Shown here piece by piece: positions 1 through 64,000 of a stretch of DNA of 64,000 nucleotides. How positions within the stretch are numbered: the first letter of the stretch is position 1; every line of letters begins with the position of its first letter. The DNA is taken from positions 86,738,107 through 86,802,106 of the forward strand of contig OY720344.1 of NCBI GenBank assembly GCA_963082975.1, written 5' to 3'. The notes under the pieces are model-generated. The model searched no databases. It saw only the letters and a list, made by a program, of their open reading frames with translations, and was not told where the DNA came from. The position numbers and the translations under genes were made by a program. Source of the DNA: Labia minor (Eukaryota; Arthropoda; Insecta; Dermaptera; Spongiphoridae).

Positions 1-869
1 ATAATTGGATTTATTTTTCTATTGAAATAATTTTAGTAGCCCAATGTTGTTTCATTGTTTCAACACGAGATCAGTATGCAAATAGTGCAAATTTCCTAAT
101 TATAATCTTTTAGATTATGTAAAAAAATTTATTAAATCTGTTTAAAATATGAAATATTTTTTTAATTTGTTTTCTCACATATTCTTACTCTATATACTCA
201 TGCATTCCACTTTATAACGTATTTTTTTTTAAATTAATAATTATAAAAATTTAACACTTCTTTTTATATTTTTATGTAATTAAGTTCAAAAAATTGTTAA
301 TAATAATAATAATAATAATAAATAACGTTATTAAAATGATTGTTAAAAAAGTTTGAATACATATTTTTTATATATATAATAGTTTAAAAAATGTACAAAA
401 CTAAAATTTCGTTTTTAAAATATGTATGTTTCATGTATGGGATGTTCCGCTAATTTTTCGTTAAAATTGATTAACCGAAAATGCTACATTATATCGTTGA
501 TTTAAAAAAAATTATGATTTTTTCAACAACTTTGTGGCAACTTAAATGACTTATTATTTTTTTATTTTATAAAAATTAAAACTCTAAAGTAAAAAAGAAT
601 AAGTAGATATGTGTTATGTGAAAGTTGTGTGAAGCACGCACGAAATAGGATATTTACTTAATTAAAATTATGATTGTCTTTGTAAGATGAGTAGCTTTAT
701 AAAAAATACTTAACATTAAGTTTATAATCTAAATATGTAATCACGACTACCAATTAGAAGTAATTTGATTTAAATATAATATATATATATTATTTAAATT
801 ATCTGTATATCTTTTTATTAATAATATTCATTGCATAATTAAAATATACTTTAATTGAAATTAATGTGA
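1..869. other. AT-rich sequence, no gene seen
   Basis: Low-complexity AT-rich DNA with short TAA and TA runs. No open frame of coding character and no repeat shared with the rest of the window was recognised here. Confidence 0.6.
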
Positions 870-1171
870 CTACTCACAACAGCATTCTGTTAACACAAAA
901 GGGTTACCAAAGAAATCCTGTATGCTAAAGCACATAAACAAATCCCCTACTTGCGCTAACGATTTTTAATTTATACATATATTGGTAATCACGGCCGTAG
1001 CAATCTTTTTTTTATAAGGAGATTAACCTTTAAATTAATTTAATAACTACCTAAATAATTAGGAATCAATTATTACCGGTTTACTAGTTGGGCTAGTTCC
1101 AAAAGCATCATCGGAAAGCTCACTAGAAATGACCTTCTTTCTTGAGGGACCAACGCAAAGTATGCAGAGAT
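870..1171 (-). CDS. Candidate two-exon coding remnant, unknown product
   Basis: On the minus strand an open stretch at 1171-1085 contains the wording VGPSRKKVISSELSDDAFG and ends at a GT donor (GTAAAC). A second open stretch at 955-870 follows an AG and contains GDLFMCFSIQDFFGNPFVL before a stop. The 129-bp gap is a plausible short intron, and the phase (1 nt plus 2 nt) joins without a stop. A pyrimidine-rich run sits upstream of the first AG. I recognise no family. The segments are short, there is no upstream exon or start codon in view, and chance is a serious alternative. A longer frame runs through 1241-1059 but would need a non-ATG start. Confidence 0.2.
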
Positions 1172-1489
1172 CTCGTGTGATATGAACACAAGAACATAGA
1201 ACCAAAGGCATAAAAACAAGAAGGCAAATAAAAATATTCAAATTTCAGTCCCGTGTCACGAGACTGTGTTTGCCTTCTTCGACACTATAGTTTTCCAAAA
1301 TTTTAAAATAATTAAATAGCGGAAGGTCCAATCTTGCTCAAACACATTCCATGGCACATCTATATATTTAATACGATAGTGTCCGTCTGTACGCAAAAAA
1401 CTCCAGAGCCTAAAATACAAGGAGTAGGGTAACCAAATTTTTCTGAGGTGAAGGGTACCTCAAATGAGATGAAAAATAAAAAAGAAATT

Positions 1490-1607
1490 AGAATCTTAGG
1501 TAACTCCTGAGCTGAGCTGCGGGTGTTCCATTTTCCAGAAATCTATATATATAAAGGAGAGTGTTTGTATGTATGTAATTTGTTTGCTTTTTTGCTGTCA
1601 TAGAAAC

Positions 1608-1638
<31 letters not shown>

Positions 1639-1640
1639 AT
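1490..1640 (+). repeat. Fragment of hairpin/microsatellite repeat (family R)
   Basis: The stretch reads TATAAAGGAGAGTGTTTG, then TATG repeats, then TTTGCTGTCATAGAAACA, followed by TA runs. The same words occur in inverse orientation at 10016-10107. A GAGCTGAGCTG hairpin-like word just upstream resembles the hairpin of family F at 10203 and 44488. It is a dispersed non-coding repeat fragment, probably of the Helentron-like kind seen throughout the window. Confidence 0.5.
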
Positions 1641-1799
1641 TAGAACCTCTCTCTCCCTCTATTTAAAATTTTAAAAAATGGAGTATTCTAGCCAAATTAA
1701 GAAATTTAAATTCCTTATGCAACATGGATAGGTAAATGAATTGGACTGGAAGAGGAGACATATGATTAGAGAAATTGGGGAAAAATCAACCGAAATGTA

Positions 1800-2810
1800 A
1801 TTAAACAAAAAAATTCAAGAATTATGATACCGATACGACTTACATACAATTAACATACAAAATGTAGAATTTGAAAAAGTATAAATATTTAAATACTTAA
1901 GATCTCTAATCACGAAAGATAATAATATTCGAGAAGAATTTAAATCGACGTTGTAATTGAGTAACGCCTGTTATTATGCAGTAAAGGGGCTTATCTCATC
2001 AAAGAGGATCAAAATTAAAATATATAAAACAATTATTTTTCATGTTGATCGATGACTAGGGTGACCATATTTCGAAAACACCAAACCGGGACAAACGGCA
2101 TACCTTTTTTTAGAACTAAATTGGAAAAAATTTTGAAAAAAAAATTACGAAATGTCCTAAATATTGAAAAAACAGTAGGGTGTCCCGAAGACATTTTTGG
2201 GACAGAGCACCTAAAGACGGGACGTTTGGTCACCCTATCGATGACTCTGGACGACGAGAGTAGATTTTGAGATTAATATTGTTCGCAGCATTTATAGGCC
2301 AAAAGAAGATGAGGTCACAGGGGGATGGCGGAGATGGCATAACGAGAAATAATGTCCAGATATAGTTAAGGTTATAAAATCGAGAAGGCTGGGATGGGAA
2401 GGGGACGTGGTTGGAATTGGAGAAACTAGAAATTGGGAGAAACCGATTGGGAAACATCCGGTGGAAGACCATGGACCAAGGTGGGTGGACAATGAAGGAA
2501 GGGACAGGGTAGGATTTGGTTGTAGCTCAGGATAGGGACGCTTAGAGAAATGTGGATGCTGCGGCTAAGAACTTTCGAAAACTGTAGAGAGTCAGAGTTA
2601 GATAAATACAATAATAATATATAATTAATTTACTGATTAAATTAAAATATATTTTACAAGAAAACAAATACATTTTTTATACTGATTGAAACAAAATGGA
2701 AACCTTTTACATACAGACTTTCAACCAAATACTATGTATCACTCGGGGGTACAGGGGGCGGAGCCCCCGTCTAGGTGTGAAGAGCGCCGAAGGCGCTCGG
2801 AGCAGCTAGT
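1800..2810 (+). mobile_element. LINE 3' half (RT C-terminus plus 3' tail), interrupted by a MITE
   Basis: Broken frames on the plus strand read FKYLRSLITKDNNIREEF, NACYYAVKGLISSK and IKIKIYKTI, and after the inserted MITE RPKEDEVTGGWRRWHNEK and IKSRRLGWEG, then a RWVDNEGRD tail. This is the C-terminal end of the reverse-transcriptase ORF of a non-LTR retrotransposon very common in insects. Stops and frame changes show it is dead. The 3' tail (about 2690-2810) ends in two GC-rich triloop hairpins and GCTAGT, without a poly(A) run. The same tail is found at 7621-7700 and 41104-41180. The clade (RTE-like or another) is not settled from sequence alone. Confidence 0.85.
2057..2237. mobile_element. 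hAT-type MITE, 181 bp, inside the LINE
   Basis: The ends are TAGGGTGACCA and TGGTCACCCTA, exact inverted repeats. The flanks carry an exact 8-bp duplication, TCGATGAC, at 2049-2056 and 2238-2245. An 8-bp target duplication with such a TIR is the hallmark of hAT elements. It encodes no transposase. Both strands show short open frames that are only products of its palindromic build. The AT-rich core (AGAACTAAATTGGAAAAAAT) is nearly the same as the core of the otherwise different MITE at 14940-15189. Confidence 0.9.
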
Positions 2811-3910
2811 TTTATTTTATTGAGCTTATGAGAATATAATAAAATAATTCTATTGTCATGAGTCATGAGTATATTTCCGATCACGCTATTTTTAAAATAA
2901 ATTATTTCATTTTTATCAATTAAACTAGTTTAATAACTAAATGTATTAATTTGTAAGCTTTATTTTAACATTTCCTGTCTTATTAATTTTATAATATTAT
3001 ATTGTTATTTTTATTTTAATTAATAAAATAAATATTTTGAGATTATAGGCTTACTACTTAATAGTATTTATATAAAGAGCAAAATGTTTATTTATGTTGA
3101 TTTTAGATTAAAATACATTCAAATCTCATCATTATTATAACTGTAATTATATGAAAAAAAGTCATATAATTTTTATATTATATGCTTTATATTATATTAT
3201 TATAATTTTTGATTTATTAAAATTCCATAAAATCATAATCAATATTCAACTAGATTTATTTATAATTTATTCAATATTTTTCTAATATAATTTATTTAAG
3301 TATATTGGATATTACAATTTGTTTTTCACCAATTGCTCAGAGAACATTATATGAAATAATAATAATAATAATTTCAAATAATATAAAATTTTATTTTATT
3401 CAATTTATTTTAAAAATTATCTCTCATTATTAAATGTCATCCGATGTTATGCTTTTATATTTTAAAAAAGTTTATATATATATACTTATTTATTTATTTT
3501 AATTTATTTATATTTTCAAAAAATAAAACATTTATATAACTAATATTTAAAAAAAATTTTATCAAAAATTTCTATTTCATCCTTGGAATATCTTTTTTAA
3601 TTGAAACATTACAAAGGTGTTTGTAGAAATTTTTTTAAATATATGATATATATGTATATAAATTTCACAGAAACCTAATATATATAATATATAACAATAA
3701 ATAATAATTAAAAATAAAACTATAAAAAATGCTTCACAAATAAATAGTACATGGTTCACCGAGCCACCGTTCAAATAATTTAAAAGAATATAAAATAGTC
3801 ATAAACCATATACGTACACCTTAAACATATGTATTATTGCTCTTAAAGCCAGAAAAGTATGGTCTGTTGATATAACATAATATATATTTCGTAATTTGAT
3901 TTAATATAAT
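2811..3910. other. AT-rich spacer
   Basis: Simple AT-rich sequence with TAA and TA runs. The minus-strand frame at 3774-3577 is a hydrophobic string of I, Y, F and L codons typical of AT-rich chance frames. Nothing else was recognised. Confidence 0.6.
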
Positions 3911-3914
3911 ATAT

Positions 3915-4190
3915 TTTTCATTTACGGAAGTGATGTCTGACGAAGTTGATGACGTCATTTAAATTTCCTCTTTTAAATTAAGAAAAAACTAATAAACGTT
4001 CGGAAACAATTTCAAATAATTTAAATGTATGTATTAATGAAATAAAAACAGATATGGATATAACATAAATATTTTTAATTTTATTTTATTTATAATATAT
4101 TTTGTATAGGCGCTGTCTGACGAAGATGATGACGTAATTTAAATTTCTTATTTTAAATTAAGAAAAAAGTAATGAAGATGATTTTTTCCT
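3915..4190. repeat. Family A fragment, internally duplicated
   Basis: A segment containing GTCTGACGAAG, TGATGACGT and AATTAAGAAAAAA occurs twice, about 175 bp apart (about 3933 and 4108). It is joined by the AACAGATATGGATATAACAT and TTATTTTATTTATAATATAT words of the family A interior (compare 9310-9470 and 19900-20060). It is a truncated, tandemly duplicated piece of that element. Confidence 0.6.
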
Positions 4191-4199
4191 CTTAAAAAT

Positions 4200-5100
4200 A
4201 CTCTCTTGGAAATGGCGTCAAATTGGGCGCCTTAACGCAACTTCTCTCATAATATATACTGGTATATATACCTTTTAATTATTATTACTAGATTTTAAAT
4301 TATTAAAAATAATGATTAGAGCATTCACAAATAAAATAAAAGTGCAGAAGCACTAGAATAATAAATAAAATTTGTGCCTGTATAACAGGTAGGTCCCATA
4401 ATTGAGTATATTCTTTTATGAAGATTACGTGTCTATTCCTACCTATCCATACACGATCGATAATGTATTCCAAAATATTATAACGAAAAATCCCAGAATT
4501 ATATAGAAATATATATTATAAATGTATATCTTTGTTTCTAATAATCAATCAAATATAATATATATTGATTAATTTTTTTTTTAATTTTAATTCATTTGAT
4601 TGATAATTTTGAAGATATTTTTAAATTTAGTAAAAATAAGATATTTATTATTTGTCATTTTATACGAATATTATGTTAATAACATTAATAATAATAATTT
4701 AAAAATAAATAATAATGTTTTCTAAACCCTTTTTGATTCATTATGAGTTTTGGATTTGGCTACTTATTGACACTTCTTGGTTTATTACTTTATTTAAGAA
4801 AAAAATTGAAATAATTTTTCTATTAATTGAGATCTAAACAGTTAGATTAATTCCTAATTCCAAAAACTACCTAAAAGTGAATTTCATAAAAATTCTCTTC
4901 GTAATGTTCACGCTTCGAAATAAACATAACTAAGAAACTATAATCTTTTGTAGCGTATTAAGATTAGGTATAGATTAGAATGATATAATAATTACAGATT
5001 TAAATCATTTTAATTTTTAATATTTTCCCCCCTTTTATTATTATTATTATTAGATTTTGTTATAAGTTTTGTATATCTAATTTACAATAAAGAAACAAAA
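4200..5100. other. AT-rich spacer
   Basis: AT-rich sequence with no recognised repeat, TIR or coding signal apart from short AT microsatellites. Confidence 0.55.
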
Positions 5101-5109
5101 ATGGTTGTT

Positions 5110-5480
5110 GTGTTTTGTTTCTCTGCAGTAAAAGCAGTCTCTGGTTTTCTCTGTTTCGCCCCTTCACCGTTTAAATTTTTGAAAATCTCAATCTGGCCTT
5201 TAAGGTTTATTGCATTCTTCACCGGTTACTTCTCGTAACCTCACTTAAGCGAATTCTTTCATTCCTCCCCCCTCCCTCTCCACCTCTTTCCTTCTGCCCG
5301 CCTCCTCCTTCTCTTTAGTTCTTCGCATTTTCCTCTTTTTTCGTCCATTTTAGTTTTCCAATTTTTTTTAAGCCCTGGGCTTCTATCGACAATAGGATGT
5401 CAATCGGATGCTGCCGAGACGACACAGACGTCTACACGAGATTGGTTTTTGAGTTGATGTAAAATTTGTGACGCTATCTA
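5110..5480. other. Complex, pyrimidine-rich island of unknown role
   Basis: This stretch is unlike its AT-rich surroundings. A long C/T-rich run on the plus strand (about 5265-5345) is followed by a GC-richer segment with GATGCTGCCGAGACGACACA. No open frame, TIR or tRNA-like box was found. It could be a first exon or promoter of a host gene, or an old repeat. The sequence alone does not decide. Confidence 0.3.
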
Positions 5481-5699
5481 TAAGGGTGTCAGAGGGTTGG
5501 TTGAATGAATGGAAAGCCTATATATAATACCCAATGCAGAAATGGATGTATTTCTAAAGTAGAATGAAGAATTCTCGAGATCGATTCTATCAATTTTTTT
5601 TTCTATAATTCTAATTAAATAATGAAAACAAGTTATTATTCCATAAATAAATTAAATATCTTTATAATCTAGTAGATTTAAATTATTTTCTAGATATAA

Positions 5700-5835
5700 C
5701 TTTAAATTAGATAGATAATATTTATAAAGATAAATCGATCTGTATTGGTTTCAGCCTCGAGAAAAATCAACTTATTAGTATTTTCTTAATTTAAAATAGT
5801 AAATCCGAATGACGTCATTGTAAGTATCCATATTT
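5700..5835 (+). repeat. Family A-like fragment
   Basis: It contains the words TGTATTGGTTT and AGAAAAATCAAC, then a TTAATTTAAAAT stretch and GACGTCATT. These match the second half of family A (9260-9330, 42905-42980) and the fragment at 30265-30390. Confidence 0.6.
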
Positions 5836-6330
5836 TCCTCTTGTCATTCTTTTTTAATTGATATTGTATTAATATTTTTTTTATATTTAAAATATTTTAA
5901 ATTTTTTTATTTAATTTCCAAATAAAATTAAAAATATTTATTTTAATAATATTTTAGAATCAAATTACGAGATATATTTATTAATCTCTCACCAAAAAAA
6001 ATCTAAATGTTATCTTATTTGTCTTCCAAACTTTGTAAGTATAAAATATCTTTCTGTGTTGCTAAACATTATTAACATATATTATTTATGATATTTTAAA
6101 AACAATTTCATCCTTTAACTGAACCCGGCGAAGTGTGTTAAGAACGTTTAGAAATTCTTCGAGAGCAATCAAAACAGCATTAAAACATTTAAGAGAAGTA
6201 TAATTCCATTGTTTCTGATATATTTTTTTGATTTGTGTTCCTTTAAAATATTTTAAATTTTTTCATATACTTTGTCCTTTATTTTTTATAAATTATTAAT
6301 TAATATTTATAAATTAGTTATTATTTAGGT

Positions 6331-7414
6331 TATATCCGCTTGATACATCTAACAACGGCTTGTAAGACCTAAATAATTAAAAAAACCTTTGTTCCTGAAA
6401 AATCGAAAATGGGATGAAATGGAATGGGATGAATCCTTAATATCTTTGCTCGTAAGGCTAAAAAGAAGGATTAATATAAAAATACGATAGATACCTCTTC
6501 ACTTCTATCGCACTTTGAAAAGTGGGTGGACTGTATAAAAAGGTCTTTTTAAGATATTAAAGATTCTTGATGGATTAAAGATCGCTAAATAAAAACTTTA
6601 ATCAAATTTTACAATATTTTAATTAAAATCAATTTAGCATAATAATAAAAGATTAATTATATTTAGGATCACCTAAATATATATAACAACTTAAATCTAA
6701 AATTTAATATAATTCAAAGGGGAGAATAAGTGCACTTATCTGTTTGACCACGGGGATTGGGAAAGGGAATTCGCCGTCTCGCGCCTTGATCGACCTGCTG
6801 AAAATTGATTGCCAATTGATCCAGATATCAATTGGCTTTGGAAACCCTTCGAGTTTCCAACGGATTAGCTGGACCCTAACGGATTTAACGTGGCAGAAAT
6901 GGTACTTCTCAGGAACTAATGGGTTTGCCCTCTGGGAACAAACTCGGAAGCACAGGGCCGGCAGCTGAATTCTCTGTAGCATCGTCGACGATCCCAAATT
7001 GCACCTCGTTCAAGTTGTAAATTTGAACGGGCCAAATTCGAGTGAAGTCAACAGGCGGCGGCGGAGGGGCCGAAAGACGGTAGGCCAAGAGGCAAGGGCG
7101 GCAAAATAGCAACAATCAGGCAGAAACAACAAGAAGGCTCTCCAGAGCGTTCGGTCCGCTTTTTTATGGAGATATGTAAGGGTGGGGCATGTCACTCATT
7201 GGGGTGGTAAGGGAGGGATGTGGTCAAACTTATTAATTTATTTAAATTAAAGTAAAAGGCTTAAAATTATAATTATTAATAACTTAAATATATTAAAATA
7301 AATTATATAATTAGCTAACATTAACATTTATAATTACTTAATTTAATTAATATATAAACATAGTCAGAGGGCGGTAATTTAAATTAATTTGAATTTAGGC
7401 TCCATGCGGAACCA
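6331..7414 (+). mobile_element. Solo LTR, family J (copy J2), fossil
   Basis: A repeat of about 1,084 bp is flanked by an exact 5-bp duplication, TAGGT (6326-6330 and 7415-7419). It ends in GGAACCA and aligns end to end with the copy at 15996-16803, which begins TGTAACC. The two share the GTGCACTTATCTG segment, a GC-richer central block, CAGAGGG and the CCATGCGGAACCA end. The TG...CA ends, the 5-bp duplication and the lack of any internal region indicate a solo LTR of a Gypsy- or BEL-like element. It is an old, non-coding fossil. The open frames within 6704-7195 are chance frames in its GC-richer core. Confidence 0.7.
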
Positions 7415-7620
7415 TAGGTATATTATTTTTTAGATTTTTTTTTTATAAAAATATTTGAAATGTTTTAATCTGTTTTGTCGTTTAATTTTTTCTTAATTCT
7501 TATAAATGTTTATTATTTTATATATATTTTTTTTTTTATCTATTTTCGTTTTTATTTTTTATTAAATTACCTTTTTATATATATTTATTGTTCTTATATT
7601 AATTAATTTTTATATTATTA

Positions 7621-8650
7621 ACTAGCTGCTCAGAGCTCCTTCGTCGCTCTTCACATCTAGACGGGGGCTCCGCCCCCTGTACCCCCGAGTGGTACATAGT
7701 ATTTGGTTGAAAGTAGTAAAAGGTTTTCATCCATTTTGTTTCAATCAATGTATAACATAAAACATTCATTTCTTATTGTGTGATTATTTAAAATATATTT
7801 TAATTTAATCAGTAAATTAATTATATATATTTTTATTGAATATGTTATATCTATCTACTCGAAAGTTCTTGGCAGCTACAACCACATTTCTCCAAGTGTC
7901 CTTCTCCTGAGCCTCTGTTCCATCTTTCTTACGTCATTCCCTGGTGTCCTCATCTTTGGCCCATAAATGCTGGGAAGAATCCTATTCTCAAATACTCTGA
8001 ATCCTCTCATCTCCTAAGATCATAGACCATGTCTCACACCCATATAATACAACAGACAAAATAATTGTTTTATATATTTTAATTTTCATTCCCTTAAATA
8101 ATTTTTTTGATGAGATAAGCCTCTTTACTGCATGATAACAGGCGTTTCCCGATTGCAACTTCGATTTAAATTCTTCTCAAATATTATTATCCTTCGTGAT
8201 TACATTCAATTTTTCTACATATTCAAATTCTACATTTTGTATGTTAATACTGCTCCTGTTTGTTTCTAAATATATTTATTTATCATTATTAATTTCAAAC
8301 CTCATCTCTTTTCCTACCTCGATTAATTTTTCCTCGCTATCTGTAATTGCAATTGCCGAATCTCCTATTATATTTAAGTCGTCTGGGTCACCTAATATTT
8401 TACAATTGATTTCCGCATCTCACTCTTTCTTTACTACCTTCAAGATAAATTTTAAGATCAAAATTTGAAAAAGTTTATCCGGATCTATTGAGTCATGCGT
8501 AGGTTTTACTAAAGTCTACAAATAATTAGTGAACAGAGATATTGAATTCGCGGTTTTTTAATATCTGTCATAATGAAAATATCTTAATTAATGTTGATCG
8601 ATTTGGCATGAACCCGCAATGATATCGTCTAATATTTCCTCCGCCTATAG
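7621..8650 (-). mobile_element. LINE 3' half (RT domain to 3' tail)
   Basis: Read on the minus strand, this begins with RT words CGFMPNRSTLIKIFSL and FVDFSKTYA (8640-8500). A catalytic-box relative, DPDDLNIIGDS, follows near 8390, then the tail region and the GC-rich 3' end at 7700-7621. The complementary plus-strand frame at 8196-8468 is only its shadow. Stops and frame breaks are frequent, so it is inactive. It shares its tail hairpin with the copies at 2690-2810 and 41104-41180. Confidence 0.85.
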
Positions 8651-8904
8651 TTATAAGTATTGTATATGTTATAATAGAGTATAATATTTCTTGATCATTT
8701 CATTTCGATATTTTAATTTTTATTGATTTTTATTGAATATTTTGAGAAAATGCAAAGTTAGAGACTTGAGACAATTTATAAAAATTAACGGTATAAAAGT
8801 ATTGATAAAACTAAAGATAAATTAACAATATATACATTCATTAATAGTATTAATTTAAATTAATGGATTTATTTGATTTTTTATTATTAAGTTCATTTAT
8901 TAAT

Positions 8905-9530
8905 TTTTACCGACCGACGATAGTAAGGGAGGTATTGTTTTCACACCAAATTTCACATGTGGAGATTTTTACATATCTCCACGAATCATGCATTTTCTTA
9001 ACAGAAAAAAGTATTTTTAGCATGATGTCTGTCCGTCCGTCCGTCCGTATAGATGTGTACAGCCTGAACGGCTGAACGGATTTTGATGAAATTTGGTATA
9101 TTTACTTAATGCATCAGTGGGATGAATTGATCAACTTTTGGTGCAAATCCGGAAATCGGAAGTGGTAGTATTAGCGATCGACGATAATAAGGGAAGGGTT
9201 ATTTTCACACAAAATTTCACATGAGGAGATTTTTTTATATATCACCACGAATCATGCACTTTGTATTGGTTTTATCCTCGGGAAAATCATATTTATTAGT
9301 TTTTTCTTGATTTAAAATTATATGACGTCATCCAGCCATTCATGACGTCACAGCCTCGTCTTGCATATATATTATAAATAAAATAAAATTAAAAATATTT
9401 ATGTTATATTCATATCTGTTTTTTATTACATTAATAGATATATTAAAATTATTTGAAATTGTTTCTGTAGCTGGAAATTAATTTATTTCAAACCGTCGGT
9501 CGGTTCGGACCTGGCCACAGGTCAACTTAT
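8905..9530 (+). mobile_element. Helentron-like non-autonomous element, family A (copy A1)
   Basis: The left end carries ACCGACCGACG (8909-8919). Its exact reverse complement CGTCGGTCGGT lies at 9494-9504, and a perfect stem-loop GACCTGGCCACAGGTC follows at 9508-9523. The interior has TATTGTTTTCACACC, an ATGTCTGTCCG block with CCGT repeats (about 9024-9050), then GATTTTGATGAAATTTGG. This layout (matched subterminal repeats, hairpin outside the right one, simple repeat in the middle) is that of Helentron-associated elements such as INE-1. No protein is encoded. The plus-strand frame at 8863-9075 is a by-product. Confidence 0.75.
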
Positions 9531-9559
9531 TTTAGATCATAGTTAATTCCCTCCCTTAA

Positions 9560-9745
9560 AATAAAAGAAGTATTCAAATATAGAAAGAATAAATACAAAA
9601 TAATTTATGTTAAATATGATTTAAATATTTTATTATATTAATTAAAATGAGAACTTTTATAATAAATTATTTAATTGAAATGATATTTGAATATTAGAAT
9701 TTAAAATAAAAAGTTAAATATTATAATAATTCTTTGATTGCTAGT
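9560..9745 (+). repeat. Dispersed AT-rich repeat, family Q
   Basis: Words AGAAAGAATAAATA, GTTAAATATGAT, AATGAGAACTTTTA and GAATTTAAAATAAAAAG recur in the same order at 46610-46790, over about 185 bp. A looser match lies at 55840-55990. Its nature is unknown. Confidence 0.5.
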
Positions 9746-10015
9746 TATATACATTGTGTAAAATGAGTCCGCCAGTCAGTGGGCCACGCCTGGCTCTTGA
9801 ATGAACAACACGGAGAACTATATAAACTTTAAAAAATTAAATTCTGCGGTTATTGATTAGAATTAGATATTAATAAAATCTATAGCTTATGTTACCATAG
9901 AGATATATAAGAATATTGTGATGTAATTTCATAGAAATCGTTTCTTATTTTTTGATGTTCATAATTCTAAATTACCGGTAAAGTGTCGGTTAAGTAGGAA
10001 ATTTCTTTTTTGTTT

Positions 10016-10044
10016 GTTTCTATGACAGCAAAAAAGTAAACAAA

Positions 10045-10075
<31 letters not shown>

Positions 10076-10250
10076 CATACAAACAGTCTCCTTTATATAT
10101 ATATAGATATATTATTTAAAATATTAATTTTTTTAATTATTGTTAATATTTATTTTATTAATTAGTTATTATACTTTTTAATTTTTTTTTTCTCTAAAAT
10201 ATTTTTTAAAGGGTCGAGCGACAGCTCAGGTGTTCCAGGTACTTTAACAT
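10016..10250 (-). repeat. Family R/F repeat with ATAC tetranucleotide array and hairpin end
   Basis: TTTCTATGACAGCAAAAAAG is followed by about eight ACAT units and AAACAGTCTCCTTTATAT, the reverse complement of 1550-1610. Downstream, GTCGAGCGACAGCTC (10213-10227) forms a GAGC/GCTC hairpin and is followed by GTGTTCCAGGTACT, matching the F end at 44488-44515. Confidence 0.5.
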
Positions 10251-10359
10251 TAACTCTGACATATGAATTATATTTTTATTAGCACAGATCCTAGCTCATT
10301 TTAGCCATTTATTTTTATTACATAAATTATTACATTAAATATTAAATTATAATTTTGTG

Positions 10360-10435
10360 AACTTGGCGAGGTTTGGACCTTCTTCCGCAAATTCAGTTCA
10401 ACCTTTTATCACTAGTCTCCGCTCTTGATCAAATC
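10360..10435 (-). repeat. tRNA-derived SINE head (family S1)
   Basis: On the minus strand AGAGCGGAGACTAGTGAT resembles a Pol III A box, and AGGTCCAAACCTC, about 30 bp further on, resembles a B box. A related head occurs at 13475-13595. It is too diverged to fold as a tRNA gene. No 3' body was delimited. Confidence 0.4.
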
Positions 10436-10639
10436 TTTCTCTTAAAATATAACACAATGTAATATATAAAATTCTCAAATACTTGTTTTTACTTATGAGT
10501 TATTAACAAGAACAAATTCTAAATTGTAAATAATCATTTTTTTCTACACAATTAATTAAAAATAATCGTTTCTGTGTGAATCTATCTCACATATCAATTA
10601 GTTTAAATAATTATTAATCAATGAAGTATTTTTATCATG

Positions 10640-11840
10640 TTCTACTTTGTGTACTACTATATTTAGTAGTTCATTTTACCTCAATTAAATTAAATATTTT
10701 CAATGACAACTATATTTTAGAGTCTCTTTTCATGTAAATTTTCTCTGAACATGAAAATGAATTCAATTAATGATTCATGCCCATTGAGTAACATGTTGGA
10801 ACCTATAATAAATAAACATCAAAATTTTATCAGCTTTGCGAACCAGTTGTTTAAAACTAATATTTACAATATCGATAGCGAATGCAAAAGTTGAACTGAA
10901 TAGTTACCATGTTATTTAATAATTTATAAATTGTTAATTCCATATATTTTTATATAATCAACAATAAGTTCTATTTTTCAACTCTTTTTTACATTATTTT
11001 TCATCTTTAAAGTTTTAAATTATCATCAACATTTCCAGTAAAATTTATTACTTGCAATTTCTATCCTGTCTATCTGTTTTATTGAATATAAGAAGATAAT
11101 AAATAATTCTTCTTTCTGTAATGACTTTCATTAAGTATAACTTTATGTAAATTATTTTCAAATTACTTAAAAACATATAATTTCCAAGTATATTCTATCA
11201 TAAATAAAACACTAGATTAAGTATATACGATTATACTAACTTCATTATATGATTATTTTAATATCTAGATATGGCTAAAGTTTATTTGAACCATTATTTT
11301 AATTATAAAACTGAATGTATAGATAAGTAGTCGGATTATTGTAGTTAATGCAGGTTAGGTTTTATTAGTATAGTTTTATTTGAAATTGGTTAGAATGATA
11401 AGTATTTTTTTAATTTGTTGCAAATTTATATTTAATAAAATTGTAAATAAATATGACTTCTAGCCTAAGAATACTTCACATTTCAAGAATAGAATGATAT
11501 TTAAAGAATAGAAATAAATTATTATAATTTGGAAATTAATGAATGGATTGAAACTTGTTATATTGAATTTCAATTTTTTAATCAATACCTATTTACAAAT
11601 TTTACAATATTTCATATGAGATTATAAAGATTATTTGAAAAATTTTAAAATTATACAAAGAATTCAAACATTAAGTTTATCATATAAGGATAGTTAATTA
11701 ATTAATTAAATTAATTAATTGACTTATCTAGATTGTAATAAGACGTTTTACGGATTAGACCATTAGAAAACTAATGTTTTTATGTGGCAGAAGAAGGAAA
11801 CATGGACTTGTTTTATTTGAATGTGTAGTTTTAGGTATAT
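10640..11840. other. AT-rich spacer
   Basis: AT-rich sequence with a TTAATTAATTAAT run near 11697-11720. No coding or mobile-element signal was recognised. Confidence 0.55.
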
Positions 11841-11847
11841 CTAAAGT

Positions 11848-12080
11848 GACCATACATCCCATTTTCTGGTAGCTTGTCCCTTATTTTAAATTTATTATTA
11901 TATTATTATACTAAGTTATTGTTATATTATTTAGTATATTTTCTTCAGTTATTTTCATTATAATAAACAGAAACAATGAAAAATATACGTTTTCTTCAAA
12001 GCCTCCCCAAGCTATTACCGGAAATTAAAAAATGTTCCGTTTTTAGGCAAAAAATAAATGGTCCCATTTAGGGATACCGG
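11848..12080. mobile_element. Degenerate hAT-like MITE (tentative)
   Basis: AAAGTGACCATACATCCC at the left resembles the TIR of the hAT MITE at 2057. At the right a GGTCCCATTTAGGGAT word could be its eroded partner, with GTTCCGTTTTTAGGC before it. No target duplication was found, so the right limit is a guess. Confidence 0.35.
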
Positions 12081-12245
12081 ATATTACAAAGAGTAGTGAG
12101 AGGTAAACTTCAAAAGTTATCTTTTTCGACACATAATTTTGTTTGATTATTTAAGAAATTATTAGTAAAAAATGTCTAAATATATTAACAGCATTACAAT
12201 ATGTTAAATTTTAAATTAAAACCTTTTTCGAGATACTGTGTAAAT

Positions 12246-12533
12246 CAGGGATGTCCAACCTTTTAATTTAATGGGACACATCGCAAACTTAAATATTTAA
12301 CTGGGCCACAAAATTACCAGAATATGTTAAGCCTAGCTAGTGAATGTCTCAAAACTTATGGAGATTTTTGGGGATAGAAGTGGTTTTTTGTTATTGAATG
12401 TTGCAGCCTTTTTTTTATAGCCTCGAAGTTATAGGACGCTTGCCGGACTGTGAATTCTTTAAAATTTAACTCCAAATGAGTCGATAGTGGGCCGTATCAA
12501 AACTTTGAGTGGGCCGCGAGTTGGACATCCCTG
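12246..12533. mobile_element. hAT-type MITE, 288 bp
   Basis: It begins CAGGGATGTCCAACC and ends GTTGGACATCCCTG. The exact 8-bp duplication GTGTAAAT lies on both sides (12238-12245 and 12534-12541). Repeated GGGCC-type words (TGGGCCACA, TGGGCCGTA, TGGGCCGCGAG) sit near the ends. No transposase frame is present. Length, TIR and target duplication make this a confident hAT non-autonomous element. Confidence 0.9.
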
Positions 12534-12544
12534 GTGTAAATGAA

Positions 12545-13465
12545 TGGGATGCAAAGTTTAGTGAAAAATCCTTTCAACGAAATTGAATTCTCTCAAATTG
12601 TAATGTTATTCTCAATTAGTACTTTTTCTATATTTTAAAGGCCAATTATGTTTATTAGATTTAGTATTAAATATTGAAAAAATATGCTAAAAAAACTAAA
12701 TATTAATAATTAAAAAATAATTATATAATTTTAAGAAACCATCTGTGATTTTTCATTTATTAAAATAAATTGCAATTTAAACTAAGATAAATGATAGCAT
12801 TTTTCACTTTTTATGTATGTATACTTATATATAAAAAAATATAATTAAATTCCAAGATTAATATTTGCCTCTTGTATTTCATTTAAAATTATAGTCGTGT
12901 AATCTCAACGTTCTAAAACGTGATGTTAAATGATGATCTAAGATTCTTTCATTTTTTTATATTTATAATTTACTTGGTCTATATTTTAATATCTAATTGT
13001 ACATTTTGGATGATAATTTTTATTTTTCTAATGAAGTACAAAAGAAAGAAAAAAGAATTTAATCTAGATTGTTATTATTCAATTATGAAAAATGAGAAAA
13101 GTTTAATTTTTATGTTGACAAACCTTGGAAAGTTAAAGTTGGTTTCAAAAACAACTCTGCCAACCCACAACACACCTCCCCTCTTAACACTGTCATTCTC
13201 TTACCTTTTTTCTTCGTTGAGAGCATTATTTTAAACCCTTTCGTTGAGAATTATAAAATCATATGAAAATAAGAATCTCTTATTTAAAATTCTCCTTTCT
13301 TTTCACATCATAAATTTAATAATAACATTATCGTTAATATCTTGATCTTAAAATTTTCCATATATTCTTTAAATATTCAAATTATTAAAAACAGGACAAT
13401 AGAAGATGATATTTATATAATATATATTAAATAAATTTAATTTAATAGACACTTCTCATTTATTA
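12545..13465. other. AT-rich spacer with one chance open frame
   Basis: The 104-codon plus-strand frame at 12920-13234 is the longest in this part. It is mostly F, I, L, K and N codons in a TTT/ATT-rich stretch, with no recognised domain. I treat it as chance rather than a gene. Confidence 0.5.
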
Positions 13466-13474
13466 CAAATCTGA

Positions 13475-13595
13475 TTTAATTTTTTTTTTAATTTTGGCTC
13501 TAAACCCATATTAATTTACAATTTGTGTCTTTGCTGTTTCATTCTCATATTCAGTAGTTAAGCACTTCACCACTGAGCTCCACTCTTTTTCAAAA
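13475..13595 (-). repeat. tRNA-derived SINE head (family S1)
   Basis: The minus strand reads GGAGCTCAGTGGTGAAGTGC, a good A-box match, then TTAACTACTGAATA. A weak B box (GGGTTTAGAGCC) follows near 13500. It is related to the head at 10360-10435 by the shared CTCCACTCTT/CTCCGCTCTT flank. Confidence 0.5.
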
Positions 13596-13621
13596 ATTTC
13601 TTTTAAATGTAATAAAAAAAA

Positions 13622-14343
13622 TCTGGAGTGTTTCTACTCGACTATCTCGCAAATTTGAATTGCATTAATTAACATATATTATATTTAAATTAAATTTAAT
13701 TAATTATAAATTAAAATTAATAAATAATATTTATTAAACCAGCGCATGTTTGGCTCTTTGTTGATGGCACCACGTCACGTGTTGGCGAGTGAGATTTGCC
13801 GTGTTAAAAAATTAAATTCTGGTACTTTTAGAGATTCAATCAAGCTGAAATTCTATATATTTCAGTTTTATACAATTTTTAATCATGTGAAAAACTATCA
13901 AACATATATCTTTATTTTTACGGTCAGTTTAGAGGAAAAAAATGAAAACGTTGTAGGTAATAACCCTTTGAATAATGCCCGTGTACCAAATTTCATTATT
14001 CTAGATCAAAATGTAATCTTGTCTACATATATACACACATACACATAGAGACAGACATTTTTCTCAACCTTAGTGAAAATGACTAAGGGACCTTCAAAAC
14101 GTATAAAAACATCAAAATCTCGACACCGAAAATTTTCGTTATCGCAATACTCTCTCTGGCGAGATAGTAAAAATGTTTATCCCTAGAAAGTTTTTATAAA
14201 ATTAAATGAATTTCTTTTAATATCATTTTGTTCTTATTTTTTTTGATCTCAATAATATTTTTTTTGTCAAGCGTTACCTAAATGGTATAGAACTATTTAC
14301 AGAACTTGCGATCGCAATACTATCACAGGCGAGATAGTAAAAA
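13622..14343 (-). mobile_element. Helentron-like element, family B (copy B1), with a doubled end
   Basis: Reading on the minus strand, the left end is ACTATCTCGC plus AGTATTGCGATC-type sequence, and the right end is GCGAGATAGT (complement of 13641-13650). The right end is followed by a GAGT...ACTC stem-loop (complement of 13626-13639). The interior carries a short simple repeat and CCAAATTTCATTATTCTA. Two left-type ends are present, at 14159-14168 and 14329-14338, so either a second copy is fused here or the end was duplicated. No protein is encoded. The 100-codon plus-strand frame at 13746-14048 lies wholly inside the repeat. Confidence 0.7.
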
Positions 14344-14939
14344 GATTAAATTAAATATTGTATAAAATATATTGATAAAGTTAATAACACACATTTGCTC
14401 TGAGTAGACCAGCTCACGTCCTTTTGTCCTGAATTCTGTTGCGCCCCTTGTTCGATTATAAATTCAATATCTGATAGGTCAATTCACCTAAGCTGTCATT
14501 TACTTTAACAATAAGCATATAGATTGAATTTGGTTTATTTGTATTAAATAATATATAATCTTATTACAGATTATATTATTATTATTACTACAATATAATT
14601 TATATTATTCACATTGAATTGACGCCATATTACGTTGGTACTCATTTGAGAAGCATAATACTTTAATATAAATGCTCCAACCTAGGCTTTAGACGATATT
14701 AAATTCACGAAATTATTATAGGTGTAATCAATTAACAAATTTTTCAAACAAATTTCAACATCGAAAACCTTAAATAATTCATGACATACTAATGAACAGC
14801 CATCTTATTAAATTAATGAAAATATACATTATTTATCATAAAAATAATAATCTCTTTTGAATTATTAGAAGGCATAAATTATTTTATTTAATTAATATTA
14901 AATTTGGCAGTAGAATTCAAAAAAATCATTATAATAGAT

Positions 14940-15189
14940 CAGTGATTCTCAACCTTTTTACCGCGGCACACTTTTAACGGTTTAAAAATTTGTCGGCACT
15001 CAAAGAAAAAGGTAAGTGTAAAAGTTTACCACCAAAAAAGTGGTTCCAAAAACGGTTTACCTTTTTTTTTAGAACCAAATTGAAAAAATTTAGAAAAAAA
15101 GTCGGAAATGTTTAAGAGCCTCTTTACATTTGTAATAATTTGGCGGCACATTTTTGAAAATCTCGAGGCACACTGGTTGAGAATCACTG
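14940..15189. mobile_element. hAT-type MITE, 250 bp (SPIN-like TIR)
   Basis: It begins CAGTGATTCTCAACC and ends GGTTGAGAATCACTG, perfect inverted repeats. The exact 8-bp duplication TAATAGAT flanks it (14932-14939 and 15190-15197). The TIR resembles those of hAT elements of the Charlie/SPIN kind (CAG.GGTTCTCAACC). There is no transposase. Its core shares an AGAACCAAATTGAAAAAAT block with the MITE at 2057-2237. Confidence 0.9.
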
Positions 15190-15199
15190 TAATAGATCA

Positions 15200-15990
15200 T
15201 TTTCTACTTGTACGATAATTTCCCTATAATACCGATAATGGTTTTAATATTTACTCTCGGTTGTGCCCACTCTATTTGAATGTTAGTGATTTTAAAGTTG
15301 CCCCTAAGCGATGTAAAATTTTTTAATAATCGTTGTATATCATATATAATTATAATATTCAAAATTAATGTAGGTTTTAATAAATTAATTTTCTCTAGTT
15401 TAGTTAAAATATTGAAAAATGAATAATTTAGAGATATAAACAATTATAATTTCTATCTAAAAATTACTAATTATTTATAATATTGTGTAAAATACAGCGT
15501 CGCGATCCATAGTTTGAATACCATTTCACAATATCTATTCTTTTATTTATGGAGCACACCTTTATCTGCAATAAATATTTGTTTATTTTTGAACCAATCA
15601 ATAAATTAAATAAATTTGATTTAATATTCTACAATTCTACTTGCAATATTATTTTAAACGAATATATAAAATTAATTAAATAATTTATTGATTGAGAAAT
15701 GTATTTAATCATACTCTTATAATTATAAAAAAAAACAAGTTTTTGTGTATAATATCGTGATAGATAAGTATAATTAATTTGATAATAGAATATAAAGAGA
15801 GAATAAAGAATAATAATTTCAAATTTAAATAATGAAATTTAATTTATATATTTACTTATATTTATATTTATATTTAATTTAATCAAATAATTTAAGCTTC
15901 ATATTTAAAATACTAATTTCTGATGATCTCTTCCTGTTTTCATGTGGTGTCTTTAGACTGAAAATATCATTGATAAAAAATTGAAATGAA
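15200..15990. other. AT-rich spacer
   Basis: AT-rich sequence. The minus-strand frame at 15443-15204 has no recognisable domain and typical AT-rich composition. Confidence 0.5.
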
Positions 15991-15995
15991 TATAT

Positions 15996-16803
15996 TGTAA
16001 CCTCTTGAGACACCTAGTAGCGGTTTGTAAGGCGTAAATAATCAAAGCAAATTCCTAAAATCGAAGGGGGGGAATAAATTGAAGGAATGAATCCATGATA
16101 TCTATTAATTTCGCTCGAAGGTCTATAAAGAGGGATTAATTTAATTACGATAGAAACATCTCCAACTTGTATCGTACCTTGATTAATTTAGTCGATAATA
16201 AATAAAATCTGCATTATAATAAAAATGTTATTTAATCTTAAATATATTATAAAACAAAACTTAAATCTAAATTAAATCTAATTGTAATATAAATCAAACG
16301 GGGGTAAGTGCACTTATCTGACTAATTTGACAAGGATTGGGATCGGGATTCGCCGCCGCTTGTTTCCTCTGATGATTCTTCGGCCGTTGATTTCTCGCCC
16401 AATTGATCCAGGTCTCAATTGGCGTTGGACACCCCTCGAATATCCATAGGGTTAGTTAGATCCCAACTTGGATCCGATGCCGAAGAAATGGTCCCCTTTA
16501 GGAACCAAATATTTCTGCCCCCTCGGCGCAAATCGGAAACGTTGAGCCAATTAAAATCTAGCTCACCTCGGATGGAGCTTCTCGTAGAGTTCCAACTCAA
16601 CTCGAATAGACGAGGCTTCGGGTGGCAAGGAAAAACCCCAGCAGATCTTTTTATAAGGTAATGCAGGAGTAGGGATTAAATTTCCTTACAAATCCTTGTT
16701 ATAATTTAATAATTAATTAACATTTAAATCAATTTTATTCTTAAATTAAAATTATAATAATTATCAGAGGGTGGGAATTTCATTAAGGCGCCATGCGGAA
16801 CCA
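15996..16803 (+). mobile_element. Solo LTR, family J (copy J1), fossil
   Basis: It begins TGTAACCTCTTGAGACACC and ends GCGGAACCA. The flanks read TATAT and TATAG, a near-perfect 5-bp duplication. It is collinear with the J2 copy at 6331-7414, including GTGCACTTATCTG, the AATTGATCCAG...CTCAATTGG block and the CAGAGGG word near the end. The ends and the absence of internal sequence indicate a solo LTR. The divergence between copies suggests an old insertion. Overlapping open frames on both strands at 16415-16661 are chance frames of its GC-richer centre. Confidence 0.7.
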
Positions 16804-16809
16804 TATAGT

Positions 16810-18895
16810 ATATTTTATTATTAATATTATCATTATAATAATATAAAATTCATTTCACTTCTGAATTATTTTATTTTCAAAACTAATGATATTTATGTAT
16901 GAATGTTTTATAAGTAATAAGTAAAGTGCTCTTCCATAATTAATATATAATCTAATAATCACATATCAAATAACTCTTTTTCAAACCGATATGATTGATT
17001 AAACGCTAAAAAATCTTTTTAAAATGAATATTGTTTAAATTTTCATGTTAATAATAAATCAAATTGTTATGATTACCTATGGACAAATTATAGTTTCTTA
17101 CGCAGGTTCATAAGTATAGTCATAAATTTTTTTTTGTACTATCCAACATATATATATATATATATATAAGAGGGTTTATATATATACTATCTCACTATCT
17201 CAATCTTTCATCTAAGTATATATATTTATATATATATATATATTTATTTATATTATTCAAAGCAATTGATTTAAATCTTGAAAAGAAAGCAAAATCAAAT
17301 TATCTTATTTCGATTTAAAAACAGACTTATTTAAAGATAAAACTTTAAAACAAATTCAATTCCATTGGCAACGAGGATATATGGGATGGTGGGGATGAAA
17401 AACGGTTTAGTGTGGATGGGGATGGTTGGAAGGATCACATTTGGACTAAGCGATGTACAGATCTTCTTTAAGTAGACAAAAAGAAGAAGTGAATCAAGAT
17501 ACCAAACGAAGAAGGAAAAGAAGGAATTTTTAAAATGTCTCTTGTGCTATTGAAATACGAATATAATCTTATTCGTTATTATGGAAAAATGCTTACTTTC
17601 ATATTAACAACAAATGCAACTTTTGTTAAAATTATTGCTCACTATAAACAATTTATATACTTTTTTTCATGGATAATGGAATTATTGTGATTTTTTTCAT
17701 ATTCTTATATGACTTAATGTTCTTCGCTTGACAGGTTGATTTATTACTAATTTTGTTAACAAAATATTCATATATATATATATATATTTATATTATATTC
17801 TATCTATATTTTATGTGTATATATAAATCGATGAACAGACTATATAAACTGGAATGTGAGGGAATTGGGTCTGTTAGCTGATTACTCCGCCCAAGAACTA
17901 GACGTATATAAATGGATAAATTAAAAGGTATACCTATATATTTGAAGTTAATATTAAAAAAATAAATAAATTGGATTTTCATGTTAAGAAGACAAAACAA
18001 AAGACATGTGATATTTCAGTTCATAATTCAACTTTATAAAAAAAATCATATCATATAAATAATAGAAATAAAAATATTTTAATAATAAAATATTTTGTGG
18101 GAAAATACAAATTTTATCTAGTATATATGGTACATGTATATATTATCTCCCTATTTTATTTGGAAAATATCTCTCTATATTTGCATCAATCTTCTTCAAA
18201 TTTAAAGTTTTTTTTAACCAATAAATTGAATGTAATCCCATCTTCTACTCTGTTTCTTTTTCACCCTTCTTCAATCTTATTCTATCATTGTACCTTCAAC
18301 TATCTAGAAATAAATTTCAAAGATATCATAGATCAAATTGAAAAAAGAAAATAAAATTGAATTGAATCTGATTTTTTTTTTTATTAAATTTTTTTTTCAA
18401 TCTTAAAATAATAAATTATTTATAATTTATTTAAATGATTAAATTAAACGATCTTTTATTTTTTAAAGTATTTTCAATTGAATTGTATTCGAAACATTTA
18501 AAAAGAAAATAATATTATAAAATTTCATTTTTCTATAATTCTATAATTTGATATGATTAATCTTTCATTTCTTTTTTACACGCTTTTATTTAGTTTCAAT
18601 CCTTGCCACGTGAATTTGATCCACTTCTCAATGTTCGAATGAGCTGAAATTTCGCATACATATGTAATTTTGATGACAATGCAATGTCATAGGTGATCTA
18701 GGAGGTATTATTTTTATCAATTAGTAATTACATATTGCATAATATTGAAAAATAATATGTAATTATATATATTAATAAGAACTAATTTAATTTTTTATTC
18801 AAAAACCTGGGTTTCATTCAAGAAGTCAAGGATGATAATCCTGCCCTCGTAACTCATTTTAATTAAATTAATTTAAATCATGTTTAATTATTTTG
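16810..18895. other. AT-rich spacer with TA microsatellites
   Basis: TA and TATATT arrays lie at about 17147-17168, 17215-17250 and 17769-17790. A GC-richer patch at 17370-17500 with GGGATGGTGGGGATG-type purine words was examined and gave no convincing frame. The open frames at 17800-18000 and 18097-18354 are AT-composition frames. Confidence 0.5.
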
Positions 18896-18903
18896 TAAAA
18901 ATA

Positions 18904-19117
18904 ATCATATCTACAAAATGAAAGTGTGGGCGCCAAACATGCAATGAAAATCGTTAAATTCTTCTTCAAATAGACATAGTTATCAAGTATAGTGGAAAAG
19001 GGAAAAAAAAAACATTAAGGTTTGTGCATATAAAATTACATTACAATAAAATGTCCTTCGTTTTCTTCTCCTTTCCCTGCATATTTAGCGCCCACGCTTT
19101 CATTTTGTAGATATGAT
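18904..19117. mobile_element. MITE with TA target site, 214 bp
   Basis: The left end ATCATATCTACAAAATGAAA (then GTGTGGGCGCC) is mirrored at the right by GGCGCCCACGC-type sequence running into TTTCATTTTGTAGATATGAT, a TIR of about 35 bp with few mismatches. TA dinucleotides flank both ends (18902-18903 and 19118-19119). This fits a Tc1/mariner-type non-autonomous element. It has no coding content. Confidence 0.8.
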
Positions 19118-19829
19118 TAATTTTAAGGAAATCGTAGTGTTGGTGTCTAGTGAAATTTTCTCCTTTTTAGTGCATCTAAATAAAATTGTGTTTTTAAAAA
19201 GTTTTTTTTATATTTTTTTAAATTTATATCATATAATTACTACAACTACAATACTACTATATAATAAAATTTGATGTTAGCTACATTTTGAATATTACCA
19301 AATCACTTGAACATTTGACTAAAACACTTGAATCAATTCGGTTAAAATTGTTTTTCATTCAATTTTTAGAATCTAATAAAAATTGAGCAGTTTCGGGAGT
19401 TTCTGTCAATAAAAACTAAGGATCGAACTAAATCTCATCCTTGATTATGTGTATAACTATAATATAATAATTTATAATCATTATTTTTATTATTCTGATT
19501 ATAATTAATTTACACACAATATTTTATATTATTTGTACTTCTTCTATTAATTTTCTGATAAACTAAATTTAAATAAATATTGACGCTTTCTTTAGGTATC
19601 TCAAAATATTTATTTTTAATTCGTCATATCATATAAATCTTCCTAGAAAATACACTCGCTTTTCGGGAGTCTTAAGCTTAAGGGAATTTTACTTACTATA
19701 AAAAAAAAATTAAATATTCAACAAATAAAAATAATGATCATTTTCTGAAGACACACAAAGACTATCATGAGTATTTTCCATTAAATGAAGGTTAACAAAA
19801 AATCACTAAACATGAAACTTTTAGTAAAA

Positions 19830-20478
19830 ATAAGTTGACCTGTGGCCAGGTCCGAACCGACCGACGGTTTGAAGTAAATTAATTAGCAGCTACAGAAACA
19901 ATTTCAAATAATTTTAATATATCTATTAATGTAATAAAAAACAGATATGGATACATAAATAATAAATATAAACATTTTTAATTTTATTTTATTTATAATA
20001 TATATGCAAGACCAGGCTGTGACGTCATGAATGGCTGGATGACGTCATATAATTTTAAATCAAGAAAAAACTAATAAATATGATTTTCCCGAGGATAAAA
20101 CCAATACAAAGTGCATGATTCGTGGTGATATGTAAAAAAATCTCCTCATGTGAAATTTGGTGTGAAAATAACTCTTCCCTTCCTATCGTCGATCGCTAAT
20201 ACTACCACTTCCGGTTTCCGGATTTGCATCAAAAGTTGATCAATTCATCCCACTGATGCATTAAGTAAATATACCAAATTTCATCAAAATCGGTTGAGCC
20301 GTTCAGGCTGTACACATCTATACGGACAGACGGACGGACGGACGGACGGACAGACATCATGCTAAAAATACTTTTTTCTGTTAAGAAAATGCATGATTCG
20401 TGGAGATATGTAAAAATCTTCACATGTGAAATTTGGTGTGAAAACAATACCTCCCTTACTATCGTCGGTCGGTAAAAA
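19830..20478 (-). mobile_element. Helentron-like element, family A (copy A2)
   Basis: This is an inverse-orientation copy of A1. The stem-loop GACCTGTGGCCAGGTC is at 19837-19852, the subterminal ACCGACCGACG at 19856-19866, and its complement CGTCGGTCGGT at 20463-20473. The ACGG tetranucleotide block is near 20325-20350. The interior is collinear with A1 at high identity by eye. It has no coding capacity. The minus-strand frame at 20447-20229 matches the frame seen in A1 and is a repeat by-product. Confidence 0.8.
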
Positions 20479-20484
20479 AACGTA

Positions 20485-21700
20485 TATACCTACTATAATA
20501 AACTCATTTTCATTAATATCATATTTAAATAAAAAATTCAGTAGATTTAAAAAAAAAAGTAATTAATTAGAAATTCATTTAATATATCCATTTAATATAA
20601 TTTTGTTAGGGAGGGTTAATGTCAGAAATTATTTTTGGAAATAAATGGTTACCCTAATAATAATTATAATTATCATTAATATTAATACAATGAATTAATA
20701 TTCTTTTAAATTCTATCAAGTTGTTGCTCTATAAGATAAAATAGAAATCATGCACAATTCATTTTTTTCATTAAATTTTTAGAGAAATATTTTAACAAAA
20801 AATTTAAATCAATTATTTGCAAAAACTTCAAAATTCATCTTTATGAATCTTAAATTTATAACAACCAATAAATCCTATCAATACAAATATTATGTTTATA
20901 AAATAACTCATATAATAAATTGGTTTATTTTTGAAAATATTATATTAATTAATTTTCATGATTTTAATAAATAATAAATAATTAAGTAAGTTAATCATTT
21001 AATTAATGTTTAATAATATATCTTTTGAGTATATATATAATGGTATATATTAAGTTTGTTTATGAGTGAACAAGAATTAAAGGGTTTCTTATAATTTGCG
21101 CTCTTTAAAAACTTCAATAATTTGATTATCTCGAACAAGAAATCAATTAAAATATATAATGGAGTTAGATGAAAAGAGAAAAAAAAAATAATATGGCAAC
21201 TTTTCAAGAGTCAATTTGTAAAATTTACAATTTAATTCAATTTAGAAACATAACTTCTTCTGTTCTGTTGAAAATCTAATTATTCGATATATTATTATAT
21301 TAAATTAAAGATTTTCTTTTTAATTATGTTTTGTTGTTGTTTATGCTTTTTATGGGAGAAAAACTTAAATATATGACAAAATTAATTATTTATAGGAAAG
21401 ATTTAGGACTACGGGAATAATGAAATATCATTAATAAGGTTATTTATGTTTTTTTAAACCTCTGGAGTTCAAAATTTATATTAAATTAATTTTAAATAAA
21501 TCTTCATTCATTATTTTTTATAAACCAGATTGATGAAATTAATTAAGAAATCTAATTAATCTGTTAGTCATATATAAATATATTTGGTATATAAATATAT
21601 AAACGAACATATATATATATAATTATTTTTTGTAGGATAATTAATAATAAATGAAATAACACAGATATAGGCGAGTAAAACGAGACTAACAATAAAATGT
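20485..21700. other. AT-rich spacer
   Basis: AT-rich sequence with short TA runs. Nothing recognised. Confidence 0.55.
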
Positions 21701-21714
21701 TTCATTTAGAATTA

Positions 21715-22230
21715 TTTTTTGGCTTAATGACCACTCTGTCTGGGGTGAAGGTGAAAGGGTTAATCTTAGAGGTGGTCAATGTTACCTTTTTCAAGAGATG
21801 CCCTAAGACTTGTGTGTGATAATTTATATATATATATTTTCAGGAGGCAATTTTTTGTGATTTTGGGACTTAGACTGTGTGACCAGGATTCAATGTGGAT
21901 TTTTAGGTTGAATGGGTACGTATTCGTTGAATGCGTTCTAAAGCTTTGAAAAATCTTCGCCACTAGCACTAACACTAAAACACTTCTGGTTCGTACTACA
22001 GCCCAGGACTAACAATATATAGGATATATATATATAAGGGTGGGTGTTGCGCTTTGATAATTTATAAGGCTTGGGCATTGGTTGGGGGAATTTTTAACAG
22101 AAAGTGAGAAGTTACTGGAATGTAATGAGAACCTGGAGGGTAGCGTGAGCCAACCTCATTTGCTTAAAACCTGCCGACTCACGAGTAGAAGGTACAGATT
22201 TGAGAGATTGAGTTGTACAATTTGACATTG
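21715..22230. other. Complex island of unknown nature
   Basis: This stretch has markedly higher complexity than its surroundings, e.g. TGACCACTCTGTCTGGGGTG near 21728 and TAGCGTGAGCCAACCTC near 22141. A minus-strand frame (21975-21766) reads FQSFRTHSTNTYPFNLKIH but matches nothing I know. On the minus strand a TATA-like run precedes GTTAGTCCTGGGCTG. It may be an unrecognised repeat, an LTR or a transcription start. No ends were found. Confidence 0.25.
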
Positions 22231-22297
22231 AATTGCTTTTTAAGAATAAATTTTAAGCAATTATAAATATTTTTCTATTTGCATATATATATAAATA

Positions 22298-23896
22298 GTA
22301 CCGGGACCCCGAGCCTCGGCTCGGTACTTAAGTTAAAAAAAATGATTCATTATTATTGGGTTTGGCTGGTAATATTAATACCTGGGATACCGAGCTGTCG
22401 CTCGAAAAAATGTTTAGACATTATTATAGACATTTTCATTCTGTAAATTAAATAATTTTATTTCATTTAAATAAATATCTATTTTTAAATAATTTTTCTC
22501 TACATTATTTATCTAATTCTGACAATATATTAAGATCACACCGGGACCCCGAGCCTCGGCTAGGTAATTAAGTTAAAAAAAAATAATTCATTATTATATT
22601 GGGTTTGGCTGGTAATATTAATACTTGGGACACCGAGCTGATATACAATTCTTTAATTATTTATTACAATTATTAAATGTTGCATCATTGCATGGAACTT
22701 GGGGTCCTCAATAATACATAAATATGTATTATTAGATATGTTTCTAAGTGCATGAATATTTTTTTTTTATTGGAAGAATGATAAATATATATCGTAATTT
22801 ATAATTATAAAATATTATTAAAATATATATTTTTAATTTTATTTCGAAATTAAATAAAAAATTTTAAAATATTTTAAATATAAAAAAAATATCTTTTAAA
22901 AAAAGGCGGGAGTCAAATTTCAATATGAGTGTCATTTGTCCATATATAAATTAAAAGATAAGATAAGTTAATTAAAATATATATATAAACAAAAGCAAAA
23001 TTAAATAATAAAAATTTATAAAATTTTGAATTAATATTAAATTATTAGTTAATGACTAATAAGTAATTAATAAAATAAAAAAAATAAAATTTATTACAAT
23101 ATTACAATTATTAAATGTTGCATCATTTTAATTAATAAAATAAAATAAAAGAAATTAAATTTAATCAAAGAACAATGAATAAATAAATATAAAATAATAG
23201 ATAAAAAAAAAAAAAAAATTTTTTTCCGCCGGTTTCGATCCTGCTAAGTTGACTATTCAAAACAGTGCCTTTACCCATCAGACTGATATATATTTAGTTA
23301 ATTAACATGACATTTTTACTCTCTTTGCAAGAATTATGTTTTTTTGTTTTTGTTTTTGTTTTTTTTGAGAGTGATTAATAAATATATATATATATTTTAT
23401 TAAAAATAAATATTTTTAATTTTATTTCAAAATTAAATAATGAATTTTAAAATATTTTAAATATATAAAAAAATGTTAATACAATTCATTTAAAAAAAAG
23501 CGGGAATCAACTAACCGTATTTTATTTTGTTAATAATTAATTAATTAAGATTAATAAATATATATATATATATATATATTATTAAAAATAAATATTTTTA
23601 ATTTTATTTCGAAATTTATTTTATTTTAAAATATTTTAAATATAAAAAAAATATTAATTGAAGTAAAATTGATGACGTCACACCCATATATAATTTTCAA
23701 TTAAGAAATTAATAATGAAGCTGTAAGTTTCAAGAGATGTGATCAATAAAACTCAATTTTTCTTTATAAATACTATATCTAGTGTAAATTTGAAAAAAAT
23801 CGTTAGAGCGGTTTTTGAGAACCAATGGTTATAGATACATATATAGATATATAGATACAATTTTAGCTAGCATAATAAGATAAGATATATATATAT
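22298..23896 (+). mobile_element. Composite hairpin-ended element, family G (copy G1)
   Basis: The left part (family F) has ACCGGGACCCCGAG with a perfect CCGAGC/GCTCGG stem-loop, then CTGGTAATATTAATAC, CCTGGGATACCGAGC and a GAGC/GCTC stem-loop. A second truncated F copy lies at 22540-22645. Further along come AATTATTAAATGTTGCATCA and a minus-strand tRNA-like module (23226-23290). The right part (about 23660-23896) has CGTTAGAGCGGTTTTTGAGA and TTAGCTAGCATAATAAGATA. The same parts in the same order, inverted, make up 43010-44604. It has no coding capacity. The superfamily is not certain; hairpin ends suggest the Helentron group. Confidence 0.6.
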
Positions 23897-24061
23897 ATAA
23901 ACTTGGAAAGAAAAATTCAAATAATCCTTACCTGAAAAGTTTTTTAATAGAAATATCTATCAAATAATTTATTAAAAAAATATATATTTTATTTTAATAA
24001 ATTCTTTAAAGATTAAGATTTAAAAGAAAATATGAAATTTGAGTTGGCATGTGTTAGGTAT

Positions 24062-24135
24062 AGCCTCTTCTAGTTAGTATAATAGTTAGTAGAGAGGTGT
24101 TTATTGGATTTTTTTTGTTTCAAAATCAGAAATTA
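24062..24135 (+). repeat. tRNA-Asp/Glu-like remnant (possible SINE head)
   Basis: CCTCTTCTAGTTAGTATAAT then AGTTAGTA resembles the 5' half of tRNA-Asp or tRNA-Glu, including the A box. GTTTCAAAATC about 45 bp later is a weak B box. The anticodon arm does not fold, so it is not a functional tRNA gene. Confidence 0.4.
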
Positions 24136-24139
24136 TTTT

Positions 24140-25420
24140 TATTATCAAAAAATGATTTTTCATTAACCGGACAATTTAATGATCTATAAGCAATGTCACT
24201 CATCATTAGGATATCGTTAAATTGAAACTTCGTAATTGAAATTGTTTGACAATCGAAAATGACACATAAACGTAGTAAGCATATGTCATTTATTATTGAT
24301 TTGGGAGGTTGAATGGAAAGGCATAGGTTAGAATTTTCAATTTCCTCGTGTTAATAATAAATAAATACCTTAAAAGTCAAAATATGATTTTTTAGAAATT
24401 TCAACTAAAAGGTGCTGTTTAGTAAAATAATAAAAAATCCATTAGAATTAAATCGAATTTAATAAGCCATTACTCTGATGGCCTGTCTACTCCTGTTTTG
24501 GTTGTTACTCAGTTGATATATATATATATATATATATATATACAGTAAATGTCCTATGCATTCCATTAGATGCACTGGATATTAGGACAACAAGGTTGAA
24601 CAAGTTTTCACACTCAACGATAAGATAGGTGATGTGACGTTTAGATAATTGAGAATAATGGAGGGTGGTCGGGGATCAAAGTCATTTCAATGTCAGCATA
24701 ATAACTTTAGTCAGTTTATCTAAAAGTGGAGGGTCATGGGAGTGTAATTAAAGCAGAGCTTTGAATTCTATTCAATTCAGTTTATTTCATGTTATTACCA
24801 TTTGAAGAAATTGTTTCATTAAAACGATTCTCATGTAATTTCTATATACTTCCAAATTCCGTAATACGCCTAAATATGCCGTCATTTAGTTATTAAACTT
24901 CATTTTACATAATATTATTTTATTAGTCACTTAAATGAGAATTTTAGAAAGACATCTCATTCGTACACTAACATCTCATTATCAAGATTTAATTTGATTT
25001 CCATGACATTTTCATAAATTACAAAAATATTCTGTTTTATTTCCTCTCATAAACTAAGGCCATTTTCAGGGATTCCCAAGAACTTGGTTCGTTAGACATA
25101 AAATTGTCTTGATAGAAATAAATGTATAAGTAGAAGATTAAACTCTTCAAATTGAAAATAAGCATTTTACATTTCATACAAATGTGATGATAACAAAATT
25201 CAATTTTTATAAATAGGTTATTAATCTGTTAATTGTTTATATATATATATATATAATTAATGGGGGTTTGATAGTTGCTAAAAATTTTTCTCTAATATGA
25301 GAGGATAACTAACTTATAATAAATTTTTAAAAATAATTTGATTAATAATTCAATTGGTTCTAGAATTGTTTCAATCGTGGAATAATTTTTTATCATGAAA
25401 AAAATTACATATTTACTATT
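24140..25420. other. Spacer with TA microsatellite
   Basis: A TA array lies at about 24515-24541. A slightly GC-richer part at 24640-24760 has no recognised feature. The remainder is AT-rich. Confidence 0.5.
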
Positions 25421-25424
25421 ATAA

Positions 25425-25675
25425 GTTATTATCTATATCTATCTCTATGGCTCTACGGAACTCGAAAGTTCTTGGCCGCCTATCCTCTCCCATCTCTCTC
25501 ACGTCCCTTCCCACATTATCCACCCACCGCGACCTTGGTCTTCCAAGCGGACGTTTCCCACTCGGTCTCCCTACCAATTTATTTCTCGGCATTCTATCTT
25601 CTCCCATTCTAGCCACCAGGTCAGCCCACCGCAGCCTTCTCGATTTTATAATTCTAACTATTGACTGTGTGCGAA
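25425..25675 (-). mobile_element. LINE C-terminal fragment, upstream piece of a split copy
   Basis: The minus-strand frame reads ARMGEDRMPRNKLVGRPSGK and KRPLGRPRSRWVDNVGRDV, then PRTFEFRRAIEIDI. This is the signature C-terminus of the common insect LINE. The same LINE copy resumes at 26689: in the copy at 41104-41950 the words CTAACTATT and ATGCATAGAGGTC, here about 1 kb apart, sit next to each other. The plus-strand frame at 25447-25695 is the shadow. Confidence 0.85.
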
Positions 25676-25807
25676 GGCATGGGGGGGGGAGCTAAATCGA
25701 CACCAGCGTCCGCAGCGGTTAATATAAACAATATTTGGAGGTGTTTTTAAGTCTGTCGAATAAATACACTTGTTATTAATTTATTGTAATTAACAATATT
25801 TAACAAA

Positions 25808-26344
25808 ATGGGTCACCGTAGTTGCAGTGTTGTCGATTGCAAAAATACTAGTAGAAAAAGTGAATATAAGTTTTACAAATTTCCAACTGCGAAATGAAAA
25901 ATAAATCAAAGACAAAAGTGGATAGTTGCAGTAAGAAGGCGAACGTAAGTAATACCATAACCTCTATTTCAGTAGTAATAATAACAGAGAATAATATTTA
26001 AAGACAAATCGAAAAATTTGGTAATTTAGTATAGTATTTAAATTAGTGATAGAAAAATTGTATTATTTTATTTTTAATATTTATCTAAGTTAATAAACAA
26101 AAAGAAAAAATGTCTAGTATTTCTCATATTTGTAAATTTTCGTGAGCATTTAATTCCAAAATATTTATTTACAGTATTTCATTTAATTTGTAGTGTTGAT
26201 GTATCACCGTGGGTACCAAAACCAGATGATTGTATTTGTAGCGAACATTTCATAGGAGGAAAAAAAGTCAGATGTCCGAGTTTTGCTCCAACTATATTCC
26301 CTTCTATCTACAAGTATCAAAAAATTAATGAAACCTCAGCTTAG
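25808..26344 (+). pseudogene. THAP zinc-finger N-terminus, two exons, with a stop
   Basis: Exon 1 (25808-25944) starts at an ATG and reads MGHRSCSVVDCKNTSRK, then EYKFYKFPTAK, a TGA, and KWIVAVRRR. It ends at a GTAAGT donor. Exon 2 (26194-26344) follows a TAG acceptor and reads VDVSPWVPKPDDCICSEHF, then GGKKVRCPSFAPTIFPS. Intron length is 249 bp and the phases fit. The C-x4-C, later C-x2-H (CSEH) and the APTIFP end are the THAP (C2CH) landmarks. The in-frame TGA, where W is usual, and the stop after exon 2 show it is broken, unless the TGA is an assembly error. THAP domains bind DNA; here this would be the transposase end-recognition domain. Confidence 0.75.
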
Positions 26345-26410
26345 GATAAAAATTGTCCACAAAAAATAATAAAAATATTCAATGACATTAAGTTAATGAT
26401 TTGAATTCTT

Positions 26411-26660
26411 TTGAGATTCGAACGTGTAATGAATCGTCGATTAAAAAAATCAACATCAGCAATAAATTCTGAATCTATTATTATTAAAAAAATTACTGCA
26501 AATGCTGAAGCTATGGTTACTGTAAAGAAAATTGATCAAGAGTGTCCAGTTAATTTTTACTCCGAGTCCGATGACAACTCGCAAACATTTTTTGCAATCG
26601 ATTTGTCAAAGATGAAATATGTCACGCAGAAATTCAAGTATAGTTCATACTTCTGGTGGC
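26411..26660 (+). pseudogene. Probable continuation of the THAP transposon coding region
   Basis: An open plus-strand frame reads FERVMNRRLKKSTSAINSES and, further on, DQECPVNFYSESDDNSQTFF and LSKMKYVTQKFKYSSYF. The codon use looks more like real coding sequence than the surrounding AT-rich frames. It follows the THAP exons within the same insert. No transposase catalytic motif is visible, so its place in the protein is uncertain. The frame runs on into the LINE after about 26688, where it is meaningless. Confidence 0.45.
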
Positions 26661-26688
26661 GCTACCGTCAGGCACAGAGCGAATATCT

Positions 26689-26850
26689 GGAAATGCATAG
26701 AGGTCATGCAATTCCTTGTTATTCATTCTCCGCCATTCCCCGGTGACCTCATCTTTCTTTGGCCCATAAATGCTTCGCAGAATCCTATTCTCAAATACTC
26801 TAAATCTACTTTCGTCACCTAACCATACATCACACCCAAATATAAGTTAT
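26689..26850 (-). mobile_element. LINE fragment, downstream piece of the split copy
   Basis: It contains CATAGAGGTCATGCAATTCC, CCCGGTGACCTCATCTTTCT and TTGGCCCATAAATGC, then CTCAAATACTCTAAATCTAC. This is collinear with 41545-41680 and 7940-8040. On the minus strand this encodes the RVFENRILRSIYGPK / EVTGEWRR part of the LINE tail. Confidence 0.8.
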
Positions 26851-26854
26851 ATTT

Positions 26855-28080
26855 TTTTGAATAGGGTAATAGACAATTGAAATTATCTTAAGTTCCTAAT
26901 TCCAAGTTCAAAACTGCGTACATAGAAGTAAAATTATTACCATTATGATAAAATCAACACTTGAAATAAAATTTGATCTTAAAATCAGGATGTGAAAATT
27001 GTAAGAGGCAAATAGGAAATGAAGAGTGTTTTCATGATATCAAATACCTTCGATCGAATGGATAAAAAAGAGAATTAAGTTGTGTGGAAAAGCACTCTTG
27101 ACTCTTTTAACATCTTCAAATAGTGAACTATCTTGATCGAATTACCTTGATTTCAAATCACACGAAACAAAAAGATTTTTTATACTTTATACAATATCAT
27201 GTTAAATTTTAACAATAATTTTATCAAACAAATCAAGAATATCAATTTAATTTAAATATAAATGTACAAATATAACTTTAATAATATCATGTTTATTTTA
27301 AAAATATCAATTTGATCAGCTATGGGAAAAAATAAAACGCAAGTCAATTTTGCATATTGTCTACATTCATTCCAGGAGATGATTCTTTCTTTTCATCTGA
27401 TTTAACAAATTAATTGATAAATGAAAACTCTTAAAATATTTACCCATAAATTCAAATAAGTTTATTGAATAGATTTATAATAATATCTGATTTCAAAATA
27501 ATATGGTAAAGTTATCTCACAAAAATATGATGGCCATATTTAAAGAACCCTTAACTTCCAATTAGTCTTAGCATCCAACTTCAATTTTTGAGGGTACAGA
27601 GAAATTTACGAATTTTTGATTTACTTTTTTATTTATTTATGATACCATTATTAATACATAAGTTCATAATTTTAAATTGTTAAAATGAATTATTAAATTT
27701 CAATCTTGTTCTTTAATTAACTCTTTCTTGGGATGTACGACTAATAAATAAATATGTAATATGGCTAAAACGAGCTTGGATCCATAGAACTATTAAAACA
27801 AAGAAAATGAAGAAAAACTCTTGTTTTACTAAACGATATAATCATTGATCATTGATCTTGTTTTTTTTTTAATAATTTATTAAAATAAATTTATGTACAA
27901 TTCTTTACATTTTTGTATTTTTGTATATTTATGAGGTAATTGGATCGAGGTATTACAGGATAGTGATTGTAGTTGCGATCTAGGGCCTAAAAGTTCACAG
28001 TATAAATATTAATCCTTTTCTCTTATAAGACCGATAGATTATTAATAACTTAATGTGCTTAATATTAGTTATTATCTATT
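26855..28080. other. AT-rich spacer
   Basis: AT-rich sequence with no recognised element or coding frame. Confidence 0.55.
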
Positions 28081-28084
28081 AATT

Positions 28085-28165
28085 GTACTTGTTGGGGTTT
28101 GAACCCTAGTCTTTGAGTTCAGGACAATATCATTTGAGTACTGCCTAATTAGCCATCAGGGGAGT
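28085..28165 (-). repeat. tRNA-derived SINE head (family S2)
   Basis: The minus strand reads GATGGCTAATTAGGCAGTAC (A box) and GGGTTCAAACCCC (B box), about 35 bp apart, with a short intervening segment. This is tRNA-like but not a foldable tRNA gene. A related B-box word (GTTTGAACCCTAGGG on the plus strand) occurs at 39815-39830. Confidence 0.5.
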
Positions 28166-28429
28166 AAATAATTGCATTCTGGCTCCACCCTCTTTAAGGG
28201 CCCCACAACATTAGATTAAATTTTAAATTATACATATATAATTTATTAAAAGATCTAAATATATATATAAACATACTTTTGCTCTATTATAATAAGATAA
28301 GTTATATAAAATAAAAAATTCAAAGATATATAAAGAATAAAATAAAGAATAAAATAAGAAAACCAATATTTAGTTATTTTTTAATTTATATACTTGTTTT
28401 TAATAATTATATAATAATATTTGTTATAT

Positions 28430-28560
28430 TCTAGTCCTGGGTCTGGCAAAGGTTGGGGAATATGAGGCCTATTCAACCCAGCCTCCGGGATCAAACTTGA
28501 TAGAAAAGTAGCATCTCTGATCAAGAAAATAATAAGATGTACAAAATGTCTGATGTTTTT
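28430..28560 (+). repeat. SINE body fragment, family H
   Basis: CAACCCAGCCTCCGGGAT, AACTTGATAGAAAAGTAGC and CTGATCAAGAAAAT match the minus strand of 52740-52870. A more diverged relative is at 33680-33790. The conserved centre and the tRNA-like head seen in the 33.6 kb copy suggest a SINE family. This copy lacks the head. Confidence 0.5.
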
Positions 28561-28564
28561 TGTA

Positions 28565-29765
28565 TTTAATATTTATAATTCATTCATTCTATGTTTGTTA
28601 TTTTTTTGGGCAATAACATTATTTTCTTAAAATTTTAGATAAGGTATTTCGACTGCCTAAGGGCCCTCCATCTTGTTTAATCTGGTATTAGAACTACATT
28701 GGATTTCAAATTAATTAAGAGACCCTAAGAACTTTCAAAGTATTTTATATAATCAGTTACTTCAGGGCGTTATCTTAATATGATAAATAAACAATTTTGA
28801 AAAATATACATATCTTGTTATATAAAATTAATGATATTGGTATTATGTCATTTTTATGATATTATATTTAATAAATTTATTATATACAATTATAAATAAA
28901 AAATTGCAAGAAACTAATTTAAATTAAAAACATGTGGGAATTTGTTGAAATTTAACCAAAGCATAAAAAACAGCCTTTGATATTTTCTATGTGAATATTC
29001 ATATGAAATGTAAAAATACAATCCTCTTCTTTGAATCTTTGGAACAAATTTAATTAATGAGAATTTATTTATTTCTCCTTTCCGAAAATTTCATTTCCAA
29101 AGACGAAGGAATTAAACATACAATTGTAGCATGGGATGTTAAAAAAAAAAGTAAAACAGGGGAATAGAAAGAAGTCCTGGAAGGGGTAGTGGGTGTTGAG
29201 AGGAAACAACAAGAGCAAAGGTTTTAAGGGTAGAAAAAGCTTTTAAATGTTTAAATATATTCCGGTCAAACGGAATAAGCTCATTTCATGAATACAAATT
29301 CAGGAAATGGTGGCTGCTGTTCTCGGTCTAAATTTTTTTTTTCTAAATTTTAACGAAATTTTCCCAATAAATAAAAAAGTTTTAAATGTTTTTAGCAGCA
29401 TAATCTATTATATTCATCTATTCTTAATATAAAAAAAAATTCCCCAAATGGAAATTCATACTATTATATTGTAGCTTTAGAATTATGTAAAACTTAAGTA
29501 TTGCATTAATTTTTGGAAATAACAATAGATAACAACATTTAAAGCATATATATGAATGAAAGTATACTTATCATACTTATTAATAAGAAAGTTTTGATTA
29601 TTTATTTTTTCTAAATTTTTTTTTCTAAACTATTTTGTTTTAATCTAATTTATTTAATTGTCCCTCTGGGATCTAAGCCCTTTTTTGCCAGTTTTCACGT
29701 TTGATAATTTATCTCATTAAATATTTTTCTATTTATAAATAACATCAAAATATATCTATTTCTGT
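28565..29765. other. Spacer
   Basis: Mostly AT-rich. A purine-rich, GC-richer patch at 29145-29240 (GGAAGGGGTAGTGGGTGTTG) has no open frame or repeat match in the window. Confidence 0.5.
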
Positions 29766-29769
29766 CCTT

Positions 29770-30255
29770 TGAAACTGGAAACTATTTGGCCTCAAGAAAT
29801 CACATATTCCTCCAAATTTTTATTCCTATACTGAACTATAAATCCATCCAACTTTTCATTCTCTCTATACTCTCTCACGTCCCTTATTATATTGTCTGCT
29901 CACTCCGTTCTTGCTCTACCAACCCCTTTCTCATTAATCTTTTCTCCCCTTCATTCTATTTAAAAAATCCAGCCCATCCACAACCACCTCGATTTTATGG
30001 CTCTCTTATGTTTGGACTTGCATAGAGGTCATACTTCTTATGAAGTCTCGGCCATTCTTTTGTAATTTCATTCTTCTATCAATATTTGAAATTACTTTGA
30101 ATTTATTTTGTCCTCCAAAGTCATAGATCCCGCCTCACGCCCACATAAAAAAATGATTTTATATAATATTTTAATTTTATTATACTCTTGGATAATAATT
30201 TTGATGAAATGAACCCTTTTACAGCATAATGAGAGGTGTTACCCGATTTTGAATT
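29770..30255 (-). mobile_element. LINE C-terminal fragment, strongly diverged
   Basis: The words CTCTCACGTCCCTTATTATA, GATTTTATGGCTCT, TTGCATAGAGGTCAT and GGCCATTCTTTTGTAA follow the same order as in the copies at 25425 and 41300-41780. GATCCCGCCTCACGCCCA then ACAGCATAATGAGAGGTGTT also follow that order. It is one of the more decayed copies. Plus-strand frames here are shadows. Confidence 0.7.
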
Positions 30256-30264
30256 CTATATAAT

Positions 30265-30386
30265 ATAAATAATATTTAAAGATAAATCGATCTGTATTGG
30301 TTTCAGCCTAGAGAAAAATCAACTTTATTAGTATATTCTCATTTTAAAATAGTAGATTTAAATGACGTCACTAATGACGTCATCCG
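30265..30386 (+). repeat. Family A-like fragment
   Basis: AAATCGATCTGTATTGGTTT, AGAGAAAAATCAAC and a doubled GACGTCA match the fragment at 5735-5830 and the right half of family A. Confidence 0.6.
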
Positions 30387-30593
30387 TATTTCCTGATAAT
30401 ATAGAACCTAAGAATTTAAATGTTCCCAATCCTAAAGCTAGACAACTCATAGACACTCAAGGCAAATTGAAACGACTAAAAAAACTCAAACCGCATGACC
30501 TGACAAGAGACATGGCAAGGCAAAACAAACCTGACGATGGTGCCCAGACGCGACTTATTTCCTGATAATATAGAACCTAAGAATTTAAATGTT
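30387..30593. repeat. 38-bp direct repeats around a 131-bp GC-richer insert
   Basis: The 38-bp unit beginning TATTTCCTGATAATATAGAA is present without mismatch at 30387-30424 and 30556-30593. The 131 bp between (30425-30555) are GC-richer than the surroundings and open in one plus-strand frame with wording such as ARQLIDTQGKLKRLKKLK and DLTRDMARQNKPDDGAQTR. This looks like a short captured or retrocopied coding piece flanked by a long target duplication, or filler DNA at a repaired break. I do not recognise the product. Confidence 0.55.
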
Positions 30594-30599
30594 TCTATA

Positions 30600-32130
30600 A
30601 ATAAATATTTATATTTATATCTAAATTTAAAAATAATATTATTAAGAAACCCTTGTAACTATTTTCAACAACTAATTTGTTATTATTTTTTACAGGTGAG
30701 TCTTGTCACTGTTCTTCTAACATAATATAAAAATTAAGGTAAATAAACCACCCAATTTTTTTTTAATTATATATCTATTACTTATAAATAATTTCTTTAT
30801 TTTTTATTATTTGAAGTTAATTTGTTACTTATTTTGATTAAAAACTTGCTTAATATTAAAACTATTATTTTTCATTTTTCTAAATGTTAAAGGTCTCTAT
30901 ATAGGCGAGATGGATTTTCCCAAGGATTGAACTGATTAAACTTTTCTATAAATGGATTATTTTTACTTTTCATTCCAAACTTTGAGAAAATCCCGTTCGT
31001 GTATTTGGGATTTAAAGAATGTGTTTAGGTCTTCTAGTAAACCATATTAGACTCATCAAGTTTTTATTTATAGAATTTGGACTTTTTCAAATTAATTAGT
31101 TTTATATTTTGTATCTTATGATTAATTTGATAGGATATGGTGTTTTCTTATAAATTAATATTATAGAATTAATGTTTTAAAGTTATATGAAAATATTTTA
31201 TAAATAATGAAAAATCAAATTTATGGAAGGAGATATTGAGATATTAGTTTTTATATAAATTAAAGTAAGTTTGATTATATAGATGGTTCCCATATTTATA
31301 GACCGATTTGGAGAAGTAGTTAGTTTCTTGAATATATGGAGAAGTAGCAGGGTCAAAAGATTAACCCTTGTAAGTTAAATGGTCTGATGACCAACTTGAA
31401 CTACAATGTTTTAGCTTTAAATAGCTAAGAAATTTATTTAGATATAGGCCTTGCGCAAACTATATGGGAGGGAGCTAGTTCAAGGATATACGTGAGATAT
31501 TTTTTAAATATTACTTTCCAAAATTATTCAATATTAATAAAAATACTTTAGAAGCAAAAAATGATTAATTATTTATTTGTGTTGATTAAGTTGTTTTTTA
31601 ATATTTTAATTGAAACTAAAAGAAACTATGGATTCACTAAAAATCTATTCACAAATTTTTTTTAGACACATTAATATGTATAGTATAAATTAAATTTAAA
31701 AATTCACATTTTTATACTTTAGAATACTTCGTAATTTTATTTTTGAATTCTTGTTAATTTAATAAGTACCTATTTTATGATTGGACAGTGATAACGTCAA
31801 TCATGCTATGAAAATCCCCTAGAATGTAAATCCTATATATTACTGAAACATTTAGGACTTAAATATTCTAAAAATCAATTGATAAGACCAAATACCACTC
31901 TGTTTCAAAGAGAGATTAATTAGATTTTAGAATTAAATTTTTATCATATAACAATAGTAACAGAAGAAGTTGACTAATACCTCTGATTAGATTCATCACC
32001 AGAGTTTTAAAAGTTTAATTCACTGAAGATTGACATATATATTAAAATAAAAAAAATAACAAAAAATTAACCCAATACAGATAAAAATTTATAAAAAAAT
32101 ATTAATTGATTATGAGCTTGATTCATAGTT
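30600..32130. other. AT-rich spacer
   Basis: AT-rich sequence. No element ends, tRNA-like boxes or coding frames were recognised. Confidence 0.5.
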
Positions 32131-32137
32131 TTTGTAT

Positions 32138-32752
32138 TTTTACTATCTCGCCAGAGATAGTATTGCGATCACGAAAATTTTTGATGTCGTGATTTTGATG
32201 TTTTTATACGTTTTGAAGGCCCCTGAGTCATTTTCATTAAGGTTGAAAAAATGTCTGTGTGTGTATGTGTGTCTGTAGACAAGATTACGCAAAAACAGTT
32301 TGAGCTAGAATAATGAAATTTGGTACACGGACATTATTCAAAATTCGTAGTTTTCTATCAACTTTTGAGAAATGTAGCTCATTTTGAAGAGAGTCATTCA
32401 TTACCTACCACGCGTTTTCATTTTTACCCTCCAAACTGATCGCAAACATAAAGATATATGTTTGATAGTTTTTCACATGATTAAAAATTGTATAAAACTG
32501 AAATATATAGAATTTCAGGTTGATTGAATCGCTGAAAGTACCGTAATTAATTTTTTAACTCGTTGACTGCCAATCACGCGACAGCACGTGAAGTAGTGCC
32601 ATCAACAAAGAGCCTAACAAGCGCTGGTTTAATAAATATTATTTATTAATTTTAATTTATAATTTAATTAATTAAATTTAATTTAAATATAATATATTAT
32701 GTTATTTAATCCAATTCAAAAATGCGTGATTGTCGAGTGGAGACTGCAGATT
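32138..32752 (+). mobile_element. Helentron-like element, family B (copy B2)
   Basis: The left end carries the near-perfect palindrome ACTATCTCGCCAGAGATAGT (32142-32161), then ATTGCGATCACGAAAATTTT. The interior has a GTGTGT block, GTAGACAAGATTACGC and ATGAAATTTGGTACACGG. The right end reads TGCGTGATTGTCGAGTGGAG, the eroded partner of the left repeat plus the outer stem-loop. It matches B1, B3 and B4. It has no coding capacity. Confidence 0.75.
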
Positions 32753-32759
32753 TTTTAAA

Positions 32760-33600
32760 TTCAAAAAATGAAACAAAAATATATAATTTAATTTATTAAC
32801 AAACTTTATTTAATAGAAATATGATTGATCATTATGGTTGAAAAAATAGTAACATTTACGTTTAAGAAAATACTGATTACTCTTTCTATATAATAATATG
32901 AAGTTTCAAAGTTCTCATCTAGTATTTCCAAATAAGCAGAGGTAAACAATTTATCTTGAATGGTTTCAAGAAAATGATAAGGATTCGATCTATTCTTCCT
33001 TCCAGTAGTTTGGTTTACTAATTAATTTTGAATATTATATTTCAAAATAATTACCAATAACTTAATCTTTAATTAAAAGTTAAGAGAAATGAAATATATG
33101 GTATAGAACGTTCTTTCAAATCTATCCAGGAAAATTCGATAAAAATGATGTATAGTACATTTAATATATAGATAGTTTGAAAATTATTTACTTTTGTAAC
33201 ATTGTAACTTTGTATCATCAAGTAAACAATATATTGTAATTATTGTTTTTTTTATTTATATATATACTACCATATATATGTACTCATAAATAATACTTAT
33301 TATACAAAATCTCTTACCTTTACTGGTACACTTTTTTGAATCAATTAATTTTATAATGAAATAAAATTGGCCTGATAAAATATTATAATTTTATTAAGAT
33401 TTAAAAAACACTAAAGATATAAAATAATATTAATATTTATTTTTTTATAAATTGAATAAAATAAAAATAAAAATTTATAACTTAAAACTAATATGTATTT
33501 ATCAACGATAAAACATATATTAATTAATATAACGTTTAAACAATATTTGACTTGGTAAATTTAATGAAAATAATTCGAATATAATTATCTAAACTATTAT
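32760..33600. other. AT-rich spacer
   Basis: AT-rich sequence with no recognised element. Confidence 0.5.
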
Positions 33601-33609
33601 TACACCTAA

Positions 33610-33850
33610 TACTAAGGCGGCACGCAATCTTTTCTTTCAACATAGTGTTTCCGGTTTCAAGTCTTGGCAAGGAAATTTTTCTCTAGCTGGGGCCTATTGG
33701 AACAAAGTCTACCCAGTATATTATGTGTTAAAAATTGAAAAGCTATCTGAAAAAACACAGTAGCCTGAAAATAATCAAGAAAAAGATTTAAGGTATATGT
33801 TGTACTGATCATACAATACCTTACTTAAGTGGCAACTGAATTGATAGACG
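33610..33850 (+). repeat. tRNA-derived SINE, family H (most complete copy)
   Basis: CTAAGGCGGCACGCAATC could be a decayed A-box region, and CCGGTTTCAAGTCTTGG is B-box-like. These are followed by the family body (GCTGGGGCCTATTGGA, GTCTACCCAG, GAAAAGCTATCTGA). The body aligns with 28430-28560 and the minus strand of 52690-52870. No clear A-tail or target duplication was found. Confidence 0.45.
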
Positions 33851-35040
33851 CTGTTTTTTTTATTATTAATACTAAATTTTATTAAACTAATACATATAGT
33901 ATTAAATTATAACTAATTAAATTTAAAAATAATATATATATATATATATATATATAATAAAAAAATGTATATATTGAATAATTTAACCTCGTTAACTTTA
34001 TATAAATATTTCAATAATAAATTGTGACACTTATCTAGCCAGTTTACGATTTCACTATTTTGTAGATCTCTCTTCAAATTGATTTCGATTATTTTAGTCT
34101 AACTTCAAATATGTCCTCTTGTTGGTTTCATTTTGATAGTTATGTATCGTTATATATCGCTTGTGCAAAAATATTTATATTACGGAATCATTTTACATTT
34201 TGCAATTTTACTGCTTAAAAGCGATACTTAGGCATTACCAAAGTATTACCATATATTGAATTCTAAAGTATATTTTAAGTGCGTACAATAGTATTATAGA
34301 ATGATGTCATAAGAAATTATAAAATATGGTTTGTGAAATCTCCTTGAATTTATGAATGATTTGCGATTAATTTCTGAAGGTTAAGAAGAGTATAGTCCAA
34401 ACTTAAAATTGATAACCCTTAATTGAGACATTATCCTACACATAAATGAGAGCACCAGGTGCTTTGAAATTAGTTTCTGGCTTAAATAGATTTATTAATG
34501 ACTTTTATTTAAAAATTCATTAGATAAATAATGAAATAATATTTATGTATTTTTTTAACTTCAATGAGTAAATTATTAATTATCATATAATTACTAAAAA
34601 ATACTTATAAACTATGAATATAAAATAAAATATTAACCTCCCTTATATAAGTCCTTATTTAAATTTTAAATTAAGATAATAATTTTTACGTCCTACTATT
34701 GATAATAGCTACATACTAGTCTCATCTAATCGCCATTTTATTTCAATGAATAAATTAAAATGCTAATAATAAAATATTTATCATTTTTAATATTTTCGAA
34801 TATTATTCATTCAATAATGAATAGAATTAAGCAAGAATAATTATATGTATATTTAATTTTCTTTAATTAAATAAATAAACAACATTATGGTTAATAAATT
34901 TATTATTAAAAGAATGTTAACGGTTTTAGATATCTAATTGTCACATTTAAGAAAAATAATTAATAATAATTCAAATGTATTTTATGATTAAATTTGTTAG
35001 GAAAATAATAATTTTTGAATATATATATATATATATATAT
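33851..35040. other. AT-rich spacer with TA microsatellites
   Basis: TA arrays lie at 33930-33957 and 35022-35040. Otherwise AT-rich with no recognised feature. Confidence 0.5.
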
Positions 35041-35846
35041 TGTCGTATATTGGATGACTTAGGTAAGGTGTTTTATGAGAAAAATTGGTTGAAAATCAGA
35101 TTTAATTAATTTGGTAGCACTCTGGTTAAATTTAGAATAATAATTGGTTATTGAATCCGCGAAGGTTGATAAGGGAAATGATAAAATTGAATAGGTTCAG
35201 ATTAAAAATGCATATATAAAATTAAACTAAAATTATGAATTTAATAAACTAAAAGAATTGATATTACAAAAACAGATAACAAGAAATTATAGAATTAATA
35301 TGGTACCGTTATAAATAGAAATAGAAATTAAATGAGATGTTATATTAAGCAATTGCAAATTTTATTAATTATTAAGGGTCGACCACTTAGCTTTGTGTGA
35401 AAGGAAGGAATGGAGAATTCTTTGGAGACTTGAGTCTTGAGTGTCGTCCTGCGAATTTATCTGGAACATCTCGTGGGCAGTGGCATTCCTCAAAAAGGGA
35501 GTTCGCCGGGATGTCACGCCTTCAAGGGATTTCGTGTCTCCTTCTCCAATTCTTGATCAAGACTGATTCGAACATTCTTACTCATCAACAATGAGGACTC
35601 TTCATTCCCTCCCCCACCTTGGATACATGGATGGGTCTCTGTTCACGTGCAGACCACATGTTCCATGACCAAATGTTCTTTATTCTCCAATTTAGCAAAA
35701 TGTGTTAAAAAAATAACTTTCTCGGTTTCCGCACCATTATATATAAAAAATGCATTTTTATGCTTATATATTACTATATATATGTATATACTAGAACATT
35801 TACATATATTTTTAGGTTATCATTTTAGAATGGAATTTTACTTACA
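35041..35846 (+). mobile_element. LTR, family K (copy K1), fossil, right limit approximate
   Basis: It begins TGTCGTATATTGG, like K2. Shared with K2 in order are GGTAGCACTCTGGTTA, GCGAAGGTTGATA, GCAATTGCA and GGGTC.ACCACTTAGCT, followed by a GC-richer block. The right end is placed by length and the ACTTACA word and is unsure. It is treated as an old solo LTR. The two plus-strand frames at 35397-35859 lie inside it and have no recognised domain. Confidence 0.55.
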
Positions 35847-35849
35847 TTT

Positions 35850-36737
35850 TAAAAAATAATAAACATGTATACCCATAAATATATATATATATATATATAA
35901 TTATCATTTTTTTTAATTAATTGAATTATATAAAATTTAATTGAATTTTAAATTAATGTAATAATAATAATTAATAACTAAATAATATTAATATTCAATA
36001 TTGCTATCTTCAGACACTGACGATGTCACATAAGAATAGACAGAGACCGTCAAGAATTGCTATTATACATTTTATTAAGTATGTATTAAGAGGATATAAG
36101 TATAAATAATTTATGCTTTTTATCTTATAGCTTCTAACATTATTCTCTATCCGCTAGATCATTCTACAATCAAATTCAAAACGTTGATATTATTATATTT
36201 TATACATTACTTCCTATGATTTCTTATTTTTCTCGTAATGATTATAAAAATAACGTTAGAAAAAAAAGAAATTCGAATAAACGGCCAATTTCAAATCAAA
36301 ATAGTTCCTTACCCTAAAACGTTTAAGCTACTATTCGAGACTCTAATCAGATTCCAGACTTTTTCTCTTTTTCCAACAAGTTAAACGAGGTAACAATCGA
36401 GATAAGGAATCATTCACTTTAACGGAGGGATTTCATTAGGTCCCAAGCGAAACGACATCGTGGTCTCTCGCTTTGTTGAAGATAAAAACCAAATGGACCC
36501 GTTTTTTTTTCTAATGTTTTCAGCCATTAACTCTATTATTATTCCGTTTAATAAATTCGTTAAGTGTTAACAAGTGAAGTGCAAATAGATTCTTATTTGA
36601 GATTATAATTATTGCTTAGATTTAGGGATAAAAAACAATATATATTTATGGGTTTAAATAATCGTTGGAATAAAATATATTAATATATTAAAACACTATT
36701 ATTATATTATGAACTTACACACTTTTATATAACATAT
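35850..36737. other. Spacer between the two K LTRs
   Basis: AT-rich with a TA array at 35878-35900. A more complex patch at 36240-36490 (AACGTTTAAGCTACTATTCG, GGGATTTCATTAGGTCCCAA) has no open frame. No LTR-element coding words were seen, so the flanking LTRs are probably independent. Confidence 0.45.
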
Positions 36738-36741
36738 ATAC

Positions 36742-37579
36742 TGTCGTATATTGTAGGCTTTGTATGGGGTTGGGTTATAAAAATTGGGTTTTTAACATTA
36801 ATAAATTTGATATTTAAATTGGTAGCACTCTGGTTATTGTGAATAGAATATAGTTTGGGGAATACAGCGAAGGTTGATAGGGAAGATATAAAATTGAATT
36901 CAATCAGAATAAAAATCAAATATTAAATTAATATAAAAAATGAATATTTAATAACTAAAAAATTTAATATAATTATGCTGGGTATCGTTAGGCATTAGAA
37001 AAAGGTAATTATTTATAAAATAAAGTTATGTATTTGATATTATAAATTAAAACAGATTTAGTATTCAATTAGCAATTGCATAAGGGTCAACCACTTAGCT
37101 GTTATTGATAAAATAGAGAGTTCGGTGCACATAGAGATTCACCAGAGGATTCTTCGAGATTATTTCTTCCAGGTATCTAATAATCCATCTTCAATGGGCA
37201 TGCAACTCCTTCGTTGGCCTGTGCGATTATCCTGGTAATATCTCACTTAGGGTGATGTCTCTCCATCCGAGCTATGGTGAAGAATGACTTACTACTTTGC
37301 GGCCGTCCAGGGGAAAACTCTTCCTCCCCATCCTAAGTGGCCATTGGCTACCTTTCCAATAATTCACCCCTATTTTGCAATGTGCCAATATAAAGAAACA
37401 TGTAATTTATTATTATTCAAAAGTTTAATTCATGGCAATAGTTTTCTTCTTCACTCGACAACTTTTCTTTATATTGTTTACTGGACTTCGTCCCAAAACG
37501 TGAGGATGTCACTATTTGTATACATGTTTATTTATAGCATTATAATGCTATTTCCCTATTGAAGGGCATATCTCTTACA
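36742..37579 (+). mobile_element. Solo LTR, family K (copy K2), fossil
   Basis: It begins TGTCGTATATTG and ends CTCTTACA, giving TGT...ACA ends. The exact 4-bp duplication ATAC lies at 36738-36741 and 37580-37583. At 838 bp, with no internal coding region, it fits a solo LTR of a Gypsy-like element. It shares collinear words with K1 but is well diverged, so it is old. The 92-codon plus-strand frame at 37284-37562 is internal to the LTR. Confidence 0.7.
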
Positions 37580-37584
37580 ATACC

Positions 37585-38550
37585 TATATAGTAATATTAT
37601 TAAAGTAATATTAATTACCTTTTATAACTTAAATAATAACATATTTTATAGCAAAATACCAATATCAATTGAAATTGATTTAAAGGGACGAATTATTAAT
37701 GAACATTTAAAAAAGGCTGAGAAAAAAAAGTAATCCTAAACTCTTTTAAAAAACTTTTTTTTTTAAGTATAAAATAAATTCCTCTATAAATATTAACATT
37801 TTAAAGAATATTGTTAAAACTTCTTTTTAAAGAGAAAAATCCAAAAAGAAATACTAAAACTCGATTAAGTAAATCCCAAGATGTGTGCTGAGTCACTTTA
37901 ACACCTGAGGCAAAAATGAAAAATGGCATTCATCCCTAAAAAATTTGCGAAAAAAAGTTGCTAATGAAGTTAATGAATATTATTATTATTAATGTTTTAT
38001 ATTTATTTTTTAAAATGTGGTAAAATCATTATTAATAATTTTTTTTTATTTAATTCCTGCTCTTTCAATGAGCTTAGATTATTAACTAGAATATTTACGT
38101 TGAAAATATGTGTGAATATAAGTAGTTTACTCTCGAAAAACTTTTTCGATTGAAAAGTAAAAACTTCATTGTAAAAATGTGTTTTATACAAGTTCTTTTA
38201 ATTATCCTTCAAAATATACATAATTATTTTGTTTGTTTTTTTCAAAATTTTTGTTTAATTCCTTTCATTTTTTTTTAATCATTCATATTAATAGAAATTT
38301 TAATTATTTTTTGAATTTGACTTAACTTTATCGAAATAAAATATGAAAATTTCTATATATTTATTAAATAAATATCATGAATATATGAGTTATTTTAATA
38401 AATAATGATTCTATTCATAATTTGGACCATTAATTAATTGTTATGTTAGGATGGGAGCTTATCAAAAAAATAAACCTAATAAATAAATACTAAATGTATT
38501 AACAGAATAAGTTTATTATAATATAGATTATGAGAGATCATGATATTTAT
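37585..38550. other. AT-rich spacer
   Basis: AT-rich sequence with poly(A)/poly(T) runs. Nothing recognised. Confidence 0.55.
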
Positions 38551-38553
38551 TAT

Positions 38554-39376
38554 TTTTAAGCTATTGCATAGTCGTGGGCTTTGAGCGCGGCGACCGAATC
38601 AAGAAATTCCTTAACGAAAATAAACCTAACAATGTGCCGAAGTCTGCCTAAACGAAGTTAGACGATGCAATAATTTTTGAAACATTGTTTTTAGCGTCTC
38701 TGAAGGCCAGAACTAAAGGAAAAAAATAAAATAAAATATATCATGTGGTCGTTGTCTGGTTACCCTACCGGGTACTAACCTTGCCCGATGTTGCTTAACA
38801 ATAAATATAAGACTCTGACACACAATGTTAATTTTTGAAAGATTGTTTTTAGCGCCTCTGAAGGCTCTATCCCAGAATTAATGTCGAAAAAACAAAACGG
38901 CCACAAATGGTAATAAATTTCCGCTTAACTTGGCTGGCGATTTCAACATCAACTTCGCTGTTAAAAAATCAGAGCGGTTGACAACTTTTCTTTCAGAAAA
39001 ATTGAATTTGGAAATTAATAATGATCTACAAGAATCCACCATTGACGCGGTATTTTCTAGATATTTAGAGGATATCAAGTCTCAAACTTTTGTTTCTTAT
39101 TTCAGTTACCATAAACCTATAGATTCAATTCCTGAATAACCTACATGTATTGTAAGATGATAAAAATATTTTAAACTCATTTATTCAATAAAAGAAAAAA
39201 AAAATTGTTTTCTTATCGGTCACCACGATCAAAAAGTGTAACTTGGATTAATATATCAAAGAAAAAAAAATACTGCATAAATGAAATAAATTAAAAATAA
39301 ATAATTATAATTGCATAAGTTGATAAAAAAATGCTATGCAATAGCTTTACCGCGGCAATCCCCGACTGCCACACAT
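38554..39376 (+). mobile_element. Helentron-like element L with endonuclease remnant
   Basis: The left subterminal repeat AAGCTATTGCATAG (38558-38571) is matched exactly by CTATGCAATAGCTT at 39334-39347. Outside it lies a stem-loop GGCAATCCCCGACTGCC (39354-39370, one G.T-type mismatch). The 5' part contains GTGGGCTTTGAGCGCGGCGA and two copies of GATTGTTTTTAGCG-type sequence followed by CCTCTGAAGG/TCTCTGAAGG. A coding remnant is listed separately. This is the end structure of Helentron (Helitron2) elements, internally deleted to about 0.8 kb. Confidence 0.75.
38930..39139 (+). pseudogene. C-terminal endonuclease fragment of a Helentron
   Basis: The open plus-strand frame reads LAGDFNINFAVKKSERL, then STIDAVFSRYLEDIKSQ and FVSYFSYHKPIDSIPE before a stop. 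GDFN.NF and the DAVF and SYH box are landmarks of the exonuclease-endonuclease-phosphatase fold used by LINEs and by the AP-type endonuclease domain of Helentrons. The SYFSYHKPI wording at a protein C-terminus is what I recall from Helentron proteins of insects. Only the last 65-70 residues remain, directly before the element's right end. The minus-strand frame at 39078-38878 is the shadow. Confidence 0.65.
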
Positions 39377-39539
39377 TGTATTTTATTATATTAATATGTA
39401 ATATATTTTTAGTTTCGCCGAAAATGGGATCGATCCCTGCAAATAACTCAAATTTAAAATTGAATAATTTATTTCCAATAAAAAAATTTGATCAATTAAA
39501 AATTGACAAAGATCCCAAAATCCAATAAAATTAAATAAA

Positions 39540-39690
39540 TAAGACGGTGGGATGATAATCTAGACATATTAACGATATAAAAGAAAATAGGAACTGATGG
39601 AGGTGACTTAGAAAAAGAAATGTGGTTGTTGTAGCTAGGAACTTTCGAATTCAGGAGCGTCACCTAGATAGATATAGTAAATATTCTATA
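39540..39690 (+). mobile_element. LINE C-terminal scrap
   Basis: AATGTGGTTGTTGTAGCTAG then GAACTTTCGAATTCAGGAGC, then AGATAGATATAGTAAATATT, match the end of the LINE ORF and the start of its 3' UTR (compare 2540-2600). Upstream, GACGGTGGGATGATAA corresponds to the RRWDDN tail. Confidence 0.6.
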
Positions 39691-40630
39691 ATAAATAAAT
39701 AAATAAATAATTAAAATATGAAATTAAATTTTTCAAATAGATAGTTCATTAAACATTTCGAACATAATACATCCCTTACATATATCTAATTAATTTAGTA
39801 TTTGAATGCATATTGTTGTTTGAACCCTAGGGTCTAATAACAATAGGCTCTCAGTAGGCAGGCAGTTAGTGTTAGAGAGTTAATTAGTTTAAGCACTAAT
39901 AATTTATAGATTCCAATTATACCTATTATGATATATTTTTATTTTTTAATATAAACATTAATTTAATTATGACACTGAAATTTATTTAATAAATGGGGAT
40001 TCAAATTTACCTGGTGGAAATATATATATATATAAATATATATATGATTATTTAGCTCTATATACCAAATAAAAATGTTAATTAACATCAATCTAAGAGG
40101 GTGGCCTAATAAAACGTTTCACTTCGAGGAGTAATTTATACGCAGCATCTCCCTTACGCATTTACAAAACCATCCCGCCCTGTTTCCATCTAATGAGAAT
40201 TTTCTTCTGAAGATAAAATATGTTCAAATAAGCCTATTATAAATTTTATCTGCATAATAAAATTCATAATCCTCTAATAATAAATGAATCCTATTAAAAA
40301 AACAAGTTCAAAAAATATATATAATAGCTAAAAAATTAAATTAAATTAAAAACAAAAAAAATATTTTATAATTTTAACAAATGTGAATTCATTAGATATG
40401 TAAATTAAAAATAAATTTATTAATATTTTCAATTTATCCTATATTTGTTTTAAACAGATTATTTTTCTCTCAAATTCAAAATTTAAAATATAAAATTCAG
40501 CATAGATAGGAGGTTTTTGGAATAATTATTTAAATAACACATTTTTTCTATTAATTAAAAGTTCACAGTTTAATTTTTTGTTTTGTCTGATTGCAAATGA
40601 CATAAATAATGAGAATTAAAAGAAAAAAAT
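39691..40630. other. AT-rich spacer, one B-box-like word
   Basis: GTTTGAACCCTAGGGTC near 39815 resembles a Pol III B box (related to the 28.1 kb SINE head), but no A box is convincing. A patch at 40110-40200 is GC-richer and unrecognised. The rest is AT-rich. Confidence 0.45.
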
Positions 40631-40654
40631 AATTATGATTAATTTTTTACATCT

Positions 40655-40900
40655 CATTTACTGGGCAGATCTTGCATCTGGCTATGAATACCAACGCATT
40701 GGTGGCTGTCACCCTCCTACACCCCCCAATTGCATGTCTACTTTAGACGAGGCTGGCTGGAGTCGGTCCAATTTACACAAGCTCCATTCACGAGTAACAA
40801 GAAGGGCGCTAAAGCTCCTCGTTGAGTGCCCTCCAGTAACCACTTGACCGTTTTCCAATTCGAAACCGAGAACATCACTGCTTTGTGTATTTTTTCATAA
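40655..40900. other. GC-richer island with overlapping open frames, unknown
   Basis: About 245 bp near 50% G+C in an AT-rich setting. The plus strand is open at 40635-40847 (LDEAGWSRSNLHKLHSRVTR, then ALKLLVECPPVTT). The minus strand is open in two frames, one with FELENGQVVTGGHSTRSFSA and one starting at an ATG (MFSVSNWKTVKWLLEGTQRG). I recognise no family and cannot choose the strand. It may be an exon, a captured gene piece or an old repeat. Confidence 0.3.
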
Positions 40901-41007
40901 CTTCAAAGCAATGGTTAGATTAAATTTCATTTTTGTCTTTCACGCTACATAAATAAATAGATATAAGTTACTTTTACTCACAACAACTATTATATACTAT
41001 ATATACG

Positions 41008-41095
41008 GGGTCGTTCTGACCCGGGGGTGCAGGGGGTAAGGGAAGGGGCGGCAAAATTATTCTCGCACCCGGGCGGCCTATGCCCAGTATATATA
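41008..41095. repeat. GC-rich repeat scrap
   Basis: GGGGTCGTTCTGACCCGGGG, GTGCAGGGGGTAAGGG and CACCCGGGCGGCC lie directly before a TA array and the LINE tail. The composition is like a repeat 3' end rather than coding DNA. No second copy was seen in the window. Confidence 0.35.
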
Positions 41096-41103
41096 TATAT
41101 ATA

Positions 41104-41950
41104 TACTAGCTGCCCCGAGCGCCTTCGGCGCTCTCCGCACCTAGACGGGGGCTCCGCCCCCTGTACCCCCCCGAGTAAAAGGTTTTCATCCATTTTGTTT
41201 CAATCAGTATATTACATAAAACATTCATTTCTTTTTGTGTTCTTTTATTTAAAATACATTTTAATTTAATCACTAAATTAATTATATATATTATTATTGT
41301 ATATGTTATATCTATCTATCTATGTGACTCTAAGGAACTCGAAAGTTCTAGGCCGCAGCAACCACATTTCTCCAAGTGTCCCTATCCTGAGCCCTTGTCC
41401 CATCTCTCTTACGTCCCTTCCTACACGTCCTTGGTCTTCCAAGCGGACGTTTTCCAATCCAAAATCTTTTTCCTCTCCCATTCTAGCCGCGTCCCCTGCC
41501 TATCGCAGCTTTTTCGCTTTTATAACCCTAACTATTTCTGAAGATGCATAGAGGTCATGCAATTCCTCGATGTGCAGTCTGCGCCATTCCCCGGTGACCT
41601 CATCTTTCTTTGGCCAATAAATGCTGGAAAGAATACTCTGGATCTACTCTCATCTCCCAGGGTCATAGACCTTGCGTCCCACCCATATAATACAACAGGC
41701 AAAATAATTGGTTTATATATTTTAATTTTGATTCCTTTTGATAATAATTTTGATGAGATAAGCCTCTTTACTGCATGATAACAGGCGTTTCCCGATTACA
41801 ACTTCGATTTAAATATATATATTCTTCTCAAATATTATTATCCTTCATGATTACATTCAATTTTTCTACATATTCAAATTCTACATTTTGTATATAGATT
41901 TTGTTACTAAATATTTTTTCTTATCACCATTAATTTCAATCTGAATTAGA
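41104..41950 (-). mobile_element. LINE 3' half with well-kept tail
   Basis: The minus strand runs from the RT-region words near 41900 (CAAAATGTAGAATTTGAATA) through the VFE...FGQKKDEVTGEWRR-type segment (41700-41590). It continues through the RWADD/RRPRGRP region to the 3' UTR and the tail at 41180-41104. The tail keeps both triloop hairpins, GAGCGCCTTCGGCGCTC and GGGGGCTCCGCCCCC. A TA array (41087-41103) follows the GCTAGT end. Short plus-strand frames are shadows. Confidence 0.85.
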
Positions 41951-42154
41951 AGAAAATTATAAATTACCTCCTCTTCCAGCCCATTTACCTATCCAGGCAT
42001 CTTAATTTCTTAACACTCCGTTTTTTACTTTCCCGCATACTTCGTATAAGGGAAGTATTGGAATCGTCAAAAATTTCGACTTCGAGATTTCGATAGATCT
42101 TGACGTTTTAGACCTCCCTGAGTCGGAAAATACCATTTTTCGAATTATGTCTGT

Positions 42155-42209
42155 GTGTGTGTATGTATGTATGTATGTATGTATGTATGTATGTATGTAT
42201 GTATGTATG

Positions 42210-42240
<31 letters not shown>
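42155..42240 (+). repeat. ATGT tetranucleotide microsatellite
   Basis: About 20 units of ATGT follow GTGTGTGT inside element E, in the position where related families carry CCGT or GT repeats. Confidence 0.95.
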
Positions 42241-42537
42241 TGTCTGTAAGCAAATTTACTCAAAAACTAATCAAGCTAGGACTTCGAAATTTGGTACACC
42301 GATATTATTGACAGTTTCTAGATTTCTATCAAAATTTTGTCAAAATCGGTTAACCGGAAGTGGTACTTTACCTACACTGGTTGCGTTTACCTTTCAAGTA
42401 AAGTACCAGTTTGCTTCGAGATATTTGCTTCATATTTTGTATATAGATTTAAAAATATGAAAAAAATTGAGATACCAAATTTCATCATGATCTGACTACC
42501 GGAAGTGACATTTTACCTATACAAGTAGCGTTTCTTT

Positions 42538-43005
42538 TTTACCGACCGACGATAGTAAGGGAGGTATTGTTTTCACACCAAATTTCACCTATGGATATTT
42601 TTAAGTACATATCTCCACGAATCATGCATTTTCTTAACAGAAAAAAGTATTTTTAGCATGAAGTCTGTCTGTCCGTCCGTCCGTCTGTCCGTCCTTCCGT
42701 ATAGATGTGTACAGCCTGAACGGCTCAACGGATTTTGATGAAATTTGGTATATTTACTTAATACATCAGTTGGATGAATTGATCAACTTTTGGTGCAAAT
42801 TCGGAAACCGGAAGTGCTAGTATTGCCGATCGAAGAGAGGAAGTGAAGGGTTATTTTCATATCAAATTTCACGTGAGGACATATCTCCACGTGTTATGCA
42901 CTTTGTATTGGTTTTATCCTCGAGAAAAATCATCTTCATTAGTTTTTTCTTAATTTAAAATTATATGACGTCACCCAGCACTTCATGACGTCACAGCCAG
43001 CCCTT
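42538..43005 (+). mobile_element. Family A element, right end missing (copy A3)
   Basis: It begins TTTACCGACCGACGATAGTA, then TATTGTTTTCACACC and the GTCTGTCTGTCCG block. After GATTTTGATGAAATTTGG come TTTATCCTCGAGAAAAATCA and GACGTCACAGCC. It stops there without the CGTCGGTCGGT end and abuts the D end of G2. Confidence 0.75.
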
Positions 43006-43736
43006 ATATATCTTATCTTATTATGCTAGCTAAAATTGTATATATGTATTTATCTATATATATTGGTTCTCAAAAACCGCTCTAACGATTTTTTTCAAAT
43101 TCACACTAGATATAGTATTTATAAAGAAAAATTAAGTTTTATTGATGATATCTCTTGAAACATACAGCTTCATTATTAATTTCTTAATTGAAAATTATAT
43201 ATGGAAAACGTCAAAATTTTTAATACTGCCTGCTAAGACAGTAAAAAAATGACAATTTTTTATCTAAATACATATAGTCCAGCGGTTGGACTGATGTTTT
43301 AACGAGTGGATTTCGTCGGTTCGAAACTCGCCGGGTGAATCGTTATTTAAAAATGAAAATAATGATTTTGTTATTTTTTTTTCTTTTTATCTATTGTTTA
43401 CTTTTTAATAAATTTTTATTCTGTATTTATTTATTCATTGTTCTTTTATTAATAAAGTTTTAGATAGTTTTATAAGTTTTAATATTTTTTCAATAAAATA
43501 TTATTCAATATATTTATTAATATTATTTTATTTATTATTATTGAGTACCCGAAGTTCCATTCATTTTAATCAGATTGATGCAATGATGCAACAGTTAATA
43601 ATTGTAATATTGTAATAAATTTCTATCTTGAAAATTGTTACATATTATACAGGATATTTTAAAAACTATTTCTTTCTTTAATTAATATTCATTTTTTCTA
43701 TAAGTCAGATATATTTCCAAATATTAAATAATTTTT

Positions 43737-44245
43737 GAAGTGAAAACTTCTTTAGCGGCGTTGAGCACTTTTGCGGGATGGGGAAAAAGTATAGAACTCG
43801 CGTGATCGTGACCAACACCATGAAACCATCTGCTTTCAAATTTCTTATAACAGAGCGCGAAATTTGAATTGTCATTAGAACTGTTTTATAAATTATCTCT
43901 AACATATAAATATATATTTATTATGTAAAGTTCATTTCATATATACATATATAATCAAAATTATACGAAATGAACTTCACATAATAAATATATATTTTAT
44001 GTTAGAGATAAGAATTATAAAACAGTTCGTATTGCAATATTTTAAACAAAGTTGTGTATTTATATATATATAAATATAAGTTACAAATTTGTTTAAAATA
44101 TATGTTTAAAATAATATATAAGTTATATATATATACATGCATATGAAATTCATCTTTCTCGTGAAATAGCGCGAATTTCGTCTGTTTTAAAATTTCTTAC
44201 GCAGAAGTTTTCACTTCTGTCGGCCAGTCCCACGACTGCCAATTT
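43737..44245 (+). mobile_element. Helentron-like element M with a long internal palindrome
   Basis: GAAGTGAAAACTTCT (43737-43751) is matched exactly by AGAAGTTTTCACTTC (44203-44217). A stem-loop follows at 44222-44240 (GGCCAGTCCCACGACTGCC; GGC.AGTC pairs GACTGCC with one bulge). The middle holds a large hairpin, listed separately. No protein is encoded. The minus-strand frame at 43905-43705 lies within it and is not credible as a gene. Confidence 0.6.
43878..44028. repeat. Long imperfect palindrome, arms about 60 bp
   Basis: GAACTGTTTTATAAATTATC and the following bases up to AAAGTTCATTTC are mirrored after a loop of about 30 bp by GAAATGAACTTCACATAATA up to ATAAAACAGTTC, with few mismatches. 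A transcript through it would fold into one long hairpin. Confidence 0.85.
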
Positions 44246-44604
44246 TGCTTTTTTAATTCCGAAAAGCTGCAAAGCACGTTTTTTTGTCTTTAGTTTGTTT
44301 TATAACCACTTGGGGCGCTAAACAGTTTTTCAAAAAAACACTATAGAAAAAAAATATATGTACCTATATATTATATATTTATGTATTATTGAGGAGCACA
44401 AGTTCATTAATTTTAATCAGATTGATGCAAATGTGTAACATTTAATAATTGTAATAAATAATTAAAGAATTGTGTATCAATATTTTTTAAAGGGTAGAGC
44501 GAGAGCTCGGTGTCCCAGGTATTAATATTACCAGCCAAATCCAATAATAATGAATCATTTTTTTTAACTTAAGTACCGAGCCGAGGCTCGGGGTCCCGGT
44601 ACTT

Positions 44605-44693
44605 ATAAATAAAATAAAATTAAAAATATTTATATTATATCCATATCTGTTTTTTTTACATTTAAAATATCAGTTAACCGGAAGTAGCACTTT

Positions 44694-44705
<12 letters not shown>
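44605..44705. repeat. Family A interior scrap
   Basis: TATAAATAAAATAAAATTAA then ATATTTATATTATATCCATA and TCTGTTTTTTTTACAT match the A interior at 9370-9425. TTAACCGGAAGTAGCACTTT follows. It sits between the G2 end and the right end of E. Confidence 0.55.
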
Positions 44706-44728
<23 letters not shown>

Positions 44729-45158
44729 GTTACCAAATATCAAATTTGACACCAATAAACAAATACGAACTGGCTCTTTATCAATACCAAGTTTACACAT
44801 TCTAAATATTCATTCACAACTCTTTATACCTATTTATATGCGGGAAAGTCTAGGGGAGGACACTCCCGCTTATTTAAATTTAAAATAAAAGGAGATAAAT
44901 AGTTTTAAATTATATTCGAATGGTCTATTATATTCTATATATCAGTATTTTTTTCTGAATTTAATACCAACTTGATTTTCAAAATGTTCCATTCGTTATC
45001 CATATGATTGATTACATGTGTTAAAATTTAAAAAAATTCAAATATTCTAATTTTTAAATTTAAATACAATTGAATATTATTTTTTATTAATATCATATCA
45101 AAAAAGAGAATTTATTAAAAATTAAAAATAAAAAAAGAAGCCTATTAATAAAAAAATA

Positions 45159-46316
45159 TAAGGTAATGGCACCTATAGATGACATGGCACCTAAAGATGA
45201 CACTTTTGAATTTAAACTAAAAAAATAAGCAAATTTTAAAACATACGCGGAAATTTTTTTTTTTAAATGATAGTTATGCTTTTCCACCACCTGAGATATC
45301 CTACAACAATACAATAAGTCGCCCTATTTTTTTTCTTTTAACTTGAAAAGCAGACCGAATCGTCAACAATTGATTTTTTCAACAAATCTTAAAGATAACC
45401 TTAAGGGAAGTAATGTTCTTAATTAGTATTTTATATTTTTATATTCATATTTATCAAGAATTTAATAACTACATTATAAAATAGACTTAATATAGATAAA
45501 AATCACTTCAATTTAAACACATAATTTTTAAAAGTATCTTTTTTATCAACGGTGTTATCTATAGGTGCCCCTAAAAATTGTTTTTCCTATAGATGACAGC
45601 AATGTCAGCTATAAGTAGGTTTTTAAAAAAATTGTCTATTATATTAATAGCTGTAAAGAGGAGATAATTTTATATAATTCCACCAAGTTGCATGTCTGAA
45701 TTGATATAGGAACCTAAAGGTGACGCTGTGTTTGTCAGAAAATTTTTTTCTGTTCCAGAACTTCATACACTATTTTTTTGAAAATTTTTTTAAATTACTC
45801 TGTTCTCAATGTATAATTAAAAATGCATAATTAAAAAAAGATTTGTTTAAAATCAATTTTTTATTTTATTATAATAATAAGCTAAAAATAAAATCAATCA
45901 CAATAAATATATCTAATGTATCATTATATGAAACCTGATTTTTTTATTATAACTAAAGTTAAATCAGCAACAAGGTGTTGGAAAGATGTTTTACTTTGTA
46001 AATAAATAAGTTGAAGATAAAGAGAGCAAGCGAAGTGAAAAAAAGTAGATGTCATCTTTGGGTTCCATAATTGTCATCATTAGGTTCCACCAAAATTTTT
46101 GGTGTCATCTATAGGTGCCATTTGATTATTTTGAAAAAAAATTATATTTCCCCTTAAACTCATATAAAAGTTTAAAATATTTATCCTGGTGATAAAAGGT
46201 AAAATAAGCTTTATAATAACCAAAAAATTTTTTTTGTGAGACGTATAGTTTCAGTTTTATAAAAGAAAATAGTGGCAAGAGCGCTTAAAATGTCATCTAT
46301 TGGTGCCATTACCTTA
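45159..46316. mobile_element. DNA element U with TIRs and about ten copies of a 17-bp motif
   Basis: The ends TAAGGTAATGGCACC...ATAGATGACA and TGTCATCTAT.GGTGCCATTACCTTA form a TIR of about 26 bp with one mismatch. The motif GGCACCTATAGATGACA and variants recur at about 45168, 45185, 45553, 45587, 45600, 45708, 46049, 46071, 46101 and 46288, in both orientations and clustered towards the ends. ATA flanks both ends (a possible 3-bp target duplication, weak evidence). No transposase frame is present. The frames at 45093-45314 and 46211-46429 are made from TIR sequence. The superfamily is unknown. Confidence 0.75.
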
Positions 46317-46604
46317 ATAGAATACAATAATTTTGATTTAAAACAAATTTTAATTTTAAAAAAAAAATACTCAATATAAAAAAGACATAAATTTAAAACA
46401 TCTCGTAATATCATTTGTCTAAAAAACATATTTTAATTAACCAAGAAATCATTTTTGCACTTAAAATATATTTGTAATTAATAATTGAAACAAAAACAAA
46501 AATAATAAAATTTTGTCATTTTAATTGAAGTTTTGAAAATATTTTTGTATTGATAAAAGTTTAAAAATAATATGTTCAGTTTTTTTAAGCTTTCACTTTC
46601 AAAT

Positions 46605-46795
46605 AGTTAAGAAGAAATATTCAATTATATAGAAAGAATAAATAAAAATTAAGTTAAATATGATCTAAATATTTTATTAAATAAATTTAAATGAGAACTT
46701 TTAGAATAAATTATTTAATTTAATTGATATTTAAATATTAGAATTTAAAATAAAAAGTGAAATATTATAATAATTTTTAAATTCTGAGCAATATG
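46605..46795 (+). repeat. Dispersed AT-rich repeat, family Q
   Basis: Collinear with 9560-9745: AGAAAGAATAAATA, GTTAAATATGAT, AAATGAGAACTTTTAG, GAATTTAAAATAAAAAGTGA. Function unknown. Confidence 0.5.
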
Positions 46796-46799
46796 CAGA

Positions 46800-47515
46800 C
46801 AAAAACCTTTTTTTATATATAGATAGTCGAGCTGGGGATGGCATTATGGGTTTTTCCAAAAAGAGAAAGTTACCTCCCCCCCGAGGCCCTAGTAGGGATT
46901 AATTTAATTATTTATTATATTTCAAAGGAATATTTTAATATCATTTTAAATGAATGAATGAAAATTCAAATTTTATATAGTTTTTTATATATGTTTATTT
47001 ATGCAGAAAAAATTAATTGACATAATTATTAATTTAATAAAATAAAATTTAATTTAATAAAATAAAATTTAATAATAAAATTTAATTTAATAAAATATTA
47101 AAATAATAAAAATTAATAAATTTAAAAAAAAAAATATATAATACTTAAAGAAAAAAATGTGCCTTTGCAAGTTTCGAACTCAGGGTTGCACCCTGCACCC
47201 TGAGTCATAAGAAGACGCGCTAGCTCGCTCGGCCAGCAACCGCTTTTGTTTGGAAGCTTCTTATAAGGGTATATATAAGATTTCAAATTTTTGCCACCAG
47301 CGCCTCTATGAGCTAGTATGGTAACTAAACTATTTTTAATTAATTAGCATTTCCTGGACACACCTTACCAATTAGCGGTTTTCTAAAGGAAGTCTGACAT
47401 GCCCTGAGACCTACTGAATATACATAAAAAATTTCATAAGAATCGGTCAAGCCGTTTCGGAGGAGTATGATTTCAAAGTTTTGTGACACGAGAATTTTAT
47501 ATATAAGATATATAG
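46800..47515 (-). repeat. Repeat T with a tRNA-like module and conserved end
   Basis: The right part (47400-47510) reads AAATTTCATAAGAATCGGTC, AAGCCGTTTCGGAGGAGTA, then GTGACACGAGAATTTTATAT, a repeat end I know from insect genomes. The CACCAGCGCCTCTATGAGC word lies at 47297-47315. A tRNA-like module occupies 47160-47242. The left limit is unclear; TGATGGCATTATGGGTTTTTCC-like sequence at 46835-46860 may or may not belong. No coding capacity. Confidence 0.45.
47160..47242 (-). repeat. tRNA-Leu/Ser-like module
   Basis: The minus strand reads TGGCCGAGCGAGCTAGCGCG (a close A-box match), then a long variable-arm-like segment with a CAGGGTGCAGGGTGCAACCCTG inverted pair, then GAGTTCGAAACTTGC (B box). 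The size and A-box resemble tRNA-Leu/Ser. The acceptor ends do not pair, so it is taken as a derived module rather than a gene. Confidence 0.5.
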
Positions 47516-47519
47516 ACAT

Positions 47520-48530
47520 TCAATCAATTTAAGAATAGACAAATATTTATTATAAAGAAATTGTATTACATTTTTATTAACACTACACTCAGAATAATCA
47601 TTGTTAATTTTATATATGTGCCACTCAGAAGCCAAACCGATTAACTCCAATTTTTAAAATTTCGCTAGTAATGCAATGTAATCTGCAACATAATAAGTGA
47701 ATAATGAACTTGATAATTTTAATATTGCAATGCAGTATACATTTTTCTGTAATCAATAACCCTGAATTTCCTACAAGCTCTGAACTTTGGGCTTCATTTT
47801 CTCAGTTTGGTTATATGTGAAGTTAATCGTTTTGGCTTCTAAGTGGCACATATATACAATTACATATCTAAATTATTTATGATAAAATTTCAACTTGACA
47901 AGAATGACGACTTAGTGACTATAGTCCACTGAACTTGGGATCACGTGCTCTCCCTTGCCAATTTCAATTAAATTTAAGATTTAATAACTAATTTTAAATA
48001 AATTAGAAGCTAAATTGTGTTTTCATCCTAAAATGCTATAAAATTAAAAATTACAATTTTATAAATTTCCAAAATCATTTTCAAAGTATTTATGATAATT
48101 ATTGACTTGTTTAATTATCTACTAATACCAGTCTGTAGCTGTACAACCCTAATCCCTATAATTGTTTGATACTTATACTTCTGTCCTGGGTTCTTTGTAA
48201 ATTGATAGTCTACACTTCTGAGAGTAAAATTTGCTTTCATCCCATTACTGACTTACTTACAAAAAGCTGTCCTATGATGATATTATATATATAAATATAT
48301 CAGTGTAGTATTTGAATTTCAACCTTATACTTATAAATATGATATGATTATTGTCCTATCACTTTTAGGCTATAAAAGGTTATTATACCAGTGCTTAAAC
48401 CTATGAATGAAATGCTTATTAACTAAAACAAGATTATATTTCTTATTTAATTAATTAAGTGTTCAATGTATATGATTATTTTTAAATTATTATTAAAATT
48501 CCATTCGTATTATAAACAATTTGGTGCCAA
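47520..48530. other. Spacer
   Basis: AT-rich to moderately complex. The minus-strand frame at 47650-47447 overlaps the end of repeat T and is not coding. GCCACTCAGAAGCC at about 47620 is mirrored by GGCTTCTAAGTGGCA at about 47835, a loose inverted pair of about 14 bp. Confidence 0.4.
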
Positions 48531-48535
48531 TCTAA

Positions 48536-48986
48536 GGCCCGATTCACACACAAGTGGCGTATGGCACTGGCGTGGTTCTGGCGTGGTTCTGATCAGCTAG
48601 TAAAATATATATATAAAGATATATATATGAAAGAAAAAATTAGAAAAATTATATAAAAATAAATTGACATTAAATAAATAAATCAAAATCAGAGAGAGGC
48701 GTTAACAATGATGATAACACAAAAACACGTTTTTAAAATTAAATGCTGGCAAAATATAAAATTTGATTAAAAAGTTGAAATGAATAATGAAATGGTCTAG
48801 AAGTGGCGTGCCAGTCCTACGAGCCACCGGTGGCGTCGGAGTGGAGTGGTCTTCGTGCCATTTTCCACGCCTCCAACACGCCATATCTGTGTGTATTGAG
48901 TCATAAGCTAACGCAATTACATTAACAAACCTGTTCCACGCCAGAACCACGCCAGTGCCATACGCCACTTGTGTGTGAATCGGGCC
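48536..48986. mobile_element. PIF/Harbinger-type MITE, 451 bp
   Basis: It begins GGCCCGATTCACACACAAGT then GGCGTATGGCACTGGCG, and ends with the exact reverse complement (CGCCAGTGCCATACGCC then ACTTGTGTGTGAATCGGGCC), a TIR of nearly 50 bp. TAA flanks both sides (48533-48535 and 48987-48989), the target choice of PIF/Harbinger elements. The CGTGG words repeated in the interior echo the TIR. No transposase is present. The minus-strand frame at 48968-48702 is a TIR product. Confidence 0.9.
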
Positions 48987-48989
48987 TAA

Positions 48990-49525
48990 AGATTATCTTT
49001 TTTGGCCAATAAATTGGGGAAGAATCCCATTCTCAAATACTCTGAATCTACTCTCATCTTCCAGGGTCATAGACGATACCTCCCTCCCATATAATACAAC
49101 AGGCAAAATAATTGTTTTATATATTTTAATTTTGATCCCCTTTGATAATAATTTTGATGAGAAAAGCCTCTTTACTGCATGATAACAGGTGATTCCCGAT
49201 TGCAACATCGATTTAAATTCTTCTCAAATATTATTATCCTTCGTGATTACATTCAATTTTTCTACATATTCAAATTCTACATTTTATATATTAAGATTTT
49301 GTATGTTAATTTTGTATGTTAATACTTAATTAATTTCAAACCTCCATTAATTTTTCCTCGCTATCTGTAATTGCAATTGCCGAATCTCCTATTATATTTA
49401 AGTCGTCTAGGTAACCTAACATTTTATAATTGATTTCCGCATCTTATTTTTTTTTACTACCTTCAAGACAAATTTGAAGATCAAAATTTGAAAAAGTTTA
49501 TCCGGATCTATTGAGTCATGCGTAT
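48990..49525 (-). mobile_element. LINE RT C-terminal fragment
   Basis: The minus-strand frame at 49208-48993 reads ITCYHAVKRLFSSKLLSKGI, KIYKTIILPVVLYGREVSS and LEDESRFRVFENGILP, the segment just after the RT palm. Upstream words at 49350-49525 correspond to the DLNIIGDSAIAI and CGF...RST regions seen at 8390-8500. Broken by stops. Confidence 0.85.
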
Positions 49526-49529
49526 GTCA

Positions 49530-50225
49530 CAAAAATATAGTATTAATCTAAAAAGTCTTCTTATTTCAACAAAATGTTATCAGTGAAAATTTTGTTAAAA
49601 ACTTTAAATCTTATGATCGGATAGATAGAATCACACACCTCATTCAATACAAAAGGGGGTGGATGATCTTTTTTACCTCAGTGTCATTTAAAGAGAGAAA
49701 ATATGAAACACTAATTATATATATATATATAACTTATTAAATAAAGTAAATTTTCAAATTTACTTATTCTTAATAATCATCTATACCTACTGGCATAGAC
49801 TGGAATAGACTTAAGGTACCTTAATCAATTTTATATAAATTTTGTTTAAATTTTCTTGTTTTATCTCGTATTTAAATCATCTTTTGATAGCTCTTTACTT
49901 TTCTATTTTTATTAATTCTATTTAAACCCATTTATGAAAATATCAAAACAATATACCAAAAAAACCTAATATATATGATATATCTATCATCTTGATATTA
50001 TCTTGATATTATACTATAAATCATATTTTATTTTCCAATAGTTTCTTTAAAATTTTTATTTGTTTATTTTTTTTCTAAATTCCATTAAAATTGATAACCA
50101 TTCGTTTCTTATATTAGAAAATTCAAATATATAAATTTATTTTAAAATTTTTATGTAAATATTAGATGCAGAATTAATACGATTAATAATTAATAATAGA
50201 GTATACTATTTAAATATTTCAAGTT
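49530..50225. other. AT-rich spacer
   Basis: AT-rich sequence with a TA run at 49719-49731. Nothing recognised. Confidence 0.55.
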
Positions 50226-50237
50226 TAAATTGGGTGG

Positions 50238-50395
50238 CTTGTATTGCTGGTTGCCTAAATGCCAGGAGCTCCTAGTCCAGTGAACGCTCGCACAGTCAGT
50301 CAGTCAGTCGATTTCGTTGTGTGAGTGCGCATGCCAACTCAAACCAGGCGGGCGGCGATGACGCTCTTTCTCTCTCTACTATATCAAAAGCGTAA
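50238..50395 (+). promoter_or_regulatory. Candidate host promoter and non-coding first exon
   Basis: A GC-richer island with CAGTCAGTCAGTCAG (about 50296-50310), arthropod initiator-like TCAGT words, is followed by GTTGTGTGAGTGCGCATGCC and GGCGGGCGGCGATGACGCTC. It ends in CAAAAGC before a strong donor, GTAAGTG (50392-50398). There is no TATA box in the expected place. A transcription start with a short 5' UTR exon spliced to a distant exon would look like this. There is no direct evidence of transcription. Confidence 0.4.
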
Positions 50396-50399
50396 GTGT

Positions 50400-50576
50400 A
50401 TTTTCTATTGAAATTATCATAATTCACCAATATAAAGCGATCAATTAACATCACCTCTACCATCATTGTAATAAAGTCTCAAATGATTTACTGATTTTTT
50501 TTAATAATTATTTTAATAGAAAAATATCATATTTGTTTTTTATTTCATATTCATATTATGAATGATATTTTATTTA

Positions 50577-50620
<44 letters not shown>

Positions 50621-52680
50621 ACGTGATATATCTGCACATTACTCAAAATTTAATTTAAAATTATTTACACATTTTATTAGAATTTGAAAATGTATATATC
50701 TTCTTTTCTTCTAATTAATCTCTTTTCTATTACATTTTTCTCATGTCATTTAATATAATAGGATATATTATATATCGTACCCTATTTATATATATAATGG
50801 TATATATATTTCTATTTATTATTATTATTCTATTTTTTAATATTTTCTATTCAATATGAGTTGATTTTTTAATATATATTTGGATATTATTATTCATTTA
50901 AGTAAATATATTTTTTTTATTTTCAATTTGAAGTGACATTTATTCTAAAGACGGCCAAACGGCAGGGTTAATTTATTTTCTTTTTTTTTCTTTTATCTTG
51001 TAATTTACCGTTTAATTTATCTAAAAAAATGATAAATTCTGATAAATATTATGATATTTATTCTTTCAATATCAATTATTTTCTGAGAATTCTACATGAT
51101 TATCAAAATCAAAAATCAATTGAAATTTAAATAGAAATCATTTTAACATTCTCTTTTAATTATAGATAATATAAAAGGTCAGTTTTTAATACTTTCATTT
51201 ATTAAACAAGAATTTTATTATGTGTCTTTGAAATATATCTAAATATTATTATTTCATTAAAAGTTATAATAACGAAAAATTAATATGTGATACATTGATT
51301 AACAACAGTTTCAAAGTATTTTTAATCTGCATTAAAAAAAATACAACTGATTATAAAGGCAGATATTTTATTAGAATGAATTAATTATAAATTTGGAAAT
51401 AATTTTAAAGCTCGGAAGCTTCTATTAGCTAAACAGCGTAGGCGTTACGTTATATATATTATATATTACTCGTATTCTATATTCTATTGTATATATCTCG
51501 AGACAACTCCCAATATATTTACTTGTTTTTCTTATTTTGATTTCAAGCAAGAGCTTATATTTTCATGTTATCTTTTTTATAATTACACACAAAAAAACAT
51601 ATGATCAGTTAATTTATAAAATATTTCAGTTAAATAGAATTTCTATGCTGAATTTAAATTTGAATATAAGAAATAGAAAAATTCGTAATTCTTATATGTT
51701 ATACCATTATGTATTGCTAAATACAAATTTGAGAAAATGCAAAGTTAGAGACTTGAGACAATTTATAAAATAAAATTAACATAATTATCGTTATAAAACT
51801 ATAGATAAATTAACAATATATACATTCATTAATAGTATTATTTTAAATTAATTGATTTATTTGTTTTGTTATTAATCAACATAAATTTGTAAAATTGTTG
51901 TATTCGATTTCTTGAACAAATATGACAATTTAAAAAATTATCTATTTTTGAAAACTCTTAACACGATTTTAGAATCTCTGATCTTTCAACCAAACCAAAA
52001 AAAATGTGAAGGGGGAGGAGGCAAAGAAATCTTAAATAATTTGACATTCAAATAAATTAACATTTACTTTTCTTCTGTAAAAAGAATTTTCGAAGCCAAT
52101 TTTTATTCTTGTTTATATCTTATTATTGTTATTAAATGAAGAACTTTTGTATGCTCAGAGGTTGTTTTTTTTTATTTATTTCTCCCAACGTTAATTTTTT
52201 CTCGTTCCATTAATGCCAAACAGTAATTGCCTGGTTCTTCAATAAATTCTCTTTTTTCTTCTTTCTCTGAAATAATTTACGTGGATTATACTGTGAAAAA
52301 ATTTACATTATTTCTTTATTACTTCTTTTATTACATGCCTCGGTTTGTTTTTGATGATTTTTCTTTTTTTTATGATGGTTGAAAATTAAATTTTCATGTA
52401 GATTTGCTTTGTAGCTACTGTAAAGAGAAGATTCTCTGATATTAAGCTAAATTGTTAATAATAAAACCTGGTTGGTAAGAACATACACCATTCAAAGTAA
52501 GATTTTAAAAATGAATATGTAAGAAAGCTATCTAATTAACACATTAAAATTAAATAGAAATGAAAAATTTGTTTCCATCAATTTTTGTCTAATAGTATTA
52601 GTGTAATGAAACGTTAATTATTAAATTTTTTTTTTATTAAAAATATCAAATTAATCCTATTCTTCTATAAAATATAGAAA
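50400..52680. other. AT-rich, intron-like spacer
   Basis: AT-rich with a TA array at 50578-50617. The plus-strand frame at 51537-51773 is K, N, I, L and Y codons with no domain. GAGAAAATGCAAAGTTAGAG then ACTTGAGACAATTTATAAAA at 51731 repeats 8741-8781 nearly exactly and runs on to about 51870. This is a shared repeat lying upstream of A1 at 8.7 kb, but no A element follows here. Confidence 0.5.
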
Positions 52681-52689
52681 AAAAACCTC

Positions 52690-52875
52690 TCTACGCAAGG
52701 ACAACGCCTATCAAGCCGGTTATATCAATGAGGTGTCCTATGATCAGTAGAACGGGTCCTCTCAACCTTTACTTTGATTTTCTTGATCGGAGGCTCTATC
52801 AAGTAGCTTTTCCCCAATGTTATTCCCGGAGGCTGGGTTGACTCCGTCCCATAAACCCCGGCTAGGGAAGTTAGT
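52690..52875 (-). repeat. SINE body, family H
   Basis: The minus strand reads CTAGCCGGGGTTTATGGGAC, GTCAACCCAGCCTCCGGGA, GAAAAGCTACTTGATAGAGC and CCGATCAAGAAAATC. GAGGACCCGTTCTACTGATC then ATAGGACACCTCATTGATAT follow. This is the longest version of the conserved body found at 28430 and 33680. Confidence 0.55.
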
Positions 52876-53012
52876 AAATATGAATTTTATAATATTTTAT
52901 ACAAACAAAGAATGATCAATTTTTCTTTCATTCATACATATTATAATCAAGTGAGCAGTAAATTAGCCAGCTATCATTAGGAATTGAAGCAAAGGAATAA
53001 AAATCACTTATC

Positions 53013-53052
53013 TTTCTTAACGTTTCGGTTCTTGTTCAGAACCCTCTTCAAA
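53013..53052 (-). ncRNA. Hammerhead-ribozyme-like core (Penelope-type), degenerate
   Basis: The minus strand reads TTGAAGAG, then a perfect stem GGTTCT-GAACA-AGAACC, then GAAAC. The hammerhead core is CUGANGA, helix II, GAAA, so only the first C is changed (U here). Penelope-like retroelements carry such minimal hammerheads in their terminal repeats. No Penelope coding words were found nearby, and the changed base would weaken cleavage. Confidence 0.4.
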
Positions 53053-53097
53053 ATTTGTCATATTATTCGAAAATGAACCTAAAATTACTCACTATCT

Positions 53098-53378
53098 CCA
53101 GTGATGTATTAGTAAAATAAGAAGTAAGGGAACGCATAGTGGGAGCAAAAAAATGTCTTATTTTCAGCAAACTATTTTTCCCATATAAGTTTTTATTTTT
53201 TCTCTCTTATTCTTAATATACAAAATATTAACGAACACAACAAAATAAATTCTAAAAGTAGATTTAAGTGAGAGTTGTCGGGACATGAAAAAGTACTGGA
53301 ACGCGTACCGGTTCTGAAAAAAAGGTAAGGAAACGTCGTTCCCCCGCGTTTTCCTCCCAATATACCACTCACTTTCTC
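53098..53378. mobile_element. Possible hAT-type MITE
   Basis: CAGTGATGTATTAGTA at the left and TATACCACTCACT at the right could be diverged TIRs. Next to them, GTAAGGGAACGCATAGTGGG and GTAAGGAAACGTCGTTCCCC are related subterminal words. No exact target duplication was found. The minus-strand frame at 53471-53193 is internal. Confidence 0.35.
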
Positions 53379-53379
53379 T

Positions 53380-54050
53380 CTCACAGTGAACAATAAAATG
53401 TTCTGAAGAGGCTTCTGATTTTTATTTAGTAACTGATTTCCAATCCTCTTTAAAAATGTATTTAAATTCAATATTGATTTGTATCTGATAACTAAGGGTC
53501 TAACTGTTAGTCATATAAATATCATTAACATATAATTTTTTATAAGAATAAAAAAACTATTGAAAACATTGTTGATATTTTTTATTGGTAAATTTGGCAT
53601 ATTAAGAATGATTTATTAGATTTAAATTGTAGTTCTTTATAACATCATTAAATATTTTTATGTATACTTAAATATCCATGCATGTGGATGCAGTGTGAGT
53701 TAAAAGCATTATAAAGATAGATATTATAATGATCGATGTTCTTTTAATGACTCCTCGTTTGTCATTAGGATTATTTATTCGCACGGTGAAGGTTTTGTGC
53801 TGGTTGCAAGATGAATGCATCCTTGACGGAAGGAAATAGGAGGAGAATCAAATTCTAGTTCTATATATGCGCCTGCGGGGGTGCCCAATGGTGGGTGTAC
53901 TTGTTAATGTGACAGCATATCGATTTATGACATGGAAGGGGTGAGTGGATGAAGGAAGACTCGCATATAATATATAGCATAAAGGATACCTCCAACACAA
54001 GAGCTGCAAAACTTGACAACGATAAAGTGCCGAGGTTGGCAAATTTTTAT
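53380..54050. other. Spacer, partly complex
   Basis: The part at 53860-54030 (ATGCGCCTGCGGGGGTGCCC, GAAGACTCGCATATAATATA) is GC-richer and not a known repeat. No convincing gene was found apart from the exon candidate that follows. Confidence 0.4.
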
Positions 54051-54085
54051 TATAAGATTCTTTTTGCCTACCTTTCTTTCTAAAT

Positions 54086-54190
54086 CACTCTTCAACAATA
54101 CTCGATGGTCTTTTTTTCTTTTGAATTTATTTATTTTTTTCCTTATTCTCGTTTTTCGATTCGATAGATCCAAGACATACGATTCATCTC
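54086..54190 (-). CDS. Candidate orphan exon, basic protein segment
   Basis: The minus strand is open with the wording DESYVLDLSNRKTRIRKK and, after INKFKRKK, DHRVLLKSDLERK. It is followed directly by an AAG|GTAGGC donor, and an AG precedes it. The basic, acidic and polar mix is more protein-like than neighbouring AT frames, but K, N and I codons are favoured by AT-rich DNA. The frame continues past the donor to a stop at 53925. There is no start codon and no recognised family. Confidence 0.2.
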
Positions 54191-54308
54191 AAATCAATAT
54201 TTTATTATATTATTAATACAATTTGGGGTTTTGCTTATTTTTTTGTAGCTTGAAAATTCATGAAGTATATTCAAATTGAAAAGATAATTAAGATATACTT
54301 ATATAAAA

Positions 54309-54782
54309 AAAATCTGGAGTGTCTCCACACGACTATCTCGCAAATTTGAATTGGATTAATTAACATATTTTATATTTAAATTAAATTTAATTAATTATAA
54401 ATTAAAATTAATATATAATATTTATTAAACCAGCGCGTGTTTGGCTCTTCACGTGCTAGCGCGTGATTGCCAGTCAACGTTAAAAAAATAATTTCCATAC
54501 TTTCAGCGATTCAAACAAGCTGAAATTCTATATATAGCAGTTTTATACAATTTTTAATTACGTGAAAAACTATAAAACATGGTAGGCAATGAATCTTCTG
54601 AAAAAGCTTTCATTATTCTAGCTCAAACCATTTTTCCGTAATCTTGTCTACATACACACATACACACACAAATCATTTTTCTCAACCTTAGTTTAAATGA
54701 CTCAGGGACCTTCAAAACGTATCAAACTCTCTACATTGAAAATTTTCATGATCATAATACTATTTTTGGCGAAATAGTAAAA
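54309..54782 (-). mobile_element. Helentron-like element, family B (copy B3)
   Basis: TCTGGAGTGTCTCCACACG then ACTATCTCGC at the left, and an eroded GGCGAAATAGTAAAAA at the right, match B1. The interior has CACACATACACACAC simple repeats and TTCATTATTCTAGCTCAAAC. Non-coding. Confidence 0.7.
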
Positions 54783-54888
54783 ATAATAATAATAATTTAT
54801 TAGTCAAAAAATTAGATGTTAACATTGAGTTTTAAAAAATTTATTTTTTTTAAAAAAGTAATATGAATCTAATCTATATATATATAAT

Positions 54889-55550
54889 TTATTTAAATTA
54901 AAATAAAATTATCACAATATTCAATGTTTGGGTGTTTCTTTACCATCGAACGATAAGCCACTTAGCCATTTCACTAGAAATAGATTAAAAAAATAAAATA
55001 AAATATTTTATTTAGTTTGCTTTATAAAGTGAATGTGTTAAGACACCATCCATGAATGTTACTAATTTTAGCAGGTAATTTACTAATTATTATTAATTGT
55101 TTTTATTAATTATAAATAGTCATCTTTATATATATTAATATTATTAGATTGATTTAATTACATTTCTTTACTTTTCCATACATAACTATGCTAAATGAGT
55201 TAATTAATTAATTATTTGTTATTAGAGCAATCAATTTTAAGTATAAATATATACATTTATATCCGGGTAAAACATTTATTTTATTTTTCTTATGTTTGAA
55301 CATATTTATTGTATTTATTCGAATAATTTTTAAAATTAATTTTATTAAATTAGTAAAATTAAATTTGAAGCTGGAAATATATTATAATTTTTATTATTTA
55401 ATTAAATATTACAATTATATATATAATTATGTATATGCATCTATGATATGAGTAAGTGTCTTTCTGATATCCAAAATTGTGTACGAATGAATATTCAATT
55501 TTATTTAAATTAAAATAAAATTATTACAAAATTCAATATTTGGGTGTTGG
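54889..55550. repeat. Pair of direct repeats about 615 bp apart (family N)
   Basis: TTATTTAAATTAAAATAAAA then TTATCACAA.ATTCAATGTTTGGGTGTT at 54889-54936 recurs at 55503-55550 with a few differences. After the first copy, the minus strand has a TGGCTAAGTGGC word (54960-54971), an A-box-like element. The nature of the repeat is unknown. Confidence 0.45.
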
Positions 55551-55559
55551 GTGAATTAT

Positions 55560-56325
55560 GAAATTCATGTAAGTGTGGTAAACTGTCTATCTCGAAAAAT
55601 AATTTTAATTTCTTTTTCTTAATTATCATAATATAATTAATAACTTAAATAAATATCTAAATTAAAATATTACAATGATTCAGAGTATCTTTAGAAAATA
55701 TTATTATTTATAGTATGTGTAAATTATTATTATTATTAATGCTATTATTATTAACATATATATTTTAGATATATCATTTTAAAAAAATCATTTCTTTTAT
55801 TGATATTCACACATTTAATATGATAATAAAAGAATATTTTATTTCAATTAAAATATTAAATAAATATGTGTGATATAATAATTTAATTAAATAAATAAAA
55901 ATGAGAATTATTACAATAAATAAAATAATTTTATAATGATTATTATTAAGAATTATTATTTGGAATTAAAATAAGAATTTATATATTTTAGTAATTCTCT
56001 GAGAAATGCTAGAATTAATATTAATATTTTTCTATTTCTAGTATTTATATATAAAATTAAGGGTTTTATATACCAAAAGATTAATCATAATAAATATATA
56101 GACTATATACAAATAAAGGTATTTATAAGAAGAGGAGAATATAATGGAGGTTATTCATAATAATAGCCACAGCCATTTATTTTATTAATATTCCCTAGAT
56201 TGACCCGTAATATTCTTAAAACAATATTCTCAAATTTTTACAATACCAAGCATGAACTATATTAATTTTTATTAGCAATTAAAAAATCAATGGATTAATC
56301 CGACAAATTTTTAAAAAGAACAAAA
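55560..56325. other. AT-rich spacer
   Basis: AT-rich sequence. The part at 55840-55990 loosely resembles repeat family Q. Nothing else was recognised. Confidence 0.5.
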
Positions 56326-56334
56326 TATAATTTT

Positions 56335-56625
56335 TTACCGACCGACAATAGGAAGGGAAGGTATTGTTTTCACACTAAATTTCACATGTGGAGATTTTTA
56401 CATATCTTCACGAAACATGCATTTTCTTAACAGAGAAAAGTATTTTTAGCATGAGGTCTGTCCGTCAGTCAATCTGTATATCCGTCCGTCTGTCCAGTGT
56501 GTGTCCGTATAGACGAGTACAGCTTGAACATCTCAACCGACTATATATACTTAATTCATCAGTACCATGAATTCATCAACTTTTGGTGTATATCCGGAAA
56601 CCGGAAGTGATACCTTACAAGTAAT
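56335..56625 (+). mobile_element. Family A element, right part missing (copy A4)
   Basis: TTTACCGACCGACAATAGGA, TATTGTTTTCACAC and CATGTGGAGATTTTTACATA are followed by GTCCGTCAGTCA/CCGTCCGTCTGTC and GGAAACCGGAAGTGATA. This is the left half of family A. It is more diverged than A1 and A2. Confidence 0.7.
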
Positions 56626-57063
56626 TTTGTATTCATTGTCAGAAACTATTTCACTTAAAATATAATAGTAAAAAATAATTGAGTAATTAAACTAAAAATA
56701 AAAACCAAAATAATATAATTTAGTCATTTTAATTCAAGTTTTAAAAATATTTTTTTTTTGATACTTTATATACGTATATATATATTATATATAATATATT
56801 TTGGAACTTAATTTATTCTGTGCCTAACCACAGCTTATTTTATAAAAAATTTTTTTAAGTGTAAAATAAAATTTAACATCAAAATCTAAAATTAAGATTT
56901 ACTTAAATTTTATTTTAAAGGTTTTAATGATCAGATTCCCTTAAATCACTATAAATATATTCATCATTATATGAGTATAACAGTTGGGTGATTCTCATGC
57001 AATAACAAGATGGTTGGTTACATTTCAAAAGGCTTTAAAACTTAACATCTGCTGTCAATTGAA

Positions 57064-57258
57064 TTATGAGATTTTGGATTTAAACCTTTGCACAATATCA
57101 ATATCTTTTTCCTGTACGTTGAAGGCTAATCCATTGAAAAGCTTCTTTCCACTTAAAGTTCCTCGTAAAGTACGTCCACTACATGGATTGGACTCCCTTT
57201 GGACATTCAAAGCATTCCCTATTTTTATAACTGAGGCGTGAAACTTCTTGACTTTTAT
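57064..57258 (-). pseudogene. Unrecognised protein-coding fragment
   Basis: The minus strand is open for 64 codons before a stop, without a start codon. It reads KKFHASVIKIGNALNVQRES, then CSGRTLRGTLSGKKLFNGLA and QEKDIDIVQRFKSKIS. Beyond the stop, the same or a nearby frame continues in scraps (NVTNHLVIA), as in a decayed gene. The amino-acid make-up is far less AT-biased than chance frames here. The plus-strand frame at 56984-57241 is its shadow. It could be a transposase piece or a host pseudogene. I do not recognise it. Confidence 0.4.
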
Positions 57259-57665
57259 TCATTTTTAAGCGAAATTTAGCTTATTCAAACGCATCAATAT
57301 TTTCTTTTTATTCGATTTTTTTTTTATTAACTCAATATTTAGAATGCTGACTTCCATACAATTCTCAGTTAATCTGTTATATCAATTATATGCATAAAAA
57401 ATATGCTAAAGGTAGCAAGGATTAAACAACATTCAATCCTATTACATACAATGCATTTAAATATTAATTTTTCAAAATATTAAATTTTATTATTATTATT
57501 ATGAATATTATCATTATTTATATTATCTTCGAGCCTCCTAACAGTTGTCAATTCCGTTTGACTTTGATATTTATTTATTTTTTTTTTTATTGATTTCTCA
57601 TATAAAAGTATTATCAGGTTGGTCTGGATTCTCAAAGGGAAAATAAATTATTAAATGGAAAGCTT

Positions 57666-57957
57666 TAGGTTCCCAAAGTGATCTATATAGACCCCTGGGG
57701 GTCTTTTTAAACCTCCAGGGGGTCCACGGCAGCGAATAACAAATTTGGGGGTCCATGAAATGAAAATGGGGGTCTACGGGGGTCTATGGAGATCCACTTG
57801 TTTTTCCGACATGGCTTCTGAAACATTTTTTGATTTTTCAATAAGGTTCTAAAAAAGGGAAAAATTTTTTTATAAATAATCAAAATCAATTTAGGAGGTC
57901 TACCCAAAACCGAAAAACATGTCAAGGGGTCTACGACACAAAATGTTTGGGAACCTA
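57666..57957. mobile_element. hAT-like MITE, about 292 bp
   Basis: TAGGTTCCCAAA at the left is mirrored by TTTGGGAACCTA at the right. Near the left are repeated GGGGGTC words, including a GACCCC/GGGGTC hairpin at 57689-57704. The flanks share GCTTTA near both ends, but a clean 8-bp duplication is not visible. The TIR and size fit hAT non-autonomous elements. The minus-strand frame at 57925-57707 is internal. Confidence 0.65.
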
Positions 57958-58534
57958 TGCTTTAAATGACTAAACTCAAATATACTCATATATATAAAAA
58001 TTAAGAATATTAGAAAAATTTTCATTACATTTTTAATAAGTGTATACATTTATTTTATTTCTTTACTTTTTTTTTTTTGTATTTATTTTTATAAAAATCA
58101 TATTAATATCAATTTTCCTATATCCAAACCGAACTTATAAAAACCGAAAATTAGTGAATAATTAGTGAATTAGTCAATAAAACATTACTTAATGGCACAT
58201 TTCGACGTTCATAATACTAATCTGTCAAACTTAAAAAATATTTATTAATAATTTTTATATCGTAAACTAGAAGAGGCCCGAAAAATTTTCATAAGAAAAG
58301 TTTATTTGGAATTGCAAAATGCACCCACTGGTAAAGTATTATCCAAATTCATGTACCAAAAGCTCTTTTAAATAATTAACAAAATTTATTAAAAAAAAAA
58401 CAAATTCAAATTCACACCAAACTAAACTTATGCAAATTCGAATGTAAAATTTATATATTTTGGTTTTATATTTTGACTTATCAAATTAATTATTAAATTG
58501 ATACTTGAGATAGTATTTATTTTAAATCTAACTA

Positions 58535-58765
58535 TCTGTGGTTATCTCGAAAGTTCATCGGTTAGCAATCACATTCCTAGAGCTATTCTTTTATGGAGCT
58601 AACTCTAACATCTAATTCTTATTCTTTCCTAATTAATAATAACTTAATGACAGTCTACCAAGGCGTAGGATTTTTCACGGATTGTTTTCTAATTGATTTC
58701 CTTATAAAAAAGCGTTATGTAATCTTTCTTTACTCATTCGAACCACTCCTATCCTCATTAGGTTT
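58535..58765 (-). mobile_element. Very decayed LINE C-terminal fragment (tentative)
   Basis: CTCGAAAGTTCATCGG, AGCAATCACATTCCTAGAG and CTACCAAGGCGTAGGATTTT parallel the order of words at 41338-41465 (CTCGAAAGTTC, AGCAACCACATTTCTCC, CTTCCAAGCGGACGTTTT). The plus-strand frame at 58593-58808 would then be a shadow. Confidence 0.4.
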
Positions 58766-58866
58766 CAAAATGCATAATAACCAGACTTGTCTTTCATACC
58801 AAAACTAGTATAAATTAATTTTTGTACTTGTTTTTAATTTTTGTTATTTAAATAAAATTAAGTAAT

Positions 58867-58891
58867 GTGTGTGTGTGTGTGTGTGTGTGTA
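58867..58891 (+). repeat. GT microsatellite
   Basis: About twelve GT units. Confidence 0.95.
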
Positions 58892-58949
58892 TCCTAAGAT
58901 TTTCATAAAAAAAAAATTAATTAGCATGAAGGTCCTTGAAAAATAAAAC

Positions 58950-59710
58950 ACATATCCACTAATATGATTTTCCATCTGGCCTATGGAGAGTGATCAGCGT
59001 CACTATTGAATGATCAACGAGGGCACTCGTGACGTAGCCACCACAACCCTTGCTTCCATATATAATAATGTTATAATAAATGGCTGTTCGGTTGCCATTT
59101 GTTTATGTCACATACCATTTATGTTTACTCATGCTACTTTTGCTTGCTATTAGCTTTCTGTATAGACAACAGACATAGATCTATTCCCCAAATCCCAATC
59201 ATCTCTCCTATTAATTACCATTCTCTCTAATTAAATATTTATTCAAACTAGTAAACAATATACCTACATCAATCTGGGTATTAATATTTCTTTAAAAATG
59301 AATAATATTATGTTACAACGTTTATAACCAGTTATTTCCAATAATTTTTATATATTTCTTTCTCTTTCTCTTCTCTTCCTCTCTCTCTCAGCCTCACTAA
59401 AATTATTAATGATATATGCATTCATTTAAAAGCAATATCAAAAGGTTGACATTATATATATATATATATATATATATAAAATCTACTGTAATTTATTATT
59501 TAAATTATTAATAATGTTTTTGTACCTTTGTGTCATGGAGAAAATTAACAAAGTGAAAAATGAAAATCATTAATTCATTTGATTAAAATTGAGAATATAT
59601 ATATATATATATAAATTAAAGAGAGAGAGAGTAAAAAAGATATTAAACAATATTATGTAATTAAATGTTAAATTAAAGTATATTTCATAGTTTTTATTTC
59701 TTAATATTTT
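58950..59710. other. Spacer with TA, TC and GA microsatellites
   Basis: The stretch at 58975-59120 is moderately complex (GAGGGCACTCGTGACGTAGC then a TATATAATAATG run) and could hold a promoter, but nothing supports it further. TA arrays lie at 59455-59477 and 59598-59611, with a GAGA run at 59620-59630. Confidence 0.4.
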
Positions 59711-59714
59711 ACTA

Positions 59715-60220
59715 CGAGGGCAATTCACAAAGTAGGTTACGTTTTGGAATTAAGACAAAACTAGTATAAGAAAATGTTTTTTATTATATACATTTAAAAG
59801 AGCAACTAAAACACTATTTTTTTACCTAATCGCCAAAAAAAGTTGTGACATTTATCGTAGCGATGAACGAGTTTCGAAATTCCTTCCTCATAGAAATCCG
59901 CCGCCTGAGTGGTAACCACCTGGCACAAAACTTATGGTAGCCTAACTTTTGAGAAACAATTTCGTTAATAAAGTGCATGAAATTTGCGGAAAATTGAAGG
60001 AAAGTTCGGTTATGGTGAAATGACGGTTTCCTCCAATTTTTTTAATTGATCTTTTTCACCAGTTCATTTTTTTCACCGTCATTTCACCATAACCGAACTT
60101 TCCTATTATGAAGAAAAATAGTATTTTAGTTGCTCTTCCAAATGTATATAATAAAAAACATTTTCCTGTACTAGTTTTGTCTTAATTCCAAAATGTAATC
60201 TATTTTGTGAATTACCCTCG
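59715..60220 (-). mobile_element. Internally deleted mariner with long inverted arms
   Basis: The ends CGAGGGCAATTCACAAA and TTTGTGAATTACCCTCG are flanked by TA (59713-59714 and 60221-60222). The inverted similarity continues for about 108 bp on each side. Between the arms, minus-strand scraps read ITELSFNFPQISCTLL (the helix-turn-helix part of a mariner transposase) and, directly joined, AADFYEEGISKLVHRYDKC (its C-terminus). The catalytic middle is gone. A perfect 29-bp inverted pair (59999-60027 and 60075-60103) lies inside. It cannot move by itself but may be mobilised in trans. Confidence 0.85.
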
Positions 60221-60224
60221 TAAA

Positions 60225-61685
60225 TTTTCAAGGATATTGGTATATGAATCCGATAATTTCATTTATATATGATGATTAATAAACTTTTTTTTAAATGGAA
60301 ATAATATTAAATGACTTTAACATTAAGTTAGATATAATACATATATGAAAATTAAGACATGAAATTAAGGGATAAAAAAATTAAGATTTTTTAAAATAAA
60401 ATGTTTTATAATATTTTGAATCAAATATAAATCTAGAAATTTTATATTTGCATTCATCACCTAATTTTTAAAATTTAAAAATTTCCAAATTCTCCTTTTT
60501 ATATATAAAGATAGATAAATATTAACTATAGATTAGATAGATATTATAATTATTATATTATAAATAATTCAGAATGCAGGTTGTTACAATATTATCTCTA
60601 ACGTTTTTAATTTTTGATATTAGATTAAATTATTTTAAATACTAAATACTATTAACAATTTTCTTTTAATAATTTATTCTCAAATCTTATTCTTATATCT
60701 AATACCAAATAAAGAATTAAAAAAAAATTGATAATTGTCCTATTTAATTTCTATAATATTAAAAACATAACATAACTATAAATTCAAACTATTTTTGTAA
60801 ATTAAAATAATATTGAGTCTATCGATCTTTTTTTAAAGATGATTTTCTTTCCATTTTTGATAGTATGAAATGTAACGAAGAAAAAAAAATTGTTCAAAGC
60901 GGATAAACGTTGTCGATTATATCCCTTGAACTTGTGTAATATCGAATAGATAAAAATATTTTATTGCTATTCGCAGCCTAAATTATCTTTCAAATTGCCC
61001 ACATATTCTTAATAAACTGCCCTTTAAATTTATATGTTAATGTAATATTTTGCATTTGATACGTATATACCACAAAATCTTTTATTGGTTTGCAATATAT
61101 TTTTCTTTTTCCATTTTTTTTGTCGAATAGACATTAACCTATTTCAAAGACGGTAATATATAATATGAAAAGTAGAATTTTAAGTATATTATTATTATAT
61201 TATAAATGGAAATAAAAAAGTCGTATAAAAAAATAAATATATTCAAACTCAGCGATTTTTATACTTAATGCTAAAAAAAATTAGAAAATTGATGTTAGAA
61301 CATTATTTGAATGTGACTAAATTATAATAAATGGTCGAGCTAAATCAATTTAATAATAATAATAATTTAATTTTTTTTAATAAGAATAAAGAATTATAAA
61401 ATTACATTAGTATAGATTTTACATAACTACTATTTCATTTGGTAATATTTGAAAAATGGAACAATTATTTATGAATTAATTTTTATGATAATAATTTATA
61501 TAATATTTTGAAATATTTTATGATATTTTAATGTTAAATTATTCAGTTATATTCTATTTGTGAATTTATTATTCAAGAACTTATTATTTAAAATAAATTC
61601 TTATAAAAAAAAGAAAGTTTCTAATGAAATAATTATTATTAAAAAAACAGTTAGATAATTTTTTTTTTACTATATTTATGATATA
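60225..61685. other. AT-rich spacer
   Basis: AT-rich sequence with TAA runs. Nothing recognised. Confidence 0.55.
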
Positions 61686-61689
61686 AAAG

Positions 61690-61972
61690 GGAGGTAGCTT
61701 AGGCGAGAGTGTAGCATGGCAATTTTTTACACAAGAAGTCGGCGTTCGATTCCACCTTAGAACAAATTTTTCTAATAAATTCAATTTAACATCAGCTGCC
61801 TCCGACTTTAAGAACTTTCAGTTCCTTATTCTATACAATTGGAAGGTAACGAGAAACCACCGCATTAACATTTCCAAGAAAAATCATCATGGCTGAGCAG
61901 CTTCTAAGGCTAACTTAGTCATGATGATAGCCAAACTCCGATAGGGAGACGGCACCATAAAAAAAAATAAAT
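61690..61972 (+). mobile_element. Full-length tRNA-derived SINE
   Basis: The tRNA-like head has GGTAGCTTAGGCGAGAGTG (A box) and GGCGTTCGATTCCACC (a close B-box match, 61741-61756). The body includes GGAAGGTAACGAGAAACCAC, CATCATGGCTGAGCAGC and TAGTCATGATGATAGCC, then CCGATAGGGAGACGGCACC, a conserved SINE body I know from insects. It ends in an A-rich tail (AAAAAAAAATAAA). TATAAAA flanks both sides (61682-61688 and about 61975-61981), a probable target duplication. It would be Pol III transcribed and moved by a LINE. The minus-strand frame at 61784-61584 is a shadow. Confidence 0.8.
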
Positions 61973-61984
61973 GGTATAAAAATA

Positions 61985-62840
61985 TTTTATAAATATGTAC
62001 TGTAGAGTGAAGTATAGTTATTAAAAATTATGTGAAATAGAAAATTTAAATTCAACGTAAGTAAATGCATGGATTGAGGATCTCTATAAGCGTTTTAAGA
62101 TATCAGACCTTAAAAAAATATATTTATATATATTATATATACTTTTATAATATAGCTACAAAAAACTATATAAATAAAAGTTTATTTTATAACATTTATT
62201 AATTCAAATTACTATCAAGAAGATGTAATTAAAATAATTTTTTTTTAATATAATTATAAGATCCCTAATCAGAAGGGCAACTTGTTTTCTACTAGATAAA
62301 TATATTTATATAATTATATATAATATGATATATATGCATATATGATTTAAATTTATATTTAAAAAAATACCTAATCTTTTGAAGTTTAATCTTATAAAAA
62401 ATATTTTCATAATTAAACATTTAAATTAAAAACAAAATTCATATAATATATGAAAATAACTAATCTCAATGGTATGGAAATATAAAAAAGAATATAATAA
62501 TAAAGAAAAAACAAATGATATTATTCCAGGTAAACGGTTTAAGTTCAAATCAAATGAACCTCTTCCAATTATTATTCAGGTCAGTTAGATAGGAGAATGT
62601 TAAATAAAAAGCTCTAAGCAATTTGTAGGACAGAAACATTAAATGGTATATGATCTTGGTTGACCCCTTTTTTCATTAGACATATTTTAAAAGTTATTTT
62701 TACAATTTAGAAAAAAAAAATATCTTGTTAAAAAATCATTCCCTCTTATACTTAATTTTACAATAACAAAAAAAAAATATTTCCTCTGATTATAATCGAA
62801 ATTAAAATATTCACAAGGATATAATTTTATTTAAATATAA
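61985..62840. other. AT-rich spacer
   Basis: AT-rich sequence. AAGTTCAAATCAAATGAACC near 62541 is a small palindromic word, weakly B-box-like. Nothing else was recognised. Confidence 0.5.
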
Positions 62841-62845
62841 TGGTA

Positions 62846-63353
62846 TTTTTACTATCTGTTTACAATGTGTTTTGTGTCTGTGTGTGTGTGTGTGTGTGTG
62901 TAGACAAGATTACGCAAAAACGGTTTGAGTTAGAATATTGAAATTTGGTACACGGGCATTATTCAAAATTTGTAGTTTTCTAACAACTTTCGAGAAATTT
63001 AGCTCAACCGGAAGAGGGTCATTACCTACCACGCTTTGATATTTTTTCCTCTAAAGTGACCGTGAAAATAAAGATATATGTTTGATAGTTTTTCTCATGA
63101 TTAAAAATTTTATAAAACTGCTATATATAGAACTTCAGCTTAATTGATTGGCTGAAAGTACCGGAATTAATTTTTTAACAGAACTGCAAATCACGCGCCA
63201 GCACGTGAAATGCTGCCATCAACAAAGAGTGCTGGTTTAATATATATTAATTAAGTTTAATTTATAATTTAATTAATTAAGTTAAATTTAAATATAATAT
63301 ATATTAATTAATAAAATTAAAAAATGCGAGATAATAGAGTGGATACACTCCAG
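62846..63353 (+). mobile_element. Helentron-like element, family B (copy B4)
   Basis: TTTTTACTATCTG at the left is followed by a GT array (62876-62900), GTAGACAAGATTACGCAAAA and GAAATTTGGTACACGG. The right end has TGCGAGATAATAGAGTGG with a perfect stem-loop GAGTGGATACACTC (63337-63350). It lacks about 90 bp of the left part present in B2. Non-coding. Confidence 0.75.
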
Positions 63354-63489
63354 CTTATTTATTATTATTTTCTATGGATAACCATTGAAATTTATATTTA
63401 TATATCAAAATGGTATATATTAAAATGTTATTACAAACTCCAAACAATCTTAGCAAAAAACATACACTCACACCTTTTATCCTATAAAG

Positions 63490-63636
63490 TTAAAGGATGT
63501 CGGATATCCTTGTAGCTTCTTGAATCACAGCCAGTTTCTTCGTAATGGATTCAATCAATTTAACAGCTTCTGTCCAGTCAAACACATATACTAGATTCAT
63601 TTGTTTTATTATTGAGATGAGTTCAGACGAGAGAAT
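63490..63636 (-). CDS. Candidate terminal exon of an unknown gene
   Basis: The minus strand is open from an AG (63637-63638) to a TAA at 63490 with 48 codons: LSSELISIIKQMNLVYVFDW, then TEAVKLIESITKKLAVIQEA, then TRISDIL. An internal ATG (MNLVYV) is available. The composition and helix-like spacing look like real protein, unlike AT chance frames nearby. The pyrimidine tract before the AG is weak, and no other exon is visible in the window. It may be a last exon or a pseudogene scrap. Not recognised. Confidence 0.35.
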   Translation of the reverse strand: MLSSELISIIKQMNLVYVFDWTEAVKLIESITKKLAVIQEATRISDIL

Positions 63637-63898
63637 CTAAAGATCTTTTCATATATAAATTTGAAAATTTATATTAATGATCACAAAATAAAATAAACCA
63701 TCATACTTAATTGGATATTAAATAATTAATTATTCATACCATTTTAAATAACAATTAAATAATTAACAATTATAAAAAAATATGTATATTAATAATATTT
63801 TATCTAAAATATATGTATATAGAATAATATCATTATAAAAATTTCAAAATAAACACCATCAAATATCATCTGATTTTAATATCTCTATTTATGTTTCA

Positions 63899-63902
<4 letters not shown>

Positions 63903-63948
<46 letters not shown>
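63903..63948. repeat. TA microsatellite
   Basis: About 22 TA units, flanked by AT-rich sequence to the window end. Nothing else was recognised in 63640-64000. Confidence 0.95.
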
Positions 63949-63950
<2 letters not shown>

Positions 63951-64000
63951 AAACAGATGGAAATATAAAATTAATATTTATTTTTATCTCAATAAATAAT

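Follow-up and report, generated by a model that had tools for sequence, protein, structure and literature searches.

Five repeat families in the Labia minor genome with the organization of non-autonomous Helentrons

Among the described systems that resemble the repeats considered here, DINE-1/INE-1 of Drosophila is reported to carry 13-bp subterminal inverted repeats (subTIRs), a partial inverted repeat (IR) beside the 5' subTIR and a GTCY microsatellite in the left block, followed by a stem-loop after the 3' subTIR, and to insert at TT (PMC2374699). HINEs and Helentrons of a mite, Culex and Drosophila are likewise described with palindromic subTIRs, a 3' palindrome and a T-rich target in which the number of T varies and which is otherwise unmodified, although there the autonomous partner shares its ends with them, whereas none was found here (PMC4067079). 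The same account defines HINE families by an identical subTIR of at least 11 bp, and describes an endonuclease fused to Helentron proteins (PMC4067079). Cg_HINE of the Pacific oyster is a further likeness, with subTIR, complementary IR, GTCY microsatellite, 3' subTIR and palindrome, and with element-specific changes that take in subTIR, IR and stem; it differs in its satellite-like arrays mid-element, where family A, below, has one inner repeat of its head module (PMC7492417). Helitron2, with asymmetric terminal inverted repeats, is comparable in its hairpins at both termini and its T-rich insertion, described as falling between TTTT and T or C, but is described as lacking the endonuclease; in the same source the target of canonical Helitrons is A^T (PMC5148889). 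The organization as such (subTIR, IR partner, GTCY microsatellite, 3' subTIR, palindrome, TT target) is thus already published for Drosophila and oyster, and much of it for the mite and Culex, as far as these descriptions extend (PMC2374699; PMC7492417; PMC4067079), and what is new here is the families. A DINE-1 core fragment matched A, B and E no better than shuffles.

The window, the whole 64,000-nt stretch analysed (G000:C1:86738107-86802106, in a genome of 604 Mb and 71 contigs), is AT-rich, with a G+C content of 20-33% per 2 kb. It holds the families A (with a subfamily A'), B, E, L and M, which are very probably non-autonomous Helentrons, that is, HINE/DINE-1-type rolling-circle transposons. 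They show a 5' boundary at a T-run, paired subTIRs and a 3' hairpin near a CTTA-like end, although the hairpin is weak in L and one B copy, and none was found in the single relative of M that was read. A first-pass annotation had proposed a single Helentron- or DINE-1-like plan for these families, and this was borne out by the paired subTIRs, by ends that stay sharp over dispersed copies of A and E, and by insertion into T-runs. All five of the subterminal inverted pairs that it named were found in place and exact (10 bp in B). The stem-loop that it placed outside the right repeat is there in A, one B copy, E and M, and is weak in L and B copy 1. Each of the five begins with A or G behind a T-run, with at least four T upstream of the left repeat, and ends in CTTA or similar; their end signatures include ACCGACC..CTTA, ACTTTCCC..GCTTA, AAGCTATTGC and GAAGTGAAA. 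Under the 11-bp rule A, B, E, L and M would count as separate families. Family A and subfamily A' are represented as follows.

8907..9529, + strand: A copy 1, TT plus element, with left subTIR at 8909-8919 and right subTIR at 9494-9504
8925-8937, ~9026-9046 and 9089-9098, + strand: IR relic, GTCY microsatellite and core AAATTTGGTA of A copy 1
9508-9523, + strand: 3' hairpin of A copy 1, GACCTG-GCCA-CAGGTC, with terminal AACTTA
19831..20475, - strand: A copy 2, complete, 93.9% identical to copy 1
42539..43010, + strand: left part of A copy 3, lying inside E, split by the unit at 43011-44602 and resuming at ~44603-44665, right end lost
56335..56837, + strand: A' copy, right subTIR deleted, hairpin CTGTG-CCTAAC-CACAG, terminal GCTTA

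With a 626-base query, A gave 1757 first-look candidates, and the 40 scored are 95-100% identical. Part of this copy number comes from a larger duplicated unit, since nine matches (L001-L009) have one right flank in common and eight of them also one left flank; each of the remaining A loci read has its own flanks. Among 24 insertions with distinct left flanks, the run of T on the 5' side is five long in 17, six in 4, seven in 1 and two in 2, and on the 3' side two to four T follow the terminal CTTA in 20/24. In 18/25 copies the left subTIR is the exact complement of the right one, and the hairpin stem is 6 bp in 22/25 and 5 bp in 3/25, a stem count biased upward because copies were picked with at most three mismatches at the right end. 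Two A copies are themselves nested in A. At one (L011) the joined flanks hold 8 T, as against 6 T in the unoccupied A copies shown (one with T4CT), and nothing else is duplicated; at the other (L028), read by eye, 6 T in unoccupied A compare with 5 + 3 at the occupied site. Insertion of A thus adds two T, and therefore either the element begins with TT or TT is duplicated, the data fitting both.

Within the A copy the microsatellite is present, but the inner IR partner no longer pairs with the subTIR. At another locus (L030) an A-like left end has a near-intact palindrome, ACCTTTCC..GGGAAGGT, which suggests that the inner relic of A may be the partner of an older subTIR; the right end of that element was not found within the locus. 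A second copy of A's own head module, 84-87% identical, lies at 9171-9262 in copy 1 as a partial inner duplication. Of A', 39 relatives besides the copy itself were scored out of 2376 candidates, all 84-90% identical, and their matches stop at query position 258 in 29 cases, at 282 in 3 (just past GCTTA plus T), at 291-292 in 2 and at 239-256 in 5. Six right ends were read: the subTIR is recognizable in 6/6 (exact in one, altered in the others), and the stem reads CTGTG/CACAG, intact or decayed, where A has GACCTG/CAGGTC. The copy at 56337-56837 had been a candidate for a swapped right end, which was ruled out, the six relatives keeping the A right subTIR and differing just in the hairpin stem. 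The wider suggestion of the first-pass annotation, that these repeats are one superfamily with swapped end modules, was not supported, as no copy was found that joins the left end of one family to the right end of another. At two of the six A' ends (L114, L118) and at one L end (L031), an A-type element begins in the T-run that immediately follows, as if the T-run of a HINE end itself served as a landing site.

Families B and E are present as the following copies.

13622..14168, - strand: B copy 1, left subTIR at 14159-14168 with palindromic partner, right subTIR at 13641-13650
14305..14338, - strand: solo B left end of ~35 nt
32142..32750, + strand: B copy 2, left hairpin ACTATCTC-GCCA-GAGATAGT, right subTIR decayed
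54313..54778, - strand: B copy 3
62870..63357, + strand: B copy 4, no left end found, hairpin GAGTG-GATA-CACTC, terminal GCTTA
42022..42535, + strand: E left part, TTTTT and then ACTTTCCCGCATA, left subTIR at 42027-42039 with partner GGGAAGT + ATTG, a GTCTGT/TATG microsatellite and core AAATTTGGTA at 42287-42296
44666..44872, + strand: E right part, right subTIR at 44837-44849, hairpin, terminal CCCGCTTA

The 40 B matches scored, of 8080 candidates, are 79-93% identical besides the query itself and some are partial; within the window, TTTTT precedes each of the left ends at 14168, 32142, 54778 and 14338. The solo left end at 14305-14338 adjoins a complete B copy, and other sequence follows it. 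The E copy is interrupted between 42535 and 44666 by an A copy and another mobile unit, and its boundaries are sharp across the genome. With 62 nt of flank in the query, 34/40 matches start at the left boundary, TTTTT before ACTTTCCC (query 59-63), the others being the query itself and five that start further in, with one extra piece starting at 40. With 48 nt of flank on the right, 37/40 stop at query 213-228, just beyond CCCGCTTA and TTT, and the remaining three, one of them the query itself, continue past the boundary. Five left and six right ends read singly agree with this, one of the six (L100) having the flank of the window copy; a seventh piece (L101) was too short to be used. Two paralogous empty sites of E (L059, L073) show 8 T, or 6 T + C, as against 9 T (6 + 3) when occupied. 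The ~0.9-kb stretch adjoining E at 41094-41939 belongs to another repeat family, 77-87% identical to 7611-8298, 49001-49527 and others.

The families had initially been described as unrelated in sequence, which is true of only some of them. B and E are homologous in head (0/2000 shuffles), core (0/2000) and 3' terminus, ACACTCC[AC]GCTTA (0/1000), with A linked weakly to both through short motifs, whereas L and M have no significant sequence in common with A, B and E by shuffle comparison. For A, shuffles reached the observed scores in 20/2000 (head, A-E), 30/2000 (core, A-E), 8/2000 (core, A-B) and 202/2000 (head, A-B). The kinship of A to B and E rests on motif order, not on strong similarity, because the same A-B and A-E scores are reached by 14 to 123 of 852 window tiles (these elements included). 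The left-end relic reported as common to A, E and B is indeed found, as AAGGGAGGTATTG at 8925, AAGGGAAGTATTG at 42048 and GAGATAGTATTG at 32154. The shared core AAATTTGGTA occurs at 9089 in A, 42287 in E and 32316 in B, and also at 26014, outside these elements. B and E both have, in the left block, the inner IR partner of the left subTIR and the GTCY microsatellite of the DINE-1 type.

Family L has one full copy in the window, which holds a coding remnant.

38558..39380, + strand: L copy, left subTIR at 38558-38571, right subTIR at 39334-39347, 3' end ..TTGTA before TTTT
38900..39136, + strand: endonuclease-like coding remnant inside L (GDFNINF..DAVFSRYL..YFSYHKPI)

The search with L yielded 53 matches, with 40 of 101 candidates scored; after the query itself, the highest-scoring match is 84% identical and partial. 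L is an old family. Its left subTIR is palindromic in other copies (AAGCTATTGCATAGCTT). Of the 8 copies that could be read, 6 have exactly five T before the left end, one has four and one has two. L and M have a weak 3' stem sequence in common (12/1000 shuffles), their left ends nothing significant (267/1000 shuffles); both have self-palindromic subTIRs and are without a GTCY-type microsatellite, and together they look like a second group. The remnant alone gave no Pfam match, and searches of the PDB, viral contigs and phages for endonuclease relatives returned none. A protein search with it listed, among the best 150 of 1105 candidates, itself, one match at 87% and 148 at 58-60%, most of these 148 with a 206-aa open frame and all with nearly equal scores. 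Because of these near-equal scores and mostly open frames, a very numerous endonuclease-bearing repeat, young or in a recent burst, is suggested; one of the 148 was read (in L061, below), and M-type ends for all of them are an assumption. An endonuclease-like fragment in L and in the M relative is in keeping with the endonuclease fused to Helentron proteins (PMC4067079), but it could also derive from a LINE. A candidate autonomous L element at L059 (C10:38873413-38882175) was rejected, no Helitron_like_N match lying there and its 628-aa frame being, by eye, what we take to be hAT-like.

Family M lies within a larger unit, here called the carrier, and has a relative at another locus.

43737..44248, + strand: M copy, left subTIR at 43737-43751, right subTIR at 44203-44217
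3' end of M, + strand: hairpin GGCcAGTC-CCAC-GACTGCC, terminal TTTTGC
43011..44602, + strand: carrier, with M inside, A^TCTTATC...CCGGTAC^T, lying in A copy 3 with no target bases duplicated
L061:614-2408: M relative, with M-type ends and a frame with the endonuclease fragment

Canonical Helitrons have a 5' TC and a 3' CTRR. The carrier starts with TC after A, ends in GGTAC before T and has a stem, CGAGCC/GGCTCG, near its 3' end, so that it fits a canonical Helitron in its TC start and A^T target, not in the CTRR end, and is best described as a canonical-Helitron-like unit. At its junction in A copy 3, four bases differ slightly left of the junction. Two carriers lack part of the 5' end, beginning at base 586 in L073 and at base 10 in L089; the latter is flanked by a direct repeat of 12 bases, which is unexpected for a Helitron. 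It is conceivable, though rather improbable, that M is a structural part of this 1.6-kb carrier and no separate transposon. All 40 of the scored M matches are 100% identical over 521 bases (991 candidates) and lie in the first 28 Mb of one contig; the flanks next to M are identical in 30/30 loci read, one with a single base changed, and the carrier, which is at least 99.2% identical in 30/30 and full length in 28/30, thus holds every M copy read. However, an element with nearly the ends of M and other content sits in the T-run of an L copy (L061). Its ends match those of M in 0/1000 (left) and 3/1000 (right) shuffles, with GAAGTGAAACTTCTTTAGCGGCG on the left and AAGAAGTTTCACTTC and TTTTGC on the right, and between stops it has a 240-aa frame that matches PF14529 at E 0.0037 and 17.6 bits, below the cut-off of 27.4. 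The site holds 5 + 10 T, as against 8 and 9 in the two closest L copies, a T gain that is uncertain because the length of the T-run varies among L copies. From this relative we infer that M moves on its own. The initial view of M as a family like the rest was not supported in that form, all 30 M loci read being passengers of the canonical-Helitron-like unit.

The remaining alternatives concern the families together. That they are independent inventions, whose likeness reflects no more than the T-runs and short inverted repeats available in AT-rich DNA, is very unlikely, even though L and M are without significant similarity to A, B and E and the head similarity of A and B is not significant. 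Under a rule of T4, an 11-mer with at least three G/C and its complement within 3 kb, the window contains 11 pairs, as against a mean of 1.1 and a maximum of 3 in 40 Markov-1 simulations with the same dinucleotide make-up. A stem of at least 5 bp follows the right repeat in 5/11 of these pairs (A twice, E, M and one other), as against 0 in 40 simulated windows, and the ends are sharp across dozens of dispersed E copies. B and L fail the stem rule: the stem of B copy 13622-14168 has 4 bp (5 bp in the B copy at 63326-63357), and that of L has 4 bp, or 7 if one mismatch is allowed. In DNA folding the right ends fold better than shuffles in A (z -2.1), B at 63326 (-2.5), E (-2.8) and M (-3.4), and fold no better than shuffles in B at 13622 (-0.3), L (-0.4) and the M relative (+0.1). 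On the left the values are -6.1 for B (the hairpin of copy 2), -2.2 for E, -1.1 each for L and M and -0.6 for the M relative, and A, at +0.6, is without a stable stem.

Slimmer still is the chance that the families are MITEs, TIR-type DNA transposons that duplicate two target bases, TT. A gain of two T in A, or of one to three in E, is what a TT duplication would produce, and the left repeat is nearly terminal. However, the gain is not fixed in number, and the right repeat lies ~20-33 nt inside the 3' end, with the hairpin outside it in A, E and M. The first-pass annotation had named insertion between T and T without target duplication as a check. Empty sites (two for A, one for E represented by two paralogs, and one for the M relative) show insertion in T-runs with nothing duplicated beyond T, and neither copies ending at other positions nor TIR-type duplications occurred where A and E were examined for them. 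Canonical Helitrons are the least probable reading, scarcely credible although RGLPH Rep motifs occur in Helitron genes of this genome, with frames of 1652 aa, and a canonical-like unit lies in the same window, as all five families sit in T-runs, have A or G as the first base behind the T-run and end CTTA-like.

If the families are non-autonomous Helentrons, then, as proposed for published HINEs, a RepHel protein acting in trans would nick at the 5' TT, displace one strand, stop at the 3' hairpin and join the displaced strand into a T-run that has itself been nicked. Pairing of the subTIRs on the left and right may bring the two ends together and serve as the address of the family. Such an address would explain why the subTIRs change together, and insertion of a single strand would explain why the target is not duplicated. 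With first-look candidates numbering hundreds to thousands each for A, B, E and M, the repeats could readily be misfiled as five unrelated unknowns; the HINE label gives correct boundaries and explains the nested insertions. With its very young rolling-circle copies, this genome is also suited to studies of how subTIR pairing matters, which helper is used and where insertions are polymorphic.

A Helentron- or Helitron2-type RepHel is present in the genome and is the putative helper of A, B, E, L and M. Helitron_like_N has 104 matches, and of the three Rep domains read, one has RGSPH and YWWRVE, and two have RGLPH. In the published account, RGSPH/YWWRVE is the Helentron and RGLPH the Helitron signature of Rep (PMC4067079). 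The RGSPH Rep (C9:34498524) is one of four equal-score matches, with frames of 1345-1785 aa, the other three lying at C2:71968315, C6:19230938 and C9:23424027; the Rep genes at C1:47868109, C1:85855789 and C2:66560054 are further candidates for the Helentron type. On the 3' side of C9:34498524, in the 2.0 kb from 2.5 kb downstream, the frame ends in ..NYQPPDET. Those 2.0 kb contain none of the five end types at 1-2 mismatches and no endonuclease match, and the last 37 residues of the frame are not endonuclease-like. No autonomous element with A, B, E, L or M ends was found in the search, which covered this stretch downstream of a single Helentron-type Rep. Among the best 150 of the 1105 endonuclease candidates, compared by eye, none lies within 10 kb downstream of a same-strand Rep; one, at C1:43704800, lies 3.9 kb upstream of a Rep match. 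PF21530 (helicase) is present in the 1652-aa Helitron-type copies, and C9:34498524 and its three equals are absent from that listing. Helitron2 and Helentron proper are both candidates for the group to which these families belong. The 1652-aa frames recur in equal-score Helitron_like_N copies at C1:82181971, C5:81088381, C9:43365333, C9:45506044, C10:14925745 and others; these copies are likely a recently active canonical Helitron, and possibly the helper of the carrier.

Paired changes occur both in the subTIR and in the hairpin. B and E agree at 8/10 subTIR positions, both differences being matched on the right side, and from A to A' the hairpin stem is altered on both sides, from GACCTG/CAGGTC to CTGTG/CACAG. 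That the subTIR pair and the stem stay complementary when changing fits a role in end pairing and termination. Taken further, it may be proposed, tentatively and with the odds against it, that the end address, made up of left subTIR, inner partner and right subTIR, is altered jointly on its two sides in an otherwise conserved element, as is, separately, the 3' stem, in B versus E, A versus A' and the L030 element, and that the M type spreads as cargo of a canonical Helitron, its endonuclease-bearing relative existing in very many near-identical copies. If so, left-right complementarity would be selected as a recognition code, and families would split by changing that code. Elsewhere in the window, inverted arms of 118 bases at 59713-59830 and 60105-60222, 90% identical, look like an ordinary TIR element.
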